Shown: positions 1 to 64,000 of the stretch, one piece after another | How the letters are laid out: every line of letters starts with the position of its first letter | How positions within the stretch are numbered: the first letter of the stretch is position 1 | From: Catellatospora sp. TT07R-123 | Lineage (GTDB): Bacteria; Actinomycetota; Actinomycetes; Mycobacteriales; Micromonosporaceae | Direction of reading: 5' to 3' | Assembly (NCBI RefSeq): GCF_018327705.1 | Contig: NZ_BNEM01000001.1 | Span: 2,418,001-2,482,000 of the forward strand | Length of the DNA: 64,000 nucleotides | Program-made: the position numbers and the translations under genes | Notes under the pieces: model-generated | What the model saw: only the letters and a program-made list of their open reading frames with translations | Databases searched by the model: none | What the model was told of the DNA's origin: nothing

Positions 1-775
1 TCTGGACCGGCAGCACCGTGGTGGCGCCGTCCGGACCGCCCTGGTCGATGGAGAGCACCATGACCAGCGCGAACGCGTCCATGGCGAGGATGCCGAGGTA
101 GACCCAGGCGACCTTGACCGTCTCCTTGAGCATCGGGATGGTGACCCGGAAGAAGATGGTGACCCGGCTGGCGCCGTCCATCACCGCCGCCTCGTAGATC
201 TCACCCGGGATGCTGGACATGCCCGCGGCGAACAGCACGACGTAGAAGCCGACCGCCTGCCACACCAGCACGCCGAGGATCGCCCACAGGCCGTAGTCGG
301 CCATCCAGTACACGTCCTTCACGCCGAAGACGTGCAGGAGGCGGTTCAGGATGCCCGAGCCGTCGGGCGCGTACACCCGGCCGAAGATGACACCGACGAT
401 GACCACGGCCAGGACCTGGGGGAGGAAGAACACCACGCGGTAGAACTTCGACCCCCAGACCCCGGTCATGACGCCGCCCCGGGTGCCCCCGCCCATGTTC
501 AACAGGAACGCGAAGAACAGGGCGAGGGCGATCGTGATCACCGGCAGGGTGACCAGCAGGAAGATGTGGTGCTTCGCCGCCAGCCATACCTTGTCGTCCG
601 CCAGCAGCTTGCTGAAGTTGTCCAGCCCGACGAAGTCGCGCTTGGGGGACAGACCACTCCAGTTCATGGTGGACACCTGTGCCGCGCCGAAGATCGGCCA
701 CAGCACGAACACGCTGTACAGCACTACTGGAGCGAGCAGAAACCCGATGACGAACGGGTACTTACCTTGCCGCAT
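1..775 (-). CDS. ngcF: Sugar ABC transporter permease, NgcF/UgpA-like (3' end cut by window edge)
   Basis: Inner-membrane subunit of a carbohydrate importer, binding-protein-dependent transport permease family (MalF/UgpA side). The protein begins MRQGKYPFVIGFLLAPVVLY, with a first membrane helix straight after the start, further hydrophobic segments, and the EAA-type loop around 'EAAVMDGASRVTIFFRVTIP' where the ATPase docks. It starts 35 nt downstream of the solute-binding protein stop, on the same strand, so the two are one operon; the second permease should lie beyond base 1. The substrate is inferred from the neighbour. About 258 codons are visible; the C-terminus is missing. The family call is sure, the symbol less so. 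Confidence 0.85.
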   Translation of the reverse strand, partial: MRQGKYPFVIGFLLAPVVLYSVFVLWPIFGAAQVSTMNWSGLSPKRDFVGLDNFSKLLADDKVWLAAKHHIFLLVTLPVITIALALFFAFLLNMGGGTRGGVMTGVWGSKFYRVVFFLPQVLAVVIVGVIFGRVYAPDGSGILNRLLHVFGVKDVYWMADYGLWAILGVLVWQAVGFYVVLFAAGMSSIPGEIYEAAVMDGASRVTIFFRVTIPMLKETVKVAWVYLGILAMDAFALVMVLSIDQGGPDGATTVLPVQ

Positions 776-809
776 GATCGTATGACTCCCGGTCTAACGG
801 AGGCTCAGG

Positions 810-2246
810 TCAGCGCGAGAACTTCGGGATCGAAGAGTCGGCCTTGATCTTGTCAGCCGCAGCCTGGATGCGGGTGACGAACTTGTCGGCGTCGCCGCCC
901 TGGAACATCAGCTCGTTGGTGGCCGAGCGGGCCTCCAGGTCGAGGTCCTTGTACCAGGCGTCGAAGCGGAAGTTGAAGTTGTTCGCACCGGCCGCGGTCA
1001 GCACCGTGTTCGCCGAGGACAGACCGGGCGAGAGGGTCAGACCCTCGGCCGCGCCCTGGACGACCGTCAGCGACTTGGTCAGCTCGGTGAAGCCCTTCGC
1101 GCCCGCCTTCGACAGCATGTGGCGCAGGTACTCCTTGCCGCCCTGCGGGTGCTTGCCCTTGGACGCGGCGAAGTACATCTCGCCCGCGGCGGCGTACAGG
1201 CCGGTGGCCGGCAGCTTGTCCGCGGCGGTGACCGACGGCAGGGCCGCGACCTGGTAGTTGAAGCCGGCCGGGGTGTCCTTGGACTGCTCGTTCTCCAGCC
1301 AGGAACCCGACGGGTAGAAGCCCACCTTGTACTGGTTCTGCAGCAGCTGAACCTCGGTGTGCTTCAGGCCCAGGTGCGCCTTGTCGCCGTACTTGGCGGC
1401 GAACTCGCCCCACGCCTTGGCGGCCTGCTTGACGGCGTCGTTCGTCCACGCGCCCGGCTCAAGGTTGTCGATCGCCTTGAGCACGTCCGGGCCACCGATC
1501 TTGGCGGCGCTGGTCAGGATGACCGTGTACATGTAGTAGGCCGCGTTGGCACCCGCGTACGAGAACGGGGTGATGCCCTTGGCCTTCATCTTGCCGGCCA
1601 GCGTGTCGAACTCGGCCCAGGTGGTCGGGGCGGTCCAGCCGTTGTCCTGGAACAGCTTGCCCGAGTACCACAGACCGAACACGGTGTAGGCGTAGTTCAG
1701 CACGTACGGCTTGCCGTTGTACGTGCCGGCCTCGACGGTGCCGGGGACCAGCGTGTCCTTGACCGTCTTGCCCGCGATGTCCAGCGACGCCGCGGCGAAC
1801 AGGTCGGTCAGGTCGGCGACCTGGCCGGCGCCCACGAGCGCGCCCATGTCCATCAGCTTCGAGCCGGCGTTGTTGACCATGTCCGGCGGGGTGTTGCTGG
1901 CGAAGCGCGGCTGCAGGGTGGTCGAGACCTCCTGCGTCGAAGAGAACGTGATCTTCGAGTTCGGCCACTTCGCCTGGTACGACGGCACGTGCACGTCGGT
2001 GGCGTACTTGGTGCCCAGACCGCCGTCGAAGATCACGATCTCGACCGGCTTGTCGGTGGCGATACCCAGCGGGTTCTCCGCGGACACCGTGCCCGAGTAC
2101 TGGGTGGGGGCCTCGGGCTCGTCGCTGCTGCCGACGCAGGCGGACAGCAGGCCGGCGGCCGGCAGGGCGAGCAGACCGGCGGTGGCCGTCCGGCGCAGCA
2201 GCGTACGCCGGGTGAGGTCCGACGGGCTGTCGGTGTGGTTGGACAT
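810..2246 (-). CDS. ngcE: Extracellular solute-binding lipoprotein, probably N-acetylglucosamine/diacetylchitobiose-binding NgcE
   Basis: Binding protein of a carbohydrate ABC importer, anchored on the outer face of the membrane. The N-terminus has two twin-arginine pairs (R13R14 and R18R19), a hydrophobic stretch and a lipobox LSAC with Cys37, so Tat export followed by lipidation is likely. The mature part (about 440 aa) fits family 1 solute-binding proteins; 'LQPRFASNTPPDMVNNAG' resembles NgcE-type proteins, which bind GlcNAc and chitobiose (from memory, no alignment run). I chose the second of two tandem ATGs because GAGGAG then lies 6 nt upstream; the first is at 2249. That Shine-Dalgarno overlaps the stop of the preceding small ORF. 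Next to an RpiR/SIS regulator, as expected for amino-sugar uptake. Confidence 0.85.
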   Translation of the reverse strand: MSNHTDSPSDLTRRTLLRRTATAGLLALPAAGLLSACVGSSDEPEAPTQYSGTVSAENPLGIATDKPVEIVIFDGGLGTKYATDVHVPSYQAKWPNSKITFSSTQEVSTTLQPRFASNTPPDMVNNAGSKLMDMGALVGAGQVADLTDLFAAASLDIAGKTVKDTLVPGTVEAGTYNGKPYVLNYAYTVFGLWYSGKLFQDNGWTAPTTWAEFDTLAGKMKAKGITPFSYAGANAAYYMYTVILTSAAKIGGPDVLKAIDNLEPGAWTNDAVKQAAKAWGEFAAKYGDKAHLGLKHTEVQLLQNQYKVGFYPSGSWLENEQSKDTPAGFNYQVAALPSVTAADKLPATGLYAAAGEMYFAASKGKHPQGGKEYLRHMLSKAGAKGFTELTKSLTVVQGAAEGLTLSPGLSSANTVLTAAGANNFNFRFDAWYKDLDLEARSATNELMFQGGDADKFVTRIQAAADKIKADSSIPKFSR

Positions 2247-2256
2247 CATTGTCTCC

Positions 2257-2460
2257 TCAGAATCGGATCGCGGTCTGCGACACGAAGGTGTGGTGAGGCG
2301 GAGAGGCGGTGACGGGGGCGGAACCCCCGCCGGCCGGAGCGGACCCGACCGCACTGGGAGGCAGTGCGGCACCACACCGGGCGGCACTGCCCGATGTGGT
2401 GTCGGCCCAGTGCCCGACAACGTCGAGCACAGTCTTCGGGGTCAGGACCTGGGCGTTCAT
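2257..2460 (-). CDS. Possible 67-aa ORF between the RpiR regulator and ngcE
   Basis: No family recognised. The ORF begins with an ATGA overlap on the regulator's stop codon, and its own TGA is part of the ngcE Shine-Dalgarno, so a ribosome finishing the regulator could pass straight through to ngcE. It begins MNAQVLTPKTVLDVVGHWAD; the rest is Ala/Gly/Pro/Ser-rich with a single Cys and no membrane segment. The same bases hold two strong hairpins (2351-2367 and 2371-2400), so the stretch could instead be a structured untranslated spacer that sets the ratio of regulator to binding protein. The arrangement argues for translation, the composition against a folded protein. Confidence 0.4.
   Translation of the reverse strand: MNAQVLTPKTVLDVVGHWADTTSGSAARCGAALPPSAVGSAPAGGGSAPVTASPPHHTFVSQTAIRF
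2351..2400 (-). promoter_or_regulatory. Two adjacent hairpins in the regulator-ngcE junction
   Basis: ACCACA pairs with TGTGGT around an inner CGGGC/GCCCG stem (2371-2400), followed by GCACTG-5 nt-CAGTGC (2351-2367). No T-run follows, so these are not typical terminators. They may stabilise the downstream ngcE message or cause partial attenuation (inference). Confidence 0.5.
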
Positions 2461-3428
2461 GCGTCGCCCTCCCGGCCCTGGCCGTTGCTGAACCGGTGCG
2501 CGTCCACCGCGCGCGCGGTGCGCTGGAACGCGGTGTGCGACCGGTCGTGGGTGCGCTGGGCGACCGCGATGTACAGCAGGTCGAGCACCACCAGCTGCGG
2601 GTGCCGGGCCGACAGCGCGTCCGGCCGGAACGAGGTGGCCTGGCTCGCGGTCAGCAGCACGATGTCGGCGAGCTCGGCCAGCGGCGAGCGCGGGAACCCG
2701 GTCAGCGCGACGGTGGTCGCGCCGTGCGAGCCCGCCTCGGCCAGCATCTCGACCGTCTCGCGGGTCTGGCCGGTGTGCGAGATGCCCAGCGCGACGTCGC
2801 CGGAGCGCAGCAGGGCGGCGCTGGCCAGCCCGTTGTGCACGTCGGGCCAGGTCCACGCGGCGATGCCGATGCGGTGCAGCGAGAACTGCATCTCCGCGCC
2901 GACCAGGGCCGAGCCGGAGGCGCCGTAGATGTCGACGCGGTTGGCGTTGGCGATGGCGTCCGCGGCCCGCTCCACCTCGGAGAGGTCGAGCATGGCGGCG
3001 GTGTCGCGCATGGCCTGGGTGTCGGCGGCCATGATCTGGCCGAGCACGCGCTCCAGCGGGTCGCCGGGCTCGATCGCGCGGCCGATGTCCTCGGCCCAGC
3101 CGGCGGAGCGGGCGGCGCGGCCGGTCTCACCGGCGATGGCCAGCCGCAGATCGGCGTAGCCCTCGAAGCCCAGGGCGCGGCAGAACCGGGTGATGGTGGC
3201 CGGCGAGGTGCTGGAGCGCTCGGCCAGTTCCACGATGGTGGCGCGGGCGGCCCCGGCCGGGTCGGTGAGGACCTGTTCGGCGACGCGCTGGAGGGCACCG
3301 GTGAACTCGGGCAGCTGGGCACGTACGCGGACCAGCACGCTGTCCGGGCGGTCGAGGCTCAGCCAGGACGGCGCAGGGTCCAGCGTCGCGGCGTCGGCCG
3401 CGGCGCCCGGTTCCATGCGGTCACCCAT
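2457..3428 (-). CDS. MurR/RpiR family transcriptional regulator (HTH_6 + SIS)
   Basis: Sugar-phosphate-responsive repressor or activator of 323 aa. The N-terminal HTH_6 domain (about residues 30-105) includes 'SSTSPATITRFCRALGFEGY', the canonical RpiR recognition helix. A SIS domain follows (about 135-270, 'DIYGASGSALVGAEMQF' and 'ALGISHTGQTRETVEMLAEA'), which in this family binds phosphosugars. The start is supported by AGGAG 7 nt before ATG. As first gene of the transporter operon it probably controls its own promoter and the ngc genes; GlcNAc-6-P or a related phosphosugar is the likely effector, inferred from context only. Confidence 0.92.
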   Translation of the reverse strand: MGDRMEPGAAADAATLDPAPSWLSLDRPDSVLVRVRAQLPEFTGALQRVAEQVLTDPAGAARATIVELAERSSTSPATITRFCRALGFEGYADLRLAIAGETGRAARSAGWAEDIGRAIEPGDPLERVLGQIMAADTQAMRDTAAMLDLSEVERAADAIANANRVDIYGASGSALVGAEMQFSLHRIGIAAWTWPDVHNGLASAALLRSGDVALGISHTGQTRETVEMLAEAGSHGATTVALTGFPRSPLAELADIVLLTASQATSFRPDALSARHPQLVVLDLLYIAVAQRTHDRSHTAFQRTARAVDAHRFSNGQGREGDA

Positions 3429-3455
3429 TGACTCGCTCCTACAGCTCAGGTCCTG

Positions 3456-3484
3456 AACAGTTAGCCGAAAGGTAGTTAACTGTT
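3456..3484. promoter_or_regulatory. Candidate RpiR operator in the 3429-3816 intergenic region
   Basis: An inverted repeat AACAGTT / AACTGTT separated by 15 nt, with a second small palindrome AGTTAACT inside, lies 28-56 nt upstream of the regulator start in a stretch clearly more AT-rich than its surroundings. Position and symmetry suit autoregulation. I see nothing else gene-like in 3429-3816; the right half should hold the promoter of the next, oppositely oriented gene. Confidence 0.45.
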
Positions 3485-3816
3485 AGTGGTAAAAGTTCTT
3501 ACTGATGACCCCTGGTTGTCAAGTCCGTGGGCGAATTTTTTAAGTTCGTTACCGCACCGGAACATTGGCGAAGGTGCCACAGTGGGCCGCCTCACTGCCA
3601 CTGACCAGGCCAAATGGCCGCGAAGGCCACACCCGGCGGGACCCTCCGGTGACGCGAATGCATTTAACTCGCAAAAAGAACAAATGCCGTGAGGGAGGCG
3701 CCGCCGGGACCCGGCCCGTTTGGTCCGTATAACCTCGTCCGAGTGCGCCCGCCGGGCCGCCGCGACCCCGGCTTGAGCGCACCCGTACCAGGCCGATGAC
3801 GAGGGGGAACGCAGCG

Positions 3817-4134
3817 ATGACCGCAGTCGAGGTGCGCGCCGCCGGGGACGCCCGCTGCGGCAGCTGCACCGAGCGGCTGTACCTCACGGCCAAGATCCCC
3901 GTGCCCCAGTCCCGGCGCAGCCGGGTGGTGCACCTGTGCCCCGGCTGCGACGCCGGGCTGCCCGAGGCCCAGGGCCTGCTGGCGTACTTCGCCGAGCACC
4001 GGCAGGTGCGCCCGGAGGACATGCACCGCGTCTCGGAACTCGTCGGGCGCTGGCTTGAGGCGCTGACCCGGCCCGATCCGCAGCAGAGCTCGCTGGCCGC
4101 CGACGTCGCGGCCTGGTGGTCGGGGCGCGGCTGA
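3817..4134 (+). CDS. Small zinc-ribbon-like protein (DUF6300-like)
   Basis: A 105-aa protein of unknown function that resembles actinobacterial DUF6300 proteins. Two CxxC pairs, C14-C17 (RCGSC) and C41-C44 (CPGC), about 24 residues apart, look like a treble-clef or rubredoxin-type zinc site; the second half is helical and charged. I preferred the ATG at 3817 over the one at 3796 because a GAGGGGG ribosome site precedes it by about 9 nt. It stands alone on its strand before the acetyltransferase gene, with 78 nt between them. Confidence 0.7.
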   Translation: MTAVEVRAAGDARCGSCTERLYLTAKIPVPQSRRSRVVHLCPGCDAGLPEAQGLLAYFAEHRQVRPEDMHRVSELVGRWLEALTRPDPQQSSLAADVAAWWSGRG

Positions 4135-4212
4135 CCGCGTTCGGGTGGGCGCGGGCTGACGCGTTCGGGTAAACGTGTTGCCGACCGGCGGCCGGGCCGA
4201 TAGGAACCACCC

Positions 4213-5433
4213 ATGGTGACTTTCCGCAACGCCACGGCGCAGGACTGGCCCGCGATCACCCGTACCGTGCAGCGCTCCTTCCTCGGCGACGAGGCCGACC
4301 GCGACTGGGCCGCCGAGCAGGCCCTGTTCGAACCGGACCGGGCCGTGGTCGCCGTGGACGGCGAGGACCTGGTGGCGCACGCGGGGACGTACACCCGGGA
4401 CCTGAGCGTGCCCGGCGGCGCCCTGCCCGCGGGCTACGTCACCGCCGTCGGCGTCGCCGCCACGCACCGCCGCCGCGGCATCGCCGCGACCATGCTCACC
4501 CGGCAGCTGGAGGAGATCCGCGACCGCGGCGAGGCGCTGGCGGTGCTGTGGGCCAGCGAGGCCGGCATCTACGGCCGCTTCGGCTACGGGCAGGCCACCC
4601 ACCGGCTCAGCTTCACCGTGGACCGGCGCGAGGTGCGGATGGTCGGCACCGGCGCGCCCGAGCTGCGGGTGCGGGTCGACCGGGCCCCCGAGCTGCGCGC
4701 CACCCTCGCCGAGGTGTACGAGCAGGTGCGCCCGGACCGGCCCGGGTACGCCTCCCGCGACGGCCGGTGGTGGGACTGGCGCCTGGTCGACGACCAGCAC
4801 CACCGCGATCCCGGTTTCGGCCCGCTGCTGGCCGCGGTGTGCTCCGACGGCCGGGGCGCCCGCGGCTACGCCCTCTACCGCACGCGCAGCGAGTGGGACG
4901 GCAACGGGCCCAAGGGCGAGGTCAACGTCATGGAGGTGGTCACCGCCGACCCGGCCGCGTACCGCGTGCTGTGGGACTACCTGCTCAGCATCGACCTGAC
5001 CCGGCAGGTCGGCTACTGGCTCGGCGCGGTCGACGAGCCGCTGCTGCACCTGGTCAACGACACCCGCCGCCTGGGCTGCCGCTACGGCGACGGCCTGTGG
5101 GCCCGGCTGCTGGACGTTCCGGCCGCCCTGGCGGGCCGCCGCTACGCCGCCCCGGTCGACCTGGTGCTGGAGGTCGAGGATCCGGTGCTGCCGGGCACGG
5201 GCGGCCGGTTCCGGCTCGCGGGCTCGCGCGACGGCGCCACCTGCGTACGCACCGACGACGCCCCCGACCTGCGCCTGGGCATCGCCACCCTGGCCACCGC
5301 CTACCTCGGCGGCAGCAGCCTCGGCTCCCTGGCCGCCGCCGGCCGCGTCACCGAGCTCACCTCCGGCGCCCTCACCGCCGCCGACCCCGCCTTCCGCTGG
5401 CACCGCGCCCCGGTCTCCATCGAGATCTTCTGA
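4213..5433 (+). CDS. eis: Eis-like GNAT N-acetyltransferase
   Basis: Acetyl-CoA-dependent N-acetyltransferase of the Eis (enhanced intracellular survival) family, 406 aa, the family's usual length. The N-terminal GNAT fold carries the acetyl-CoA loop 'VAATHRRRGIAATML' (about residues 80-94) and the Eis-type 'WASEAGIYGRFGYGQAT' segment; a second degenerate GNAT domain and a C-terminal SCP2-like domain follow, ending SIEIF, matching the C-terminal Phe whose carboxylate acts in catalysis in Eis. Members acetylate aminoglycosides or other amines; the natural substrate here is unknown. TAGGAA lies 6 nt before the ATG with no ribosome site, so it may be leaderless. Confidence 0.85.
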   Translation: MVTFRNATAQDWPAITRTVQRSFLGDEADRDWAAEQALFEPDRAVVAVDGEDLVAHAGTYTRDLSVPGGALPAGYVTAVGVAATHRRRGIAATMLTRQLEEIRDRGEALAVLWASEAGIYGRFGYGQATHRLSFTVDRREVRMVGTGAPELRVRVDRAPELRATLAEVYEQVRPDRPGYASRDGRWWDWRLVDDQHHRDPGFGPLLAAVCSDGRGARGYALYRTRSEWDGNGPKGEVNVMEVVTADPAAYRVLWDYLLSIDLTRQVGYWLGAVDEPLLHLVNDTRRLGCRYGDGLWARLLDVPAALAGRRYAAPVDLVLEVEDPVLPGTGGRFRLAGSRDGATCVRTDDAPDLRLGIATLATAYLGGSSLGSLAAAGRVTELTSGALTAADPAFRWHRAPVSIEIF

Positions 5434-5474
5434 CCCCGCCCGCAGCCCCGCGCGTGTCCGGGGAGGATGGGGGC

Positions 5475-6989
5475 ATGCGCTTTGGCGAGCTGGCCGCCAC
5501 GTCGGCCGCGGTGACCGCCGTGTCCGGGCGGAAGGCGAAGATCGAGCTGCTGGCGGGGGCGCTGCGGGCGCTGGCCGCGAGCGGCGACCCGGTGGAGCTG
5601 GCGGCGGGGGCGGCGTACCTGAGCGGGGAGCTGCGGCAGCGGCAGATCGGGGTCGGCTACGCCACGCTGCGCGAGCTGCCCGCACCCGCCTCGACGGCCA
5701 CCCTGTCCGTGCGGGAGGTGGACCGGGCGCTGGCCGCGATGGGCGACATCAGCGGGCAGGGCTCGCAGGCCCGGCGGCGCGACGCGGTGGCCGCCCTGTA
5801 CGGCGCGGCCACCGCCGACGAGCAGCGGCTGCTGACCGGCCTGATCGGCGGGGAGCTGCGCCAGGGCGCGCAGGCCGGGCTGGTGGCCGACGCCGTGGCC
5901 GCGGCGGCCGCGGTGCCGGTCGCGGCGGTCCGGCGGGCGCTGCTGCTGACCGGGGACCTCAAGGCGGTGGCCGTCACCGCGCTGACCGGCGGCGAGGCGG
6001 CACTGGCCGGCCTGCGGCTGTCGGTGGGCCGGGGCCTGCTGCCGATGCTGGCCCAGTCGGCGCCCGACCCGGCGCAGGCGCTGGCCGCGACCGGGGTGCC
6101 CGCGGCGGTCGACGCCAAGCTCGACGGGGTGCGGGTGCAGGCCCACCGCGACGGCGACGATGTGGTGCTGTTCAGCCGCAGCCTGGATGACCTGACCGCC
6201 CGGATGCCGGAGATCGTGGCGGCGGTGCGGGCGCTGCCGGTGCGCTCGGTGGTGCTCGACGGCGAGGTGATCGCGGTGGACGACGCCGGGCGGCCGCGGC
6301 CGTTCCAGGAGACGTCCGGGCGGGCCGCGCAGCGGGCCGCGGGGGCGCTGACGCCGTACTTCTTCGACGTGCTGCACCTGGACGGCGCGGACCTGATCGA
6401 CGAGCCGGGCCGCGCCCGGTGGGAGGTGCTGGACCGGGTGCTGCCCGGCGCGATGCGGGTGGACCGGGTGCTCGTGGACAGGCCGGAGGTGGCGCTGGAG
6501 GCGTTCGCGGCGTCGCTGGCGGCCGGGCACGAGGGCGTGGTGGTGAAGGCGGCGGACGCGCCGTACGAGGTGGGGCGGCGGGGTGCGGCGTGGGTGAAGG
6601 TCAAGCCCCGGCACACCCTGGACCTGGTGGTGCTGGCCGCCGAGTGGGGCCACGGGCGGCGGCGCGGCTGGCTGTCCAACCTGCACCTGGGCGCCCGCGA
6701 CCCCGGCGGCGGCTTCGTCATGCTGGGCAAGACGTTCAAGGGGCTGACCGACGCGATGCTGGCGTGGCAGACCGAGCGGCTGCTGGGCCTGGCGGTCAGC
6801 CGCGACTCCTACACCGTGACGGTGCGGCCGGAGCTGGTGGTGGAGATCGCCTTCGACGGGGTGCAGCGCAGCACCCGCTACCCCGGTGGCGTGGCGCTGC
6901 GCTTCGCCCGGGTGCTCGGCTACCGCGAGGACAAGCCGGCCGCGCAGGCCGACACCATCGACGCGGTCCGGGCGCTGGGCCTGCCGTAG
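5475..6989 (+). CDS. ligB: ATP-dependent DNA ligase, LigB-like
   Basis: Joins nicked DNA through an enzyme-AMP intermediate. Length is 504 aa, close to mycobacterial LigB. Order: an N-terminal helical DNA-binding domain (about 1-190), the nucleotidyltransferase core with motif I 'AKLDGVR' and nucleophile Lys215, then motif III 'FFDVLHLDG', motif IV 'GHEGVVVKAAD' and motif V 'WVKVKP', and an OB-fold domain ending near residue 500. The reading frame stays open far upstream, but GGGGAGG about 8 nt before the ATG at 5475 and the start of family similarity fix this start. It ends 9 nt from the convergent PspC gene. It is an accessory ligase; the main replicative ligase would be NAD-dependent. Confidence 0.93.
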   Translation: MRFGELAATSAAVTAVSGRKAKIELLAGALRALAASGDPVELAAGAAYLSGELRQRQIGVGYATLRELPAPASTATLSVREVDRALAAMGDISGQGSQARRRDAVAALYGAATADEQRLLTGLIGGELRQGAQAGLVADAVAAAAAVPVAAVRRALLLTGDLKAVAVTALTGGEAALAGLRLSVGRGLLPMLAQSAPDPAQALAATGVPAAVDAKLDGVRVQAHRDGDDVVLFSRSLDDLTARMPEIVAAVRALPVRSVVLDGEVIAVDDAGRPRPFQETSGRAAQRAAGALTPYFFDVLHLDGADLIDEPGRARWEVLDRVLPGAMRVDRVLVDRPEVALEAFAASLAAGHEGVVVKAADAPYEVGRRGAAWVKVKPRHTLDLVVLAAEWGHGRRRGWLSNLHLGARDPGGGFVMLGKTFKGLTDAMLAWQTERLLGLAVSRDSYTVTVRPELVVEIAFDGVQRSTRYPGGVALRFARVLGYREDKPAAQADTIDAVRALGLP

Positions 6990-6998
6990 CCGCACCGG

Positions 6999-7196
6999 TC
7001 AGTAGGCGTCCTCCGGGATCATGATCCACAGGATGATGTAGACGATGAACTGCGGCCCCGGCAGCAGGCACGACAGTACGAACAGGAACCGGACGAGCCA
7101 GGCGGGCAGGCCGAAGCGCACCCCGAGACCGGCGCAGACACCGGCGATCCAGCGGCCGTGGCGCGGGCGGGACAGTCGGTGCGGCTGGCTGGCCAT
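6999..7196 (-). CDS. PspC domain-containing small membrane protein
   Basis: 65-aa protein with the PspC pattern: a basic start, 'GRWIAGVCAGLGVRFGLP', then a hydrophobic segment ending in 'IILWIMIPED'. PspC proteins sit in the cytoplasmic membrane and in other bacteria take part in envelope-stress signalling; the role of stand-alone actinobacterial copies is unknown. GAGGAG lies 8 nt before the ATG at 7196, which rules out the longer in-frame extension. Confidence 0.85.
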   Translation of the reverse strand: MASQPHRLSRPRHGRWIAGVCAGLGVRFGLPAWLVRFLFVLSCLLPGPQFIVYIILWIMIPEDAY

Positions 7197-7366
7197 GCGA
7201 TCATCTCCTCGGTACGGGCGGCGGGGTCCTCCCCGCGGCTGCCTTCGACGGTAGGAGCGCCGCGCACGCCCGCCCTCGACCGCCGGGACGATTCGCGGCG
7301 CCGCCCGCCCGTACGGGCATCCCCGATGGCGCCGCCGTGCTAACGCGCGTCCCGCGACGGAACACG

Positions 7367-7398
7367 AAAAGGACCCGGTGAGAATTTTCACCGGGTCC
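7367..7398 (-). terminator. Rho-independent terminator of the mmsA operon
   Basis: A perfect 11-bp stem GGACCCGGTGA / TCACCGGGTCC with a 6-nt loop, followed on the minus strand by TTTTCG, lies 22 nt after the dehydrogenase stop. Confidence 0.85.
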
Positions 7399-7419
7399 TC
7401 CGTTCGTACGATGCCGGTG

Positions 7420-8916
<1,497 letters not shown>

Positions 8917-8927
8917 GTCGTACCCCC

Positions 8928-10220
8928 TCAGGCCTGGCTCTGCGCGGCGGCGATGGCGCCGCTCAGGATGTCCAGACCCTCCTTCGCCTCCGCCTCGGTC
9001 AGCGTCAGCGGCGGACCCATCCGGATCACGTTGCCGTACAGGCCGCCCTTGCCGACGAGCAGGCCGTTGGCCTTGGTCTCCTCCAGCACCCGCAGCGCCA
9101 GCTCCGGCGCCGGGTCCAGCGTGCCGGGCCGGACGAACTCCAGCGCCAGCATCAGGCCCTTGCCCCGCACCTCGGCCACGATCGGGCTGTGCAGCCCGCG
9201 CAGGCCGGAGTGCAGCAGCTCGCCGACCCGGGCCGCGTTGCTCTGCAGGTCGTGGTCGAGCAGGTAGTCCAGCACGGCCGCGCCGGCCGAGGCGCTGACC
9301 GGGTTGCCGCCGAACGTGTTGAACGAGATCGCGCTGAGGCAGTCCATCACCTCGGCGCGGGCGACCAGGCCGCCGAGGGCGAAGCCGTTGCCGACGCCCT
9401 TGGCGAAGGTCAGCATGTCCGGCACGGCGTCGTGGGCCTGGTAGCCCCAGAAGTGCTCGCCGGTGCGGCCCCAGCCGGTCTGCACCTCGTCGGAGACCCA
9501 GAGGATGCCGTACTCGTCGAGCACCTCCTTGACCGCCTTGAAGTAGCCGTCGGGCGGGGCCACGAAGCCGCCGACGCCCTGGATCGGCTCGGCGATCAGG
9601 CAGGCCACGTCCCCGGCGGTGGTGGTGGCCAGCACCTCGCGCAGGTCGGCCACGGCGCGCCGGATGTACTCGGCGTCGGACAGGCCCGCGAACACGCCGC
9701 GCAGCCGGTCGCCGGAGTGCAGGTAGCTGACGTTGACCGGGGTCAGCGATGTCGCCGACCAGCTGCGCTGGCCGGTCACGCCGAGCGCGGCGAAGCTGCG
9801 GCCGTGGTAGCTGTTGCGCATCGCCAGGATCTGGTTGCTGCGCCGGAACTGGGTCGCCAGCAGCAGCGCGGTGTCGTTGGCCTCGCTGCCGGAGTTGGCC
9901 AGGAACACCTTCGGGTTCGGGATGCCCGACACCTTGGCGATCTTCTCGGCCAGCTCGACCTGCTTGCGGATCAGGTACAGCGTCGAGGAGTGCGCGATGC
10001 CGCGGTCGAGCTGGGCCCGCACCGCGTCGGAGATCTCCGGGATGTCGTAGCCGATCATCGTGGTGAGCACGCCGCCGAAGAAATCAAGGTACGTGCGCCC
10101 GGCGGCGTCGGTGACCCGGCAACCGGACCCGGAGACCAGCTCGATCGGGTCGGCGTAGAGCGGGTTTATCCAGTTCGGGAGCACCGCGCGGTGCCGGGCG
10201 AGGAGGTCTTCGGTGGTCAT
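8928..10220 (-). CDS. Class III PLP aminotransferase (omega-amino acid / AGXT2-like)
   Basis: 430-aa fold-type I transaminase. It shows 'ANSGSEANDTALLLAT' (PLP phosphate site), 'YHGRSFAALG', 'ILWVSDEVQTGWGRTG' (Asp contacting the PLP ring nitrogen) and the Schiff-base lysine K274 in 'FAKGVGNG'. The family covers beta-alanine-pyruvate, 4-aminobutyrate and alanine-glyoxylate transaminases; coupling to mmsA 11 nt downstream favours beta-alanine or 3-aminoisobutyrate as amino donor (inference). A PucR regulator lies 177 nt upstream on the same strand, and that gap should hold the promoter. Confidence 0.9.
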   Translation of the reverse strand: MTTEDLLARHRAVLPNWINPLYADPIELVSGSGCRVTDAAGRTYLDFFGGVLTTMIGYDIPEISDAVRAQLDRGIAHSSTLYLIRKQVELAEKIAKVSGIPNPKVFLANSGSEANDTALLLATQFRRSNQILAMRNSYHGRSFAALGVTGQRSWSATSLTPVNVSYLHSGDRLRGVFAGLSDAEYIRRAVADLREVLATTTAGDVACLIAEPIQGVGGFVAPPDGYFKAVKEVLDEYGILWVSDEVQTGWGRTGEHFWGYQAHDAVPDMLTFAKGVGNGFALGGLVARAEVMDCLSAISFNTFGGNPVSASAGAAVLDYLLDHDLQSNAARVGELLHSGLRGLHSPIVAEVRGKGLMLALEFVRPGTLDPAPELALRVLEETKANGLLVGKGGLYGNVIRMGPPLTLTEAEAKEGLDILSGAIAAAQSQA

Positions 10221-10397
10221 ACGGCGACACGTCCTTCAACGACTGGTTGGCGATGTGTGTCAGGTCACCATGACGCTGCCAGGCGGCCGGTGGCCGAGCA
10301 AGCTACATCCTGCCAGGTGCCGCCGCGCCGACCTGACAGATCGACAACCCGAACACCCTTCACGCCGGACCCTCGCCTACGATTCGAAGGTGAAAGG

Positions 10398-12116
10398 TCA
10401 GTCCCGCAAGGCATCCCTCGCCAGGAGCGCCACGTGCAGCGACAGGCACGCCTGCACCGAATCCAGGTCTACTCCGAGAATGCGCTCAATGCGAGCCAGC
10501 CGCTCGTAGAACGCCGGGCGCGACAGGTGCGCCGCCCCCGCCGCGATCGACTTGTTGCGCCCCGCCTCCAGGAACACCCGCAGCGTCGGCAGCAGCGGGT
10601 CCTTCGGGTGCGCGTCGTCGCTGGCCAGCAGCGCCCCCAGCTGCCGCTCCACGAACGTCTGCAACCTCGGCTCGTCGCGCAGCAGGTGCAGCAGCCCGGC
10701 CAGGCCCAGGTTGGGCAGCCGGTGCACCTGCGCCCCGGCCGGGTCGTGCCGGGCCGCCTCGGCCACCTGCCGCGCCTCGACCAGCGATCGCCGCGCGTCG
10801 CGCAGGCTGTCCACGCCGGTGCCCGCCGCGACCAGCACCTCGGCCCGGCCGCGTTGCAGCACCCCGGCGAAGGTGTCCAGCGCCGCCTGCTCGTCGCCGC
10901 GGATCGCCAGCAGCGCCCCGACCGCGCGGTCGTCGATGGTGCTGGTCAGCGCGGTGAGCTTCGCCTCGCGTACGGCGTGGGAGACGGTGTCGGCCAGGTC
11001 GCGCAGGCGGGTCTGCGCCGCCTCCGTGCCCGCCGGGAACGGCTCCTCGCGGTGGCGCACCACCACGCCGACCAGGCGGCGGCGCTCCAGGGTCACCCCG
11101 AGCGCGCCCGCGCGCAGGGCGACCTCCGACACCGGCAGGCTGTGGTCCAGCAGTGCCGACAGCAGCGTGGCGTGCAGCTGCCGCTCCAGCCCCTCGGCGT
11201 CACGCCGGATCAGGCGGCCCAACGCGAGCGTGGAGGCGGCGCGCTCCAGCAGGATCACCAGCCGCGTCGGCGGCTGCGGCGGCGCGGCCGACTCGTGCGG
11301 CACGGCGTCCGGGGCGGCGCCGTCGTCACCGCGTACCCCCGCGTCGTCGACAGGCCGGTCCCCCTCGCTGCCGGAGGCCGGCCAGCGCAGCATGAGCCGC
11401 CCCCAGTCCTGCCCCCGCGCGCCCACGGTCGTCACCAGCCACCCGGTGTCCGGGTCGTAGCCGGTGCGGCCCGCCCCCGCCTGCTGCGGCCGCACCCGGC
11501 GCGAGTGCTGCTCCCAGCTCTCCAGCAGCAGCTCCGCCCGGTCCCCGGCGGCGTCGTAGGCCAGCACCTGCCGGGCCAGGTTCTCCAGCACCACCGGGCA
11601 GCCCGCCAGCTGCGCCGCCTGGTGCACCACCTCGGCGGGCTCGGCGCCCTCGACGCTCAGCTCGGTGAACCGCTGGTGGATCTCCTCGGTGGCGCGCAGC
11701 TCGGCCAGCTGCGCGTCCACGATCAGCGCGTGCACCGCCTCGGTGATCCGCACGAACGGCGTCGGCCGGCGCAGCTCGATCAGCGGCAGGCCCGCCTTCT
11801 GCGCCGCGGCCGCCATCACCCGGGGCACGCTCGCCGTGTACCGCCGCCCCAGCTCCACGACCAGGCCGGACACGCCCACCTCGGCCAGGTCGTTGACGAA
11901 CGCGCGCACCCCCGCGTCGTCGGCGGGCAGCCCGATGCCGGTGGTCAGCACCAGCTCGCCGCCGCGCAGCAGGGTCGCGATGTCGGGCACCTCGGCCGAG
12001 TGCACCCAGCGCACCGGCCGGTCCAGCCCCGCCTCCCCCGCGACCAGGCGCGGAGCACCCACCCGGACCGGATCAAGCGCGATCACCTCGCGTACGGTCG
12101 GGAAGACAGCGGTCAC
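10398..12116 (-). CDS. PucR family transcriptional regulator
   Basis: 572-aa regulator with an N-terminal PucR domain ('VPDIATLLRGGELVLTTGIG'), a GGDEF-like middle region and a C-terminal PucR HTH_30 domain ('LLPTLRVFLEAGRNKSIAAG' then a helix-turn-helix). PucR-type proteins activate purine, amino-acid or beta-alanine catabolic genes. The GTG at 12116 lies 1 nt after the stop of the upstream methyltransferase and matches the family's usual beginning ('FPTVREVIAL'); the longer frame would overlap that gene. Likely regulator of the aminotransferase-mmsA pair downstream (inference). Confidence 0.9.
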   Translation of the reverse strand: MTAVFPTVREVIALDPVRVGAPRLVAGEAGLDRPVRWVHSAEVPDIATLLRGGELVLTTGIGLPADDAGVRAFVNDLAEVGVSGLVVELGRRYTASVPRVMAAAAQKAGLPLIELRRPTPFVRITEAVHALIVDAQLAELRATEEIHQRFTELSVEGAEPAEVVHQAAQLAGCPVVLENLARQVLAYDAAGDRAELLLESWEQHSRRVRPQQAGAGRTGYDPDTGWLVTTVGARGQDWGRLMLRWPASGSEGDRPVDDAGVRGDDGAAPDAVPHESAAPPQPPTRLVILLERAASTLALGRLIRRDAEGLERQLHATLLSALLDHSLPVSEVALRAGALGVTLERRRLVGVVVRHREEPFPAGTEAAQTRLRDLADTVSHAVREAKLTALTSTIDDRAVGALLAIRGDEQAALDTFAGVLQRGRAEVLVAAGTGVDSLRDARRSLVEARQVAEAARHDPAGAQVHRLPNLGLAGLLHLLRDEPRLQTFVERQLGALLASDDAHPKDPLLPTLRVFLEAGRNKSIAAGAAHLSRPAFYERLARIERILGVDLDSVQACLSLHVALLARDALRD

Positions 12117-12117
12117 G

Positions 12118-13164
12118 TCAGCCCCGGTCCTCGCCGCCGAGCAGCAGCTCCCGCTCGCGCTCGACCGGCTCGCCAGGTCCGGGCTGCTCGCCGGGCGAAC
12201 GTCCCTCGTCCGGCATCGACCACGCCGCCCGCGCCGCGTCGTCACCGCTGAGCGCGGCCACCGCCCAGAGCTCCTCCGCCCGTGCCGACGTCACCGGCCC
12301 CGACGTCTCCGGCTCCGCCGCCGGGGCGGCCGCCGCCACGGCACCGGCGGCACCGTCCGGCTCTTCCTCGAAGTCGTCGTCGCGGGTCAGCTCCCAGCAG
12401 GCCACGGCCGTCGCGGCGGCCACGTTCAGGGAGTCGACGCCGCGGCGCATGGGCAGGCGCACCCGCAGGTCGCTGGCGGCCAGCGCCTGCCGGGACAGGC
12501 CCGGCCCCTCCGCGCCCAGCAGCAGCGCGGGCCGCAGCCGCTGGGCGCCGGTCAGCCGCTGCATCGGGACGGCGTCGTCGGCCGGGGTCATCGCCATGAT
12601 CGTGTAACCGGCGTCGCGGACCTGGGCCAGGGCGTCCGGCCAGGGCTCCAGCTTCGCGTACGGCACCGCGAACACCTCGCCCATGCTGACCCGGACGCTG
12701 CGCCGATACAGCGGGTCGGCGCAGGTCGGCGACAGCAGCACCGCGTCCACGCCGAGCGCCGCGACGCCCCGGAAGATCGCGCCAAGGTTGGTGTGGTTGT
12801 TGACGTCCTCCAGGATCACCACGCGCCGGGCCTGGGCCAGCACCTCCGACGCCGGGGGCAGCGACCGCCGGTGGAAACTCGCGAGCACCCCCCGGTGCAC
12901 GTGGAAGCCGGTCACCTGCTCCAGCACCTCGGGGTCGGCGCCGTAGACGGGGGCGCCGTCGAGGTCGGCCACCTGCCCGGCGCGCTTGGCCTCGACCAGG
13001 AAGGAGCGCGGGCGGTATCCGGCGCGCAGCGCCCGGCGCAGCACGAGCTCGCCCTCGGCGATGAACAGCCCGTGCGGCGGTTCCCATCGGGTCCGCAGCT
13101 CGACGTCGGTCAGCGCCCGGTAGTCGGCGATCCGCTCGTCCCCCGCCTCGGTGATCAGTTCCAC
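12118..13164 (-). CDS. TrmH/SpoU family RNA 2'-O-methyltransferase
   Basis: SAM-dependent RNA ribose methyltransferase of the SPOUT class, 348 aa. A substrate-binding L30-like domain lies at about 15-100. The catalytic knot carries motif 1 'VVILEDVNNHTNLGAIFRG' (about 115-133, Asn and Arg conserved), motif 2 'LLLGAEGPGLS' and motif 3 'VDSLNVAAATAVACWE'. The last ~75 residues are an Ala/Glu/Pro-rich acidic tail not needed for the fold. Starts at GTG with CAGAAT 6 nt upstream, so probably leaderless. The target RNA is unknown. Confidence 0.92.
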   Translation of the reverse strand: MELITEAGDERIADYRALTDVELRTRWEPPHGLFIAEGELVLRRALRAGYRPRSFLVEAKRAGQVADLDGAPVYGADPEVLEQVTGFHVHRGVLASFHRRSLPPASEVLAQARRVVILEDVNNHTNLGAIFRGVAALGVDAVLLSPTCADPLYRRSVRVSMGEVFAVPYAKLEPWPDALAQVRDAGYTIMAMTPADDAVPMQRLTGAQRLRPALLLGAEGPGLSRQALAASDLRVRLPMRRGVDSLNVAAATAVACWELTRDDDFEEEPDGAAGAVAAAAPAAEPETSGPVTSARAEELWAVAALSGDDAARAAWSMPDEGRSPGEQPGPGEPVERERELLLGGEDRG

Positions 13165-13197
13165 GACCTGATTCTGCCGGACGCACCAAGGTCATCT

Positions 13198-13256
13198 GAG
13201 TTGCCGGGCAATCGGGCGTATCTCGGCCGGTCATACGCCCGATCGCCCGGCAACTC
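13198..13256. repeat. Intergenic palindrome family R1, copy 1
   Basis: Left arm GTTGCCGGGCAATCGGGCGT and right arm ATACGCCCGATCGCCCGGCA flank a ~10-nt centre. One mismatch in the stem (TCG against the TTG of other copies). Six copies occur in this window, all intergenic. Confidence 0.9.
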
Positions 13257-13268
13257 GCGCCCCCTGGG

Positions 13269-13313
13269 AACGGGTGAGGGCCGGAGCGTGTCACGCTCCG
13301 GCCCTCACCCGTT
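13269..13313. terminator. Long bidirectional hairpin between the SPFH gene and trmH
   Basis: AACGGGTGAGGGCCGGAGCG and its complement form a nearly perfect stem of about 20 bp with a tiny loop, right after the SPFH stop. There is no T-run, which is common for high-GC actinobacterial terminators. Confidence 0.7.
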
Positions 13314-13324
13314 CAAACCGTCCG

Positions 13325-14332
13325 TCACTCCTTCGGGAGCCGGCTGGCCTCGTTCTCGATCTGCCTGACCGCCTCGGCGGCCTGCTGGGCCACCCGCTGC
13401 ACCTCGGCCTCGACCTCGGCACCCGACTCGCGGGCCGCGGCGGCCGCGGCCGGGTCGGGCACGAGCCCGCCGAACGTGGACGCGATGCCGTCCAGCGCCC
13501 GGGTGAGCTCGGCCGGGACGATCCACAGCTTGTTCGACGCACCGGCGGCGATCTGCGGCAGCGCCTGCAGGTACTGCCACGCCATCACCTTGTTGTCGGG
13601 CGCGGAGACGTGGATGGCGTCGACGACCAGCTTGATCGCCTTGGCCTGGCCCTCGGCCTGCAGGATGCGGGCCTGGCGCTCGCCGTCGGCACGCAGCACC
13701 GCCGCCTGCTTCTCGCCCTCGGCCGTGAGGATCTGCGACTGCTTGGAACCCTCGGCGTTCAGGATCGCGGCGCGGCGGTCACGCTCGGCGCGCATCTGCT
13801 TCTCCATCGAGTCGCGGATGCTCGGCGGCGGCTCGATCGCCTTGATCTCGACGCGGGTCACCTTGACGCCCCAGCGGCCGGTGTTCTCGTCGAGCACCAC
13901 CGACAGCTGCCGGTTGACCTCCTCGCGGCTGGTCAGCGACCGCTCCAGGTCCATCGAGCCGATGACGTTGCGCAGCGTGGTGACGGTCAGCTGCTCGATC
14001 GCCTGAAGGAAGTTGGCGATCTCGTAGGTGGCCCGCACCGGGTCGATGACCTTGAAGTACAGCACGGTGTCGATCGACACGACCAGGTTGTCCGAGGTGA
14101 TCACCGGCTGCGGCGGGAAGCTCACCACCTGCTCGCGCAGGTCCACCTTGGTACGGACCGCGTCGATGAACGGCACCAGGATGTTGAGACCGGGCGTCAG
14201 CGTGCGGTTGTACTTGCCCAGGCGCTCGACCACGTCGTTGCGCTGCTGCGGCACGATCTTGACCATCTTGATCAGGGTGATCAAGGCGATCAGCGCCACG
14301 ATGGCGACGAAAATCGTGATGACTGGTTCCAT
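13325..14332 (-). CDS. SPFH/Band 7 (stomatin-like, QmcA) membrane protein
   Basis: 335-aa scaffold protein of membrane microdomains. One N-terminal membrane segment (about residues 4-22) is followed by the Band 7 domain ('VVERLGKYNRTLTPGLNILVPFID', about 30-200) and a helical, coiled-coil-prone stretch with repeated 'AEGEKQA/ADGERQA' units (about 195-240). The ATG at 14332 overlaps the NfeD stop (TGATG) and has GGAGG upstream; the TTG one codon earlier is less likely. Stomatin-NfeD pairs are a conserved partnership in bacteria and archaea, thought to organise membrane protein quality control or fluidity. Confidence 0.92.
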   Translation of the reverse strand: MEPVITIFVAIVALIALITLIKMVKIVPQQRNDVVERLGKYNRTLTPGLNILVPFIDAVRTKVDLREQVVSFPPQPVITSDNLVVSIDTVLYFKVIDPVRATYEIANFLQAIEQLTVTTLRNVIGSMDLERSLTSREEVNRQLSVVLDENTGRWGVKVTRVEIKAIEPPPSIRDSMEKQMRAERDRRAAILNAEGSKQSQILTAEGEKQAAVLRADGERQARILQAEGQAKAIKLVVDAIHVSAPDNKVMAWQYLQALPQIAAGASNKLWIVPAELTRALDGIASTFGGLVPDPAAAAAARESGAEVEAEVQRVAQQAAEAVRQIENEASRLPKE

Positions 14333-14766
14333 CAATCCCTCCAGACCAGCGCCGTGGCGCCGTCCACTTTCACTACTCGGACCCGGTCACCCGGGACATA
14401 GGATTTGGTCGCGTCGTACGGCCGGGCGCGCCACAGCTCGCCACCGATCTTCACGAGGCCGTTGTCGCTGTCGACCCGCTCGACCACCAGCGCGTCGGCG
14501 CCCTCGATCGCGGACAGGCCCATCGTGACGTTGTCGGCATCGCCCTTGAACCAGCGGTGCTTCATCCACGGACGCACCACGACCAGCGACAACGTGGAGA
14601 CGACGATGAAGACGATCCCCTGGACCCAGCCGGGGAGCCCGACCAGACCCGTCAGTGAGGCCGCGAACGCTCCGGCGCCGAGCATCAGCAGCACGAAGGT
14701 CATGCTGAACAGCTCCGCGATCACGAGCGCGGCGGCGAGGAGGAGCCACCACATCCAATCAACCAC
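14332..14766 (-). CDS. NfeD family membrane protein
   Basis: 144-aa partner of the SPFH protein. Two to three membrane helices fill residues 4-65, then the soluble NfeD OB-fold follows ('GLSAIEGADALVVERVDSDN' to the end, with 'GDRVRVVKVDGATALV'). Starts at GTG; its stop overlaps the next gene's ATG, giving translational coupling. It lacks the N-terminal ClpP-class protease domain, so it is the short NfeD1b type. Confidence 0.9.
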   Translation of the reverse strand: MVDWMWWLLLAAALVIAELFSMTFVLLMLGAGAFAASLTGLVGLPGWVQGIVFIVVSTLSLVVVRPWMKHRWFKGDADNVTMGLSAIEGADALVVERVDSDNGLVKIGGELWRARPYDATKSYVPGDRVRVVKVDGATALVWRD

Positions 14767-14931
14767 GTGCTGATCGTGTCACGTCCGCGCCACCGGTGTG
14801 ACCAGTGGATCACGTCGTACGTTCGGACAGATCGAGACGTCCGTACGGCCGACGACGGTAACGGACCCATCAGGACCGCGTTGTCCGGATAGGTTGTCGA
14901 GCACCACTGACCACCGGAGGGTGAGCACCTC

Positions 14932-16248
14932 ATGACACTGCTGGCGCAGACCGCGGCCCGCGTCGACGAGCTGGTGGCCGGGGCACAGGCCCAGGGGCGT
15001 ACCCCCTGCCTGGCCGCGGCCGTGCTGCGCGACGGCCGGCCGCTGCACCTGGCCGCGGCCGGGACCGATCCGGCCACGGGCGCCGTCCCGGGCGCGGACA
15101 CCCAGTTCCGGATCGGTTCGATCACCAAGACCATGACCGCCGTGCTGCTGCTTCAGCTGCGCGACGAGGGGCACCTGGCCCTGGACGACCTGCTCTACCG
15201 GCACCTGCCGGGCACGTCGGTCGGCAGCGCCATCACGCTGCGGCAGCTGCTCGGGCACGTGTCGGGGCTCCAGCGCGAGCCCGACGGCCCCTGGTGGGAA
15301 CGCCACGACGGCGGCGACCTGGACGCCCTCCTGGCGGCGCTGACGCCGGAGAAGATCGCCTACCCGCCGCACCGGAGCTACCACTACTCCAACCTCGCCT
15401 ACGGCCTGCTCGGCGCCGTCGCCCAGCGCGTCACCGGCATGGGCTGGGCCGAGCTGGTCACCAAGCGGCTGCTGGAGCCGCTGGGGATGCGGCGCACCAG
15501 CTACCAGGCGACCGAGCCGTTCGCCCGCGGCTACGTGGTGCACCCGTGGACGGGCGTGCTGGCCGAGGAGCCGCGCACCGACACCGGCGCCATGGCGCCC
15601 GCCGGGCAGCTCTGGTCGACCGTGGAGGACGTGGCGGTGTGGGCGGCGTTCCTGGCCGACCCGGACCCGGACGTGCTCGCCCCGACGACCCTGGCCGAGA
15701 TGTGCGCGCCCGTGGTCATCAGCGACCTCGACGCCTGGACGACCGGCCACGGCCTGGGCCTGGAGCTGATGCGCCACGGCGAGCGCGTGTACGTCGGCCA
15801 CGGCGGCTCGATGCCCGGCTACCAGGCGCACCTGATCGTGCACCGGCCCAGCCGGACCGGCAGCGTGGTGTTCGGCAACGCGTACACGCTGTACGGCGTG
15901 AAGGCGTCGGACCTGAACCAGCGCCTGCTGAGCGGGGTGCTCGACGCGGAGCCGGTCCGCCCGGCGCCGTGGCGCGCGGCGGTCGTGGCCGAGCGGCACG
16001 AGCTGGACGGCGCCTGGTGGTGGATGGGCCGGGAGTTCGCAGCCCGCTACGACGCGGTCGCGGCCGAGCTGGTCGTCAGCCCGGTGACGGTGCCCGCGAC
16101 GCCGTGGCGGTTCACCACCGACGGAGCGGACGTGTGGCGCTGCCGCAGCGGCAGCAACGACGGCGAGCTGCTGCGGGTCCGCCGCGACGGCGACGGCGTA
16201 CCGGTCGAACTGGACATCGCCACCTTCCTCCACACCCGCCGCCCCTGA
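14932..16248 (+). CDS. Serine hydrolase, class C beta-lactamase / DD-peptidase family
   Basis: 438-aa penicillin-binding-protein-like hydrolase. It has the active-site SxxK in 'IGSITKTMTA' (Ser63, Lys66), the second motif YxN in 'YHYSNLAYGLLG', and the third motif as HGG in 'VGHGGSMPGYQ'. No signal peptide is visible, so it probably acts in the cytoplasm as an esterase, D-aminopeptidase or similar rather than as a beta-lactamase. The last ~110 residues form the C-terminal beta-rich domain common in these proteins. GGAGGGTGAG precedes the ATG. Transcribed alone and divergent from the NfeD gene. Confidence 0.88.
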   Translation: MTLLAQTAARVDELVAGAQAQGRTPCLAAAVLRDGRPLHLAAAGTDPATGAVPGADTQFRIGSITKTMTAVLLLQLRDEGHLALDDLLYRHLPGTSVGSAITLRQLLGHVSGLQREPDGPWWERHDGGDLDALLAALTPEKIAYPPHRSYHYSNLAYGLLGAVAQRVTGMGWAELVTKRLLEPLGMRRTSYQATEPFARGYVVHPWTGVLAEEPRTDTGAMAPAGQLWSTVEDVAVWAAFLADPDPDVLAPTTLAEMCAPVVISDLDAWTTGHGLGLELMRHGERVYVGHGGSMPGYQAHLIVHRPSRTGSVVFGNAYTLYGVKASDLNQRLLSGVLDAEPVRPAPWRAAVVAERHELDGAWWWMGREFAARYDAVAAELVVSPVTVPATPWRFTTDGADVWRCRSGSNDGELLRVRRDGDGVPVELDIATFLHTRRP

Positions 16249-16282
16249 CGGCCCTCCGTCTCGCGAGGCCGCGCAAGATCGG

Positions 16283-16345
16283 CCAAGTTGCCGGGCAATC
16301 GGGCGTATCTTGAGCCCCGGAGTGCCCGATTGCCCGGCAACTTGG
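16283..16345. repeat. Intergenic palindrome family R1, copy 2
   Basis: Perfect 22-bp arms beginning CCAAGTTGCCGGGCAATCGG and an 18-nt centre, between two convergent genes. The motif CAAGATCGG flanks the left arm, as in other copies. Confidence 0.9.
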
Positions 16346-16366
16346 ATGACCTCGGTCTGCGCGGGG

Positions 16367-17185
16367 CTAGTCCTCGGCGGGGGTGGTCACGAAGTCGATG
16401 AGGCGCTCGACCGAGTTGACCAGCGGCGTCTCCAGGTCGTGGTAGGTGCCGACGCGGCCCAGCAGGCGCCGCCAGAACCGGGCCGGCTGGTCCACGCCGA
16501 GCGCGGCGCAGACGCCCTCCTTCCACGGCTGGCCGTACGGCACCACCGGCCACGCCTCCAGGCCCAGCCGCGACGGCTTCACCGCCTGCCACACGTCCAC
16601 GTACGGATGCCCCGCCACCAGCGCATACGGGCTGTCCACGGCCGCGGCGATGCGCGCCTCCTTGGTCCCGGCGACCAGATGGTCCACCAGCACCCCCAGC
16701 CGCCGCCCCGGGCCGGGCGCGAACCGGCGCACCTGCGCGGCCAGATCGTCCACACCGTGCAGCGGCTCGACCACCACCGCCTCGGCGCGCAGGTCGTCCC
16801 CCCAGATCCGCTCCACCAGCTCGGCGTCGTGCACGCCCTCGACCCAGATCCGGCCCGCGCGGGCCACCTGGGCGCGCGTCGGCGCGGCCGCGACCGATCC
16901 GGACGCCGTCCGGCGGGGCGCCACCGGCCCGGCCGCGGGCTTCGGGCGGCGCAGCGTCACCACCGCCCCGTCCAGCAGGAAGGCCGCCGGTTCCAGCGGG
17001 AACAGGCGGCGGCGGCCGTGCCGGTCCTCCAGCACCACCATGCCGTGCTCGAAGCCGATGACCTCGCCGCAGAAGCCGCTGTCGGCGTCCTCGACCACCA
17101 TGCCGGGCTCGGCATCGTGCTCGGGCACGACCCGGCGCGGGGAGTTGCGGTGGAATCCGGACAGCACGTCGTCGCCGTAGCGCAT
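16367..17185 (-). CDS. DUF3097 domain-containing protein
   Basis: 272-aa actinobacterial protein of unknown function, recognised as DUF3097 by its N-terminus ('RYGDDVLSGFHRNSPRRVVP') and the block 'GRIWVEGVHDAELVERIWGD', which looks like a TOPRIM-type beta-alpha unit with acidic residues. A further conserved block is 'LGVLVDHLVAGTKEARIA'. TAAGGT lies 8 nt before ATG, so probably leaderless. A longer open frame upstream runs antisense through the next gene and is not used. No membrane segment. Confidence 0.85.
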   Translation of the reverse strand: MRYGDDVLSGFHRNSPRRVVPEHDAEPGMVVEDADSGFCGEVIGFEHGMVVLEDRHGRRRLFPLEPAAFLLDGAVVTLRRPKPAAGPVAPRRTASGSVAAAPTRAQVARAGRIWVEGVHDAELVERIWGDDLRAEAVVVEPLHGVDDLAAQVRRFAPGPGRRLGVLVDHLVAGTKEARIAAAVDSPYALVAGHPYVDVWQAVKPSRLGLEAWPVVPYGQPWKEGVCAALGVDQPARFWRRLLGRVGTYHDLETPLVNSVERLIDFVTTPAED

Positions 17186-17275
17186 GGGTCGGCACCTTAG
17201 CCGCCGCGCACAGGCGGCGCGGCATGACGCGCCGGTTCGGGACAAACCCGTGGTACGGCACGTACGCTGGTCGGC

Positions 17276-18061
17276 ATGTCCCCCGCAGCGCACGCGGTGA
17301 CCCTGACCGCGCGCCGGTCCGCCCGGTTGGTGACCTGGGCTCGGGCGTGGCGCGCCGGCCTGGTCTCCTTTGACGAGATCGTTGACGACCTCACCGCCGA
17401 GGAAGAGCAACACGTACGCGACCTGCCCGGCACCTGGCGGGAAGAGGTCGAACTGCGCGAGGCCCTGCCCGTGCTCGCCAAACTGCACCCCGACGAGATC
17501 CGGCTGGTCCTGCCCGCCCCCGGCGACCCGCGCGGGCTGCCCGGCCCCGGGCCGTTCACCAGCCACGCGCTGCTGGCCGGCGAGGGGGTGATCGCCAGCC
17601 GGCTCGGGCTGGTGCCCGAGGCACGCCAGCACGTCTCCGGCTCCGGGGTCAGCTTCACCACGGTCGTGTGGCGGGCGTTCGAGCTGCCCGAGGCACCGGC
17701 GGGCTACCAGATCGGGGTACGGGAGGCCGACGGCGCGCTGTCGATCGCGCTGGCCGACACGACCACCCGGCTCGTCCGGCTCGACGTGGCGCAGTGGCGG
17801 CCAGAGCTGGCCGGAGCCCTGGCGGCGCTGCGCAAGCCGGACTCGGAGACGGACCTGCCGCCCGGGTACGACCCGCGCGCCCGGCGCCTGTACGCCCGTG
17901 CGTGCGTGGTCGACCGGGTGCTGTCGCTGGCCGGGCAGGCCGCGCCCGGCGGGGCGCTGAACAGCTTCGAGGCGCAGCAGCGCGACGAGGCCCTGCGGCC
18001 GCTGGCCGTGGCCTGCCGCAACGCCCTGGTGGCGGCCTGCAACTCCCCGTTCGGGGGCTGA
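17276..18061 (+). CDS. Conserved actinobacterial hypothetical protein
   Basis: 261-aa soluble protein, function unknown. The N-terminal ~100 residues are helical and acidic ('LVSFDEIVDDLTAEEEQHVR'); the middle has a beta-rich region and the C-terminus another helical one. No catalytic motif stands out. Divergent from the DUF3097 gene with 90 nt between; TACGCT 7 nt before ATG makes it a likely leaderless gene. Actinomycete genomes carry similar proteins next to DUF3097 (weak memory, not checked). Confidence 0.75.
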   Translation: MSPAAHAVTLTARRSARLVTWARAWRAGLVSFDEIVDDLTAEEEQHVRDLPGTWREEVELREALPVLAKLHPDEIRLVLPAPGDPRGLPGPGPFTSHALLAGEGVIASRLGLVPEARQHVSGSGVSFTTVVWRAFELPEAPAGYQIGVREADGALSIALADTTTRLVRLDVAQWRPELAGALAALRKPDSETDLPPGYDPRARRLYARACVVDRVLSLAGQAAPGGALNSFEAQQRDEALRPLAVACRNALVAACNSPFGG

Positions 18062-18098
18062 CCCGCCCGACCTTCGCGCGGCCCCGCCCACACCCGCC

Positions 18099-18175
18099 TT
18101 TTTTATAGACGTTGGCCTATTACATTGACTGATCGAGTCGAAAAGTCGATGCAATAGGCCAACGTCGATATAAAA
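18099..18175. repeat. AT-rich 77-bp imperfect palindrome between convergent genes
   Basis: Arms GACGTTGGCCTATT (18108-18121) and AATAGGCCAACGTC (18153-18166) match perfectly and extend outward as an imperfect T-rich/A-rich pair. The centre carries smaller repeats of GACT/AGTC. It is a sharp AT-rich island in very GC-rich DNA. Placed between two convergent genes, so a bidirectional terminator is possible, although the T-run lies before the stem on the plus strand. Confidence 0.7.
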
Positions 18176-18241
18176 CGGGGTGGGCCGACCCGGGCGCGGG
18201 TCGCGGGAGTGGCCGCGTCGCGTGGGAGGCTGGATCGGCGG

Positions 18242-19021
18242 TCAGATCTCGTCGGTCAGGTCCGCGACGGAGTTGACCACGCGGGACGGCAGGTACGGGT
18301 AGCGCTCCAGGTCGGACCTGCTGGAGATGCCGGTCAGCACCAGGATCGTGTGCAGCCCCGCCTCCAGCCCGCACAGCACGTCGGTGTCCATCCGGTCGCC
18401 GATCATCGCGGTCGACTCCGAGTGCGCCCCGATGCGGTTCAGTGCCGAGCGCATCATCATCGGGTTCGGCTTGCCCACGAAGTACGGCTCGATCCCGGTC
18501 GCCTTGGTGATCAGCGCCGCCACCGAACCCGCCGCGGGCAGCGCGCCCTCGTTGGACGGGCCGGTCGCGTCCGGGTTGGTGCAGATGAAGCGAGCACCCT
18601 TGTTGATCAGGCGGATCGCGGTGGTGATCGCCTCGAAGCTGTAGTTGCGGGTCTCGCCCAGCACCACGTAGTCGGGGTCGAAGTCGGTCATGATGTAGCC
18701 CGCCGCGTGCATCGCCGTGGTCAGGCCCGCCTCGCCGATGACGTACGCGCTGCCGCCCGGCCGCTGGTCGGACAGGAACTGCGCGGTGGCCAGCGCCGAG
18801 GTCCAGATCGCGCTCTCGGGCAGGTCGAAGCCGAGCCGGGTCAGCCGGGCCTGCAGGTCGCGCGGGGTGTAGATCGAGTTGTTGGTCAGCACCAGGAACG
18901 GCACCCCGGCCGCACGCAGCCGCCCGATGAACTCGGGCGCGCCGGGCACCGGCTCGCCCTCGTGCACCAGTACGCCGTCCATATCGGTGAGCCAGGCGGC
19001 GATCGGCTTGCGTTCGGTCAT
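18242..19021 (-). CDS. HAD-IIA family hydrolase (NagD-like phosphatase)
   Basis: 259-aa Mg-dependent phosphatase. Motif I 'WLTDMDGVL' (two catalytic Asp), motif II 'FLVLTNNS', the C2a cap, Lys motif 'YFVGKPNPMMM' and motif IV 'MIGDRMDTDVLCGLEAG'. NagD-like proteins remove phosphate from small sugars or nucleotides. It starts 4 nt after the ferrochelatase stop with GAGAGG ahead, so it is co-transcribed with the haem gene, though a functional link is not obvious. Confidence 0.92.
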   Translation of the reverse strand: MTERKPIAAWLTDMDGVLVHEGEPVPGAPEFIGRLRAAGVPFLVLTNNSIYTPRDLQARLTRLGFDLPESAIWTSALATAQFLSDQRPGGSAYVIGEAGLTTAMHAAGYIMTDFDPDYVVLGETRNYSFEAITTAIRLINKGARFICTNPDATGPSNEGALPAAGSVAALITKATGIEPYFVGKPNPMMMRSALNRIGAHSESTAMIGDRMDTDVLCGLEAGLHTILVLTGISSRSDLERYPYLPSRVVNSVADLTDEI

Positions 19022-19025
19022 CGGG

Positions 19026-20060
19026 TTACCTCTCTCGAACTGCCCGTACGGGCGGCGGGCAGCAGTTGCTGGGGCAGACATCCCAGTGACCGAGGGTACC
19101 GAGCGCGGCACGGGGCCGCGTCCCCGGCTCCGTGCGCTCCCGCACCAGCTCGCGCACCATCGCCACGAAGCGCGGGTCGGCGCCGGGGGTGCCCGCGCGG
19201 GCGAAGCCGAGCCCGAGCTGGCGCGCGGTCGCCGCCGCCTCCTCGTCGAGGTCCCACAGCACCTCCAGGTGGTCGGAGACGAACCCGATCGGGCTCACCA
19301 CCACCTGGGTGACGCCCTCCTTGGCCAGCACCTTGAGGTGGTCGTTGACGTCCGGTTCCAGCCACGGCACGTGCGGGGCGCCGGACCGGCTCTGCCACAC
19401 CAGGTCCCAGCCCACACCGGGGGCGCCGCGGTCGGCGACCAGGCGCGCGGTCTCGCGCAGCTGAGCCTCGTACCGCCCGCCGGCCGGGCCGCTGGTCTCG
19501 GCCATCGACACGGGGATGGAATGCGCGGTGAACACCAGCCGGGTGGTCTCGTGCGCCGACACGTCCAGGGCCGCCAGGGCCCGGGCGACCGCGTCGGCGA
19601 ACGGCTCGACGTACCCGGGATGGTCGTGGAAGTGCCGCAGCTTGTCCACGACGGGCGCCCGCGGGCCCACGGCCGCCCGCGCCGCCGCGATATCCCCCAG
19701 GTACTGCCGGCAGGACGAGAACGAGCCGAACGCGCTGGTCGCCAGCGCGATCGCGCGCTGGATGCCGTGGTCGCGCATCTGCGCGAGCGTGTCGGCCAGC
19801 ATCGGCCGCCAGTTGCGGTTGCCCCAGTAGACCGGCAGGTCCACCCCGTTGGCCGCGAAGTCCGCCCGGATCGCCGCCACCAGCTCCCGGCACTGCGCGT
19901 TGATCGGCGACACCCCGCCGAACCGCTGGTAGTGCTCGGCCACCTCAGCCAGCCGCTCCGGCGGCACCCCTCGCCCCCGCGTCACGTTGTGCAGGAACGG
20001 CAGCACCTCATCGGGATGCTCCGGCCCCCCAAACGACAGCAGCAAAAAGCCGTCATACAT
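19026..20060 (-). CDS. hemH: Ferrochelatase (coproporphyrin III ferrochelatase type)
   Basis: Inserts Fe2+ into the porphyrin ring; actinobacterial enzymes act on coproporphyrin III (CpfC). 344 aa. Features: 'LLSFGGPEHPDEVLPFL' at the start, 'TAHSIPVSM' with the metal-binding His, and 'SPIGFVSDHLEVLWDLDEE' with the catalytic acid. The C-terminus has a CPSNCC cluster which, with an upstream Cys, fits the [2Fe-2S] site of actinobacterial ferrochelatases. TAGGCT is 6 nt before ATG and no ribosome site is visible, so it is probably leaderless. Downstream of fabG-fabI as in mycobacteria (mabA-inhA-hemZ). Confidence 0.95.
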   Translation of the reverse strand: MYDGFLLLSFGGPEHPDEVLPFLHNVTRGRGVPPERLAEVAEHYQRFGGVSPINAQCRELVAAIRADFAANGVDLPVYWGNRNWRPMLADTLAQMRDHGIQRAIALATSAFGSFSSCRQYLGDIAAARAAVGPRAPVVDKLRHFHDHPGYVEPFADAVARALAALDVSAHETTRLVFTAHSIPVSMAETSGPAGGRYEAQLRETARLVADRGAPGVGWDLVWQSRSGAPHVPWLEPDVNDHLKVLAKEGVTQVVVSPIGFVSDHLEVLWDLDEEAAATARQLGLGFARAGTPGADPRFVAMVRELVRERTEPGTRPRAALGTLGHWDVCPSNCCPPPVRAVRER

Positions 20061-20149
20061 GCGAAAAGCCTAGATCCCGCCCCCTACCCTCCGCACCCGC
20101 CCCCATGCCCCCTGTGGACAACCCCACCCCGCGCCCACCCGGGTGCGAC

Positions 20150-20210
20150 GTCGATCAGGAACCTGTGCACGGGACACGCCGTCGAGCCGTGCCATAAGTT
20201 CATGATCAAC
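20150..20210. repeat. Intergenic palindrome family R2, copy 1
   Basis: Reads GTCGATCAGGAACCTGTGCA ... TGCCATAAGTTCATGATCAA. Ends (GATCAGGAA / TTCATGATC) and inner GACACGCCGTCGAGCCGTG block recur in four copies in the window. Imperfect inverted repeat of about 61 bp. Confidence 0.85.
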
Positions 20211-20223
20211 GCAGGGAAAGGCG

Positions 20224-20257
20224 CGAGCCCGGCACCCCGTGGCGGGGGCCGGGCTCG
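20224..20257 (-). terminator. Terminator after fabI
   Basis: CGAGCCCGGC / GCCGGGCTCG, a 10-bp perfect stem with a GC-rich loop, 15 nt past the fabI stop, followed on the minus strand by CGCCTTTCCC. It separates fabI from the ferrochelatase promoter. Confidence 0.65.
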
Positions 20258-20271
20258 TCGTGGGTGGGGCG

Positions 20272-21033
20272 TCAGGCGCCGGTGGCGTGGTAGCCGCCGT
20301 CGACGTGGATGATCTCGCCGGTGGTGGCCGGGAACCAGTCCGACAGCAGGGCGAGCACGGCCTTGGCGGTCGGCTCGGTGTCGGTGAGGTCCCAGCCCAG
20401 CGGGGCGCGGTCGGACCAGGACTCCTCGAACGCCTTGAAGCCGGGGATCGACTTGGCGGCCATGGTGCGCAGCGGGCCGGCCGACACCAGGTTGGTACGG
20501 ATGCCCTGCTCACCGAGGTAGCGGGCGAGGTAGCGGGAGGCGGACTCCAGCCCGGCCTTGGCCACGCCCATCCAGTCGTACACCGGCCAGGAGACCGTGG
20601 CGTCGAAGGTGAGGCCGACCACCGAGCTCCCGCGCTGCATCAGCGGCAGGGTGGCCATGGCCAGCGCCTTGTACGAGTACGTCGACACGTGCACCGCCGT
20701 GGCCACGTCCTCCCACGGCGTCTCGAGGAAGGTCCCGCCCAGCGCGGTCGCCGGGGCGAAGCCGATCGAGTGGACCACGCCGTCCAGGCCGTCGACGTGC
20801 TCACGCACCCTGTCGGCCAGGCCGGCCAGGTGCTCGGTGTTGGTCACGTCGAGCTCGATCACCGGGGCCGCCTGCGGCAGCCGCTTGGCGATCCGCTCGA
20901 CCAGCGACAGCCGGCCGAAGCCGGTGAGCACGACCGTGGCCCCCTGCTCCTGGGCCAGCTTCGCGACGTTGAACGCGATCGACTGCTCCGTGATCACACC
21001 GGTGACCAGGATGCGCTTGCCTTCCAGCAGCAC
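20272..21033 (-). CDS. fabI: Enoyl-[acyl-carrier-protein] reductase (NADH), FabI/InhA type
   Basis: Last reductive step of fatty acid elongation. 253 aa SDR protein with FabI-specific features: N-terminal 'LLEGKRILVTGVITEQSIAF' (GxxxxxSIA NADH loop), 'GVVHSIGFAP', catalytic 'VYDWMGVAKAG' (Tyr-x6-Lys) and C-terminal 'IIHVDGGYHATGA'. Closest in style to mycobacterial InhA. The GTG at 21033 has GAGGAG 8 nt upstream and fits the family N-terminus; an in-frame GTG at 21054 is the alternative. The fabG gene lies 145 nt upstream; the gap holds a degenerate R2 repeat. Confidence 0.95.
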   Translation of the reverse strand: MLLEGKRILVTGVITEQSIAFNVAKLAQEQGATVVLTGFGRLSLVERIAKRLPQAAPVIELDVTNTEHLAGLADRVREHVDGLDGVVHSIGFAPATALGGTFLETPWEDVATAVHVSTYSYKALAMATLPLMQRGSSVVGLTFDATVSWPVYDWMGVAKAGLESASRYLARYLGEQGIRTNLVSAGPLRTMAAKSIPGFKAFEESWSDRAPLGWDLTDTEPTAKAVLALLSDWFPATTGEIIHVDGGYHATGA

Positions 21034-21061
21034 GTCTCTATCTCCTCTACTCACATCTGTT

Positions 21062-21122
21062 GTTGATCACGGTGCCAGGGTGGTGACACGCCGTCGAACA
21101 CGTCCATAAGTTCATGATCGAC
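21062..21122. repeat. Intergenic palindrome family R2, copy 2 (diverged)
   Basis: Runs from GTTGATCACGGTGCCAGGGT to CCATAAGTTCATGATCGAC. The outer arms match the other copies, but the centre has drifted (GTCGAACACGTCC instead of GTCGAGCCGTGCC). It sits between fabG and fabI. Confidence 0.75.
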
Positions 21123-21177
21123 GGGAAAGGGGCGGACCTGCGGCCCGGCGGCGGGGCGGCGGGAGGTGGTGGTGGGG

Positions 21178-21978
<801 letters not shown>

Positions 21979-21986
21979 CTAACATC

Positions 21987-22005
21987 TTTGGAGGAAACCT
22001 CCAAA
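21987..22005. promoter_or_regulatory. Perfect inverted repeat upstream of fabG, candidate operator
   Basis: TTTGGAGG-AAA-CCTCCAAA, an 8-bp perfect dyad about 96 nt before the fabG start in a locally AT-richer promoter region. Size and symmetry suit a dimeric repressor of fatty acid synthesis, but no matching regulator is next to it. Confidence 0.45.
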
Positions 22006-22134
22006 CACGCACCGTATACCCCGACCGGGTGGACACCACCGCCATGGCGGGTCGGCTGATGCGGACCCACCGCGCCGGTGCTGTACGATCCATGCGGTTG
22101 CGGACTCAGTTCCGCCTGTCGGACCCCGGCTTAA

Positions 22135-22167
22135 GGAGGTGATCGCTATGCGAGATAGCGATCCTCC
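22135..22167 (+). promoter_or_regulatory. Hairpin burying a perfect Shine-Dalgarno and start codon
   Basis: GGAGG(22135-22139) pairs with CCTCC (22163-22167), a TG bulge follows, and ATCGCTAT pairs with ATAGCGAT around a GCGAG loop: 13 bp in all. TAAGGAGGTGATC is a full anti-Shine-Dalgarno complement, and the ATG of a 18-codon ORF lies in the stem. Looks like a translational switch or leader rather than a terminator (no T-run). The 21892-22362 stretch holds otherwise only the fabG operator above, a weak TACGAT -10 at 22084, and the tiny ORF. Confidence 0.6.
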
Positions 22168-22204
22168 GAGTCATGCCCGGGTTCTGCGAAGCGCAACTGT
22201 CTGA
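22148..22204 (+). CDS. Possible 18-codon leader peptide
   Basis: ATG 8-10 nt after the perfect TAAGGAGGTG ribosome site; reads MRDSDPPSHARVLRSATV then TGA. Such strong initiation signals are unlikely by chance, but the product is too short for family recognition. It precedes a 26-aa membrane protein ORF by 158 nt and may control it. Confidence 0.45.
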   Translation: MRDSDPPSHARVLRSATV

Positions 22205-22362
22205 CACGCGCTTTCCCCTCCCAGCCGTGCGGTTCTGAAGACCGCGGCGGTGGGCGGCCCGCGTGCCTCGTTCCTTCGCCAGTGCAATTCTCCCGGTCAT
22301 GACTCTGCACCCGCGTGCCCCTCTGTTGCCCCGAAACGACAGCAGCCACCGGAGAAACCGTC

Positions 22363-22443
22363 ATGAGCCGTTACGTAGCTCCCCTGGGCTTCACCCTTGC
22401 CGCGACCTGGGTAGGCGCCCTGTTCATCCTGCTCAGCAAGTGA
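22363..22443 (+). CDS. 26-aa single-span membrane peptide
   Basis: Tiny ORF with GGAG 8 nt before ATG. It starts MSRYVAPLGF, has one hydrophobic segment (about residues 6-24, 'LAATWVGALFILL') and ends SK. Length and make-up fit a small membrane-inserted regulator or subunit, but I do not recognise it. It lies downstream of the structured leader at 22135 and upstream of an R1 palindrome. Confidence 0.55.
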   Translation: MSRYVAPLGFTLAATWVGALFILLSK

Positions 22444-22490
22444 GCTGAGCCCCCGCCCGGCAACGCCGCCGCGGCCGCACCACCGGCGCA

Positions 22491-22550
22491 GAGTTGCCTG
22501 GCAATCGGGCGTATCACCCACCCGGGTACGCCCGATTGCCAGGCAAATCG
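22491..22550. repeat. Intergenic palindrome family R1, copy 3 (with compensatory change)
   Basis: Left arm GAGTTGCCTGGCAATCGGGC and right arm GCCCGATTGCCAGGCAAATC. The usual CCGGGC is CCTGGC here and the right arm changed in step (GCCAGG), so pairing is kept. One arm end is imperfect (AAATC). Confidence 0.9.
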
Positions 22551-22580
22551 ACGCTCGCCGGAGGCGCGCGGCACGGCCCG

Positions 22581-23540
22581 TCAGGGCAGGCGGGACGTCC
22601 AGAGCAGGCTCAGCGTGCCCGCCGCCAGGCAGCACAGCAGCGCCGCGGCCGCGAACCACTGGCCGATCTCGCGCGGCACCGTCCGGTAGCCGATGGACGA
22701 ACCCATGTCCTGGTACACCTGGGTCAGCTCGGCCGCGGACGCCGCCTCGTAGAAGAAGCCGCCGGTCGTCTCGGCCAGCCCCGCCAGCGCCTGCCGGTCC
22801 ACCGGCACCCGCTGGAGCTGCCCCGCGATGTCGACCACCCCGGCGTCGGTGCCGAACGCGATCGTCGTGACCGGAACGTTCGCCTCCACGGCGGCGGCAG
22901 CGGCCTCGTCGATCGAGCGGCCGTACGTCCGGTACCCGTCCGACAGCAGCACGATGCGCGCCGGCGGTGGTTCGTCGGCGCCGTCGCCGGGCACCGACCG
23001 GATCGCGTCCAGCGCCGTGAACACCGCCTCCCCGGTCGCGGTCGCCTCGGCCAGCTCCAGCCCGTCGATCGCCTCGCGTACGGCGGCCCGGTCCTTGGTC
23101 GGCGCCACCAGCACGTTGGCCGACTTCGCGAACGACACCAGCCCCAGGTTGTACGAGTCCGGCAGCTCGTCCACGAACGACTTCGCCGACTCCTGCGCCG
23201 CCTCGATCCGCGTCGGCGCCACGTCATCGGCCTGCATGGACAGCGACACGTCGATGGCCAGGATGACGGTGGCCCGCTCCAGCGGCTCCTGCGCCTGCAC
23301 CGACGGCCGCGCCAGCGCCGTCACCAGCGCGAACAGTCCGGCCAGGAACAGCCCGGCGGCCACGTGCCGCCGCCAGCCCAGCCCGCGCGGCACCAGCGAG
23401 CGCAGCAGCTCCAGGTTGCTGAACGGCACCGCGGTGTCGCGGCGCCACCGGCGCAGCAGGTGCCGCCCCAGGTACGCCGCGGCCAGCCCCAGCACCGGCA
23501 GCAGCGCCACCAGCCACCACGGCGACAGGAACACCATCAT
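22581..23540 (-). CDS. VWA domain membrane protein (BatA/BatB-like)
   Basis: 319-aa protein with two N-terminal membrane helices (about 5-25 and 55-78), a von Willebrand A domain (about 85-280) whose metal site DVSLS lies in 'ILAIDVSLSMQADD', and a C-terminal helix. Such proteins form envelope complexes with MoxR AAA ATPases and DUF58 proteins, thought to act as chaperones or metal-insertion machinery. It overlaps the DUF58 stop by 4 nt; GGAGG stands 6 nt before the first of two tandem ATGs. Last gene of the MoxR operon. Confidence 0.92.
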   Translation of the reverse strand: MMVFLSPWWLVALLPVLGLAAAYLGRHLLRRWRRDTAVPFSNLELLRSLVPRGLGWRRHVAAGLFLAGLFALVTALARPSVQAQEPLERATVILAIDVSLSMQADDVAPTRIEAAQESAKSFVDELPDSYNLGLVSFAKSANVLVAPTKDRAAVREAIDGLELAEATATGEAVFTALDAIRSVPGDGADEPPPARIVLLSDGYRTYGRSIDEAAAAAVEANVPVTTIAFGTDAGVVDIAGQLQRVPVDRQALAGLAETTGGFFYEAASAAELTQVYQDMGSSIGYRTVPREIGQWFAAAALLCCLAAGTLSLLWTSRLP

Positions 23541-24475
23541 CGGCTGCCTCCCCGGGTCCGGCGGTGCCGCTGCGCGGCGACGAAGCGCACGAGGTCCAGC
23601 AGCCAGTCCGAATCGGTACGCAGCCGCACCTGCCGCGCCCCGGCGGCCCGGATCGCGGCGGCGACGCGTTCCCGCTGCGCCGCGGCGGCGGCGCGGTAGC
23701 GCTCGCGCAGCCGGGCGTCGCCGGTCCGCACCTCGTGCCGCACCCCGGTCTCGGGGTCGACCAGTTCCAGCACGCCCGCGTCGGGCAGCTCCAGCTCGTA
23801 CGGGTCCAGCACCTCGATCGCGAGCACCTCGTGGCGGACCGCGAGCTTGCGCAGCGGCCAGCCCCAGCGCTCCGGCGGGTCGAGGAAGTCCGAGACGACC
23901 ACGGCCAGCCCCCGCCGCCGAGGCGGGGCGTTGAGCGCGTCGATCAGTCCCGCCAGGCTGTCCGGCGGGCCGGTCCGGCGGCCGCCGTCCGCGTCGTCGA
24001 TCAGGCGCGCCACCGTACGCAGCAGGCCCTGCGCCTCGCGGCGGCCGGGCAGCGCCGGGCGGCGGACCAGCCCGCCGTCGCGGGTGGCGACGACGGCGCC
24101 GACGCGGTTGCCGCCGCGCACCGTCAGGTGGGTCATCGCGGCGGTCGCCGCCAGCACCAGGTCGCGCTTGAGCATCCGGGCGGTGCCGAAGTCCAGGCTC
24201 GGCGACAGGTCCAGCGCCAGCCAGGTCTCCAGCTCCCGGTCGGCGACGGTGAGCCGCACGTGCGGCACGGTGGTGCGCGCGGTGACGGGCCAGTCCATCC
24301 GGCGTACGTCGTCGCCGCTGCGGTACTCCCGCGACTCCCCCGCCTCGCTGCCCGGACCGGGCAGCAGCCCCAGGTAGTCGCCCTGGAGCAGCCCGTCGAG
24401 GCGCCGGTTGACCAGCAGTTGCAGCCGGCTGAGCGCGGCCGAGCCGGTGTCGGCGGGCGCGGCCGTGCCGGTCAT
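23537..24475 (-). CDS. DUF58 domain-containing protein
   Basis: 312-aa cytoplasmic partner of MoxR ATPases. The DUF58 hallmark 'GDDVRRMDWPVTARTTVPHVR' (about residues 52-72) is followed by a VWA-like fold beginning 'LALDLSPSLDFGTA'. Its ATG overlaps the moxR stop (ATGA) and its stop overlaps the next ATG, so the three genes are translationally coupled. Confidence 0.92.
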   Translation of the reverse strand: MTGTAAPADTGSAALSRLQLLVNRRLDGLLQGDYLGLLPGPGSEAGESREYRSGDDVRRMDWPVTARTTVPHVRLTVADRELETWLALDLSPSLDFGTARMLKRDLVLAATAAMTHLTVRGGNRVGAVVATRDGGLVRRPALPGRREAQGLLRTVARLIDDADGGRRTGPPDSLAGLIDALNAPPRRRGLAVVVSDFLDPPERWGWPLRKLAVRHEVLAIEVLDPYELELPDAGVLELVDPETGVRHEVRTGDARLRERYRAAAAAQRERVAAAIRAAGARQVRLRTDSDWLLDLVRFVAAQRHRRTRGGSR

Positions 24476-25542
24476 GTCGCCTGCTGCCGCGGGGCCACGG
24501 CGGGCAGCGGCACCGCCGACAGCACCCGGCTGACGACGTAGTCGGCGGGCACCTCGTCGGCGAGCGCGTCGTAGGACAGCACCAGCCGGTGGCGCAGGAT
24601 GTCCGGCGCGATGTCCTGCACGTCCTGCGGCAGGGCGTAGTCGCGCCCCCGCAGCAGCGCCAGCGCGCGGGTGGCCCGGACCAGGCCGAGCGAGGCGCGC
24701 GGGCTCGCGCCGTACTGGATGAGCCGGGCGACGTCGGGCACGCCGTGCTCGCCGGGGTCGCGGGTGGCCAGCACGAGGCGTACCGCGTAGTCGACCAGGG
24801 CGTTGTGCACGAACACCTGGTCGGCCCGCTGCTGGAGGCCGAGCAGGTCGGCGGTGGTGAATATGGGGGCCGCGCGCGGCGGGGAGACCCCCATCCGGTA
24901 CACGATCTCGCGCTCCTCGACGTCGGTCGGGTAGCCGACCAGCACCTTCAGCAGGAAGCGGTCACGCTGCGCCTCCGGCAGCGGATACACCCCCTCCTGC
25001 TCGATCGGGTTCTGCGTCGCCATGACCAGGAACGGATCGGGTACGGCGTGGGTTCTGCCGCCCAGCGACACGTGCCGCTCGGCCATCACCTCCAGCAGCG
25101 CCGACTGCACCTTGGCCGGGGCCCGGTTGATCTCGTCGGCGAGCAGGAAGTTGACGAAGACCGGCCCCAGCTCGACGTCGAAGGACTCGCTGCTAGCCCG
25201 GTAGATGCGGGTGCCGACGATGTCGGCGGGCACCAGGTCCGGGGTGAACTGGACCCGGGCGAACGAGCCGCCGACGACGGTCGCCAGCGTCTCCACGGCC
25301 AGCGTCTTGGCCACCCCGGGCACGCCCTCCAGCAGGCAGTGCCCGCGGGCCAGCAGGGCCACGAACATGCGCTCGACCAGCCGGTCCTGCCCGACGATCA
25401 CCTTCTTGACCTCGAACAGGGCCCGTTCGAGGTGGGTGGCGTCCTGGGCGGGGCTGACCGGTGCCGATGCCAGGGCCGGGGCCGGGGCCGTCGGGGCGGG
25501 CGGCGGGGTGTCGACGGGGTCGTCGTAGGTGGTCGGGTGCAC
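24472..25542 (-). CDS. MoxR family AAA+ ATPase
   Basis: About 356 aa. An Ala/Pro-rich N-terminal leader of ~40 residues, then the AAA_3 core: Walker A 'GVPGVAKTLAVETLA', Walker B 'LLADEINRAPAKVQSALLE', sensor 1 'VMATQNPIEQEGVYPLPEAQ' and the lid domain. MoxR ATPases remodel or load partner proteins together with DUF58 and VWA subunits. Starts at one of two tandem GTGs; I chose the second, 5 nt after AGAGGAG (the first is at 25545). Confidence 0.93.
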   Translation of the reverse strand: MHPTTYDDPVDTPPPAPTAPAPALASAPVSPAQDATHLERALFEVKKVIVGQDRLVERMFVALLARGHCLLEGVPGVAKTLAVETLATVVGGSFARVQFTPDLVPADIVGTRIYRASSESFDVELGPVFVNFLLADEINRAPAKVQSALLEVMAERHVSLGGRTHAVPDPFLVMATQNPIEQEGVYPLPEAQRDRFLLKVLVGYPTDVEEREIVYRMGVSPPRAAPIFTTADLLGLQQRADQVFVHNALVDYAVRLVLATRDPGEHGVPDVARLIQYGASPRASLGLVRATRALALLRGRDYALPQDVQDIAPDILRHRLVLSYDALADEVPADYVVSRVLSAVPLPAVAPRQQAT

Positions 25543-25973
25543 CACGGCTCCTCTGCGTGCGGTCCGGTAACGCGAAAAACACCGCCCGCCGAGCCGTGCC
25601 GTACGAGCGGCTGGTCCTCAGCCTCGCACGCCAAGCCGACGTACACGGCAAAAATGTGTGAAAACCACATATGCCCACAAGCCAGATGATGATCTTTACT
25701 GCCGCGTTTTCATTCGAATGGATGCGCGCACCGCTCTTCCCTCCGCGGCGTGAGCATGGTTACTATTTCGGCGTTGCCGGGCGGCTTCCCCCGTGGCCGC
25801 CCGGCACGCCAAACACCCCGGCCGAGCCCCCGCGCTCGGCCGTTTCGCTTTCCCCGCCCGCCCCGGCCCGGACGGCTCGGCTGCCCCGGCCCGCCCCCGC
25901 CATAGCCCCGGCCCCGGGCTCCCGCCGACGCTGCTTGCGGCACGCGGCACGCACGGCATGGGGCACGCGCCGC

Positions 25974-26068
25974 GAAGATCAGCGGTTCCGGTCGTTTTCG
26001 CGGCTGTGAGCGCTGGAAACGACCGCAGACGGCGATCTTCTGAGGAAGATCAGCGCTTCCGGTACGCT
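25974..26068 (+). promoter_or_regulatory. Direct repeats and leaderless promoter in the 25543-26075 gap
   Basis: GAAGATCAGCGGTTCCGGT (25974-25992) recurs as GAAGATCAGCGCTTCCGGT (26045-26063), 18 of 19 identical; GATCTTC (26034-26040) forms an inverted partner to the second. The second copy ends at a TACGCT hexamer (26063-26068) lying 7 nt before the next gene's GTG. The rest of the 533-nt gap holds an AT-richer block near 25580-25780 with a TACTAT hexamer, and a GCCGAG/CTCGGC hairpin near 25820; no gene seen. Confidence 0.5.
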
Positions 26069-26075
26069 CCTGGCC

Positions 26076-26279
26076 GTGACCGAGGAAGCGGCCCCGCCGA
26101 TCTGCTCGCGCAAGGGCTGCCGTGCGGCCGCCGCGTGGGAGCTGCGCTGGAACAACCCGAAGCTGCACGCCCCCGACCGGCGCAAGTCCTGGCTCGCCTG
26201 CGACGAGCACGGCGAGTTTCTGGCCGACTTCCTCACGGCCCGCAACTTCCTCCGCGAAACCCTCCCCCTCCACCCCTGA
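26076..26279 (+). CDS. Small conserved actinobacterial Cys-containing protein
   Basis: 67 aa. 'ICSRKGCRAAAAWELRWNNP' has a CxxxxC pair, and a later 'LACDEHGEFLADFL' gives a C-x2-H, so a zinc site is plausible. Similar short proteins are common in actinobacteria and often carry the doubtful label 'acetone carboxylase'; I give no function. GTG start without a ribosome site, TACGCT 7 nt upstream, so leaderless. Confidence 0.75.
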   Translation: MTEEAAPPICSRKGCRAAAAWELRWNNPKLHAPDRRKSWLACDEHGEFLADFLTARNFLRETLPLHP

Positions 26280-26338
26280 CCCGCCCAAGATCGGGAACCG
26301 GTGACCCACCCAAGATCGGGGCCTGCCCCAAGATCGGG

Positions 26339-26399
26339 CGAGTTGCCGGGCAATCGGGCGTATTCGGGTGCCCCGTTCCCCCGATTGCCCGGCAACTCG
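26339..26399. repeat. Intergenic palindrome family R1, copy 4
   Basis: CGAGTTGCCGGGCAATCGGG ... CCCGATTGCCCGGCAACTCG, long perfect arms and a centre differing from other copies. CAAGATCGG occurs twice just left of it (26311 and 26329 regions). Confidence 0.9.
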
Positions 26400-26466
26400 G
26401 CTGGTCTAGGGGGTGAGGGGTTCGGGTGGGCGGGTGGGGGTGGGGCGATCGTCTATCGTCGAACGC

Positions 26467-27012
26467 GTGAGCGAGCCGTCAGCCGCCCTGCCCTATGGTG
26501 ATCCGGCCCTGGCCGGTGACCCGGTGACCAGTGCCCTCGATCCCGGCCCGCAGCGTGGCTGGCACCCCGTGTCGCCCCGGCTGGCCTGGCTGGAGCTGAC
26601 CAGCATCGCCATCGGCACCGCGCTGCTGGTCGGCGCGTGCGGGGTGGGCTGGTCGCTGCTCGGCTGGCGCTGGCTGCCGTGGGCGGCGGGAGCGCTGCTG
26701 GTGCTCAACACGCTGCGGGCGGTGGTCGCGGTGCGGGCCGCCCGGTCGTACGGCTATGCCGAGCGCGAGCGCGACCTGCTGGTGCGCCACGGCCGGATGG
26801 TGCGCCACCTGTCGATCGTCCCGTACGCCCGGATGCAGTTCGTCGACGTGACCGCCGGGCCGCTGGAGCGGATGTTCGGCCTGGCCACGGTGCAGCTGCA
26901 CACCGCGGCGGCGGCCAGCGACGCCACGGTGCCGGGCCTGGCCCCGGCGGAGGCGGTGCGGCTGCGCGACCGGCTGGCCGCTCTCGGCGAGAACGCCGGT
27001 GAGGGCCTGTGA
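26467..27012 (+). CDS. PH domain-containing membrane protein (YdbS-like)
   Basis: 181 aa. Two membrane helices (about 45-90) precede a bacterial PH (bPH2) domain with 'ERDLLVRHGRMVRHLSIVPY' and 'RMQFVDVTAGPLERMFGLAT', the YdbS pattern. GTG start with TATCGT 7 nt upstream and no ribosome site: leaderless. A longer in-frame start at 26413 is not favoured. It overlaps the next PH gene (GTGA), matching the ydbS-ydbT pair of Bacillus, linked there to resistance to peptide bacteriocins. Confidence 0.85.
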   Translation: MSEPSAALPYGDPALAGDPVTSALDPGPQRGWHPVSPRLAWLELTSIAIGTALLVGACGVGWSLLGWRWLPWAAGALLVLNTLRAVVAVRAARSYGYAERERDLLVRHGRMVRHLSIVPYARMQFVDVTAGPLERMFGLATVQLHTAAAASDATVPGLAPAEAVRLRDRLAALGENAGEGL

Positions 27013-28457
27013 CCGAGCCCGGCCAGCCCGGCCGTCCCGCCCCGGCCACACCCGGCGGCGGCGCGACCGCCGCGGAGGACGGGACGGGCGCGGCGGGCGG
27101 CGGGACGGGTGGGACGGCGCAGGTGCTGCCGCGTACCCGGTTGCATCCGCTGACGCCGGTGCTCAAGAGTCTGCGGACGCTGACCCTGATCGTGGCGGCG
27201 GTGTCGTGGCGGGGCCTGCAGAACCTGGGGCTGGCGCACTACGCCGAGGCGCTGGTCGCGCTGCTGGTGCTGGTGCTGGTCTACTCGGCGGTGGCCTGGC
27301 GCTTCACCGGGTACGAGGTGGTGGGGCGGGAGCTCCGGGTGCACGAGGGGGTGCTGTCGCGGCGGGTGCGCGCGGTGCCGCTGGAGCGCCTCCAGTCGAT
27401 CGAGGTGGTGCAGCCGCTGCTGGCGCGCCTGGCCGGCCTGGCCGAGCTGAAGCTGGACATGGCCGGCGGCGCCAAGTCGGAGGCACCGCTGGCGTTCCTG
27501 CCGCTGGCGCAGGCGACCGCCCTGCGGGCCCGGCTGCTCGCGATGGCCGCCACCACGCACGCGGGCGCCGGGCCGGCTGCCGTGCCCGAGGCCGCGAGCG
27601 CGAGCGCGGGTGCGGGTGCGGAAGACGTCGAGGCCGAGCCCGCCGACGTGTACCGCGTGGACAACGCCGTCGTGCTGCGCAGCCAGCTGCTCACCCCGCC
27701 CGTGATGTTCACGCCGCTGGCGGTGCTGTTCATCGTCGGGCAGCTCATGTTCAACAGCGACTTCGGCGTGTTCGCGCTGGCCAGTATGGTCACTGCGGTG
27801 GCGGGCACGATCGGCGCGCCCGCGATGCGGGTGCTGAACTTCTGGAACTTCCGGCTCGGCCGCGCCGCCGACGGTCGGCTGCGGATCAGGCACGGGCTGC
27901 TGGAGACGCGCAGCCAGCTGGTGGCCCCGCACCGGGTGCAGTCGCTGACGGTGACCTGGCCGCTGCTGTGGCGCGCCAAGGGCTGGCTGCGGGTCACCCT
28001 GGCGGTCGCGGGCCGGCGCGGGCACGAACCGGGGCAGGAGAGCCGGGCCGAGACCGACCGGCTGCTGCCGGTGGCCGACGTGGGCACCGCCCGCGCGCTG
28101 ATCCCGCTGGCCGTGCCCGGCGTGGACCTGCTGGCGCTGCCGCTGGCACCGGTGCCGCCCGCGGCGGGCTGGCTGGTGCCGCTGCGGCGGCAGGTGCTGC
28201 GGGCGGGGCTGCTCGACGGTGCGTTCGCGTCCGTGGACGGGCTGATGACGCGGGTGCTGACCGTGGTGCCGTACGCCCGGATCCAGAGCGTGCGGCTGCG
28301 GCAGGGTCCGCTGCAACGCCGCCTCGGGCTGGCCACGGTGCTGGTCGACGTCGCGGGCGGGTCCCCGGCCGTGGCCCAGCACCGGACCCTGGCGCAGGCG
28401 CTGGCCTGGGCCGACGAGCTGACGGCGCGGGCCCGCGCCGCGCGCGAGGCGGCATGA
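27009..28457 (+). CDS. PH domain-containing membrane protein (YdbT-like), multi-copy bPH2
   Basis: 482-aa integral membrane protein with at least two, probably three bPH2 domains: 'HEGVLSRRVRAVPLERLQSI' (about 115), 'RHGLLETRSQLVAPHRVQSL' (about 300) and 'LTVVPYARIQSVRLRQGPLQ' (about 425), separated by hydrophobic helix pairs (around 57-85 and 228-268). Partner of the preceding gene; the GTG start overlaps its stop. An Ala/Gly-rich linker lies near residue 195. Confidence 0.88.
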   Translation: MTEPGQPGRPAPATPGGGATAAEDGTGAAGGGTGGTAQVLPRTRLHPLTPVLKSLRTLTLIVAAVSWRGLQNLGLAHYAEALVALLVLVLVYSAVAWRFTGYEVVGRELRVHEGVLSRRVRAVPLERLQSIEVVQPLLARLAGLAELKLDMAGGAKSEAPLAFLPLAQATALRARLLAMAATTHAGAGPAAVPEAASASAGAGAEDVEAEPADVYRVDNAVVLRSQLLTPPVMFTPLAVLFIVGQLMFNSDFGVFALASMVTAVAGTIGAPAMRVLNFWNFRLGRAADGRLRIRHGLLETRSQLVAPHRVQSLTVTWPLLWRAKGWLRVTLAVAGRRGHEPGQESRAETDRLLPVADVGTARALIPLAVPGVDLLALPLAPVPPAAGWLVPLRRQVLRAGLLDGAFASVDGLMTRVLTVVPYARIQSVRLRQGPLQRRLGLATVLVDVAGGSPAVAQHRTLAQALAWADELTARARAAREAA

Positions 28458-28618
28458 CCGGGCAGCGGGAGCCCTGCCCCTGGGTGGTGTGGCGCCAGGA
28501 CGACAACGGCAACCGGTTCGTGGTGCGCCGGTGCGAGACCCGGGCCGAGGCCGACGAGCTGGCCGAGACCATGCAGGCCCGGGGCCACAAGCAGGTGTAC
28601 TGGGTGGCCGCGGACTGA
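28454..28618 (+). CDS. Small conserved protein, third gene of the PH operon
   Basis: 54 aa, function unknown. 'PWVVWRQDDNGNRFVVRRCE' then 'ADELAETMQARGHKQVYWVA' suggests one small alpha/beta unit, like SPOR-type or 'antirestriction-like' mini-domains. The ATGA overlap with the PH-domain gene shows it belongs to the same operon. Confidence 0.8.
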   Translation: MTGQREPCPWVVWRQDDNGNRFVVRRCETRAEADELAETMQARGHKQVYWVAAD

Positions 28619-28685
28619 GCCCGTCCGGAAAGGATCATGGCCGCGGACAGGTCCGGCGGCCCGGGCAGGCTTTAGGCTGGGGCAC

Positions 28686-29072
28686 ATGGCTGGGCAGCTC
28701 ACGGCGGGACTCACGGCGAAGGTGCAGTTGACGGTCGGCGACGCCGACACCGCGCAGGCGCTGGGCTCCGGCGACGTGCCGGTGCTGGCCACGCCGCGGG
28801 TGGTCGCGCTGGCCGAGGCGGCCACGGTGGCCGCGACGGCGCGGGCTCTGGACTCGGGCCAGACCACGGTGGGGGTACGGGTCGAGCTCGATCACCGCGC
28901 CGCCACCCCGATCGGCCGCCTGGTCACCGCCGAGGCGCTGCTGACCAAGGTCGACGGCCGGAAGCTGTTCTTCGACGTGACCGTGCGCGACGGCGAGACG
29001 GTCGCCGCCGAGGGCAAGGTGGAGCGGGTGCTGGTCGACCGCTCCCGCTTCCTGGAGAAGGCGATGGAATGA
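28686..29072 (+). CDS. Thioesterase, hot-dog fold (FlK-like)
   Basis: 128-aa hot-dog thioesterase of the fluoroacetyl-CoA thioesterase-like group: 'VPVLATPRVVALAEAATVAA' (long helix start), 'TTVGVRVELDHRAATPIGRL' (core strand with Thr/His), 'DVTVRDGETVAAEGKVERVLVD'. Hydrolyses small acyl-CoAs; the substrate is unknown, and resistance to fluoroacetate should not be assumed. TAGGCT 7 nt before ATG marks a leaderless start. The stop overlaps the next ATG. Confidence 0.88.
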   Translation: MAGQLTAGLTAKVQLTVGDADTAQALGSGDVPVLATPRVVALAEAATVAATARALDSGQTTVGVRVELDHRAATPIGRLVTAEALLTKVDGRKLFFDVTVRDGETVAAEGKVERVLVDRSRFLEKAME

Positions 29073-29920
29073 CCGAGTTCACCGAGGTGGCCGACGGCGT
29101 CTTCGTGCTGGTGTATCCGACGCTGCGGGTCAACTGCACCCTGATCACGGGCGAGACCGGTGCGCTGCTGGTGGACACGCTGTCCACCGGCGGGCAGGCG
29201 CGCGAGCTGGCCGCGGCCGCCGCGCGGATCACCGCCAAGCCGCTGGGGCTGGTCAACACGCATTTCCACTTCGACCACTGCCTCGGCAACGCGACCCTGG
29301 CCGGGGCTGCCACGCCGATCTGGGGCCACACCGAGTGCGTGCGCGAGCTGCGCGACAACGGCGCGGCCTGGCAGCGGGCGTGGGAGCAGGAGCTGCTGGC
29401 CGAGGACGAGCCGCTGGCCCGCGAGGTGGGCCGGACCCCGATCGTGCCGCCGAACCGGCCGGTCGGCCGCCGGGACGTGGTGGACGTGGGCGGCCGGACG
29501 GTGGTGCTGGACTGGCACGGCCGCGGCCACACCGCGGGCGACCTGGTCGTCACCACGGGGTCGGTGGTCGTCGCGGGCGACCTGGTCGAGGAGGGGGCGC
29601 CGCCCGCGTTCGGGGACGCGTTCCCACTGGAGTGGCCGGAGACGCTGGCCTCGCTGGCCCGTGCCGTGCCCGCCGACGCGCTGATCGTGCCGGGGCACGG
29701 TGAGCTGGTCGACCCCGAGTTCCTGGGCATCGCCCACGAGGAGCTGGCCGCGCTGGACTGGCTGATCCGCGAGGCGCACGGCGACGGGGCCGACGTGGCG
29801 AAGGTAGCGGCGGCGAGCTCGCTGGCCCGCTGGGGCGGGCCGGGGCTGCGTGAGGCCGAGCTCGCGGTCCGCCGCGGCTACGCCCAGTTGGACGCCGCCA
29901 CGGCGAACACGCTCGGCTGA
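29069..29920 (+). CDS. MBL-fold metallo-hydrolase
   Basis: 283 aa. The metallo-beta-lactamase signature 'HFHFDHCLGN' (about residues 66-75), later 'WHGRGHTAGDLV', 'VAGDLVEEGAPP' and 'VPGHGELVD' give a complete dinuclear zinc/iron site. Close to glyoxalase-II-like or beta-lactamase-like hydrolases. Coupled by ATGA to the thioesterase gene, so both may act on thioesters or lactones in one pathway (inference). No export signal. Confidence 0.88.
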   Translation: MTEFTEVADGVFVLVYPTLRVNCTLITGETGALLVDTLSTGGQARELAAAAARITAKPLGLVNTHFHFDHCLGNATLAGAATPIWGHTECVRELRDNGAAWQRAWEQELLAEDEPLAREVGRTPIVPPNRPVGRRDVVDVGGRTVVLDWHGRGHTAGDLVVTTGSVVVAGDLVEEGAPPAFGDAFPLEWPETLASLARAVPADALIVPGHGELVDPEFLGIAHEELAALDWLIREAHGDGADVAKVAAASSLARWGGPGLREAELAVRRGYAQLDAATANTLG

Positions 29921-29955
29921 GTCACCTGCCCGGCTGAGTCACCCGCCCGGCCGCG

Positions 29956-30543
29956 TCACTTGATCGCGTAGCCGCGCTTGAGCAGCTGGTACGCGTCGCC
30001 GCGCAGGCCCTTCTCGTCGGGCACGGCGAAGTCGACGGCGTCGGCGACACGGTTGATGGTGCAGAAGATGCCGCAGATGTGGATCACGTCGCGCACCCCG
30101 CGCTCGGTGACGCCCGCGTCGTAGGCCGCCTCGACCAGCTCCGGCCCGACCTCACCGGGCTTGAGCGTCAGCACTTCCAGCAGCGCGAAGGCGGCCCGCA
30201 GGCCGGGGCGCAGCGGCGCGGTGCGCCAGTCGGCGAGCACCGCCCGGGTCAGCTCGGGCCCGAGCGTGACCTCCACGACGGCGGCGTGGCTGCCCTCGCA
30301 GAAGCGGCACTGGTTGAGGTGCGACACGAACGAGGCCATCAGCTCCCGCTCGCCGATGCTCCACTCCGAGGGCCCGCGCAGCACGCGGTGCACCCACTCG
30401 GTGAACGGCTCGCCGAAGAACTCCCGCCGGTAGTGCAGGATCCTGAGGATGTCGGCCGGGGGGCGGCCGCTCGCGATCCGGATGATCTTCAGTTTCACCC
30501 GGTCGCTGAAGCGCCAGGAGCGGCTCAGGCTAGGCAGCCGCAC
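29956..30543 (-). CDS. Carboxymuconolactone decarboxylase / AhpD-like protein with CxxC
   Basis: 195-aa helical protein of the AhpD/CMD superfamily, peroxidase-related group. 'FVSHLNQCRFCEGSHAAVVE' has the CxxC-x3-H redox motif typical of alkylhydroperoxidase-like members. GTG start chosen at 30543 where the protein sequence becomes non-repetitive; it overlaps the upstream gene's end by 14 nt, in keeping with coupling. The longer in-frame start at 30606 gives an Arg/Pro-rich head and is unlikely. Confidence 0.8.
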   Translation of the reverse strand: MRLPSLSRSWRFSDRVKLKIIRIASGRPPADILRILHYRREFFGEPFTEWVHRVLRGPSEWSIGERELMASFVSHLNQCRFCEGSHAAVVEVTLGPELTRAVLADWRTAPLRPGLRAAFALLEVLTLKPGEVGPELVEAAYDAGVTERGVRDVIHICGIFCTINRVADAVDFAVPDEKGLRGDAYQLLKRGYAIK

Positions 30544-30934
30544 TGGCCACCGCCCCGGTGTCGGCGGGGCGCGCCTGGTGCGGCGTACGCGGGGCACCGG
30601 CGGCATGGCGGGACCTGGCGCGGGCCAGCGCGGCCAGGCCGGCGTCGACGCGCCGCTGCCCGGCGCCCACCGCCACCGCCACGGTCAGCTCGTAGACCTG
30701 GTCCTCGGACCAGCCCGCGGCGAGCAGCTCCCGCACCTGCTCGTCGGTGCTGCGCCAGGCGTGCTCGCGCATGGTGCCGACGTAGCCGCGCAGTTCCTGC
30801 GACACCTCGTCGAGTTTGGCGGCCGCGACCGCCTGGCGCACCCGCGCCGGGGTCGAGCCGGGTCCGTCGAGGACCGCGTGCCGCAATGCGGCGAACAGGT
30901 CCTCGGGGGAAGAATCGTCGTTTTGCAGGGGCAC
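30530..30934 (-). CDS. Small AhpD/CMD-like helical protein lacking the CxxC
   Basis: 134 aa. The part 'AWRSTDEQVRELLAAGWSED' followed by 'VYELTVAVAVGAGQRRVDAG' resembles the second half of a carboxymuconolactone decarboxylase domain, but there is no redox Cys pair. GTG start with TAAGGT 7 nt upstream: probably leaderless. Overlaps the downstream CxxC protein, so the two may form a heteromer in which only one is redox-active (inference). Confidence 0.65.
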   Translation of the reverse strand: MPLQNDDSSPEDLFAALRHAVLDGPGSTPARVRQAVAAAKLDEVSQELRGYVGTMREHAWRSTDEQVRELLAAGWSEDQVYELTVAVAVGAGQRRVDAGLAALARARSRHAAGAPRTPHQARPADTGAVASAAA

Positions 30935-30944
30935 GCAAGGCACC

Positions 30945-31445
30945 TTAGGTCGCGTTCGCCTTGTCCGCCAGATCCAGCCACCCGGTGGCGTCCAACGGCA
31001 CACTTTCCCGGGTCAACGCAGCTTGAAGCTGAGATGTCGTGGGTGTGACCGCCAATCCGAAAAGGATGTCGGCCGGTCCGTCGGCCCGTACGCGGCCGGA
31101 CGGGTCGTCGCAGATGAGCACCGAGACGACCGCACCGGACGGCGCGGGGCAACGGAGCAGGACCGCGCCGCCGCCGCTGGCGCGCAGCCGCCGGGCGATC
31201 CGCAGCGGCGGCACGGCCGGGCCGTACAGGGCGGCGATGTCCGTCGAGCCGATCACGAGCAGGTCGGCCCGCCAGGCGAACTCCTCGACGAGCTCTCGCA
31301 GGTACGGCAGCGCCGCCTCGGGGGCGGCGCTGAGATCGGCGTCGAGCAGGCGTGGCGGACCCGGCACCAGCCAGGACCCCCGGGCTGCCACGAGCAGGTC
31401 CGGTCTGATCAGCGACGACACTCCACACAGGATCGCCTGCGTCAT
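30945..31445 (-). CDS. Hypothetical protein
   Basis: 166 aa, no family recognised. Alpha/beta composition with a hydrophobic strand 'LLVIGSTDIAALYG' and 'AVLLRCPAPSG', so a Rossmann- or USP-like fold is possible but unproven. GGGGAGG precedes the ATG at 31445; a longer in-frame start at 31484 reaches into the AsnB side. Its stop is 11 nt before the next gene start. Confidence 0.65.
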   Translation of the reverse strand: MTQAILCGVSSLIRPDLLVAARGSWLVPGPPRLLDADLSAAPEAALPYLRELVEEFAWRADLLVIGSTDIAALYGPAVPPLRIARRLRASGGGAVLLRCPAPSGAVVSVLICDDPSGRVRADGPADILFGLAVTPTTSQLQAALTRESVPLDATGWLDLADKANAT

Positions 31446-31500
31446 CGCGCCTCCCCGGCCGGTATCGATACCGAGGCTCAGCATGGCACGCTGTTCACGC

Positions 31501-33516
31501 TTACGAAACCATCGATCCGACGACCGGTTTGGTCAGCAGCGCGGAGGCGTTGCGGCCCACGCCCGGGTCCAGCGTGCGCGTCACGAAGACGGCGTGCCAG
31601 ACGCAGAACACCAGCACGGTCCAGATCTTGCGGGAGTTGTCGGCCGCCCCGGCCCGGTGCGCCTTGAGCAGCCCGTCGACGTAGGTCAGGTCGAGCAGGT
31701 CGTCGGCGCCGGAGGTGTGCAGGATCTCGCGGGCCCAGTCGTACATCTCGCCGGCCAGCCAGACCCGGGTCGGGGTCGGGAAGCCGAGCTTCGGGCGGTG
31801 CACGATGGCGGGCGGCACGATCCCCGCCAGGGCCTGGCGCAGCGCGTACTTGGTGGCGTGCGAGCGCGGCGGCACCTTCAGCTCGCGCGGGATGCGCGCG
31901 GCGACGTCGAAGACCACCCGGTCCAGGAACGGCACCCGCAGCTCCAGCGAGTGCGCCATCGACATCCGGTCGGCCTTGACCAGGATGTCGCCGCGCAGCC
32001 AGGTGTGGATGTCGACGTACTGCATGGTCGCGACGTCGTCGAGGCCGTCGGCGCGGGCCTGGGCGAAGTAGGGCGCGGTCACGTCGGTGTACTTGGCCGC
32101 GGCCTCGGCCGCCTCGGGGCGGCGCAGCAGGCGGCGGATCTCGGCCTCGTCGGTGAAGATGCGCGAGTTGCCGCAGAACCGCTCGGTGAGCGGGGTGGTG
32201 CCGCGTTCGAGGTAGCTCTTGCCGCGTACGCCCTGCGGGATGGCCTTGGAGATGGCCCGCAGCCCGCGGCGCATCCCGGCGGGCAGCCGGGTCACCGGGG
32301 CCAGCGACAGCGGCTCGCGGTAGATGCCGTATCCGCCGAAGAACTCGTCGGCGCCCTCGCCCGACAGCACCACCGTGACGTGCTCGGCCGCGGTCTGCGC
32401 CACGTGGTAGAGCGGGACCAGCGACGGGTCGGCGACCGGGTCGTCGAGGTGCCAGACGATGCGCGGCAGCGCCTGCATCATGTCCTGCGCCGTGATCTTC
32501 GTCGGGATGGTGGTGACGTCCAGGGCCCGCGCCGACTCCTGGGCCACCTCGATCTCGGAGTAGCCGGGCACGTCGAAGCCGACCGTGAAGGTCAGGATCT
32601 CCGGGTTCCACTCCCGGGCCAGGGCGACCACGGCGGTGGAGTCGATGCCGCTGGACAGGAAGGCGCCGACGGGCACGTCGGAGCGCATGTGCAGCCGTAC
32701 GCTCTCGCGCAGCGTCTCGCGGATCTCCTCGAACAGGCGCCGCTCGTCGGAGACCGGGGTCGGCCGCAGCACCGGGCGGTACCACCGCCGCACGGTCAGC
32801 TCGCCGCCGGTGCGCAGCTTCGGGTCGGCCCCGGGACGCCAGGTCAGGCACTCGCCGGAGCCGATGCGCTCGATCCCCCGGTGCAGGGTGTGCGGCTCGG
32901 GGACGTACTGGAAGGTCAGCAGGTGCGACAGCTCGACCGCGCCGATGCCGGCGTTGCCCGCGGTGGCGCTGGCCGCGAACGGCAGCAGCGACTTCTTCTC
33001 GCTGGCCAGGTACAGCCCGTCGACGGTCTGGAGGTAGTGCATGGGCTTGATGCCGAACGGGTCGCGGGCGCCGAACGCGACCCGCTCCTGCCGGTCCCAG
33101 ATGACGAAGGCGAACATCCCGCGCAGGCGGTCGAGCACCGCCTCGCCCCAGTAGTGGTATCCCGCCACGACCGTCTCGCCGTCGCCCAGGGTGGCGAACG
33201 GGGCACCGAACTCGGCCGCCAGCTCCTCGCGCAGCTCGACGTAGTTGTAGACCTCGCCGTTGAAGGTCAGCACGTACCGGCCCGGCTCGGCACCGTCGAC
33301 CTGCGACCCGGCGGGGGGCCAGGGCAGCGGTTCCTTGGAGAACTCGACGTCGATGATGGCCAGCCGCTTGTGCGCGAAGATCGCGTCGCGGTCGACGACC
33401 TCCAGCCCGGTGTCGTCGGGACCGCGGTGATGCATCCTTTCCAGCGCCTCGGCGAGCGGTCTGGCGAAGGCATCAACCGTGGCATGACTACTGAAAAAGG
33501 CTAAAACTCCACACAC
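31501..33516 (-). CDS. asnB: Asparagine synthase (glutamine-hydrolysing)
   Basis: 671 aa. N-terminal class II glutaminase (about 1-215) and C-terminal synthetase with the PP-loop 'SSGIDSTAVVALA' near residue 290. Catalysis needs Cys as residue 2: only the GTG at 33516 gives (f)Met-Cys-Gly ('VCGVLAFF'), so the upstream ATG at 33528 cannot be the functional start. Glutaminase hallmarks 'HHRGPDD', 'FNGEVYNY' and 'GDGETVVAG' are present. Actinobacteria carry several AsnB paralogues, some amidating cell-wall or secondary-metabolite substrates; free asparagine synthesis is the default. Confidence 0.95.
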   Translation of the reverse strand: MCGVLAFFSSHATVDAFARPLAEALERMHHRGPDDTGLEVVDRDAIFAHKRLAIIDVEFSKEPLPWPPAGSQVDGAEPGRYVLTFNGEVYNYVELREELAAEFGAPFATLGDGETVVAGYHYWGEAVLDRLRGMFAFVIWDRQERVAFGARDPFGIKPMHYLQTVDGLYLASEKKSLLPFAASATAGNAGIGAVELSHLLTFQYVPEPHTLHRGIERIGSGECLTWRPGADPKLRTGGELTVRRWYRPVLRPTPVSDERRLFEEIRETLRESVRLHMRSDVPVGAFLSSGIDSTAVVALAREWNPEILTFTVGFDVPGYSEIEVAQESARALDVTTIPTKITAQDMMQALPRIVWHLDDPVADPSLVPLYHVAQTAAEHVTVVLSGEGADEFFGGYGIYREPLSLAPVTRLPAGMRRGLRAISKAIPQGVRGKSYLERGTTPLTERFCGNSRIFTDEAEIRRLLRRPEAAEAAAKYTDVTAPYFAQARADGLDDVATMQYVDIHTWLRGDILVKADRMSMAHSLELRVPFLDRVVFDVAARIPRELKVPPRSHATKYALRQALAGIVPPAIVHRPKLGFPTPTRVWLAGEMYDWAREILHTSGADDLLDLTYVDGLLKAHRAGAADNSRKIWTVLVFCVWHAVFVTRTLDPGVGRNASALLTKPVVGSMVS

Positions 33517-33577
33517 ATGCGCAATCATGCCACCCGCGAGCGGGCGATAGGCTCAGAACACACAAGGAGGCAGTCAG

Positions 33578-35026
33578 ATGAACGACCAAGAGAAGAAGGG
33601 CACCGAGTCGCACGACCCCGCGTACCCGGAGAAGTTCCTTCAGTTCATGCGGTCCGGCTGGAGCGACACCGAGCTCCCCGTGACGCTGAGTGACGGTGCG
33701 CCCAACCACGCCAAGCGGCGTGCGGCGCTGTCGGCGGCGTTCGCGGGCGAGACGCTGGTGATCCCGTCCGGGCACGAGATGGTGCGCGCCAACGACACCG
33801 ACTTCCCGTTCCGCCCCGGCAGCGACTTCGTCTACCTGACCGGCGAGCACGACCCCGAGAGCGTGCTGGTCCTGCGCCCCAACGGCTCCGGCCACGACGC
33901 CGTGCTGTACGTGCGCCCCCGCTCCCCGCGCGACACCGACGAGTTCTTCAAGGACCGCCGCTACGGCGAGCTGTGGATCGGCCGCCGCCACACCCTGCGC
34001 GAGAAGGCCGCCGAGCTGGGCATCGAGACCGCCCACCTGGACACCCTGCCCGGGGTGCTGGACGAGCTCGCCCCGTCGCGCACCCGGGTGCTGCGCAACC
34101 TGGACCCGCGCGTGGACGCGGCGGTCCGGCAGACCAGCCCCGACCGCGACCGCGAGCTCGCGTACGTCATCTCCGAGCTGAAGCTCGTCAAGGACGAGTG
34201 GGAGATCTCGCAGCTCCAGGACGCCATCGACGCCACCATCCGCGGCTTCGAGGACGTCGCCCGGATCATCCCGGCGGACCGGCCCGTGTCCGAGCGCCTC
34301 ATCGACGGCGTGTTCGGCCTGCGGGCCCGCCACGACGGCAACACGGTCGGCTACAGCTCGATCGTGGGCAACGGCGCGCACGCGGCGATCCTGCACTGGA
34401 TCCGCAACGACGGGCGCACCCGGCCCGGCGAGCTGCTGCTGATGGACATGGGCGTGGAGAACCGCAACCTCTACACCGCCGACGTCACCCGCACCGTCCC
34501 GGTCAGCGGCGCGTTCACGCCGCTCCAGCGCCAGGTCTACGACGTGGTGTACAAGTCGCAGCAGGCCGGCATGGACTTCATCAAGCCCGGCGTGAAGTTC
34601 CACGACGTGCACGTGACCTGCATGCGCGTGCTCGCCGAGGGCCTGTCCGACCTGGGCATCCTGCCGTGCGGCGTGGACGAGGCGATGGACAAGGACTCCG
34701 GCGTCTACCGCCGCTGGACCCTGCACGGCTTCGGCCACATGCTCGGCATCGACGTGCACGACTGCGCCCACGCCCGCAACGAGAAGTACCGCGACGGCGA
34801 ACTCGGCGAAGGCTACGTCCTCACTGTCGAACCCGGCCTCTACTTCCAGCCCGAGGACGAGATGGTCCCCGCGGAACTGCGCGGCCTCGGCATCCGCATC
34901 GAAGACGACGTCCAGGTCACCGCGACCGGCTGCCGCAACCTCTCAGCAGGCCTCCCCCGCACCAGCACCGAGGTCGAGTCCTGGCTAGCCGCCCAGCGCG
35001 AGGCCGGCCCCCGCCTCCCGGCCTGA
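33578..35026 (+). CDS. pepP: Xaa-Pro aminopeptidase (aminopeptidase P family)
   Basis: 482-aa metallopeptidase that removes N-terminal residues before proline. The N-terminal AMP_N domain (about 45-190, 'SDFVYLTGEHDPESVL') is followed by the pita-bread catalytic domain with metal ligands in 'LLLMDMGVENRNLYTADVTR' (two Asp), 'HGFGHMLGIDVHD' (His), 'VLTVEPGLYF' (Glu) and 'IRIEDDVQVT' (Glu). AAGGAGG ideally spaced before ATG. Divergent from asnB by 61 nt. Confidence 0.95.
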   Translation: MNDQEKKGTESHDPAYPEKFLQFMRSGWSDTELPVTLSDGAPNHAKRRAALSAAFAGETLVIPSGHEMVRANDTDFPFRPGSDFVYLTGEHDPESVLVLRPNGSGHDAVLYVRPRSPRDTDEFFKDRRYGELWIGRRHTLREKAAELGIETAHLDTLPGVLDELAPSRTRVLRNLDPRVDAAVRQTSPDRDRELAYVISELKLVKDEWEISQLQDAIDATIRGFEDVARIIPADRPVSERLIDGVFGLRARHDGNTVGYSSIVGNGAHAAILHWIRNDGRTRPGELLLMDMGVENRNLYTADVTRTVPVSGAFTPLQRQVYDVVYKSQQAGMDFIKPGVKFHDVHVTCMRVLAEGLSDLGILPCGVDEAMDKDSGVYRRWTLHGFGHMLGIDVHDCAHARNEKYRDGELGEGYVLTVEPGLYFQPEDEMVPAELRGLGIRIEDDVQVTATGCRNLSAGLPRTSTEVESWLAAQREAGPRLPA

Positions 35027-35045
35027 CGCCCCCTCCCCCCACCCC

Positions 35046-35106
35046 GTTGATCATGAACTTATGGCACGGCTCGACGGCGTGTCCACGGCACAGCTTCCTG
35101 ATCAAC
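35046..35106. repeat. Intergenic palindrome family R2, copy 3
   Basis: GTTGATCATGAACTTATGGC ... ACAGCTTCCTGATCAAC. Opposite orientation to copies 1, 2 and 4. Immediately right of it is the terminator hairpin at 35110. Confidence 0.88.
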
Positions 35107-35109
35107 AAA

Positions 35110-35150
35110 GTGAAAGGGGCGGCCCGCTCGATGCGGGCCGCCCCTTTCAC
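35110..35150. terminator. Bidirectional terminator between pepP and the amylase-pullulanase gene
   Basis: GTGAAAGGGGCGGCCCGC / GCGGGCCGCCCCTTTCAC, an 18-bp perfect stem with a TCGAT loop, between convergent stops at 35026 and 35159. Confidence 0.85.
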
Positions 35151-35158
35151 CATCTGGC

Positions 35159-40915
<5,757 letters not shown>

Positions 40916-40989
40916 GGGGGCTTCTTCCGTGTGGGTGTCTGGGGTCACACGAGCATCAGCCGCAACATACGGGTAACTGAAATGTTTCC

Positions 40990-41004
40990 GCAAGAGGCTG
41001 CAAG
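40990..41004 (-). promoter_or_regulatory. Candidate MalR/Reg1-type operator before the amylase gene
   Basis: Two CTTGC direct repeats exactly 10 nt apart (minus strand CTTGCAGCCTCTTGCGG), 75-90 nt upstream of the amylase-pullulanase start. LacI-type maltose regulators of streptomycetes bind CTTGCA-rich repeats before amylase genes (established for Streptomyces; match here is by eye). The surrounding 40916-41212 gap holds nothing else but the terminator at 41059. Confidence 0.45.
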
Positions 41005-41058
41005 ATCTGACAGCACCCGACAACCTCACGCAACCACATCCAGCGCCCAAAGCGAAGG

Positions 41059-41100
41059 AAGGGCACCTTCCACTCGTTTTGCGAGGTAGAAGGTGCCCTT
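41059..41100. terminator. Hairpin family R3, copy 1
   Basis: AAGGGCACCTT / AAGGTGCCCTT around an inner CTCG-TTTT-GCGAG stem. A near-identical element stands at 60581. Both look like portable terminators. Confidence 0.75.
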
Positions 41101-41212
41101 GTTGACGCGGACGGGTGTCGCCCACACGCGGGTCTGGGGTTGCCGCAGCCAGGCATTGCGCCTGGAATGGACATATGGGTCGCAGTCGTGGCGACCCGGG
41201 AGGGGGTGGGGT

Positions 41213-41338
41213 TTGGATACCGTCGGAGGCCTGCTGGGCGGGCTGGGCGGGCTGCTGAACAGCCTGCTGTCCATCCTGCTGGGCGGTGGACTCGCTCCCC
41301 CGGCGCTGCCGCCGCTGCCGCCCGTCCCACCCGTATAG
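41213..41338 (+). CDS. Possible 41-aa hydrophobic peptide
   Basis: TTG start after a G-rich AGGGGGTGGGG ribosome site. First half 'TVGGLLGGLGGLLNSLLSIL' is a regular Leu/Gly amphipathic or membrane helix; the tail is Pro-rich ('PPALPPLPPVPPV'). No family known. A strong terminator 4 nt after the stop supports expression. Could be a small membrane peptide, a toxin-like peptide or a fortuitous ORF; moderate doubt. Confidence 0.4.
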   Translation: MDTVGGLLGGLGGLLNSLLSILLGGGLAPPALPPLPPVPPV

Positions 41339-41341
41339 AGC

Positions 41342-41377
41342 GAACGGGGTGGGCACCCGCGGGTGCCCACCCCGTTC
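41342..41377 (+). terminator. Perfect 18-bp terminator palindrome
   Basis: GAACGGGGTGGGCACCCG and its exact complement meet with no spacer, followed by TTCTTCAG on the plus strand. Placed right behind the 41-aa ORF. Confidence 0.7.
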
Positions 41378-41386
41378 TTCAGTGCG

Positions 41387-41475
41387 CAGTTTCGGGGAAA
41401 GTGCAGGAATCATGGCCGTGGTTCGTGCAGTTTCCCCGAAACTGCACGAACCACGAACCACGAACCACGAACCCC
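41387..41475. repeat. Composite inverted repeat plus tandem heptamer (R4)
   Basis: CAGTTTCGGGGAAA (41387-41400) pairs with TTTCCCCGAAACTG (41431-41444). The right half is itself a perfect 15-bp hairpin (41420-41434 with 41438-41452, GGTTCGTGCAGTTTC). It runs into three perfect GAACCAC heptamers (41448-41468) and a fourth variant GAACCCC. Downstream of the pirin gene stop. Confidence 0.8.
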
Positions 41476-41501
41476 GAGCGCCGGACGAGCCGGCGACGGC
41501 G

Positions 41502-42506
41502 TCAGAGGACGTCGTGGCCCGGGTGGTCGGCGTCGCCGACGTCGACCCGCCGCGGCTCGCTCGGGATCACGCCGAGCTTGCCCGCCTGGTAGTCCTCGAA
41601 CGCCTGGACCAGCTCCGCCTTGGTGTTCATGACGAACGGCCCGTACGCCGCGACCGGCTCGCGGATCGGCTGGCCGCCCAGGATCAGGACGTCCATCCCG
41701 GCCGCGTTGCGGCTCTCCTGCACCGGGTCGGCCGTCACGGTGATCACGTCACCGGGGCCGAACACGGCCAGGTTCCCCAGCTTGACCGGCCGCTTCTCCT
41801 CGCCCACGGTGCCCGCGCCCGCCAGGGTGTAGACCAGGGCGTTGAAGTCGGGCCGCCACGGCAGCCGCAGCTGCGCCCCCGGCGCGAGCGTGGCGTGCAC
41901 CAGCGAGATCGGCGTGTGCGTGACGCCCGGCCCGGGATGCCCGCCCACCTCACCGGCGATGACGCGCAGCAGCACGCCGCCGTCCGGGGAGCTGAGCAGC
42001 GACACCTGCCCGGCCCGGATGTCCTGGTAGCGCGGCGGCGACATCTTCTGCCGCGCGGGCAGGTTCACCCACAGCTGGAAGCCGTGGAACAGGCCGCCGG
42101 AGACGACCAGCTCCTCCGGCGGGGCCTCGATGTGCAGCAGGCCGCTGCCGGCGGTCATCCACTGGGTGTCGCCGTCGCTGATCAGGCCGCCGCCGCCGTG
42201 CGAGTCCTGGTGACGGAAGGTGCCGTCGAGCAGGTACGTCACAGTCTCGAAGCCGCGGTGCGGGTGCCAGGGCGTGCCCTTCGGCTCACCCGGGGCGTAT
42301 TCCACCTCGCCCATCTGGTCCATGTGGATGAACGGGTCGAGGGCGCGCAGGTCCACACCCGCGAAGGCGCGGCGCACCGGGAAGCCCTCGCCCTCGAAGC
42401 CGGACGGGGCGGCAGTGACGGAGACGACCTTGCGGGCCGCGGCCGCCTCACCGGGCTCGGGGACCCGGGGCAGCACGAGCAGGTCGTCCACGGTGATGGC
42501 GGGCAT
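41502..42506 (-). CDS. Pirin family protein (1)
   Basis: 334-aa bicupin. The N-terminal pirin domain has the metal site 'HMDQMGEVEYAPG', 'GTPWHPHRGFETVTYLLDGT' and 'MTAGSGLLHIEAPPEE' (His-His-His-Glu). The C-terminal domain is 'RLPWRPDFNALVYTLAGAGT'. Pirins act as quercetin dioxygenases or as redox-sensing regulators; function here open. AGGAGG 6 nt before ATG fixes the start at 42506; the longer frame to 42611 has no support. GTTGA/TCAAC (42544-42557) lies in its promoter region. Confidence 0.9.
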   Translation of the reverse strand: MPAITVDDLLVLPRVPEPGEAAAARKVVSVTAAPSGFEGEGFPVRRAFAGVDLRALDPFIHMDQMGEVEYAPGEPKGTPWHPHRGFETVTYLLDGTFRHQDSHGGGGLISDGDTQWMTAGSGLLHIEAPPEELVVSGGLFHGFQLWVNLPARQKMSPPRYQDIRAGQVSLLSSPDGGVLLRVIAGEVGGHPGPGVTHTPISLVHATLAPGAQLRLPWRPDFNALVYTLAGAGTVGEEKRPVKLGNLAVFGPGDVITVTADPVQESRNAAGMDVLILGGQPIREPVAAYGPFVMNTKAELVQAFEDYQAGKLGVIPSEPRRVDVGDADHPGHDVL

Positions 42507-42651
42507 CTCTAGCCTCCTGTTGTCGATGACGTCTTGCACAATAGTTGAACCGTCAACGACTTTCCAGCATTCCCGGCCCGGTGTCGCCGCCGCCACTGTC
42601 GACCGCCCCACCAGCGGGGCCGGCCCGATCGGCGACCCGGCCGCAAGCGGA

Positions 42652-43140
42652 TCACTTCTGGCAGGTCAGCGTGCCCTTGACGTGGATGTTGCCGCCCGAG
42701 AAGTTCGGCGCGTCGGTGTCGAAGGTGATCTTCGGCAGCGACGGGGCGAACGTGCCCTTGTTGCCCGCCTTGAGCGCGGTGTACGAATCCCCGCCCGCGT
42801 GCACCGCCAGGGTCGGCATGCTGCCGAGCTCGACCCGCAGGTCGAAGTCCGCCTTGGCGCCGACCTCCTTGGCCGTGAACGCGAAGTAGGCGGTGCTCTC
42901 GTCGTACGAGCAGGTCCCGGCCGTTTTCTTGATCGTCTCCCGGATGTCACCGGTGATCACCAGGTCGATCGCGACGACCCCGGTCCTCTCGCCGGTGGCC
43001 GCACCGGCACCGGCCGTGGCCGCCGCACCGCCGGAGCGCGGACCGGACGTGCCCGGGCTCTCGTCGGGCCCGCAGGCGGCCAGGCCGAGCATCAGCATCA
43101 GGCCACCGGTCGCCAGCACACTCATTCGTATGGATCGCAT
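42652..43140 (-). CDS. Hypothetical lipoprotein
   Basis: 162 aa. Signal peptide 'SVLATGGLMLMLGLAACGPD' with lipobox LAAC; the mature part begins with a Gly/Ala/Thr-rich linker, then a beta-rich domain with two Cys (in 'GTCSYDES' and 'LTCQK' at the end) likely disulfide-bonded. Not recognised. ATG at 43140 taken as start; another in-frame ATG is at 43149. The reading frame upstream runs through an R2 repeat and is not coding. Confidence 0.75.
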   Translation of the reverse strand: MRSIRMSVLATGGLMLMLGLAACGPDESPGTSGPRSGGAAATAGAGAATGERTGVVAIDLVITGDIRETIKKTAGTCSYDESTAYFAFTAKEVGAKADFDLRVELGSMPTLAVHAGGDSYTALKAGNKGTFAPSLPKITFDTDAPNFSGGNIHVKGTLTCQK

Positions 43141-43257
43141 GGCGCCCATGGTGGCCACCGCGCGACAGCCCGCACCTGAGTGACCGCCACTCAATCGACC
43201 CCGCCCCGAGTCGCCATACCGACTCCACCGACGACCGACCGCCGACCGACCGACCGC

Positions 43258-43318
43258 GTCGATCAGGAAGCCGTGCCGCCGACACGCCGCCGAGCCGTGC
43301 CATAAGTTCATGATCGAC
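43258..43318. repeat. Intergenic palindrome family R2, copy 4
   Basis: GTCGATCAGGAAGCCGTGCC ... GCCATAAGTTCATGATCGAC, same orientation as copy 1. Just left of it is a run of GACC-type short repeats (43231-43256). Confidence 0.88.
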
Positions 43319-43354
43319 CGGGGAAACGACGGGGCCGGGGGCCGGGAGGTGGGG

Positions 43355-43720
43355 TCAGGCTGGTGGGGGGTTGAGGAACTCGATGCGGTTGCCGTGGGGG
43401 TCTTCGGTGTGGAAGCGGGGGGTGCCGGGGATCTCGGTGGGGTCGGCCCAGGTGACGGGGTGGCCGGCGGCGGCCAGGCGCTCGGCGAGGGCGTCGAGGT
43501 CGGGGCGGATCAGGGCCGGGTGGGCTTTGCGGGCGGGGCGGAAGTCGGTTTCGACGCCCAGGTGCAGCTCGGCACCGTACGGGTCGACGAACCAGCACCC
43601 GCCGCGCACGGCCAGCTTCGGCGGCTTGGGCTTCTCGGTCATGCCGAGGACCCCGACGTAGAAGGCCCGCAGCGCGTCCTCGGTCCCCTCAGGGCAGGCG
43701 ATCTGAACGTGGTGAAGCAT
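43355..43720 (-). CDS. VOC (glyoxalase/bleomycin-resistance-like) protein
   Basis: 121 aa, one vicinal-oxygen-chelate module pair: 'MLHHVQIACPEGTEDALRAF' (metal His), 'GAELHLGVE' (second ligand) and 'DPHGNRIEFLNPP' (Glu). Substrate unknown. The ATG at 43720 has a good extended promoter directly in front (TTGTTT, 17 nt, CAGACT, 6 nt), so it is leaderless. The first of two AcnR-like sites overlaps its -35. Confidence 0.85.
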   Translation of the reverse strand: MLHHVQIACPEGTEDALRAFYVGVLGMTEKPKPPKLAVRGGCWFVDPYGAELHLGVETDFRPARKAHPALIRPDLDALAERLAAAGHPVTWADPTEIPGTPRFHTEDPHGNRIEFLNPPPA

Positions 43721-43752
43721 GCCCGCAGTCTGGCACGCGATCATCGGCAAAA

Positions 43753-43852
43753 CAAGACGGACGTACGGTTTGCATACCGCGATCGTGCCGAACGGCTGCC
43801 CACGATGCGGGTGCGGCTTGCGCGAGAAACAAGACGGACGTACGGTTTAGTG
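43753..43852. promoter_or_regulatory. Two direct-repeat AcnR-type operator sites before acnA
   Basis: AACAAGACGGACGTACGGTT occurs at 43751-43770 and again at 43828-43847 (21 identical bases with the following T), 77 nt apart. The core CGGACGTACGG is a near-palindrome. The left copy continues TTGCAT, and GACGGACGTACGGTTTGCAT matches the site before the acnR-like gene (51879-51898, GCCGTACGTACGGATTGCAT). Likely binding sites of the TetR-type regulator; the left copy may also act on the divergent VOC gene. Confidence 0.65.
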
Positions 43853-43948
43853 GCGGGCCGCCAGGAGTAAGTCTTGCCTTACCTGCGCGTGCTCGGACCT
43901 CTGCGAAAGACTTCAGCTTGTAACAGACCTGCTGTGAAGGAGTACGAC

Positions 43949-46684
<2,736 letters not shown>

Positions 46685-46699
46685 GCAGGGCAACACCAT

Positions 46700-46730
46700 G
46701 CGGGGCCGGTCACCAGGTGACCGGCCCCGC
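46700..46730 (+). terminator. Terminator of acnA
   Basis: GCGGGGCCGGTCACC / GGTGACCGGCCCCGC, a 15-bp stem with a minimal loop, 16 nt after the acnA stop; no T-run. Confidence 0.75.
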
Positions 46731-46756
46731 GTCGCGTCCGGCGTAGGGTCGTGTCT

Positions 46757-47716
46757 GTGAGCAACGTGGAGACGGCGCCGGTCGAGATCGAGTGCGGGCG
46801 CGAGGAGCAGCCCGAGGGCGCGGTGCACGAACTGCTGCCCGGCCGCGAGGTCGTCCTCGGGGGTACGCGGGGCATGTCGGTCAGCCGCACGCTGCCGCAC
46901 CGCGACCGGCGCATGGTCGGCGCGTGGTGCTTCGTCGACCAGTACGGCCCCGCCGACCACGACATGCGCGTGCCGCCCCACCCGCACACCGGCCTGCAGA
47001 CCGTGACGTGGCTGGTCGCGGGCGACGTGCTGCACCGCGACAGCCTCGGCAGCGAGGCGCTGGTCCGCCCCGGCCAGCTCAACCTGATGACCGCCGGGCA
47101 CGGCATCGCGCACTCCGAGGAGTCTCCCGCCGACCGCACCGGCCCGCTGCACGGGGTGCAGCTGTGGGTCGCCCTGCCCGAGCACGCCCGCCACACGGCC
47201 CCGCACTTCGAGAGCCACCGCGAGCTGCCGGTGCTGTCGCTGCCCGGGGCGGCGGTGACGGTGCTCATGGGTGAGCTCGGCGGGGCGATCTCGCCCGCTA
47301 AGGCGTACACCCCGATCGTGGGAGCCGAGGCGGCGGTCTTCGCCGACGCCACCGCGGTCCTGCCGCTGCGCCCCGACTTCGAGTACGCGGCGCTGGTCCT
47401 CGACGGTGCCGCCGCCGTCGACGGCGTCGACCTGGCGCCCGGCACGATGCTCTACCTCGGCCACGGCCGCGACTGCCTGGAGGTCCGGACCGGCGTCCCG
47501 GCGCGGGTGCTGCTGCTGGGCGGCGAGCCGTTCGCCGAGGAGATCGTGATGTGGTGGAACTTCGTCGGGCGCAGCCACGACGACGTCGCCGCCGCGCGCG
47601 AGCAGTGGATGTCCGCCGACGACCGGTTCGGCACGGTCACCGGCTACGACGGCGCCCCGCTCCCCGCCCCGGTCCTCCCGGCCACCCCCCTCAAACCCCG
47701 CGGCCGCACCCGCTGA
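46757..47716 (+). CDS. Pirin family protein (2)
   Basis: 319-aa second pirin in the window. 'MVGAWCFVDQYGPADHDMRV' then 'PPHPHTGLQTVTWLVAGDVL' and 'LMTAGHGIAHSEESP' give the His3/Glu metal site. It differs from pirin 1 in N-terminus and C-terminal cupin ('LPLRPDFEYAALVLDGAAAV'). TAGGGT 7 nt before the GTG at 46757 indicates leaderless expression (an in-frame GTG at 46751 is the alternative). Directly behind the acnA terminator. Confidence 0.88.
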   Translation: MSNVETAPVEIECGREEQPEGAVHELLPGREVVLGGTRGMSVSRTLPHRDRRMVGAWCFVDQYGPADHDMRVPPHPHTGLQTVTWLVAGDVLHRDSLGSEALVRPGQLNLMTAGHGIAHSEESPADRTGPLHGVQLWVALPEHARHTAPHFESHRELPVLSLPGAAVTVLMGELGGAISPAKAYTPIVGAEAAVFADATAVLPLRPDFEYAALVLDGAAAVDGVDLAPGTMLYLGHGRDCLEVRTGVPARVLLLGGEPFAEEIVMWWNFVGRSHDDVAAAREQWMSADDRFGTVTGYDGAPLPAPVLPATPLKPRGRTR

Positions 47717-47747
47717 CCCGCCCGCCCCCGAGTGGCCCTTGATCAGC

Positions 47748-47808
47748 CAAGTTGCCGGGCAATCGGGGGTATCGAGCGCCCTCATTCGCCCAGTCGCCCG
47801 GCAACTTG
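47748..47808. repeat. Intergenic palindrome family R1, copy 5
   Basis: CAAGTTGCCGGGCAATCGGG ... CGCCCGGCAACTTG, with several mismatches in the inner stem (GGGGGT, CCCAGTCG). Flanked on the right by GACCGATCTTGG. Confidence 0.85.
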
Positions 47809-47827
47809 ACCGATCTTGGGCCGCGGG

Positions 47828-48409
47828 TCAGTCCAGGCCGGGCAGGCCGGCGGGGGCCTGGGCGGCGGCGACGGCGGTCAGGTCGATGACCATCGTGTCC
47901 TCGGCGTGGGCCGCCACCGCGGCGACGAAGGCCGCCTTGTCCAGGCGGTACCCGTAGGTCGGGCGGCTGGCGAGCACGACGTCGCGCGGCACGTGCCAGA
48001 AGGTGCGGGCGACGCTCTCGGGCAGGACCGGCCGCAGCGGCGCGGGACGCCCGTCGTGGCCCTTGAGGCCGATGTACGTCGTACGCACGACGAGGTGGTC
48101 GACGCGGAACAGGTAGATCTCGGCGATCTCCGACCACGGCACGAACGCCGTGGTCCGGCCCTGGATCGGCGGTCGGCCGCCGAACAGGATGCCGGTCTCG
48201 TCCACCCGCAGGGCGGGGCGGCCGGAGAGGATCAGCGGGCCGTACAGCGCGAGCAGGGTGAGCGGCAGGGTCAGGCCGCCCGCGACGAGCACGATCGTCG
48301 GGTCCTCGGGCAGGTCGAGCAGGGCTCCGGCCGCCGCGGCGAGCACGCCGAGGGCCATGACGGCCTGCGTGATCGGCCCCAGCCGGTACCGGGCGAGGTA
48401 GGAAGACAT
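47828..48409 (-). CDS. Hypothetical two-helix membrane protein
   Basis: 193 aa. Two membrane helices near residues 15-60, then a PH-like beta-rich part ('LRVDETGILFGGRPPIQGRT', 'VPWSEIAEIYLFRVDHLVVR') ending in a short helix. The layout suits bacterial PH-like membrane proteins, but I cannot name it. ATG at 48409 taken as the start; longer frames run into an R1 repeat. Confidence 0.7.
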   Translation of the reverse strand: MSSYLARYRLGPITQAVMALGVLAAAAGALLDLPEDPTIVLVAGGLTLPLTLLALYGPLILSGRPALRVDETGILFGGRPPIQGRTTAFVPWSEIAEIYLFRVDHLVVRTTYIGLKGHDGRPAPLRPVLPESVARTFWHVPRDVVLASRPTYGYRLDKAAFVAAVAAHAEDTMVIDLTAVAAAQAPAGLPGLD

Positions 48410-48473
48410 CACAAGATCATGACCCCTCCCCCGCCCCCCGCACAACCCCGTCCGGTCGCGCCCAGGTCTTGGG

Positions 48474-48532
48474 CGAGTTGCCGGGCAATCGGCGTATCGC
48501 GTGCTCGGATACGCCCGATTGCCCGGCAACTC
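48474..48532. repeat. Intergenic palindrome family R1, copy 6
   Basis: CGAGTTGCCGGGCAATCGGC ... GCCCGATTGCCCGGCAACTC; one base is missing in the left arm (GGCGT for GGGCGT). Follows CCCAGGTCTTGGG. Confidence 0.9.
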
Positions 48533-48550
48533 GGGGAAGGAGCCGGGGCG

Positions 48551-49477
48551 TCAGCGCAGGCCGGCTTCGGCGAGGAGTTCGGCCGTCAGGGCGGTCTCGT
48601 CGACGTCGGGCAGGCCGCGGGCGGTGAACCAGGTCGCGACGTTGTGCACGTCGCGGGCCAGGAACCGCTTCCCCTGCGGGTTGGCGACCATGTCCACGAT
48701 CTGCGGCAGGTCGATGATGACCAGCCGCCCCTCGTGCACCAGGATGTTGTACGGCGACAGGTCGCCGTGGGCGTACCCGGCGCGGGCCAGCACGGTCAGG
48801 CCCAGCACCAGCTGCCGCCACAGGTCGGCCAGCTCCTTGCCGTCGGCGCGCACCTGCGCCAGCCGTGGCGCGGCCGTGCCGTCGGGACTGCCGATGAACT
48901 CCTGGAGCACCTCGGTGCCGAGAATCTGCACCGGGTACGGCGTGAACGCGGGCACGTCGAGCTGCCCGGCGATCTCCCACAGCCGTACCAGGGCGTTGAA
49001 CTCCGCCCCGGCCCAGGTGCCGGCGATCGCCTCCTTGCCGAACGAGCTGCGGCTGGCCATGGCCCGGTTGACCCGCGACTCCTTGACCCGCCGCCCCTCC
49101 AGGTAGCCCGCGTCGCGGTGGAACATGCGGTGGTCGTGGCTGCGGTAGCGCTTGGCGGCCAGCAGGCAGCCGCGCTCCGTGTGCGGGATGTGGCGGTGCA
49201 GCAGGAAGACGTCGGCCTCCTTGCCGGTCTTCAGCACACCACGCTCGACGTCGACCGCGGCCAGCTCGGTGACGAGCCAGTCGGGGTGCGGTTCAGGACC
49301 GCGTTCGAGCGGAGTCGACAGGTCCCAGGTGGACCAGCGGTCGCCGAACTCCGGTTTGTCGGGAGTCTCGTCCCACTCGGGCTCTTCGGCGAAGTTCTTC
49401 TCGTAGGTCAGTTCGTCGTCGTCGAAATGGTTCCGGCTCTTACCACGGCCGGTACGCGGAAGGTCGTGCTCTCGCAC
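48551..49477 (-). CDS. RIO-type serine/threonine protein kinase
   Basis: 308-aa atypical kinase of the RIO1 family. N-terminal acidic leader of ~70 residues, then the ATP loop 'VLKTGKEADVFLLHR', Lys in 'LLAAKRYRS', catalytic 'HGDLSPYNILV' and metal-binding Asp in 'VIIDLPQIVD'. Bacterial RIO kinases are poorly characterised; eukaryotic ones act in ribosome maturation. GTG start at 49477 with AAGGAG 9 nt upstream; a small ORF overlaps the first ~70 nt in another frame. Confidence 0.92.
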   Translation of the reverse strand: MREHDLPRTGRGKSRNHFDDDELTYEKNFAEEPEWDETPDKPEFGDRWSTWDLSTPLERGPEPHPDWLVTELAAVDVERGVLKTGKEADVFLLHRHIPHTERGCLLAAKRYRSHDHRMFHRDAGYLEGRRVKESRVNRAMASRSSFGKEAIAGTWAGAEFNALVRLWEIAGQLDVPAFTPYPVQILGTEVLQEFIGSPDGTAAPRLAQVRADGKELADLWRQLVLGLTVLARAGYAHGDLSPYNILVHEGRLVIIDLPQIVDMVANPQGKRFLARDVHNVATWFTARGLPDVDETALTAELLAEAGLR

Positions 49478-49554
49478 TGGAAGGGCTCCTTGACGGATAC
49501 GAAGTCAATGAAGAAGGGAGAAGACGGGCAGCACACAGCGACGGCAACCATCAC
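49408..49554 (-). CDS. Possible 48-aa leader ORF overlapping the RIO kinase start
   Basis: GTG (49554) 6 nt after a strong AGGAGG, immediately followed by ATG. It begins VMVAVAVCCPSSPFFIDFVS and ends by TGA inside the RIO gene, out of frame with it. The ribosome site is much stronger than that of the kinase gene, which suggests regulation by overlapping translation or re-initiation. Product not recognised. Confidence 0.4.
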   Translation of the reverse strand: MMVAVAVCCPSSPFFIDFVSVKEPFQCESTTFRVPAVVRAGTISTTTN

Positions 49555-49616
49555 GACTCGACCTCCTTCTGACTTCGCCCAGCATCGAGCTGGGGCCCTG
49601 CGGCACAACGCGACCG

Positions 49617-49647
49617 ATTCTGCCAGGCCCGCCCCGGCAGGTGTCAA
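49617..49647 (-). promoter_or_regulatory. Sigma-70-type promoter of the RIO kinase transcript
   Basis: TTGACA (49642-49647), a 19-nt spacer and CAGAAT (49617-49622), on the minus strand, about 60 nt before the leader ORF start. Confidence 0.55.
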
Positions 49648-49665
49648 CTCCATTTCCGCCCGAGG

Positions 49666-50334
49666 TCAGCCCCGCATGCGGTGGGGCGGGTCGGCGGCCA
49701 GGACGGCGGCCACCGCCTGGATGGCGCCGTCGGCGATGCGGGTGGGGCCGAACCGGCGCTCGGTCCACTTCCGGCCGCGGTGGATCCACACGCTGGGGAT
49801 GCCGATGGTGGTGGCACCGCCGATGTCCGCCTCGGGGCTGTCGCCGATCATCCAGGCGCCGCGCAGCCGCATCCGGGCCCGCTCAGCCGCGATCTCGAAG
49901 ATGCGCGGGTTGGGCTTGCGGCAGTCGACCTCCTGGGAGACGACCCAGTCGGCGACGAACCGGTCCAGGCCGGTCCGGCGGATCTTGCCTTCCTGCTGCC
50001 GCGTCTCGCCGTTGGTGACGATCACGGGAATCCACCCGGCGTCGGCGGCGATCCGCAGCGCCGCGCCGACCATCGGGTCGAGCCGGGTGGCCTCGATCTG
50101 GCCCTCGTGCAGCTCGTCGACCAGGTCGACGACGGAGTTGCGCAGCCGGTAGCGCTCCCGGATGGCATCCGCGAGATCCCACCGCGAGGTCAGGCCGTCG
50201 GCGTCGGCGTCGACCAGCCAGTCGATGTCGTACGGCGGGGCGGCTATCTCGGACAGGAACCGAGAACCCCAGGTCCGGAAAGCGCCCGCGCGGTCGACCA
50301 AGGTGTTGTCGAGGTCCAACAGCAACAGAGGCAC
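49666..50334 (-). CDS. HAD family hydrolase
   Basis: 222-aa HAD-IA phosphatase-like protein. Motif I 'LLLDLDNTLVDRAGAF', motif II 'PVIVTNGE', motif III Lys in 'VDCRKPNPRIFEIA', motif IV 'WMIGDSPEADIGGA'. Substrate unknown. GTG start with TAAGGT 6 nt upstream: leaderless. Confidence 0.9.
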   Translation of the reverse strand: MPLLLLDLDNTLVDRAGAFRTWGSRFLSEIAAPPYDIDWLVDADADGLTSRWDLADAIRERYRLRNSVVDLVDELHEGQIEATRLDPMVGAALRIAADAGWIPVIVTNGETRQQEGKIRRTGLDRFVADWVVSQEVDCRKPNPRIFEIAAERARMRLRGAWMIGDSPEADIGGATTIGIPSVWIHRGRKWTERRFGPTRIADGAIQAVAAVLAADPPHRMRG

Positions 50335-50416
50335 GCGGGCACCTTACGTGACGGGGGACACGCTGGTGAAGCCCCCTGCGGTCCGAGAAACCTGCCAGAA
50401 ACGAAATCTACTCGTA

Positions 50417-51730
50417 TCACACCAAGTCTGCATCGACGCCGAACGTGTCCCGGGACCGCGCCGCCTTGATCTGCTGGCGGGCCCAGTTCTCGCTGGGCGT
50501 GCGACCGTACTCCCGGGTGGCCCACTCGCGGACGCCGCCCACGGTGACCTCCTCGCCGCGCGCCAGCGCGGCGGCGATCATCTGCTGCACCGGCTCCTGG
50601 ATGTGGTTGAGCATGCCGCGCGCGGTGATCTCGGAGGTGTCCGACAGCGGGCGGTGGCCCATCGGCTCCCGGCCGGACGGGGCACTCCACACCGACTCCA
50701 GCGTGGCGCGCAGCTCCGGGTCGAGGAACGAGCCGCGCTCGTCGCGCTCGGGCACCAGCTCCTGCGAGACCGGCTGCTGCGGCTGCGGTTCCGGCTGGGG
50801 CGGGGGCGGCGGGGGCGCGACCGGCGCGGGCGGGGGCGCGACCGGCTGGTGGTGCTGCACCGGCACGCCGTTGCGCGCCGGTTCCGAGACGCGCCAGGCG
50901 GCGGAGCGGGCCCGGCGCACCTCGGCGCGCGCGTGCACCTCGACCAGCTTGGCCTGCTGCTCCTCCCGCACCAGCAGCGCGCCGTGCAGGCGGCGCTGGC
51001 GCTTGGCCTCGCGCACGTCCTCCAGGTGCGCCAGCGCGTTGCGCACGCTGGGGCGGACGCCCTCCAGCGGCGGGTACACCACCCAGGCGCGGCGGGCGGA
51101 GAACGTCGACAGCGGCGCGTACAGCCAGCGCTGGCCGAAGCGCGGGTAGCGGGTCTTGAGCGCCACCTCGTCGTCGTAGGCGGCCATGAACTGGTCGAGC
51201 AGCTCGTGGAACATCGCCATCCCGGCGAAGGACAGGAACGCCAGGTAGAGGCCCGCCCACAGCGACCACTCGTCGCGGCCGTGCACGAAGTTCAGCGTGG
51301 CCGACACCGTCGCGGCGGCGAGCACGATCTTGTATGCCCGGCCGGGGTGCCGCCCGCGCTTGACCGCCACGAACGCCCAGGCGCCGAACGAGATGCTGAT
51401 GCCGTCCAGGCTGAGCGGCACCAGGATGTTGGTCCAGTGGTCCCAGGCCATCACGTCGCGCGCGAACCCGGTCAGGCCGATGAAGGACACGCCCATCACC
51501 GACAGCCAGACCAGCACCGTCGGGATCAGCGCGGCCAGGAAGGTCGCGGTGTCCTTGGCCTTCTCCCGGCGCGAGGTGAACGCGCCCGGATGGGCCAGCC
51601 GGTGCCCGCGGCGTCGCCCCGCGGCCCGTGCCAGTGGCACGCCCACGAGCAGCGACAGCGTCAGCACCGACACGACGAGCACCATGACCCAGGTCGGCAC
51701 CCAGGTCGTCGTCAACATGTTGAGATCCAC
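50417..51730 (-). CDS. DUF2637 domain membrane protein (Spd-like)
   Basis: 437 aa. One helix near residues 13-35, then the DUF2637 block of three or four helices (about 60-190, 'LVWLSVMGVSFIGLTGFARD', 'GISISFGAWAFVAVKRGRHP'). The middle is Pro/Gln-rich, and the C-terminus has a helix-turn-helix-like segment ('EEVTVGGVREWATREYGRTP'). DUF2637/Spd proteins are best known from actinobacterial conjugative plasmids and integrative elements, yet no other transfer gene is visible here. GGGGAGG 8 nt before the GTG start. Confidence 0.82.
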   Translation of the reverse strand: MDLNMLTTTWVPTWVMVLVVSVLTLSLLVGVPLARAAGRRRGHRLAHPGAFTSRREKAKDTATFLAALIPTVLVWLSVMGVSFIGLTGFARDVMAWDHWTNILVPLSLDGISISFGAWAFVAVKRGRHPGRAYKIVLAAATVSATLNFVHGRDEWSLWAGLYLAFLSFAGMAMFHELLDQFMAAYDDEVALKTRYPRFGQRWLYAPLSTFSARRAWVVYPPLEGVRPSVRNALAHLEDVREAKRQRRLHGALLVREEQQAKLVEVHARAEVRRARSAAWRVSEPARNGVPVQHHQPVAPPPAPVAPPPPPPQPEPQPQQPVSQELVPERDERGSFLDPELRATLESVWSAPSGREPMGHRPLSDTSEITARGMLNHIQEPVQQMIAAALARGEEVTVGGVREWATREYGRTPSENWARQQIKAARSRDTFGVDADLV

Positions 51731-51875
51731 GCGCGCACCCTCCCCGGTGAACCGGACATTCGCGGCGTCCGCCGAGGTCGTCCGACCGCTCCGGCGCTCC
51801 AGGCGACCGCAGCCGCGAGGATTCTTCCATGCCGACGGGCCGAGCGCGACGCGTCGCAGAGCCGTTACCCATGGT

Positions 51876-51898
51876 CAAGCCGTACGTACGGATTGCAT
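51876..51898. promoter_or_regulatory. AcnR-type operator before the TetR gene
   Basis: CCGTACGTACGG (51880-51891) is a perfect 12-bp palindrome, followed by ATTGCAT. Its TTGCAT (51893-51898) can serve as a -35, with GAAGAT 17 nt on and the GTG 6 nt after that. Twenty of 23 bases equal the left acnA site. Overlap with the promoter fits autorepression. Confidence 0.65.
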
Positions 51899-51927
51899 GT
51901 GGCCGGGCGACCTGCGAAGATCGCCTT

Positions 51928-52500
51928 GTGCCCAGGGTGAGTCAGGACCAGCTCGACGCCCGCCGCCACGAGATCCTCGCGGCGGCCCGCGCCTGCTTCG
52001 CCCGCTACGGCTACGAGGGCGCCACCGTGCGCCGGCTGGAGCAGGCCACCGGGCTGTCCCGGGGCGCGATCTTCCACCACTTCCGCGACAAGGACTCGCT
52101 GTTCCTGGCCGTGGCCGAGGACGACGCGGTCGAGATGGCCGCGACGGTCGCCGCCAACGGCCTGGTGCAGGTCATGCGCGACCTGCTGGCCCACGCCGGG
52201 GACCCGGACGCGGCGGGCTGGCTGGGCACCCAGCTGGAAGTGGCCCGGCGGCTGCGCACCGACCCGGCGTTCGCCAAGCGGTGGGCGCAGCACTCCGACG
52301 CGATCGACCTCGCCACCCGCGAGCGCCTCCAGCGCCAGGCCGGGGCGGGCGTGCTGCGCGAGGACGTGCCGCTGGACGTGCTGACGCACTTCCTGGAGCT
52401 GGCGTACGACGGGCTGGTCAAGCGCCTGGCGATGGGCGGCTCGGCCGACGACTTCGGCCCGGTGCTGGACCTGATCGAGGAGACGGTCCGCCGCCGCTGA
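51928..52500 (+). CDS. acnR: TetR family regulator, AcnR-like (aconitase repressor)
   Basis: 190 aa, near the 188 aa of Corynebacterium AcnR. The N-terminal HTH 'CFARYGYEGATVRRLEQATG' and 'LSRGAIFHHFRDKDSLFLAV' closely resemble AcnR as I remember it; the C-terminal ligand domain follows ('VARRLRTDPAFAKRWAQHSD'). AcnR represses the aconitase gene, responding to citrate or iron in corynebacteria. Here it lies 5.2 kb past acnA rather than next to it. The GTG at 51928 follows GAAGAT by 6 nt (leaderless); a second GTG is at 51937, and the longer frame to 51829 would cross the promoter. Confidence 0.82.
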   Translation: MPRVSQDQLDARRHEILAAARACFARYGYEGATVRRLEQATGLSRGAIFHHFRDKDSLFLAVAEDDAVEMAATVAANGLVQVMRDLLAHAGDPDAAGWLGTQLEVARRLRTDPAFAKRWAQHSDAIDLATRERLQRQAGAGVLREDVPLDVLTHFLELAYDGLVKRLAMGGSADDFGPVLDLIEETVRRR

Positions 52501-52709
52501 AACGGGCGGTCGGCCCACCCGGGCGCAGACATGACGGGCGCAGACATGACGAACCCCGGGGTTCCGCGCGGGTGCGCGGGGCCGGTCGGACTAACCGGCA
52601 TCCCCCGGGGCTCGGGTGGCTGCTTGGAATTCGCCGGGCCGCTGACACACGGCCTCGACCATTCCATCGAGCCTGATGGTCTCGACGAAGATCAGTCGAT
52701 GACAGCCGC

Positions 52710-52748
52710 CTAGCGGGCAGCCACCTCACGAGTCCTGTAGCTACTCAA
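52710..52748 (-). CDS. Possible 12-codon peptide in a stand-alone small transcript
   Basis: On the minus strand a promoter-like pair TTGCCG (52804-52809), 18 nt, TAGATT (52780-52785) leads to AAAGGAGGTGG and a TTG-started ORF reading MSSYRTREVAAR. Nothing is encoded downstream on this strand (acnR is convergent), so the product would be a peptide or a small RNA of about 200 nt ending in the GC-rich hairpins near 52560-52600. I see no other gene in 52501-52852. Confidence 0.4.
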   Translation of the reverse strand: MSSYRTREVAAR

Positions 52749-52820
52749 AGCTGGACCACCTCCTTTCCCGTGTACAGCGAATCTATCCACGGGATCGGGG
52801 GATCGGCAAGAGCATTTTCC

Positions 52821-52844
52821 GCGGTGGCGTGCCACCGCTACCGT
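52821..52844 (+). promoter_or_regulatory. Operator-like palindrome abutting a leaderless -10
   Basis: GCGGTGGC-GT-GCCACCGC (52821-52838), a perfect 8-bp dyad, is followed at once by TACCGT (52839-52844), 8 nt before the ATG of the 37-aa protein. Position is right for a repressor site. Confidence 0.5.
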
Positions 52845-52852
52845 GCGACGGC

Positions 52853-52966
52853 ATGGCATCTTTATCCCCCTGGCACGTGCTGGTCATCGGCTCGGTCTGC
52901 TGCACCGTCGTGGTCGTGGCCGCCGTGATCACGCTCGTCATCGTCAACGCCAACAAGAAGAAGTGA
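52853..52966 (+). CDS. 37-aa single-span membrane protein
   Basis: One hydrophobic helix (about residues 9-31, 'VLVIGSVCCTVVVVAAVITL') with two adjacent Cys, and a C-terminal NKKK. Leaderless ATG. Its stop is 4 nt before the DDAH-type gene, so the two are co-transcribed. Function unknown. Confidence 0.65.
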   Translation: MASLSPWHVLVIGSVCCTVVVVAAVITLVIVNANKKK

Positions 52967-52970
52967 TCGC

Positions 52971-53735
52971 TTGACCGGCACCGCACTGCTCCGCCGCCCC
53001 GGCCGCCTCCTGGCCGAGGGCATCGTCACCCACATCGACCGCTCCCCCGTCGACCTCGACCTGGCCCTGGCCCAGCACGAGGCGTACGGGCGGGCGCTGG
53101 CCGGGCACGGCTGGGCCGTCCGGCAGGCCCCGCTCGCCGACGACTGCCCCGACGCCGTGTTCATCGAGGACCAGGTCGTGGTCGTCGACGACCTCGCGGT
53201 GCTGACCCGGTCCGGCGCGCCCGCGCGCCGCGCGGAGTCGGCCGGGGTCGAGGCCGCGGTGCGCGAACTCGGCCTGCGCGTGGCGCGCATCGCGGAGCCG
53301 GGCACCCTCGACGGCGGCGACGTGCTCCAGGTCGGCCCGACCGTCTACGTCGGACGCGGCGGCCGTACGAACGGCGAGGGCATCCGGCAGCTGCGCGAGC
53401 TGCTGGCACCGCTGGGCCGCACCGTGGTGGCGGTGCCACTGGGCGCGGTGCTGCACCTGAAGTCGGCGGTGACAGCCCTGCCCGACGGCACGTTCCTGGT
53501 CCTGCCGCAGCTGGTGCCGACCGGGCTGTTCCCGGCCGTGCGGCCGGTGGACGAGGAGGCGGGCTGCCACGTGGTGCCGCTGGGCGGCGACCGGATCCTG
53601 CTCGCGTCGTCGGCGCCGCGTACGGCGGAGCTGCTGGTGGACCTGGGTTTCCAGCCGGTCATCGTCGACATCGGCGAGTTCGAGAAGCTCGAAGGCTGCG
53701 TGACCTGCCTGTCGGTCCTGGTTCCCGGCCGGTAG
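52971..53735 (+). CDS. Dimethylarginine dimethylaminohydrolase (DDAH) family protein
   Basis: 254-aa amidinotransferase-superfamily hydrolase that would turn methylated arginine (or a related guanidino compound) into citrulline plus amine. 'VFIEDQVVVVDDLAVLTRSG', 'GTLDGGDVLQVG', catalytic His in 'AVLHLKSAVTALPDGT' and catalytic Cys in 'EGCVTCLSVLVPG' at the C-terminus. TTG start, directly after the 37-aa membrane protein. Some actinobacterial members act as citrulline- or arginine-deiminase-like enzymes; substrate unproven. Confidence 0.88.
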   Translation: MTGTALLRRPGRLLAEGIVTHIDRSPVDLDLALAQHEAYGRALAGHGWAVRQAPLADDCPDAVFIEDQVVVVDDLAVLTRSGAPARRAESAGVEAAVRELGLRVARIAEPGTLDGGDVLQVGPTVYVGRGGRTNGEGIRQLRELLAPLGRTVVAVPLGAVLHLKSAVTALPDGTFLVLPQLVPTGLFPAVRPVDEEAGCHVVPLGGDRILLASSAPRTAELLVDLGFQPVIVDIGEFEKLEGCVTCLSVLVPGR

Positions 53736-53750
53736 CACGCGGGGCGCATC

Positions 53751-53784
53751 ATGAAGGCCCCTCTTCTTCGAAGGAGACCTTCAT
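53751..53784 (+). promoter_or_regulatory. Hairpin masking the ribosome site of the triad operon
   Basis: ATGAAGG (53751-53757) pairs with CCTTCAT (53778-53784), which contains the first two bases of the start codon, and inside it CTCTT can pair with AGGAG (one G:U). AAGGAG is thereby closed. Suggests that translation of the following gene can be switched. Confidence 0.5.
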
Positions 53785-54709
53785 GGACGACGGCGCCACC
53801 TGGGGCATCCCGGGGCCCACGTTCCTGTGGCTCTATCTCGGCCTGTTCGTGGTGGTGCTGGTCGGCACGCTGATCCACCGGAAGCGGCTGTTCGCCGGCC
53901 CGGACTCGGTGCGCGTCGACCAGCTCACCCCGCAGCAGGTCGCCTACCTCAGCGACGGACCGCGCCTGGTCGTCTACGCGTCGCTGGCGTTCCTGCGCCA
54001 GTCGCTGGCGATCGAGACCGGCGCGGACGGCCGGCTGCGGCGCGTCGGCGTGCTGCCCGCCGGGGCGACGCCGGTGGACGCGGCGGTGCTGCACGCGGCG
54101 GGCAACGGCGCCCGGGTCGGCGAGCTGGCCGCCGAGCGGTCGGTGGCCGCGGCCCTGGAGGAGCTGCGCTCGTCGCTGGAGCGGGCCGGCCTGGTGGTCG
54201 CCCCCGAGGTCGCCCGCAGCGCCCGGCGCGGCGGCTACCTGCTGCTCGCGCTGCTGGCGCTGGGCGTGCTCCGGGCCTGGGCGGGCGTGCGCAACGACCG
54301 GCCCATCGGCAACCTGATCGCGGTCATGGTCCCGCTGCTGATCGTGAGCGTGGTCGTGCTGGTGATCCGCCGCACCCGCACCCGCGCCGCGACCAACGCG
54401 CTGTTCGACGCCAAGAAGCAGTACTTCCACCTCTCCCCCACCCAGCAGCCCTCCTGGGCCACGTACGGGGCGGCCGGGGCGGCCATGGGCGTGGGCCTGT
54501 TCGGGGCGGCCGCGCTGTGGAGCGCCGATCCGGCGTTCGCCGCCGAGGCCCAGATCGACCAGGTGCGCCAGCGCGTCGGCAACGACGGCAGCACCTACTA
54601 CTCGTGCAGCACCGGATCGTCGTGCAGCGGCGGCTCGTCCGACAGCGGCGGCGGCTCGTCGTGCGGCGGCGGGTCCTCGTGCGGCGGTGGCGGCGGGTGC
54701 GGGGGATGA
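53783..54709 (+). CDS. TIGR04222-like membrane protein with Cys/Gly/Ser tail, candidate modified precursor
   Basis: 308 aa. First membrane helix at about 13-32; a soluble segment with 'DQLTPQQVAYLSDGPRLVVY' (about 47-66) and two winged-helix-like halves; a helix pair near 155-195 and another near 235-250; then a last ~35 residues low in complexity, built from Gly and Ser with five Cys in SSC and GGC units ('YYSCSTGSSC', 'GGSSC', 'GGGGGCGG'). This layout matches the actinobacterial TIGR04222 family. Its stop overlaps the DUF692 gene's ATG. DUF692/MNIO enzymes modify Cys-rich peptides, so the tail is a plausible substrate and the rest a carrier in the membrane (inference). Confidence 0.82.
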   Translation: MDDGATWGIPGPTFLWLYLGLFVVVLVGTLIHRKRLFAGPDSVRVDQLTPQQVAYLSDGPRLVVYASLAFLRQSLAIETGADGRLRRVGVLPAGATPVDAAVLHAAGNGARVGELAAERSVAAALEELRSSLERAGLVVAPEVARSARRGGYLLLALLALGVLRAWAGVRNDRPIGNLIAVMVPLLIVSVVVLVIRRTRTRAATNALFDAKKQYFHLSPTQQPSWATYGAAGAAMGVGLFGAAALWSADPAFAAEAQIDQVRQRVGNDGSTYYSCSTGSSCSGGSSDSGGGSSCGGGSSCGGGGGCGG

Positions 54710-55536
54710 CCCCGCTGGCCGGGCGCGGTGTCGGCATCGGCTGGCGGCCCGAGATCGCGGGGTTCGTGGCCGAGCTGCCCGGTCTGCGCTTCGTCGAGGT
54801 CGTCGCCGAGTCGGTGCCGCACCGCGGCCACGGTGAACCGCCCCCGGCGCTGGCCGCACTGGCCCGCGCCGGGGTCGCCGTCGTGCCGCACGGGGTGAAG
54901 CTCTCCCTCGGCGGCGCCGAGCCGGTCGACCCGCACCGCGTCGCGCACCTGGCCCACTGCGCGCAGGTGCTGCGGGCCCCGCTGGTCAGCGAGCACATCG
55001 CGTACGTCCGCGCGGGCGGGCTGGAGGCCGGGCACCTGCTGCCGGTGCCGCGCAGCCGGGCGGCGGTCGCCGCGATCGCGGCCAACGTCGCCCGGACCAC
55101 CGCCGAGCTGGACGTGCCGCTGGCGCTGGAGCCGATCGCGGCGCTGTTCGACTGGCCCGACGACGAGCTGACCGAGGCCCAGTTCCTGACCGAGGTGCTG
55201 GACCGCACGGACGCGCTGCTGCTGCTCGACATCGCCAACGTGTACGCCAACGCCCGCAACCGCGGCACCGACCCGCTGGCCCTGCTGGCGGAGCTGCCGC
55301 TGGACCGCGTGGCGTACGTCCACGTCGCGGGCGGTTCCGAGCGCGGCGGCCACTACCACGACACGCACACCGACCCGGTGCCCTGGGAGGTGCTGGAGCT
55401 GCTGCGGGAACTGTGCGACCGGTCCCGCCCACCGGCGCTGCTGCTGGAACGCGACGGCGACTACCCGCCCGCGGCGGCCCTGCGCGCCGACCTGGACGCC
55501 ATCAGCGACGCCTCCGGCTACCCGGTGATCACGTGA
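54706..55536 (+). CDS. DUF692 / multinuclear non-heme iron oxidase (MNIO), peptide-modifying
   Basis: 276-aa TIM-barrel enzyme. Family motifs: 'GVGIGWRPEI' at the start, 'VVPHGVKLSLGG' (His), 'LVSEHIAYVRAG' (Glu, His), 'LALEPIAALFDWPDDE' (Glu), 'LLLDIANVYANARN' (Asp, Asn), 'VHVAGGSERGGHYHDTHTDP' (several His) and 'LLLERDGDYPP' (Glu). These ligand the two or three irons in characterised members (MbnB, TglH), which oxidatively rework Cys or Asp side chains of ribosomal peptides. ATGA overlap with the Cys-tailed gene and GTGA overlap with the next one: a tight three-gene unit. Confidence 0.9.
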   Translation: MTPLAGRGVGIGWRPEIAGFVAELPGLRFVEVVAESVPHRGHGEPPPALAALARAGVAVVPHGVKLSLGGAEPVDPHRVAHLAHCAQVLRAPLVSEHIAYVRAGGLEAGHLLPVPRSRAAVAAIAANVARTTAELDVPLALEPIAALFDWPDDELTEAQFLTEVLDRTDALLLLDIANVYANARNRGTDPLALLAELPLDRVAYVHVAGGSERGGHYHDTHTDPVPWEVLELLRELCDRSRPPALLLERDGDYPPAAALRADLDAISDASGYPVIT

Positions 55537-55973
55537 CGGAGGTGTGGCGCGAGGAGCTGGCGCGGCGGCAGGAGGAGCTGGTGCGGGCGCTGGTCGGCGG
55601 GGGTGCGCTGCCCGACGGGTTCGTGGCGCGCGACGTGACCGCGACGCGGGACGCGCTGCTGCGCAAGCGGGCCGGCGAGGTGGCCCGGGTGTGGCCGCTG
55701 CTGGCCGCCTCGGCCGGGCCCGGCCGGTGGGCGGCGACGTTCGGCGCCTGGGCGGCGGGACGGCCGCCGCAGGGTTCGCTGCGCGACGGCTGGGACTACG
55801 CGCGGGCGCATCCGCCGGTGGGCCCGGCCGCGCTGGAGCTTGCGGAGCGGGAGCTGCTGTGGTCGTACGACAGCAGCTCCGCGCCCCGTCCCCGCCGGGG
55901 ACCCGGCCTGGGCCGGGTGGGCGGGGTGTTCCTGGTCCGCTGGCGCGGACGCGTCCACCGCTGGTCGCGGTAG
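55533..55973 (+). CDS. Small helical partner protein (DUF2063/HvfC-like)
   Basis: 146 aa. 'REELARRQEELVRALVGGGA', 'VARDVTATRDALLRKRAGEV' and 'VWPLLAASAG' resemble the N-terminal helical domain of the DUF2063 (HvfC) proteins that accompany DUF692 enzymes and are thought to present the precursor peptide. The C-terminal ~35 residues are basic (Arg-rich), possibly membrane- or nucleic-acid-contacting. GTG start overlapping the MNIO stop. Identification by pattern and context; moderate certainty. Confidence 0.7.
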   Translation: MTEVWREELARRQEELVRALVGGGALPDGFVARDVTATRDALLRKRAGEVARVWPLLAASAGPGRWAATFGAWAAGRPPQGSLRDGWDYARAHPPVGPAALELAERELLWSYDSSSAPRPRRGPGLGRVGGVFLVRWRGRVHRWSR

Positions 55974-55985
55974 CCCAGGCCAACG

Positions 55986-57968
55986 TTAGCCCAGCGCGAC
56001 AGCCGCCGAATCCACCTGGAGTCCCGGCTGTACGGGCGAGTCGGTCACGGCGCTCTGCTCACCGGTTCGCGGCGACCCTGTCGCCGCGAACTGCGTCCGG
56101 TACAGGTCGGCGTACAGGCCGCCCTCGGCGAGCAGCTGCTCGTGGGTGCCGCGCTGGACGATGCGGCCGCCGTCGAGCACCAGGATCTGGTCGGCCTCGC
56201 GCACGGTCGACAGCCGGTGCGCGATGACCAGCGAGGTGCGGCCGGTCAGCGCGGTGGTGAGCGCCTGCTGCACGGCGGCCTCGCTCTCGGAGTCCAGGTG
56301 TGCGGTGGCCTCGTCCAGGATGACGATCGACGGGGCCTTGAGCAGCAGCCGGGCGATGGCGATGCGCTGCTTCTCGCCGCCGGAGAAGCGGTAGCCGCGC
56401 TCGCCGACGACGGTGTCCAGGCCGTCGGGGGTGTTGCGGACCAGGGTCTCGATCTGCGCGGCGCGCAGCGCGGCCCACAGCTCGTCGTCGGTGGCCTCGG
56501 GCCTGGCATAGCGCAGGTTCTCGGCGATGGTCTCGTGGAACAGGTGGGCGTCCTGGGTGACCACGCCGATGGTGTCGCGCAGCGACTGCGCGGTGGCGTC
56601 GCGCACGTCGACCCCGCCGACGAGCACGGCGCCGGAGGTGGCGTCGTACATCCGGCTGACCAGCATCGAGGTGGTGGACTTGCCCGCGCCGGACGGCCCG
56701 ACCAGCGCGACCAGCTGACCCGGCTCGACGGTGAACGAGACGCCGCGCAGCACCGGCTCGGTGGCGACCCGGTCGAGCACGGCCACGTCCTCCAGCGAGG
56801 CGAGCGAGACCTCGCTGGCGGTCGGGTAGCGGAACACGACGTCGCGGAACTCCACCCGCGAGGCGCGCGGCGGCAGGTCGACGGCGTCGGGCTTCTCGGC
56901 GATGGCGGGGGCCAGGTCGAGGATCTCGAAGACGCGGTCGAAGGAGACCAGGGCACCCATCACGTCGACGCGGACATTGGACAGGGCGGTGATCGGGCCG
57001 TACAGGCGGACCAGGAGCAGGGCCAGGGCGACCACGGTGCCCGCGCCGATCTGGCCCTTGACCGCGTACCAGCCGCCCAGGCCGTAGACCAGCGCCTGGG
57101 CCAGTGACGCGACCAGCATCATGGCCGCGAAGAAGATCCGGGAGAACATGGCGCTCTCCACGCCGATGTCGCGCACCCGCCCGGCCCGCCGCGCGAACCG
57201 GTCGGCCTCCACCTCGGGACGGGCGAACAGCTTCACCAGCAGCGCCCCGGCCACCCCGAACCGCTCGGTCATGGTGGCCTGCATACGGGCGTTGAGCTCG
57301 TACGACTCCTTGGTGATCTCCGCCAGCCGGTTGCCGACCCGGCGCGCGGGCAGGATGAACAGGGGCAGCAGCACCAGCGACAGCACGGTGATCTGCCAGC
57401 TCAGCGTGAACATCACGGCCGCGGTGAGGACGAGCTGGATGATGTTGCCGACCACGCCCGACAGCGTGCTGGTGAAGGCGCGCTGGGCGCCGAGCACGTC
57501 GTTGTTGAGGCGGCTGACCAGGGCACCGGTCTGGGCGCGGGTGAAGAACTGCACCGGCAGCCGCTGGACGTGGTCGTACACCCGGGTGCGCAGGTCGTAG
57601 ATCAGGCCCTCGCCGATGCGGGCGGAGTAGTAGCGCTCGGCCAGCGACAGCAACGCGCTGAGCACGGCCAGGGCCGCGATGTACAGCGCGATCCGGATGA
57701 CCGTCGCGGCGGCGTCGGGGTCGGGGGCCGCGCCGGGCGGCGGCGCGATCACGTTGACCACGTCCTTCGCCAGCAGCGGGGTGGCCACGCCCATGACCGC
57801 GCCGAGCACCACGGTCAACAGGAAGACCGTGATCTCTTTCCGGTACGGCCGGGCGAAGCCGAGAATCCGCTTGGCGGTCTGCCGGCCTATCTTGCGGTCC
57901 TCGACACTCTGTCCGCGTCGCATGGAACGCATCAGCTGTTCCATGCCCCCCGCGCCACCTGGATGCAT
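55986..57968 (-). CDS. ABC transporter, fused permease and ATPase (exporter type)
   Basis: 660-aa half-transporter. N-terminal soluble lead of ~40 residues, six-helix ABC membrane domain (about 50-330), then the ATPase with Walker A 'LVALVGPSGAGKSTTSMLVS', signature 'YRFSGGEKQRIAIARLL', Walker B 'IVILDEATAHLD' and H-loop 'LVIAHRLSTV'. It would homodimerise; substrate unknown (multidrug/lipid type). ATG at 57968 preceded by GAGAGG; convergent with the MNIO triad, only 12 nt apart, so it is not part of that operon. Confidence 0.93.
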   Translation of the reverse strand: MHPGGAGGMEQLMRSMRRGQSVEDRKIGRQTAKRILGFARPYRKEITVFLLTVVLGAVMGVATPLLAKDVVNVIAPPPGAAPDPDAAATVIRIALYIAALAVLSALLSLAERYYSARIGEGLIYDLRTRVYDHVQRLPVQFFTRAQTGALVSRLNNDVLGAQRAFTSTLSGVVGNIIQLVLTAAVMFTLSWQITVLSLVLLPLFILPARRVGNRLAEITKESYELNARMQATMTERFGVAGALLVKLFARPEVEADRFARRAGRVRDIGVESAMFSRIFFAAMMLVASLAQALVYGLGGWYAVKGQIGAGTVVALALLLVRLYGPITALSNVRVDVMGALVSFDRVFEILDLAPAIAEKPDAVDLPPRASRVEFRDVVFRYPTASEVSLASLEDVAVLDRVATEPVLRGVSFTVEPGQLVALVGPSGAGKSTTSMLVSRMYDATSGAVLVGGVDVRDATAQSLRDTIGVVTQDAHLFHETIAENLRYARPEATDDELWAALRAAQIETLVRNTPDGLDTVVGERGYRFSGGEKQRIAIARLLLKAPSIVILDEATAHLDSESEAAVQQALTTALTGRTSLVIAHRLSTVREADQILVLDGGRIVQRGTHEQLLAEGGLYADLYRTQFAATGSPRTGEQSAVTDSPVQPGLQVDSAAVALG

Positions 57969-58080
57969 TCCGTGCCTCTCACTAATCCGTCGATCAGCCG
58001 CATTAACGCGGCCCGCAAACGGAAAATTCCTTAGCGAGGCTAAGAATATCCTGAGCCCCATTCGGGGCCGAACCGAATGC

Positions 58081-58842
58081 CTACTCCCCCAGTCCGGCCA
58101 GATCCCGAATACGGCGGGTCTGCGCTTCGCGCTCGGCCCGTTCCTGCTCGGCGTGACCACGCCCGGAAGCCCCGGCGAGCAGCGCCTTGATCTCGACGAC
58201 GGCGTCGCGCGGGCCGGCCAGCACCGCCTGCACCAGGTCGGATGTCGCCGCGTCCAGCTCGTCGCGGGCCACCACCAGGTTGGCCAGGCCGATCCGCTCC
58301 GCCTCGGCGGCGCCCACCCGGCGGCCGGTGACGCACAGCTCCAGCGCCCGGCCGTACCCGACCAGGTCGACCAGCCGCTTGGTGCCGGTGAGGTCGGGCA
58401 CCAGGCCGAGGGTCACCTCGGCCATCGAGAACACGGCGTCGTCGGCGGCGATCCGCAGGTCGCAGGCCAGCGCCAGCTGGAACCCGGCGCCGATCGCGTG
58501 GCCCTGCACCGCCGCGACGGTGATCAGGTCAGGACGGCGCAGCCAGGTGAACGCCTGCTGGAACTCCGCGATCCGGTCGGCGCACTCCTGCGGGCTGATC
58601 CGGGCCAGCTCCTGGAACTCGCCGCCGGCCACCACGCTCAGGTCCAGGCCCGCGGAGAACGACCGCCCCTCGCCGCGCAGAACCACCACCCGCACGTCAC
58701 CGGTCAGGCCGCGGGCGAACTCGGTCAGCCCTGCCCACAGCGCCGGGGTCTGCGCGTTGCGCACCTGCGGGCGGTCCAATGTCACCGTCGCGACTGGACC
58801 GTCGACAAGTACGCGAAAGCCGGTCGCTGTCTCGTCAGACAT
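58081..58842 (-). CDS. Enoyl-CoA hydratase/isomerase family protein
   Basis: 253-aa crotonase-fold protein. Oxyanion loops 'RSFSAGLDLSVV' and 'AVQGHAIGAGFQLALACDLR'; 'EVTLGLVPDLTGTKRLVDLV' carries one catalytic Glu position as in hydratases, the other is not evident, so isomerase or hydrolase activity is possible. ATG at 58842, GGGAG 8 nt upstream. 112 nt before the ABC exporter start, with an AT-rich TTAGC/GCTAA hairpin between. Confidence 0.88.
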   Translation of the reverse strand: MSDETATGFRVLVDGPVATVTLDRPQVRNAQTPALWAGLTEFARGLTGDVRVVVLRGEGRSFSAGLDLSVVAGGEFQELARISPQECADRIAEFQQAFTWLRRPDLITVAAVQGHAIGAGFQLALACDLRIAADDAVFSMAEVTLGLVPDLTGTKRLVDLVGYGRALELCVTGRRVGAAEAERIGLANLVVARDELDAATSDLVQAVLAGPRDAVVEIKALLAGASGRGHAEQERAEREAQTRRIRDLAGLGE

Positions 58843-58878
58843 CGGCCGGCTCCCACTGCTGCCTTGGTGCAAGCGAAA

Positions 58879-59106
58879 TCATGCCTTCTTCCGCCGCCTG
58901 GCTCCGCCGCGCTGCCGCAGGGCCACACCGGACTCGGTGAGCACGCGGTGGATGAACCCGTACGAGCGACCAGTAGACGCTGCCAGCGCGCGGATGCTCT
59001 CACCCGACGTGTAGCGCTTCACGAGGTCCTTGGCGAGCGTCTGGCGTTCGGTGCCGACGATCCGGCGACCCTTCTCGGTGGCGGTAGCTGTACCGGTGGC
59101 TGCCAT
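58879..59106 (-). CDS. Small helix-turn-helix protein
   Basis: 75 aa. 'KRYTSGESIRALAASTGRSY' followed by 'GFIHRVLTESGVALRQRGGA' is a clear resolvase-type HTH, ending in a basic GARRRKKA tail that would hold DNA backbone. Widespread in actinobacteria as a stand-alone small DNA-binding protein; its regulon is not known to me. ATG at 59106 with GAGGAAG upstream. Confidence 0.85.
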   Translation of the reverse strand: MAATGTATATEKGRRIVGTERQTLAKDLVKRYTSGESIRALAASTGRSYGFIHRVLTESGVALRQRGGARRRKKA

Positions 59107-59253
59107 GTTGACTTCCTCACGTCCCGGACGATGCGGTTGCGGTCTCACCTATTAGACCGCCTCCGACGATCATGCGCTAGATATCAATTCCATGCCAACC
59201 GACACGCAAGGTGCTGTCGGGTACCCGATAGCCCGCATATAGCGTATGGCGCC

Positions 59254-60564
59254 ATGACCGCTGAACCCCCGAGCGACCGCGTCCGACAGTGGCGCGACCT
59301 GTTGGGCTGGGCGCTGCTGGCCGGCGCCGGCCTGCTCGTGACCTGGGTGGCGGTGCGCGCCGGGGCACGGCTCGGCACCGCCAGCGCACCGTTTCTCGGC
59401 AGCTACCGACTCACGATCTCCCCACTGTCGATGCTCGCGCCGGTGGTCGCCGGCGCCGTCCTGGTGGCCGCCTGGCGCGGTTGGCTGCATCGACTGCCGT
59501 GGTGGTCGGTCAGCGTCGGCTCGGCGGTCGCGATGTTCGCCTGGGCGGCCGCGCTGGCCCTGGTCGACGGCGCGGACGGATTCACCCGTTCGCTGTCGCC
59601 GGACAGCTACCTGGGCGACGTGCAGGAGGTCGGCGACGACCCGCTGGGCTACCTGAGCACGTTCACCAGCCGCTCGGCCGAGCACACCAGCGCCACCCGC
59701 GGGCACCCGCCCGCGCCGGTGCTGCTGCTGTGGGCGGTGCAGCGGCTCGGGGTCAGCAGCCACCTCACGCTGGCACTGCTGGTGACCGCGGTCGGGGCGC
59801 TGTCGGTGCCGCTGATCCTGGCCGCGGTGCGCGACATGGGCGGCGAGCAGACCGCGCGGGCGTACGCGCCGGTGCTGATGCTCGCGCCGTACGCGGTGTG
59901 GGTGGCGGTGTCGATGGACGCCGTCGTGGCCGCCATCGGGGCGGCGATGACGCTGGCCGGGGTGCGGGCCACCCGGCGGCACGGCTGGCGCGCGGCGCTG
60001 TGGGCGGTGCTGGCCGGGCTGCTGCTCGGCGTGGCGGCGCTGTTCTCGTACGCCGCGGCGTGGCTCGGGCTGTCGGTGGTGTGCCTGTACTTCGCGCGCC
60101 GCCGGGCCGCCCTGAACCTGTTCAGCGGGCTGGGCGCGCTGCTGCCGGTGCTCGGGGCGGCGACGCTGGGCTTCGCCTGGACCGACGGGCTGGGCGCCGC
60201 CTACGACGATTTCAACCAGCGCATCGAGCCGCACCGCTCGGTGCTGTGGTGGAGCCTGATCAGCGTGTGCGCGCTGCTGCTGGCCGCCGGGCCGCCGCTG
60301 TACGCGAGCCTGCGCAAGGTGCGCAACACCCCTGGCTGGCCGTTCCTGGTGGGCGCCGCGGCGGCGGTGCTGTTCTCGATCGGGGCCGGGCTGGCGCGCG
60401 GCGGGATCGAGCACGCGTGGCTGCCGTACTTCCCCTGGCTGACGATCGCCGCGGTGGCTCCTGAACGCCCCGGCGGGAACCCGGTGCCCGCCCCGCTGAT
60501 CCTGGTCGCCGTAGGCGCCCTGTCCGCGATGGTCATCGAGGCGGTCCTGTCCACGCCCTGGTAG
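59254..60564 (+). CDS. Polytopic membrane protein, GT-C/GT39-like
   Basis: 436 aa with about ten membrane helices. The first periplasmic-side loop contains 'FTSRSAEHTSATRGHPPAPV', and a GHPP motif near this position is typical of lipid-linked GT-C mannosyl- or arabinosyltransferase-like proteins. No DxD motif is clear, so enzymatic activity is unproven. TAGCGT 8 nt before the ATG at 59254 indicates a leaderless start; the open frame far upstream is antisense to other genes. Confidence 0.78.
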   Translation: MTAEPPSDRVRQWRDLLGWALLAGAGLLVTWVAVRAGARLGTASAPFLGSYRLTISPLSMLAPVVAGAVLVAAWRGWLHRLPWWSVSVGSAVAMFAWAAALALVDGADGFTRSLSPDSYLGDVQEVGDDPLGYLSTFTSRSAEHTSATRGHPPAPVLLLWAVQRLGVSSHLTLALLVTAVGALSVPLILAAVRDMGGEQTARAYAPVLMLAPYAVWVAVSMDAVVAAIGAAMTLAGVRATRRHGWRAALWAVLAGLLLGVAALFSYAAAWLGLSVVCLYFARRRAALNLFSGLGALLPVLGAATLGFAWTDGLGAAYDDFNQRIEPHRSVLWWSLISVCALLLAAGPPLYASLRKVRNTPGWPFLVGAAAAVLFSIGAGLARGGIEHAWLPYFPWLTIAAVAPERPGGNPVPAPLILVAVGALSAMVIEAVLSTPW

Positions 60565-60580
60565 CGCCGCCCGACGAAAG

Positions 60581-60624
60581 GAAGGGCACCTTCTCATCGC
60601 TTTGCGATGTAGCAGGTGCCCTTC
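60581..60624. terminator. Hairpin family R3, copy 2
   Basis: GAAGGGCACCT / AGGTGCCCTTC with inner ATCG-CTTTG-CGAT, followed by TTAAC. Near-identical to the element at 41059. Lies between two convergent genes, so it can stop both. Confidence 0.85.
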
Positions 60625-60636
60625 TTAACACTCAGG

Positions 60637-62235
<1,599 letters not shown>

Positions 62236-62386
62236 GATCTCTCCCAGGTCGGGGGCGGCCACCGGGTGGCACAGGGAACGAGGAACCCATTCTACCGGGG
62301 GTGCCGACCATGCCTGCCACGGCATTTGGCCGTTCGACGCCATGATTTGGGTGTAATTGCCCACAAACATGCTTAGGCTGGCCAAC

Positions 62387-63409
62387 GTGAGCATCAATGA
62401 AAACGCCGAACTCGACCCGTCCCAGGTCGAGGACATGCGTGGGCAGGGCGGCGGAGGCGGCGGAGGCGGCTTCAACTTCCCACCCATGGGCGGCGGCGGA
62501 GGCGGCGGCATGGGCGGCGCCGGTGCCGGTTGCCTGGGCGCCCTGCTGCCCAGCCTGCTGCGTAGCAAGATCGGCATGGTGGTGCTGCTGGTCGGGGCGC
62601 TGTGCGTGGGCATCCTGCTGTGCACCGGCGGCGGTTCCGGCATCTTCAGCGGTCTCGGCGGGGTCGAGCAGCCCGCCACCCAGAAGCAGCCCGGCGACAC
62701 GGGCGCCACCGGGGACCTGGCCACCAAGTGCGGCAAGGACAACCCCGACCGCTTCAACGACGCGGCCTGCCGCAACCTGCTCTACATCAACTCGATCCAG
62801 AACTACTGGCAGAGCGCGATGCCGCAGTACTTCGGCCAGCCGTACCAGAAGGCGACCACGCGGTACTTCACCGGCTCGGTCAACACCGCGTGCGGCCCGG
62901 CCACCTCCGGCGTCGGCCCGTTCTACTGCCCCGGCGACAACCACGTGTACATCGACCTGGCCTTCTACAACGAGCTGGCCAGCCGGTTCGGCGCCAAGGG
63001 CCAGTTCGCCCAGGCGTACGTGCTCGCCCACGAGTACGGCCACCACATCCAGACCCTGACCGGCACCGAGGCCCAGGTGCGCCGCGCCCAGCAGCGCGAC
63101 CCGTCCAACGCCAACCGCTACTCGGTCGCGATGGAGCTCCAGGCCGACTGCTACGCCGGGGTGTGGGCCAACGCGGCCAGCAAGACCACGGACGCCACCG
63201 GCGCCCCGCTGTTCAAGAGCGTCACCCAGCAGGACATCGACCAGGCGCTCGAAGCGGCCGCGGCCGTCGGCGACGACGCGATCCAGCAGAAGGCCGGCGC
63301 CCGGATCAACCAGGACGCGTTCACGCACGGCTCGTCCGAGCAGCGCCAGCAGTGGTTCAACCAGGGCTACACCAGCGGCGACCCCCGCAAGTGCAACACG
63401 TTTTCATAG
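62387..63409 (+). CDS. Neutral zinc metallopeptidase (YpfJ family)
   Basis: 340 aa. Gly-rich N-terminus ('VEDMRGQGGGGGGGGFNF'), one membrane helix (about 65-85), then the extracytoplasmic peptidase with zinc motif 'VLAHEYGHHIQTLTG' (HExxH) and 'SVAMELQADCYAGVWA' (third ligand Glu region). Gly stretches in the N-terminal part are longer than in most relatives. TAGGCT 7 nt before the GTG at 62387 shows a leaderless start; divergent from the ABC-F gene. Confidence 0.92.
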   Translation: MSINENAELDPSQVEDMRGQGGGGGGGGFNFPPMGGGGGGGMGGAGAGCLGALLPSLLRSKIGMVVLLVGALCVGILLCTGGGSGIFSGLGGVEQPATQKQPGDTGATGDLATKCGKDNPDRFNDAACRNLLYINSIQNYWQSAMPQYFGQPYQKATTRYFTGSVNTACGPATSGVGPFYCPGDNHVYIDLAFYNELASRFGAKGQFAQAYVLAHEYGHHIQTLTGTEAQVRRAQQRDPSNANRYSVAMELQADCYAGVWANAASKTTDATGAPLFKSVTQQDIDQALEAAAAVGDDAIQQKAGARINQDAFTHGSSEQRQQWFNQGYTSGDPRKCNTFS

Positions 63410-63419
63410 GCGGCCGCCT

Positions 63420-63530
63420 TCGCGGCCGCGGCGCGATCGCCCGAAGGCGGCGTCTTCCCTCGTCGCTGCGGGGCCTTCGGCCCCGTCACGCTCCTCAGTC
63501 CAGACGCCGCCGCGATCGCGCGATCCCGGT
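63420..63530. terminator. Structured GC-rich spacer between convergent genes
   Basis: Several nested inverted repeats: GCGGCCG-rich arms near 63410-63435, GGGGCCTTCGGCCCC at 63469-63483, and AGGCGGCGTCT (63445-63455) against AGACGCCGCC (63502-63511). Together they form a strong stem that could end transcription from both sides. Confidence 0.55.
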
Positions 63531-63538
63531 GGGCCGGG

Positions 63539-64000
63539 TCAGGGCACCAGGTGGATACGGATGTTGTGGGCCAGGGCGACGGCGTCCACCAGGATCGCGT
63601 GGCGGGGTTCCGGGACGTCCAGCAGTCGCTCGTGGCGCAGCGGCAGCAGCGGTTCCAGCCGCTTGTCGGTGAGGATCGACTCGACGGTGCCCCGGTCGCC
63701 GCCGCAGACCAGGGCGGCCATGCTGTCGGCGTACGGCAGCAGGATCCGCGCCGCGACGTCGGCCGCGTCCTGCGCCGCCGCGCTGGCCTGGTTGTCCCGC
63801 CGCCGCGCGTACCGCTGCTGCGACCAGCCTCCCGCCGCCGTCCGCGCCTGCACGTAGAACGTGTCCACCTTGGACGCGATCAGCTCGTCGCCGTCGGCGA
63901 CCCCGACCGCGACGGCGTTGCGCCGGGCCAGCAGCAGCCCGAGCCGCCGAGGCAGGGCCAGCTCGGCCAGCAGCGCGTCGACGTCGGCGACCTCCGGCAG
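63539..64000 (-). CDS. acVLRF1 family peptidyl-tRNA hydrolase (5' end beyond window)
   Basis: C-terminal ~153 residues of an actinobacterial Vms1-like release factor that frees nascent chains from tRNA, in ribosome-associated quality control. The diagnostic segment is 'RTAAGGWSQQRYARRRDNQ' with the catalytic Gln in SQQR; upstream 'LLLARRNAVAVGVADGDELI' matches the preceding VLRF1 strands. The reading frame stays open to base 64000, so the true start lies outside. Confidence 0.85.
   Translation of the reverse strand: MPEVADVDALLAELALPRRLGLLLARRNAVAVGVADGDELIASKVDTFYVQARTAAGGWSQQRYARRRDNQASAAAQDAADVAARILLPYADSMAALVCGGDRGTVESILTDKRLEPLLPLRHERLLDVPEPRHAILVDAVALAHNIRIHLVP

What the first reader, a model, noticed from the sequence alone, without database searches (positions are those of the whole stretch)
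53751..55973. Three-gene MNIO unit whose peptide substrate may be the Cys-rich tail of a membrane protein
Three genes overlap by 4 nt each: a multi-span membrane protein ending in a ~35-residue Gly/Ser tail with five Cys, a DUF692/MNIO enzyme with its iron ligands present, and a small DUF2063-like helical partner. MNIOs known so far modify short secreted precursors (established: MbnB, TglH, and HvfB-type systems). A precursor that is itself a ~270-residue membrane protein would be a different arrangement, giving a modified, possibly metal-binding patch at the membrane. The enzyme/partner/Cys-substrate grammar is intact.
Basis: partly seen in the sequence, partly recalled or inferred. Interest (0 to 1): 0.88.

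Follow-up and report, generated by a model that had tools for sequence, protein, structure and literature searches.

The report
Enzyme set for membrane-anchored cysteine tail
Three adjacent genes encode a membrane protein with a cysteine-rich tail and an iron enzyme with its helper that probably remodel those cysteines; this arrangement was recently predicted by others but is untested, and here it recurs as a modular unit across many actinobacteria.

Summary
A 308-residue TIGR04222 membrane protein with five Cys in a Gly/Ser tail, an MNIO (DUF692) enzyme with its iron ligands, and a small partner overlap by 4 nt each; gene 1 starts at 53783, not 53751. That the membrane protein is the MNIO substrate is not a new idea: Antoine et al. 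2025 proposed it from genome mining, without experiment.
Added here: (1) a partner domain is found in 61 of 61 MNIO loci of this clade (296-genome class sample), fused to the MNIO in 32. (2) In six loci the Cys tail hangs on a single helix instead of the TIGR04222 domain. (3) In the window's family 75 of 87 MNIO loci carry the tail, 65 ending exactly in -Cys-Gly-Gly. (4) Charge and hydropathy favour a cytoplasmic tail, against the published view; the window protein itself is borderline. (5) In two comparisons the tail is more constrained than the membrane part.
Against: 19 of the 61 MNIOs, 14 in one Streptomyces-like clade, have an intact enzyme without a Cys-tailed neighbour, and the tail-enzyme association is not significant once relatedness is allowed for (few usable pairs). 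Chemistry and function remain inferred.

The parts
53783..54709 (+). TIGR04222-domain membrane protein, 308 aa: three clear hydrophobic segments, a long domain between the first two, a weaker fourth hydrophobic segment, and the Cys-rich C-terminal tail; putative substrate
   Evidence: TIGR04222 142.8 bits; hydropathy and charge; AF2 model, mean pLDDT 54
54521..54706 (+). Codons for residues 247-308: tail with five Cys, ending -GGGGGCGG; putative modified part
   Evidence: sequence; 65 of 75 family tails end in -CGG; dN/dS 0.19 against 0.71 for residues 1-246 (window vs C. tritici), 0.33 against 0.46 (vs sp. KI3)
54706..55536 (+). MNIO (DUF692, PF05114) enzyme, 276 aa; putative iron ligands H62, H97, E142, D175, N178, H206, D219, E248, with H221 nearby
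   Evidence: PF05114 E 1.5e-78; ligands placed by motif and spacing against VcMbnB and kept in 60-61 of 61 relatives
55533..55973 (+). MNIO partner protein (PME-type 2-like), 146 aa, GTG start
   Evidence: homologous domain in 61 of 61 MNIO loci of the clade, fused to the MNIO in 32; no Pfam/NCBIfam hit

Best explanation
A membrane-tethered RiPP-like system. The MNIO and its partner form a cytosolic complex, as MbnBC and HvfBC do. It binds the C-terminal Gly/Ser/Cys tail of the TIGR04222 protein and oxidises Cys residues of the tail, probably to thiooxazole-type groups as in bufferins and oxazolin, leaving a modified, possibly Cu(I)-binding patch fixed to the membrane. The tail is more likely on the cytoplasmic side, so it need not be exported. 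Shown: the gene unit, the enzyme family and ligands, the constant and often fused partner, the conserved tail with changing anchor, and constraint on the tail. Inferred: that the tail is modified, which Cys, the chemistry, the side of the membrane and any copper role. The confidence given is for 'the enzyme pair modifies tail Cys', whichever the side; given that, I put the cytoplasmic side at about 0.6.
For: Overlapping genes. Class sample of 296 genomes: 54 of 95 TIGR04222 places over cut-off lie within 5 kb of an MNIO, all 54 on the same strand; a Cys tail occurs in 34 of those 54 and in 5 of the other 41 (Fisher p 6.6e-7, relatedness ignored); 38 of 39 Cys-tailed proteins are in a genome with an MNIO, the exception lying near a contig end. 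42 of 61 MNIOs of the clade have a Cys-tailed neighbour: 35 with a TIGR04222 anchor, 6 with a single hydrophobic helix, 1 with an anchor not determined (assigned by me; tree). Partner domain in 61 of 61 loci. Family sample: tail in 75 of 87. In the 39 class-sample Cys tails the last Cys is followed by 2-9 residues. dN/dS, window vs C. tritici: tail 0.19, body 0.71, MNIO 0.10. An engineered HvfB-HvfC fusion has high activity (PMC13419390 abstract), which the natural fusions mirror. Highest-scoring NCBIfam maturase is BufB, 177.6 bits but under its cut-off of 310.
Against: 19 of 61 MNIOs of the clade have no Cys-tailed neighbour, 14 of them in one Streptomyces-like clade with ligands intact. Of the other five, two genomes (G100, G111) have a Cys-tailed TIGR04222 protein elsewhere; a third (G038) has only a remnant-like one. 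The Cys-tail/MNIO association is not significant in tree-independent pairs (3 usable pairs). 7 of the 75 family tails have only two Cys in the last 45 residues. The partner's resemblance to DUF2063 was not significant and its AF2 model was poor (pLDDT 44). No copper gene belongs to the three-gene unit. I found no experimental report on a TIGR04222 protein (two papers hold the name; one of them not opened).
Confidence: 0.7

Rival explanations
1. The tail is the substrate but is extracytoplasmic: a fourth transmembrane segment takes it across after modification, giving a bufferin-like metal-binding patch outside the membrane (the view of Antoine et al. 2025). This shares the 0.7 of the main reading.
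For: The paper's AlphaFold models and predicted topology (PMC12452194 passage). In the window protein the fourth segment reaches mean hydropathy 1.45; it reaches 1.5 or more in 7 of 31 Cys-tailed proteins scoring at least 100 bits, up to 2.46, among them one Streptomyces-like protein.
Against: In 24 of 31 the fourth segment is below 1.5, and in most Streptomyces-like proteins it carries charged residues. 52 of 52 proteins have more Lys/Arg on the side that puts the N-terminus outside and the end of segment 3 inside. The single-helix versions have the Arg-rich side next to the tail (six of six by eye, the start of the L168 protein being uncertain). The AF2 model breaks the segment, at low confidence.
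Confidence: 0.27
2. The MNIO modifies another, unlinked or overlooked peptide, and the Cys tail is an unmodified metal-binding or disulfide-forming tail that is merely co-inherited.
For: 14 MNIOs of one Streptomyces-like clade lack the tail neighbour yet keep the ligands; in two genomes MNIO and Cys-tailed protein are unlinked; tree-corrected association not significant. My scan looked for Gly/Ser/His-rich Cys tails only, so another Cys peptide near these MNIOs is not excluded; several Streptomyces-like loci have a ~60-aa ORF with six Cys.
Against: The tail is kept while its anchor is replaced; its gene overlaps the MNIO gene in the window; 75 of 87 family loci have it.
Confidence: 0.17
3. The MNIO system acts on the tail, but to make a non-metal product: a protein cross-link, a backbone change or a released C-terminal peptide, using the conserved -CGG end.
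For: MNIOs do diverse chemistry (PMC12452194 discussion); 65 of 75 family tails end exactly in -CGG.
Against: The best-scoring maturase families are BufB and HvfB, whose described products are thiooxazoles. By eye on representative loci no protease or tailoring gene recurs and the flanks differ between lineages; this was not searched systematically.
Confidence: 0.13

Closest known systems
TIGR04222-MNIO-PME-type 2 clusters of Antoine et al. 2025 (PMC12452194)
   Same: Same three kinds of gene, mostly Actinomycetota, Ser/Gly tail with Cys, proposed as MNIO substrate; PME-type 2 partner found by them in at least 10% of TIGR04222 clusters
   Different: They place the tail in the periplasm and report that many clusters appear to lack a partner gene. 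What I saw (abstract, sections 13, 17, 18, 19, 21, and found passages; of 15 places with fusion and related words 12 were shown) mentions neither a TIGR04222-type MNIO fused to its partner nor a single-helix tail protein after the MNIO; their small 'adjamnio-V' proteins encoded after MNIOs could be the latter, but I could not see that figure
Bufferin (BufA-BufB-BufC) and oxazolin (HvfA-HvfB-HvfC) systems
   Same: MNIO plus partner plus Cys-rich substrate encoded together; best-scoring maturase families
   Different: Short secreted substrates with signal peptides; partner is a DUF2063-RRE protein; the window MNIO is far below the BufB and HvfB cut-offs
Methanobactin MbnABC
   Same: MNIO with the same iron ligands and a partner
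   Different: Very short signal-less peptide substrate; MNIO hit to the MbnB model only 24 bits
MNIOs with an extra fused domain: MovX (C-terminal RRE / winged helix) and ChrH
   Same: Precedent for a helper function within the MNIO chain (mentioned in PMC12452194 and PMC13419390)
   Different: There the fused part is an RRE-type or unknown domain; here it is homologous to the separate partner gene of the same clade

Membership tests
MNIO superfamily (PF05114) | Profile match over the whole domain | tested here: met
   264 bits, positions 1-260 of 263
MNIO superfamily (PF05114) | Iron ligands as in VcMbnB (His55, His91, Glu135, Asp165, Asn168, His194, Asp209, Glu238) | tested here: met
   Equivalents H62, H97, E142, D175, N178, H206, D219, E248, matched by motif and spacing; 60-61 of 61 relatives keep each
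Bufferin maturase BufB / HvfB equivalogs (NCBIfam) | Score above the curated cut-off | tested here: not met
   177.6 of 310 and 151.5 of 360 bits
TIGR04222 membrane proteins | Profile match above cut-off | tested here: met
   142.8 bits, cut-off 43, full length 1-229
TIGR04222 proteins proposed as MNIO substrates | C-terminal Ser/Gly-rich segment with Cys, next to an MNIO gene | tested here: met
   five Cys, 4-nt overlap
TIGR04222 proteins proposed as MNIO substrates | Tail exposed outside the cytoplasmic membrane | tested here: inconclusive
   fourth hydrophobic segment borderline in the window (1.45); charge and hydropathy over the family favour a cytoplasmic tail
PME (DUF2063 or DUF2063-like) partner | DUF2063 Pfam match (type 1) | tested here: not met
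   no Pfam family for the window protein; no DUF2063 match in any of 27 members of A1
PME (DUF2063 or DUF2063-like) partner | Structural similarity to NGO1945/TglI (type 2) | tested here: inconclusive
   poor AF2 model, not searched; profile search of PDB sequences without a relevant hit; hhalign E 0.12 to DUF2063
RiPP biosynthesis | Post-translational modification of the encoded substrate | not testable with these tools
   needs mass spectrometry

The most novel reading that the evidence does not exclude
A separate branch of MNIO biology in which the product is never secreted: a modular, C-terminal Cys-Gly tail held at the inner face of the membrane by interchangeable anchors (TIGR04222 domain or a lone helix), modified in place by a cytosolic MNIO-partner enzyme that is often one fused polypeptide, giving a membrane-fixed metal-binding or redox patch facing the cytoplasm.
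Probability: 0.42. Interest if true: 0.8.

Novelty: new member of a known kind. Interest (0 to 1): 0.6.

Why it matters
If the tail is modified, MNIO chemistry extends from secreted peptides to integral membrane proteins and gives a membrane-fixed, genetically encoded site in many actinobacteria (over a hundred sampled loci here). The natural MNIO-partner fusions and the small single-helix tail proteins are convenient minimal enzymes and substrates for testing that question directly, and they bear on the published puzzle of TIGR04222 clusters that seemed to lack a partner. The side of the membrane decides whether such a system could handle metal entering, leaving or inside the cell.

Tried and rejected
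Signal peptidase release of the tail: the window has Ala-Phe-Ala after the fourth segment, but relatives read DPxFA, DPxLA, EPDLR and the like, also in proteins without a tail, so a cleavage site is not conserved; dropped.

Function from flanking genes: looked at ORFs around representative loci; the flanks differ between lineages, so they give no functional hint. Labels such as PEP carboxykinase, argC/argJ, pheT, hemQ/hemG, and ABC exporter next to the window unit, are my recognition by eye; no family search was run on them.

Structure: the partner model was too poor to search; the TIGR04222 model gave no PDB match below E 4.9. Partner profile against PDB sequences and Pfam: no DUF2063. DUF2063 in a phylum sample: 0 of 60 genomes. 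PHROGs: nothing. One of the 27 rows of the partner alignment A1 (L063) was cut at wrong ends: it begins about 56 residues too early and lacks as many at its end; the row was left in.

Whole-genome search for other Cys tails in tail-less Streptomyces-like genomes: a degenerate DNA pattern found 33 of 40 known tails but also 23 background hits in 473 kb, too unspecific; not run, so an unlinked substrate there is untested.

Tree-corrected association of tail and MNIO: only 3 usable independent pairs on well-supported branches, not significant. Trees are of the 'quick' kind; the 14-row clade has SH-aLRT 92, below the star level. Rows dropped: 7 of 75 MNIO hits below 140 bits from the MNIO tree; 23 of 95 TIGR04222 places below 60 bits from the pairs test; second fragments of one frame were not listed among the 95. 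The script labels 27 loci fused and 34 separate; five of the latter (L072, L106, L107, L108, L155) are fused by length, hence 32 and 29.

Family count: one search lists 94 MNIO places; three already held (G000, G095, G196) and one fragment of G405 were not counted again; of the remaining 90, 3 could not be oriented and were dropped, leaving 87. With the first, stricter criterion 64 of 87 had a tail; with the second, at least 2 Cys in the last 22 residues, 75 of 87. Of the 12 without: two lie at contig edges (L223, L261), four have a different small Cys-containing ORF upstream (L182, L205, L219, L250), L196, L198 and L234 look lost or broken, L252 is split, L175 and L233 are unclear.

Papers: PMC12452194 abstract, sections 13, 17, 18, 19, 21 and found passages; PMC8888699 passages; PMC13419390 abstract and passages; all others only search listings. 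Literature searches: (a held open-access library only).

Full report
What is in the window. Three genes on the + strand overlap by four bases each: 53783-54709, 54706-55536 and 55533-55973. The second is an MNIO (PF05114, E 1.5e-78). The third has no family match. The unit lies between a dimethylargininase-like gene (385.8 bits) and an ORF that looks like an ABC exporter by eye. The genome has one MNIO and one TIGR04222 protein over cut-off. Two named relatives are Catellatospora.

The enzyme. Residues equivalent to the VcMbnB iron ligands (PMC8888699 passages) are present by motif and spacing, and each is kept in 60-61 of 61 relatives; among the 19 without a tail neighbour the only exceptions are gaps in one row. 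The best NCBIfam maturase scores are BufB and HvfB, both well below their cut-offs. Solved relatives by sequence are 8hci/8hi7/8hi8 and 3bww; 8hi7 is named as the TglI structure in PMC12452194.

What is already known. Antoine et al. 2025 (PMC12452194) describe TIGR04222 proteins, mostly from Actinomycetota, often next to MNIO genes, with unstructured Ser/Gly/Cys C-terminal regions; they propose that subsets are MNIO substrates, with PME-type 2 partners in at least 10% of clusters, and say that many such clusters appear to lack a partner and that the modification is unexplored. The finding is therefore a member of a predicted, untested class.

Class survey. In 296 genomes of the class, 95 TIGR04222 places over cut-off (74 genomes) and 75 MNIO places (66 genomes) were compared. 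54 of 95 TIGR04222 places lie within 5 kb of an MNIO, all 54 on the same strand. With the criterion of at least 3 Cys in the last 60 residues and at least 50% Gly+Ser in the last 45, 34 of 54 with a local MNIO and 5 of 41 without have a Cys tail (p 6.6e-7 without correction for relatedness). Related lineages are not independent, and the tree-based pair test has too few pairs to decide. In these 39 tails the last Cys is followed by 2-9 residues.

The anchor changes, the tail stays. Scanning ORFs near MNIOs for Gly/Ser/His-rich Cys tails found six loci (L158, L161, L165, L166, L167, L168) in which the tail belongs to a short protein with one hydrophobic helix; in the first five it is 83-115 residues long and starts within the last bases of the MNIO gene, and in L168 it lies further downstream with an uncertain start. 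In the tree of 68 MNIOs, 61 form the clade of interest: 42 have a Cys-tailed neighbour (35 TIGR04222, 6 single helix, 1 undetermined anchor) and 19 do not. Fourteen of the 19 form one clade of Streptomyces-like genomes (SH-aLRT 92) nested among tailed relatives; they keep a tail-less second TIGR04222 protein or none. For these the substrate is unexplained. Of the other five, G100 and G111 have a Cys-tailed TIGR04222 protein elsewhere.

The partner is constant. A profile of 27 partner sequences (A1) matches all 61 loci (most members of the profile come from these loci and match by construction, the others do not). By length of the MNIO C-terminal extension 32 loci have the partner fused to the MNIO and 29 have it separate, with at least 6 changes between the states on the 68-row tree. 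This bears on the published remark that many clusters lack a partner. An engineered HvfB-HvfC fusion is active (PMC13419390); MovX and ChrH are known MNIOs with other fused domains.

The window's own family. In 121 genomes, 82 have an MNIO and 85 a TIGR04222 protein over cut-off. Of 87 MNIO loci examined, 75 have a C-terminal Cys/Gly tail upstream (at least 2 Cys in the last 22 residues, at least 75% Gly/Ser/Cys/His/Pro), 65 of the 75 end exactly in -CGG, and none of 1579 antisense ORFs meets the criterion. The partner is found in 79 of 87; among the 75 tail-type loci only L249 lacks it, and its contig ends 30 bases after the MNIO match. The 12 without a tail are listed under Tried and rejected.

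Selection. Between the window and Catellatospora tritici dN/dS is 0.71 for residues 1-246, 0.19 for the tail, 0.10 for the MNIO and 0.19 for the partner; against Catellatospora sp. KI3 0.46, 0.33, 0.10 and 0.50 (ratios; short sequences, one method). A low-complexity tail under such constraint is likely functional, although the second comparison shows only a small difference.

Which side. In 52 TIGR04222 proteins of at least 100 bits, Lys/Arg counts around the first three hydrophobic segments fit an outside N-terminus and an inside end after segment 3 in 52 of 52 (a few second segments are weak, down to 1.29). The fourth segment is below mean hydropathy 1.5 in 24 of 31 Cys-tailed proteins; in the window it is 1.45, in some relatives up to 2.46. 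The six single-helix proteins have the Arg-rich flank on the tail side (sequences, by eye). I therefore favour a cytoplasmic tail, against the published topology, but this is a simple calculation and the window protein is borderline.

Verdict. The gene unit and the putative substrate are real and recurrent. That the tail is modified is likely (about 0.7), the thiooxazole/copper reading is an analogy, and the class as such is not new. What the survey adds is the constant, often fused partner, the exchangeable anchor, the -CGG end and the probable cytoplasmic side.

Noticed in passing
L182, L205, L219 (upstream of an MNIO without partner) and L250 (Catellatospora relative G365): Another MNIO type in the same family lies behind a short ORF with a Cys-rich end (for example ...TCNCYGSCG...), without the partner domain: looks like a separate short-precursor RiPP cluster.
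   Followed up: no
L063:7755-7917 and the same place in L064: Between MNIO and partner two Catellatospora relatives carry a long hairpin (arms of 43 nt at 81% and 27 nt at 89% complementarity) where the window has a 4-nt overlap; a mobile-repeat-like insert.
   Followed up: partly
family loci among L176-L260: 65 of 75 family tails end exactly in -Cys-Gly-Gly; a fixed C-terminal end in an otherwise variable tail is unexplained.
   Followed up: partly
L066, L069, L072, L073, L078, L081, L082, L083, L086: Streptomyces-like tailed proteins share a Trp-Cys-Ala/Gly motif, mostly after a few hydrophobic residues, at or before the start of the tail (seen by eye).
   Followed up: no
L069, L072, L091, L093, L097: These Streptomyces-like MNIO loci also carry a related Cys-free ~260-aa ORF, and L072, L091, L093, L097 a ~60-aa ORF with six Cys that looks like a zinc ribbon (by eye).
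   Followed up: no
L133 (G038:C1:5645744-5646241): An unlinked TIGR04222 protein whose Cys-Gly stretch runs on into residues that resemble the partner, as if an MNIO gene between them had been lost (by eye).
   Followed up: no
L002, L003 (window's genome, G000:C1:3744575-3744847 and G000:C2:1147039-1147461): Two weak TIGR04222-like matches (26-27 bits, below cut-off) elsewhere in the genome.
   Followed up: no
L084: Tail-like codons directly upstream of the MNIO lie in a different frame from the TIGR04222 domain before them: frameshift or a split gene.
   Followed up: no
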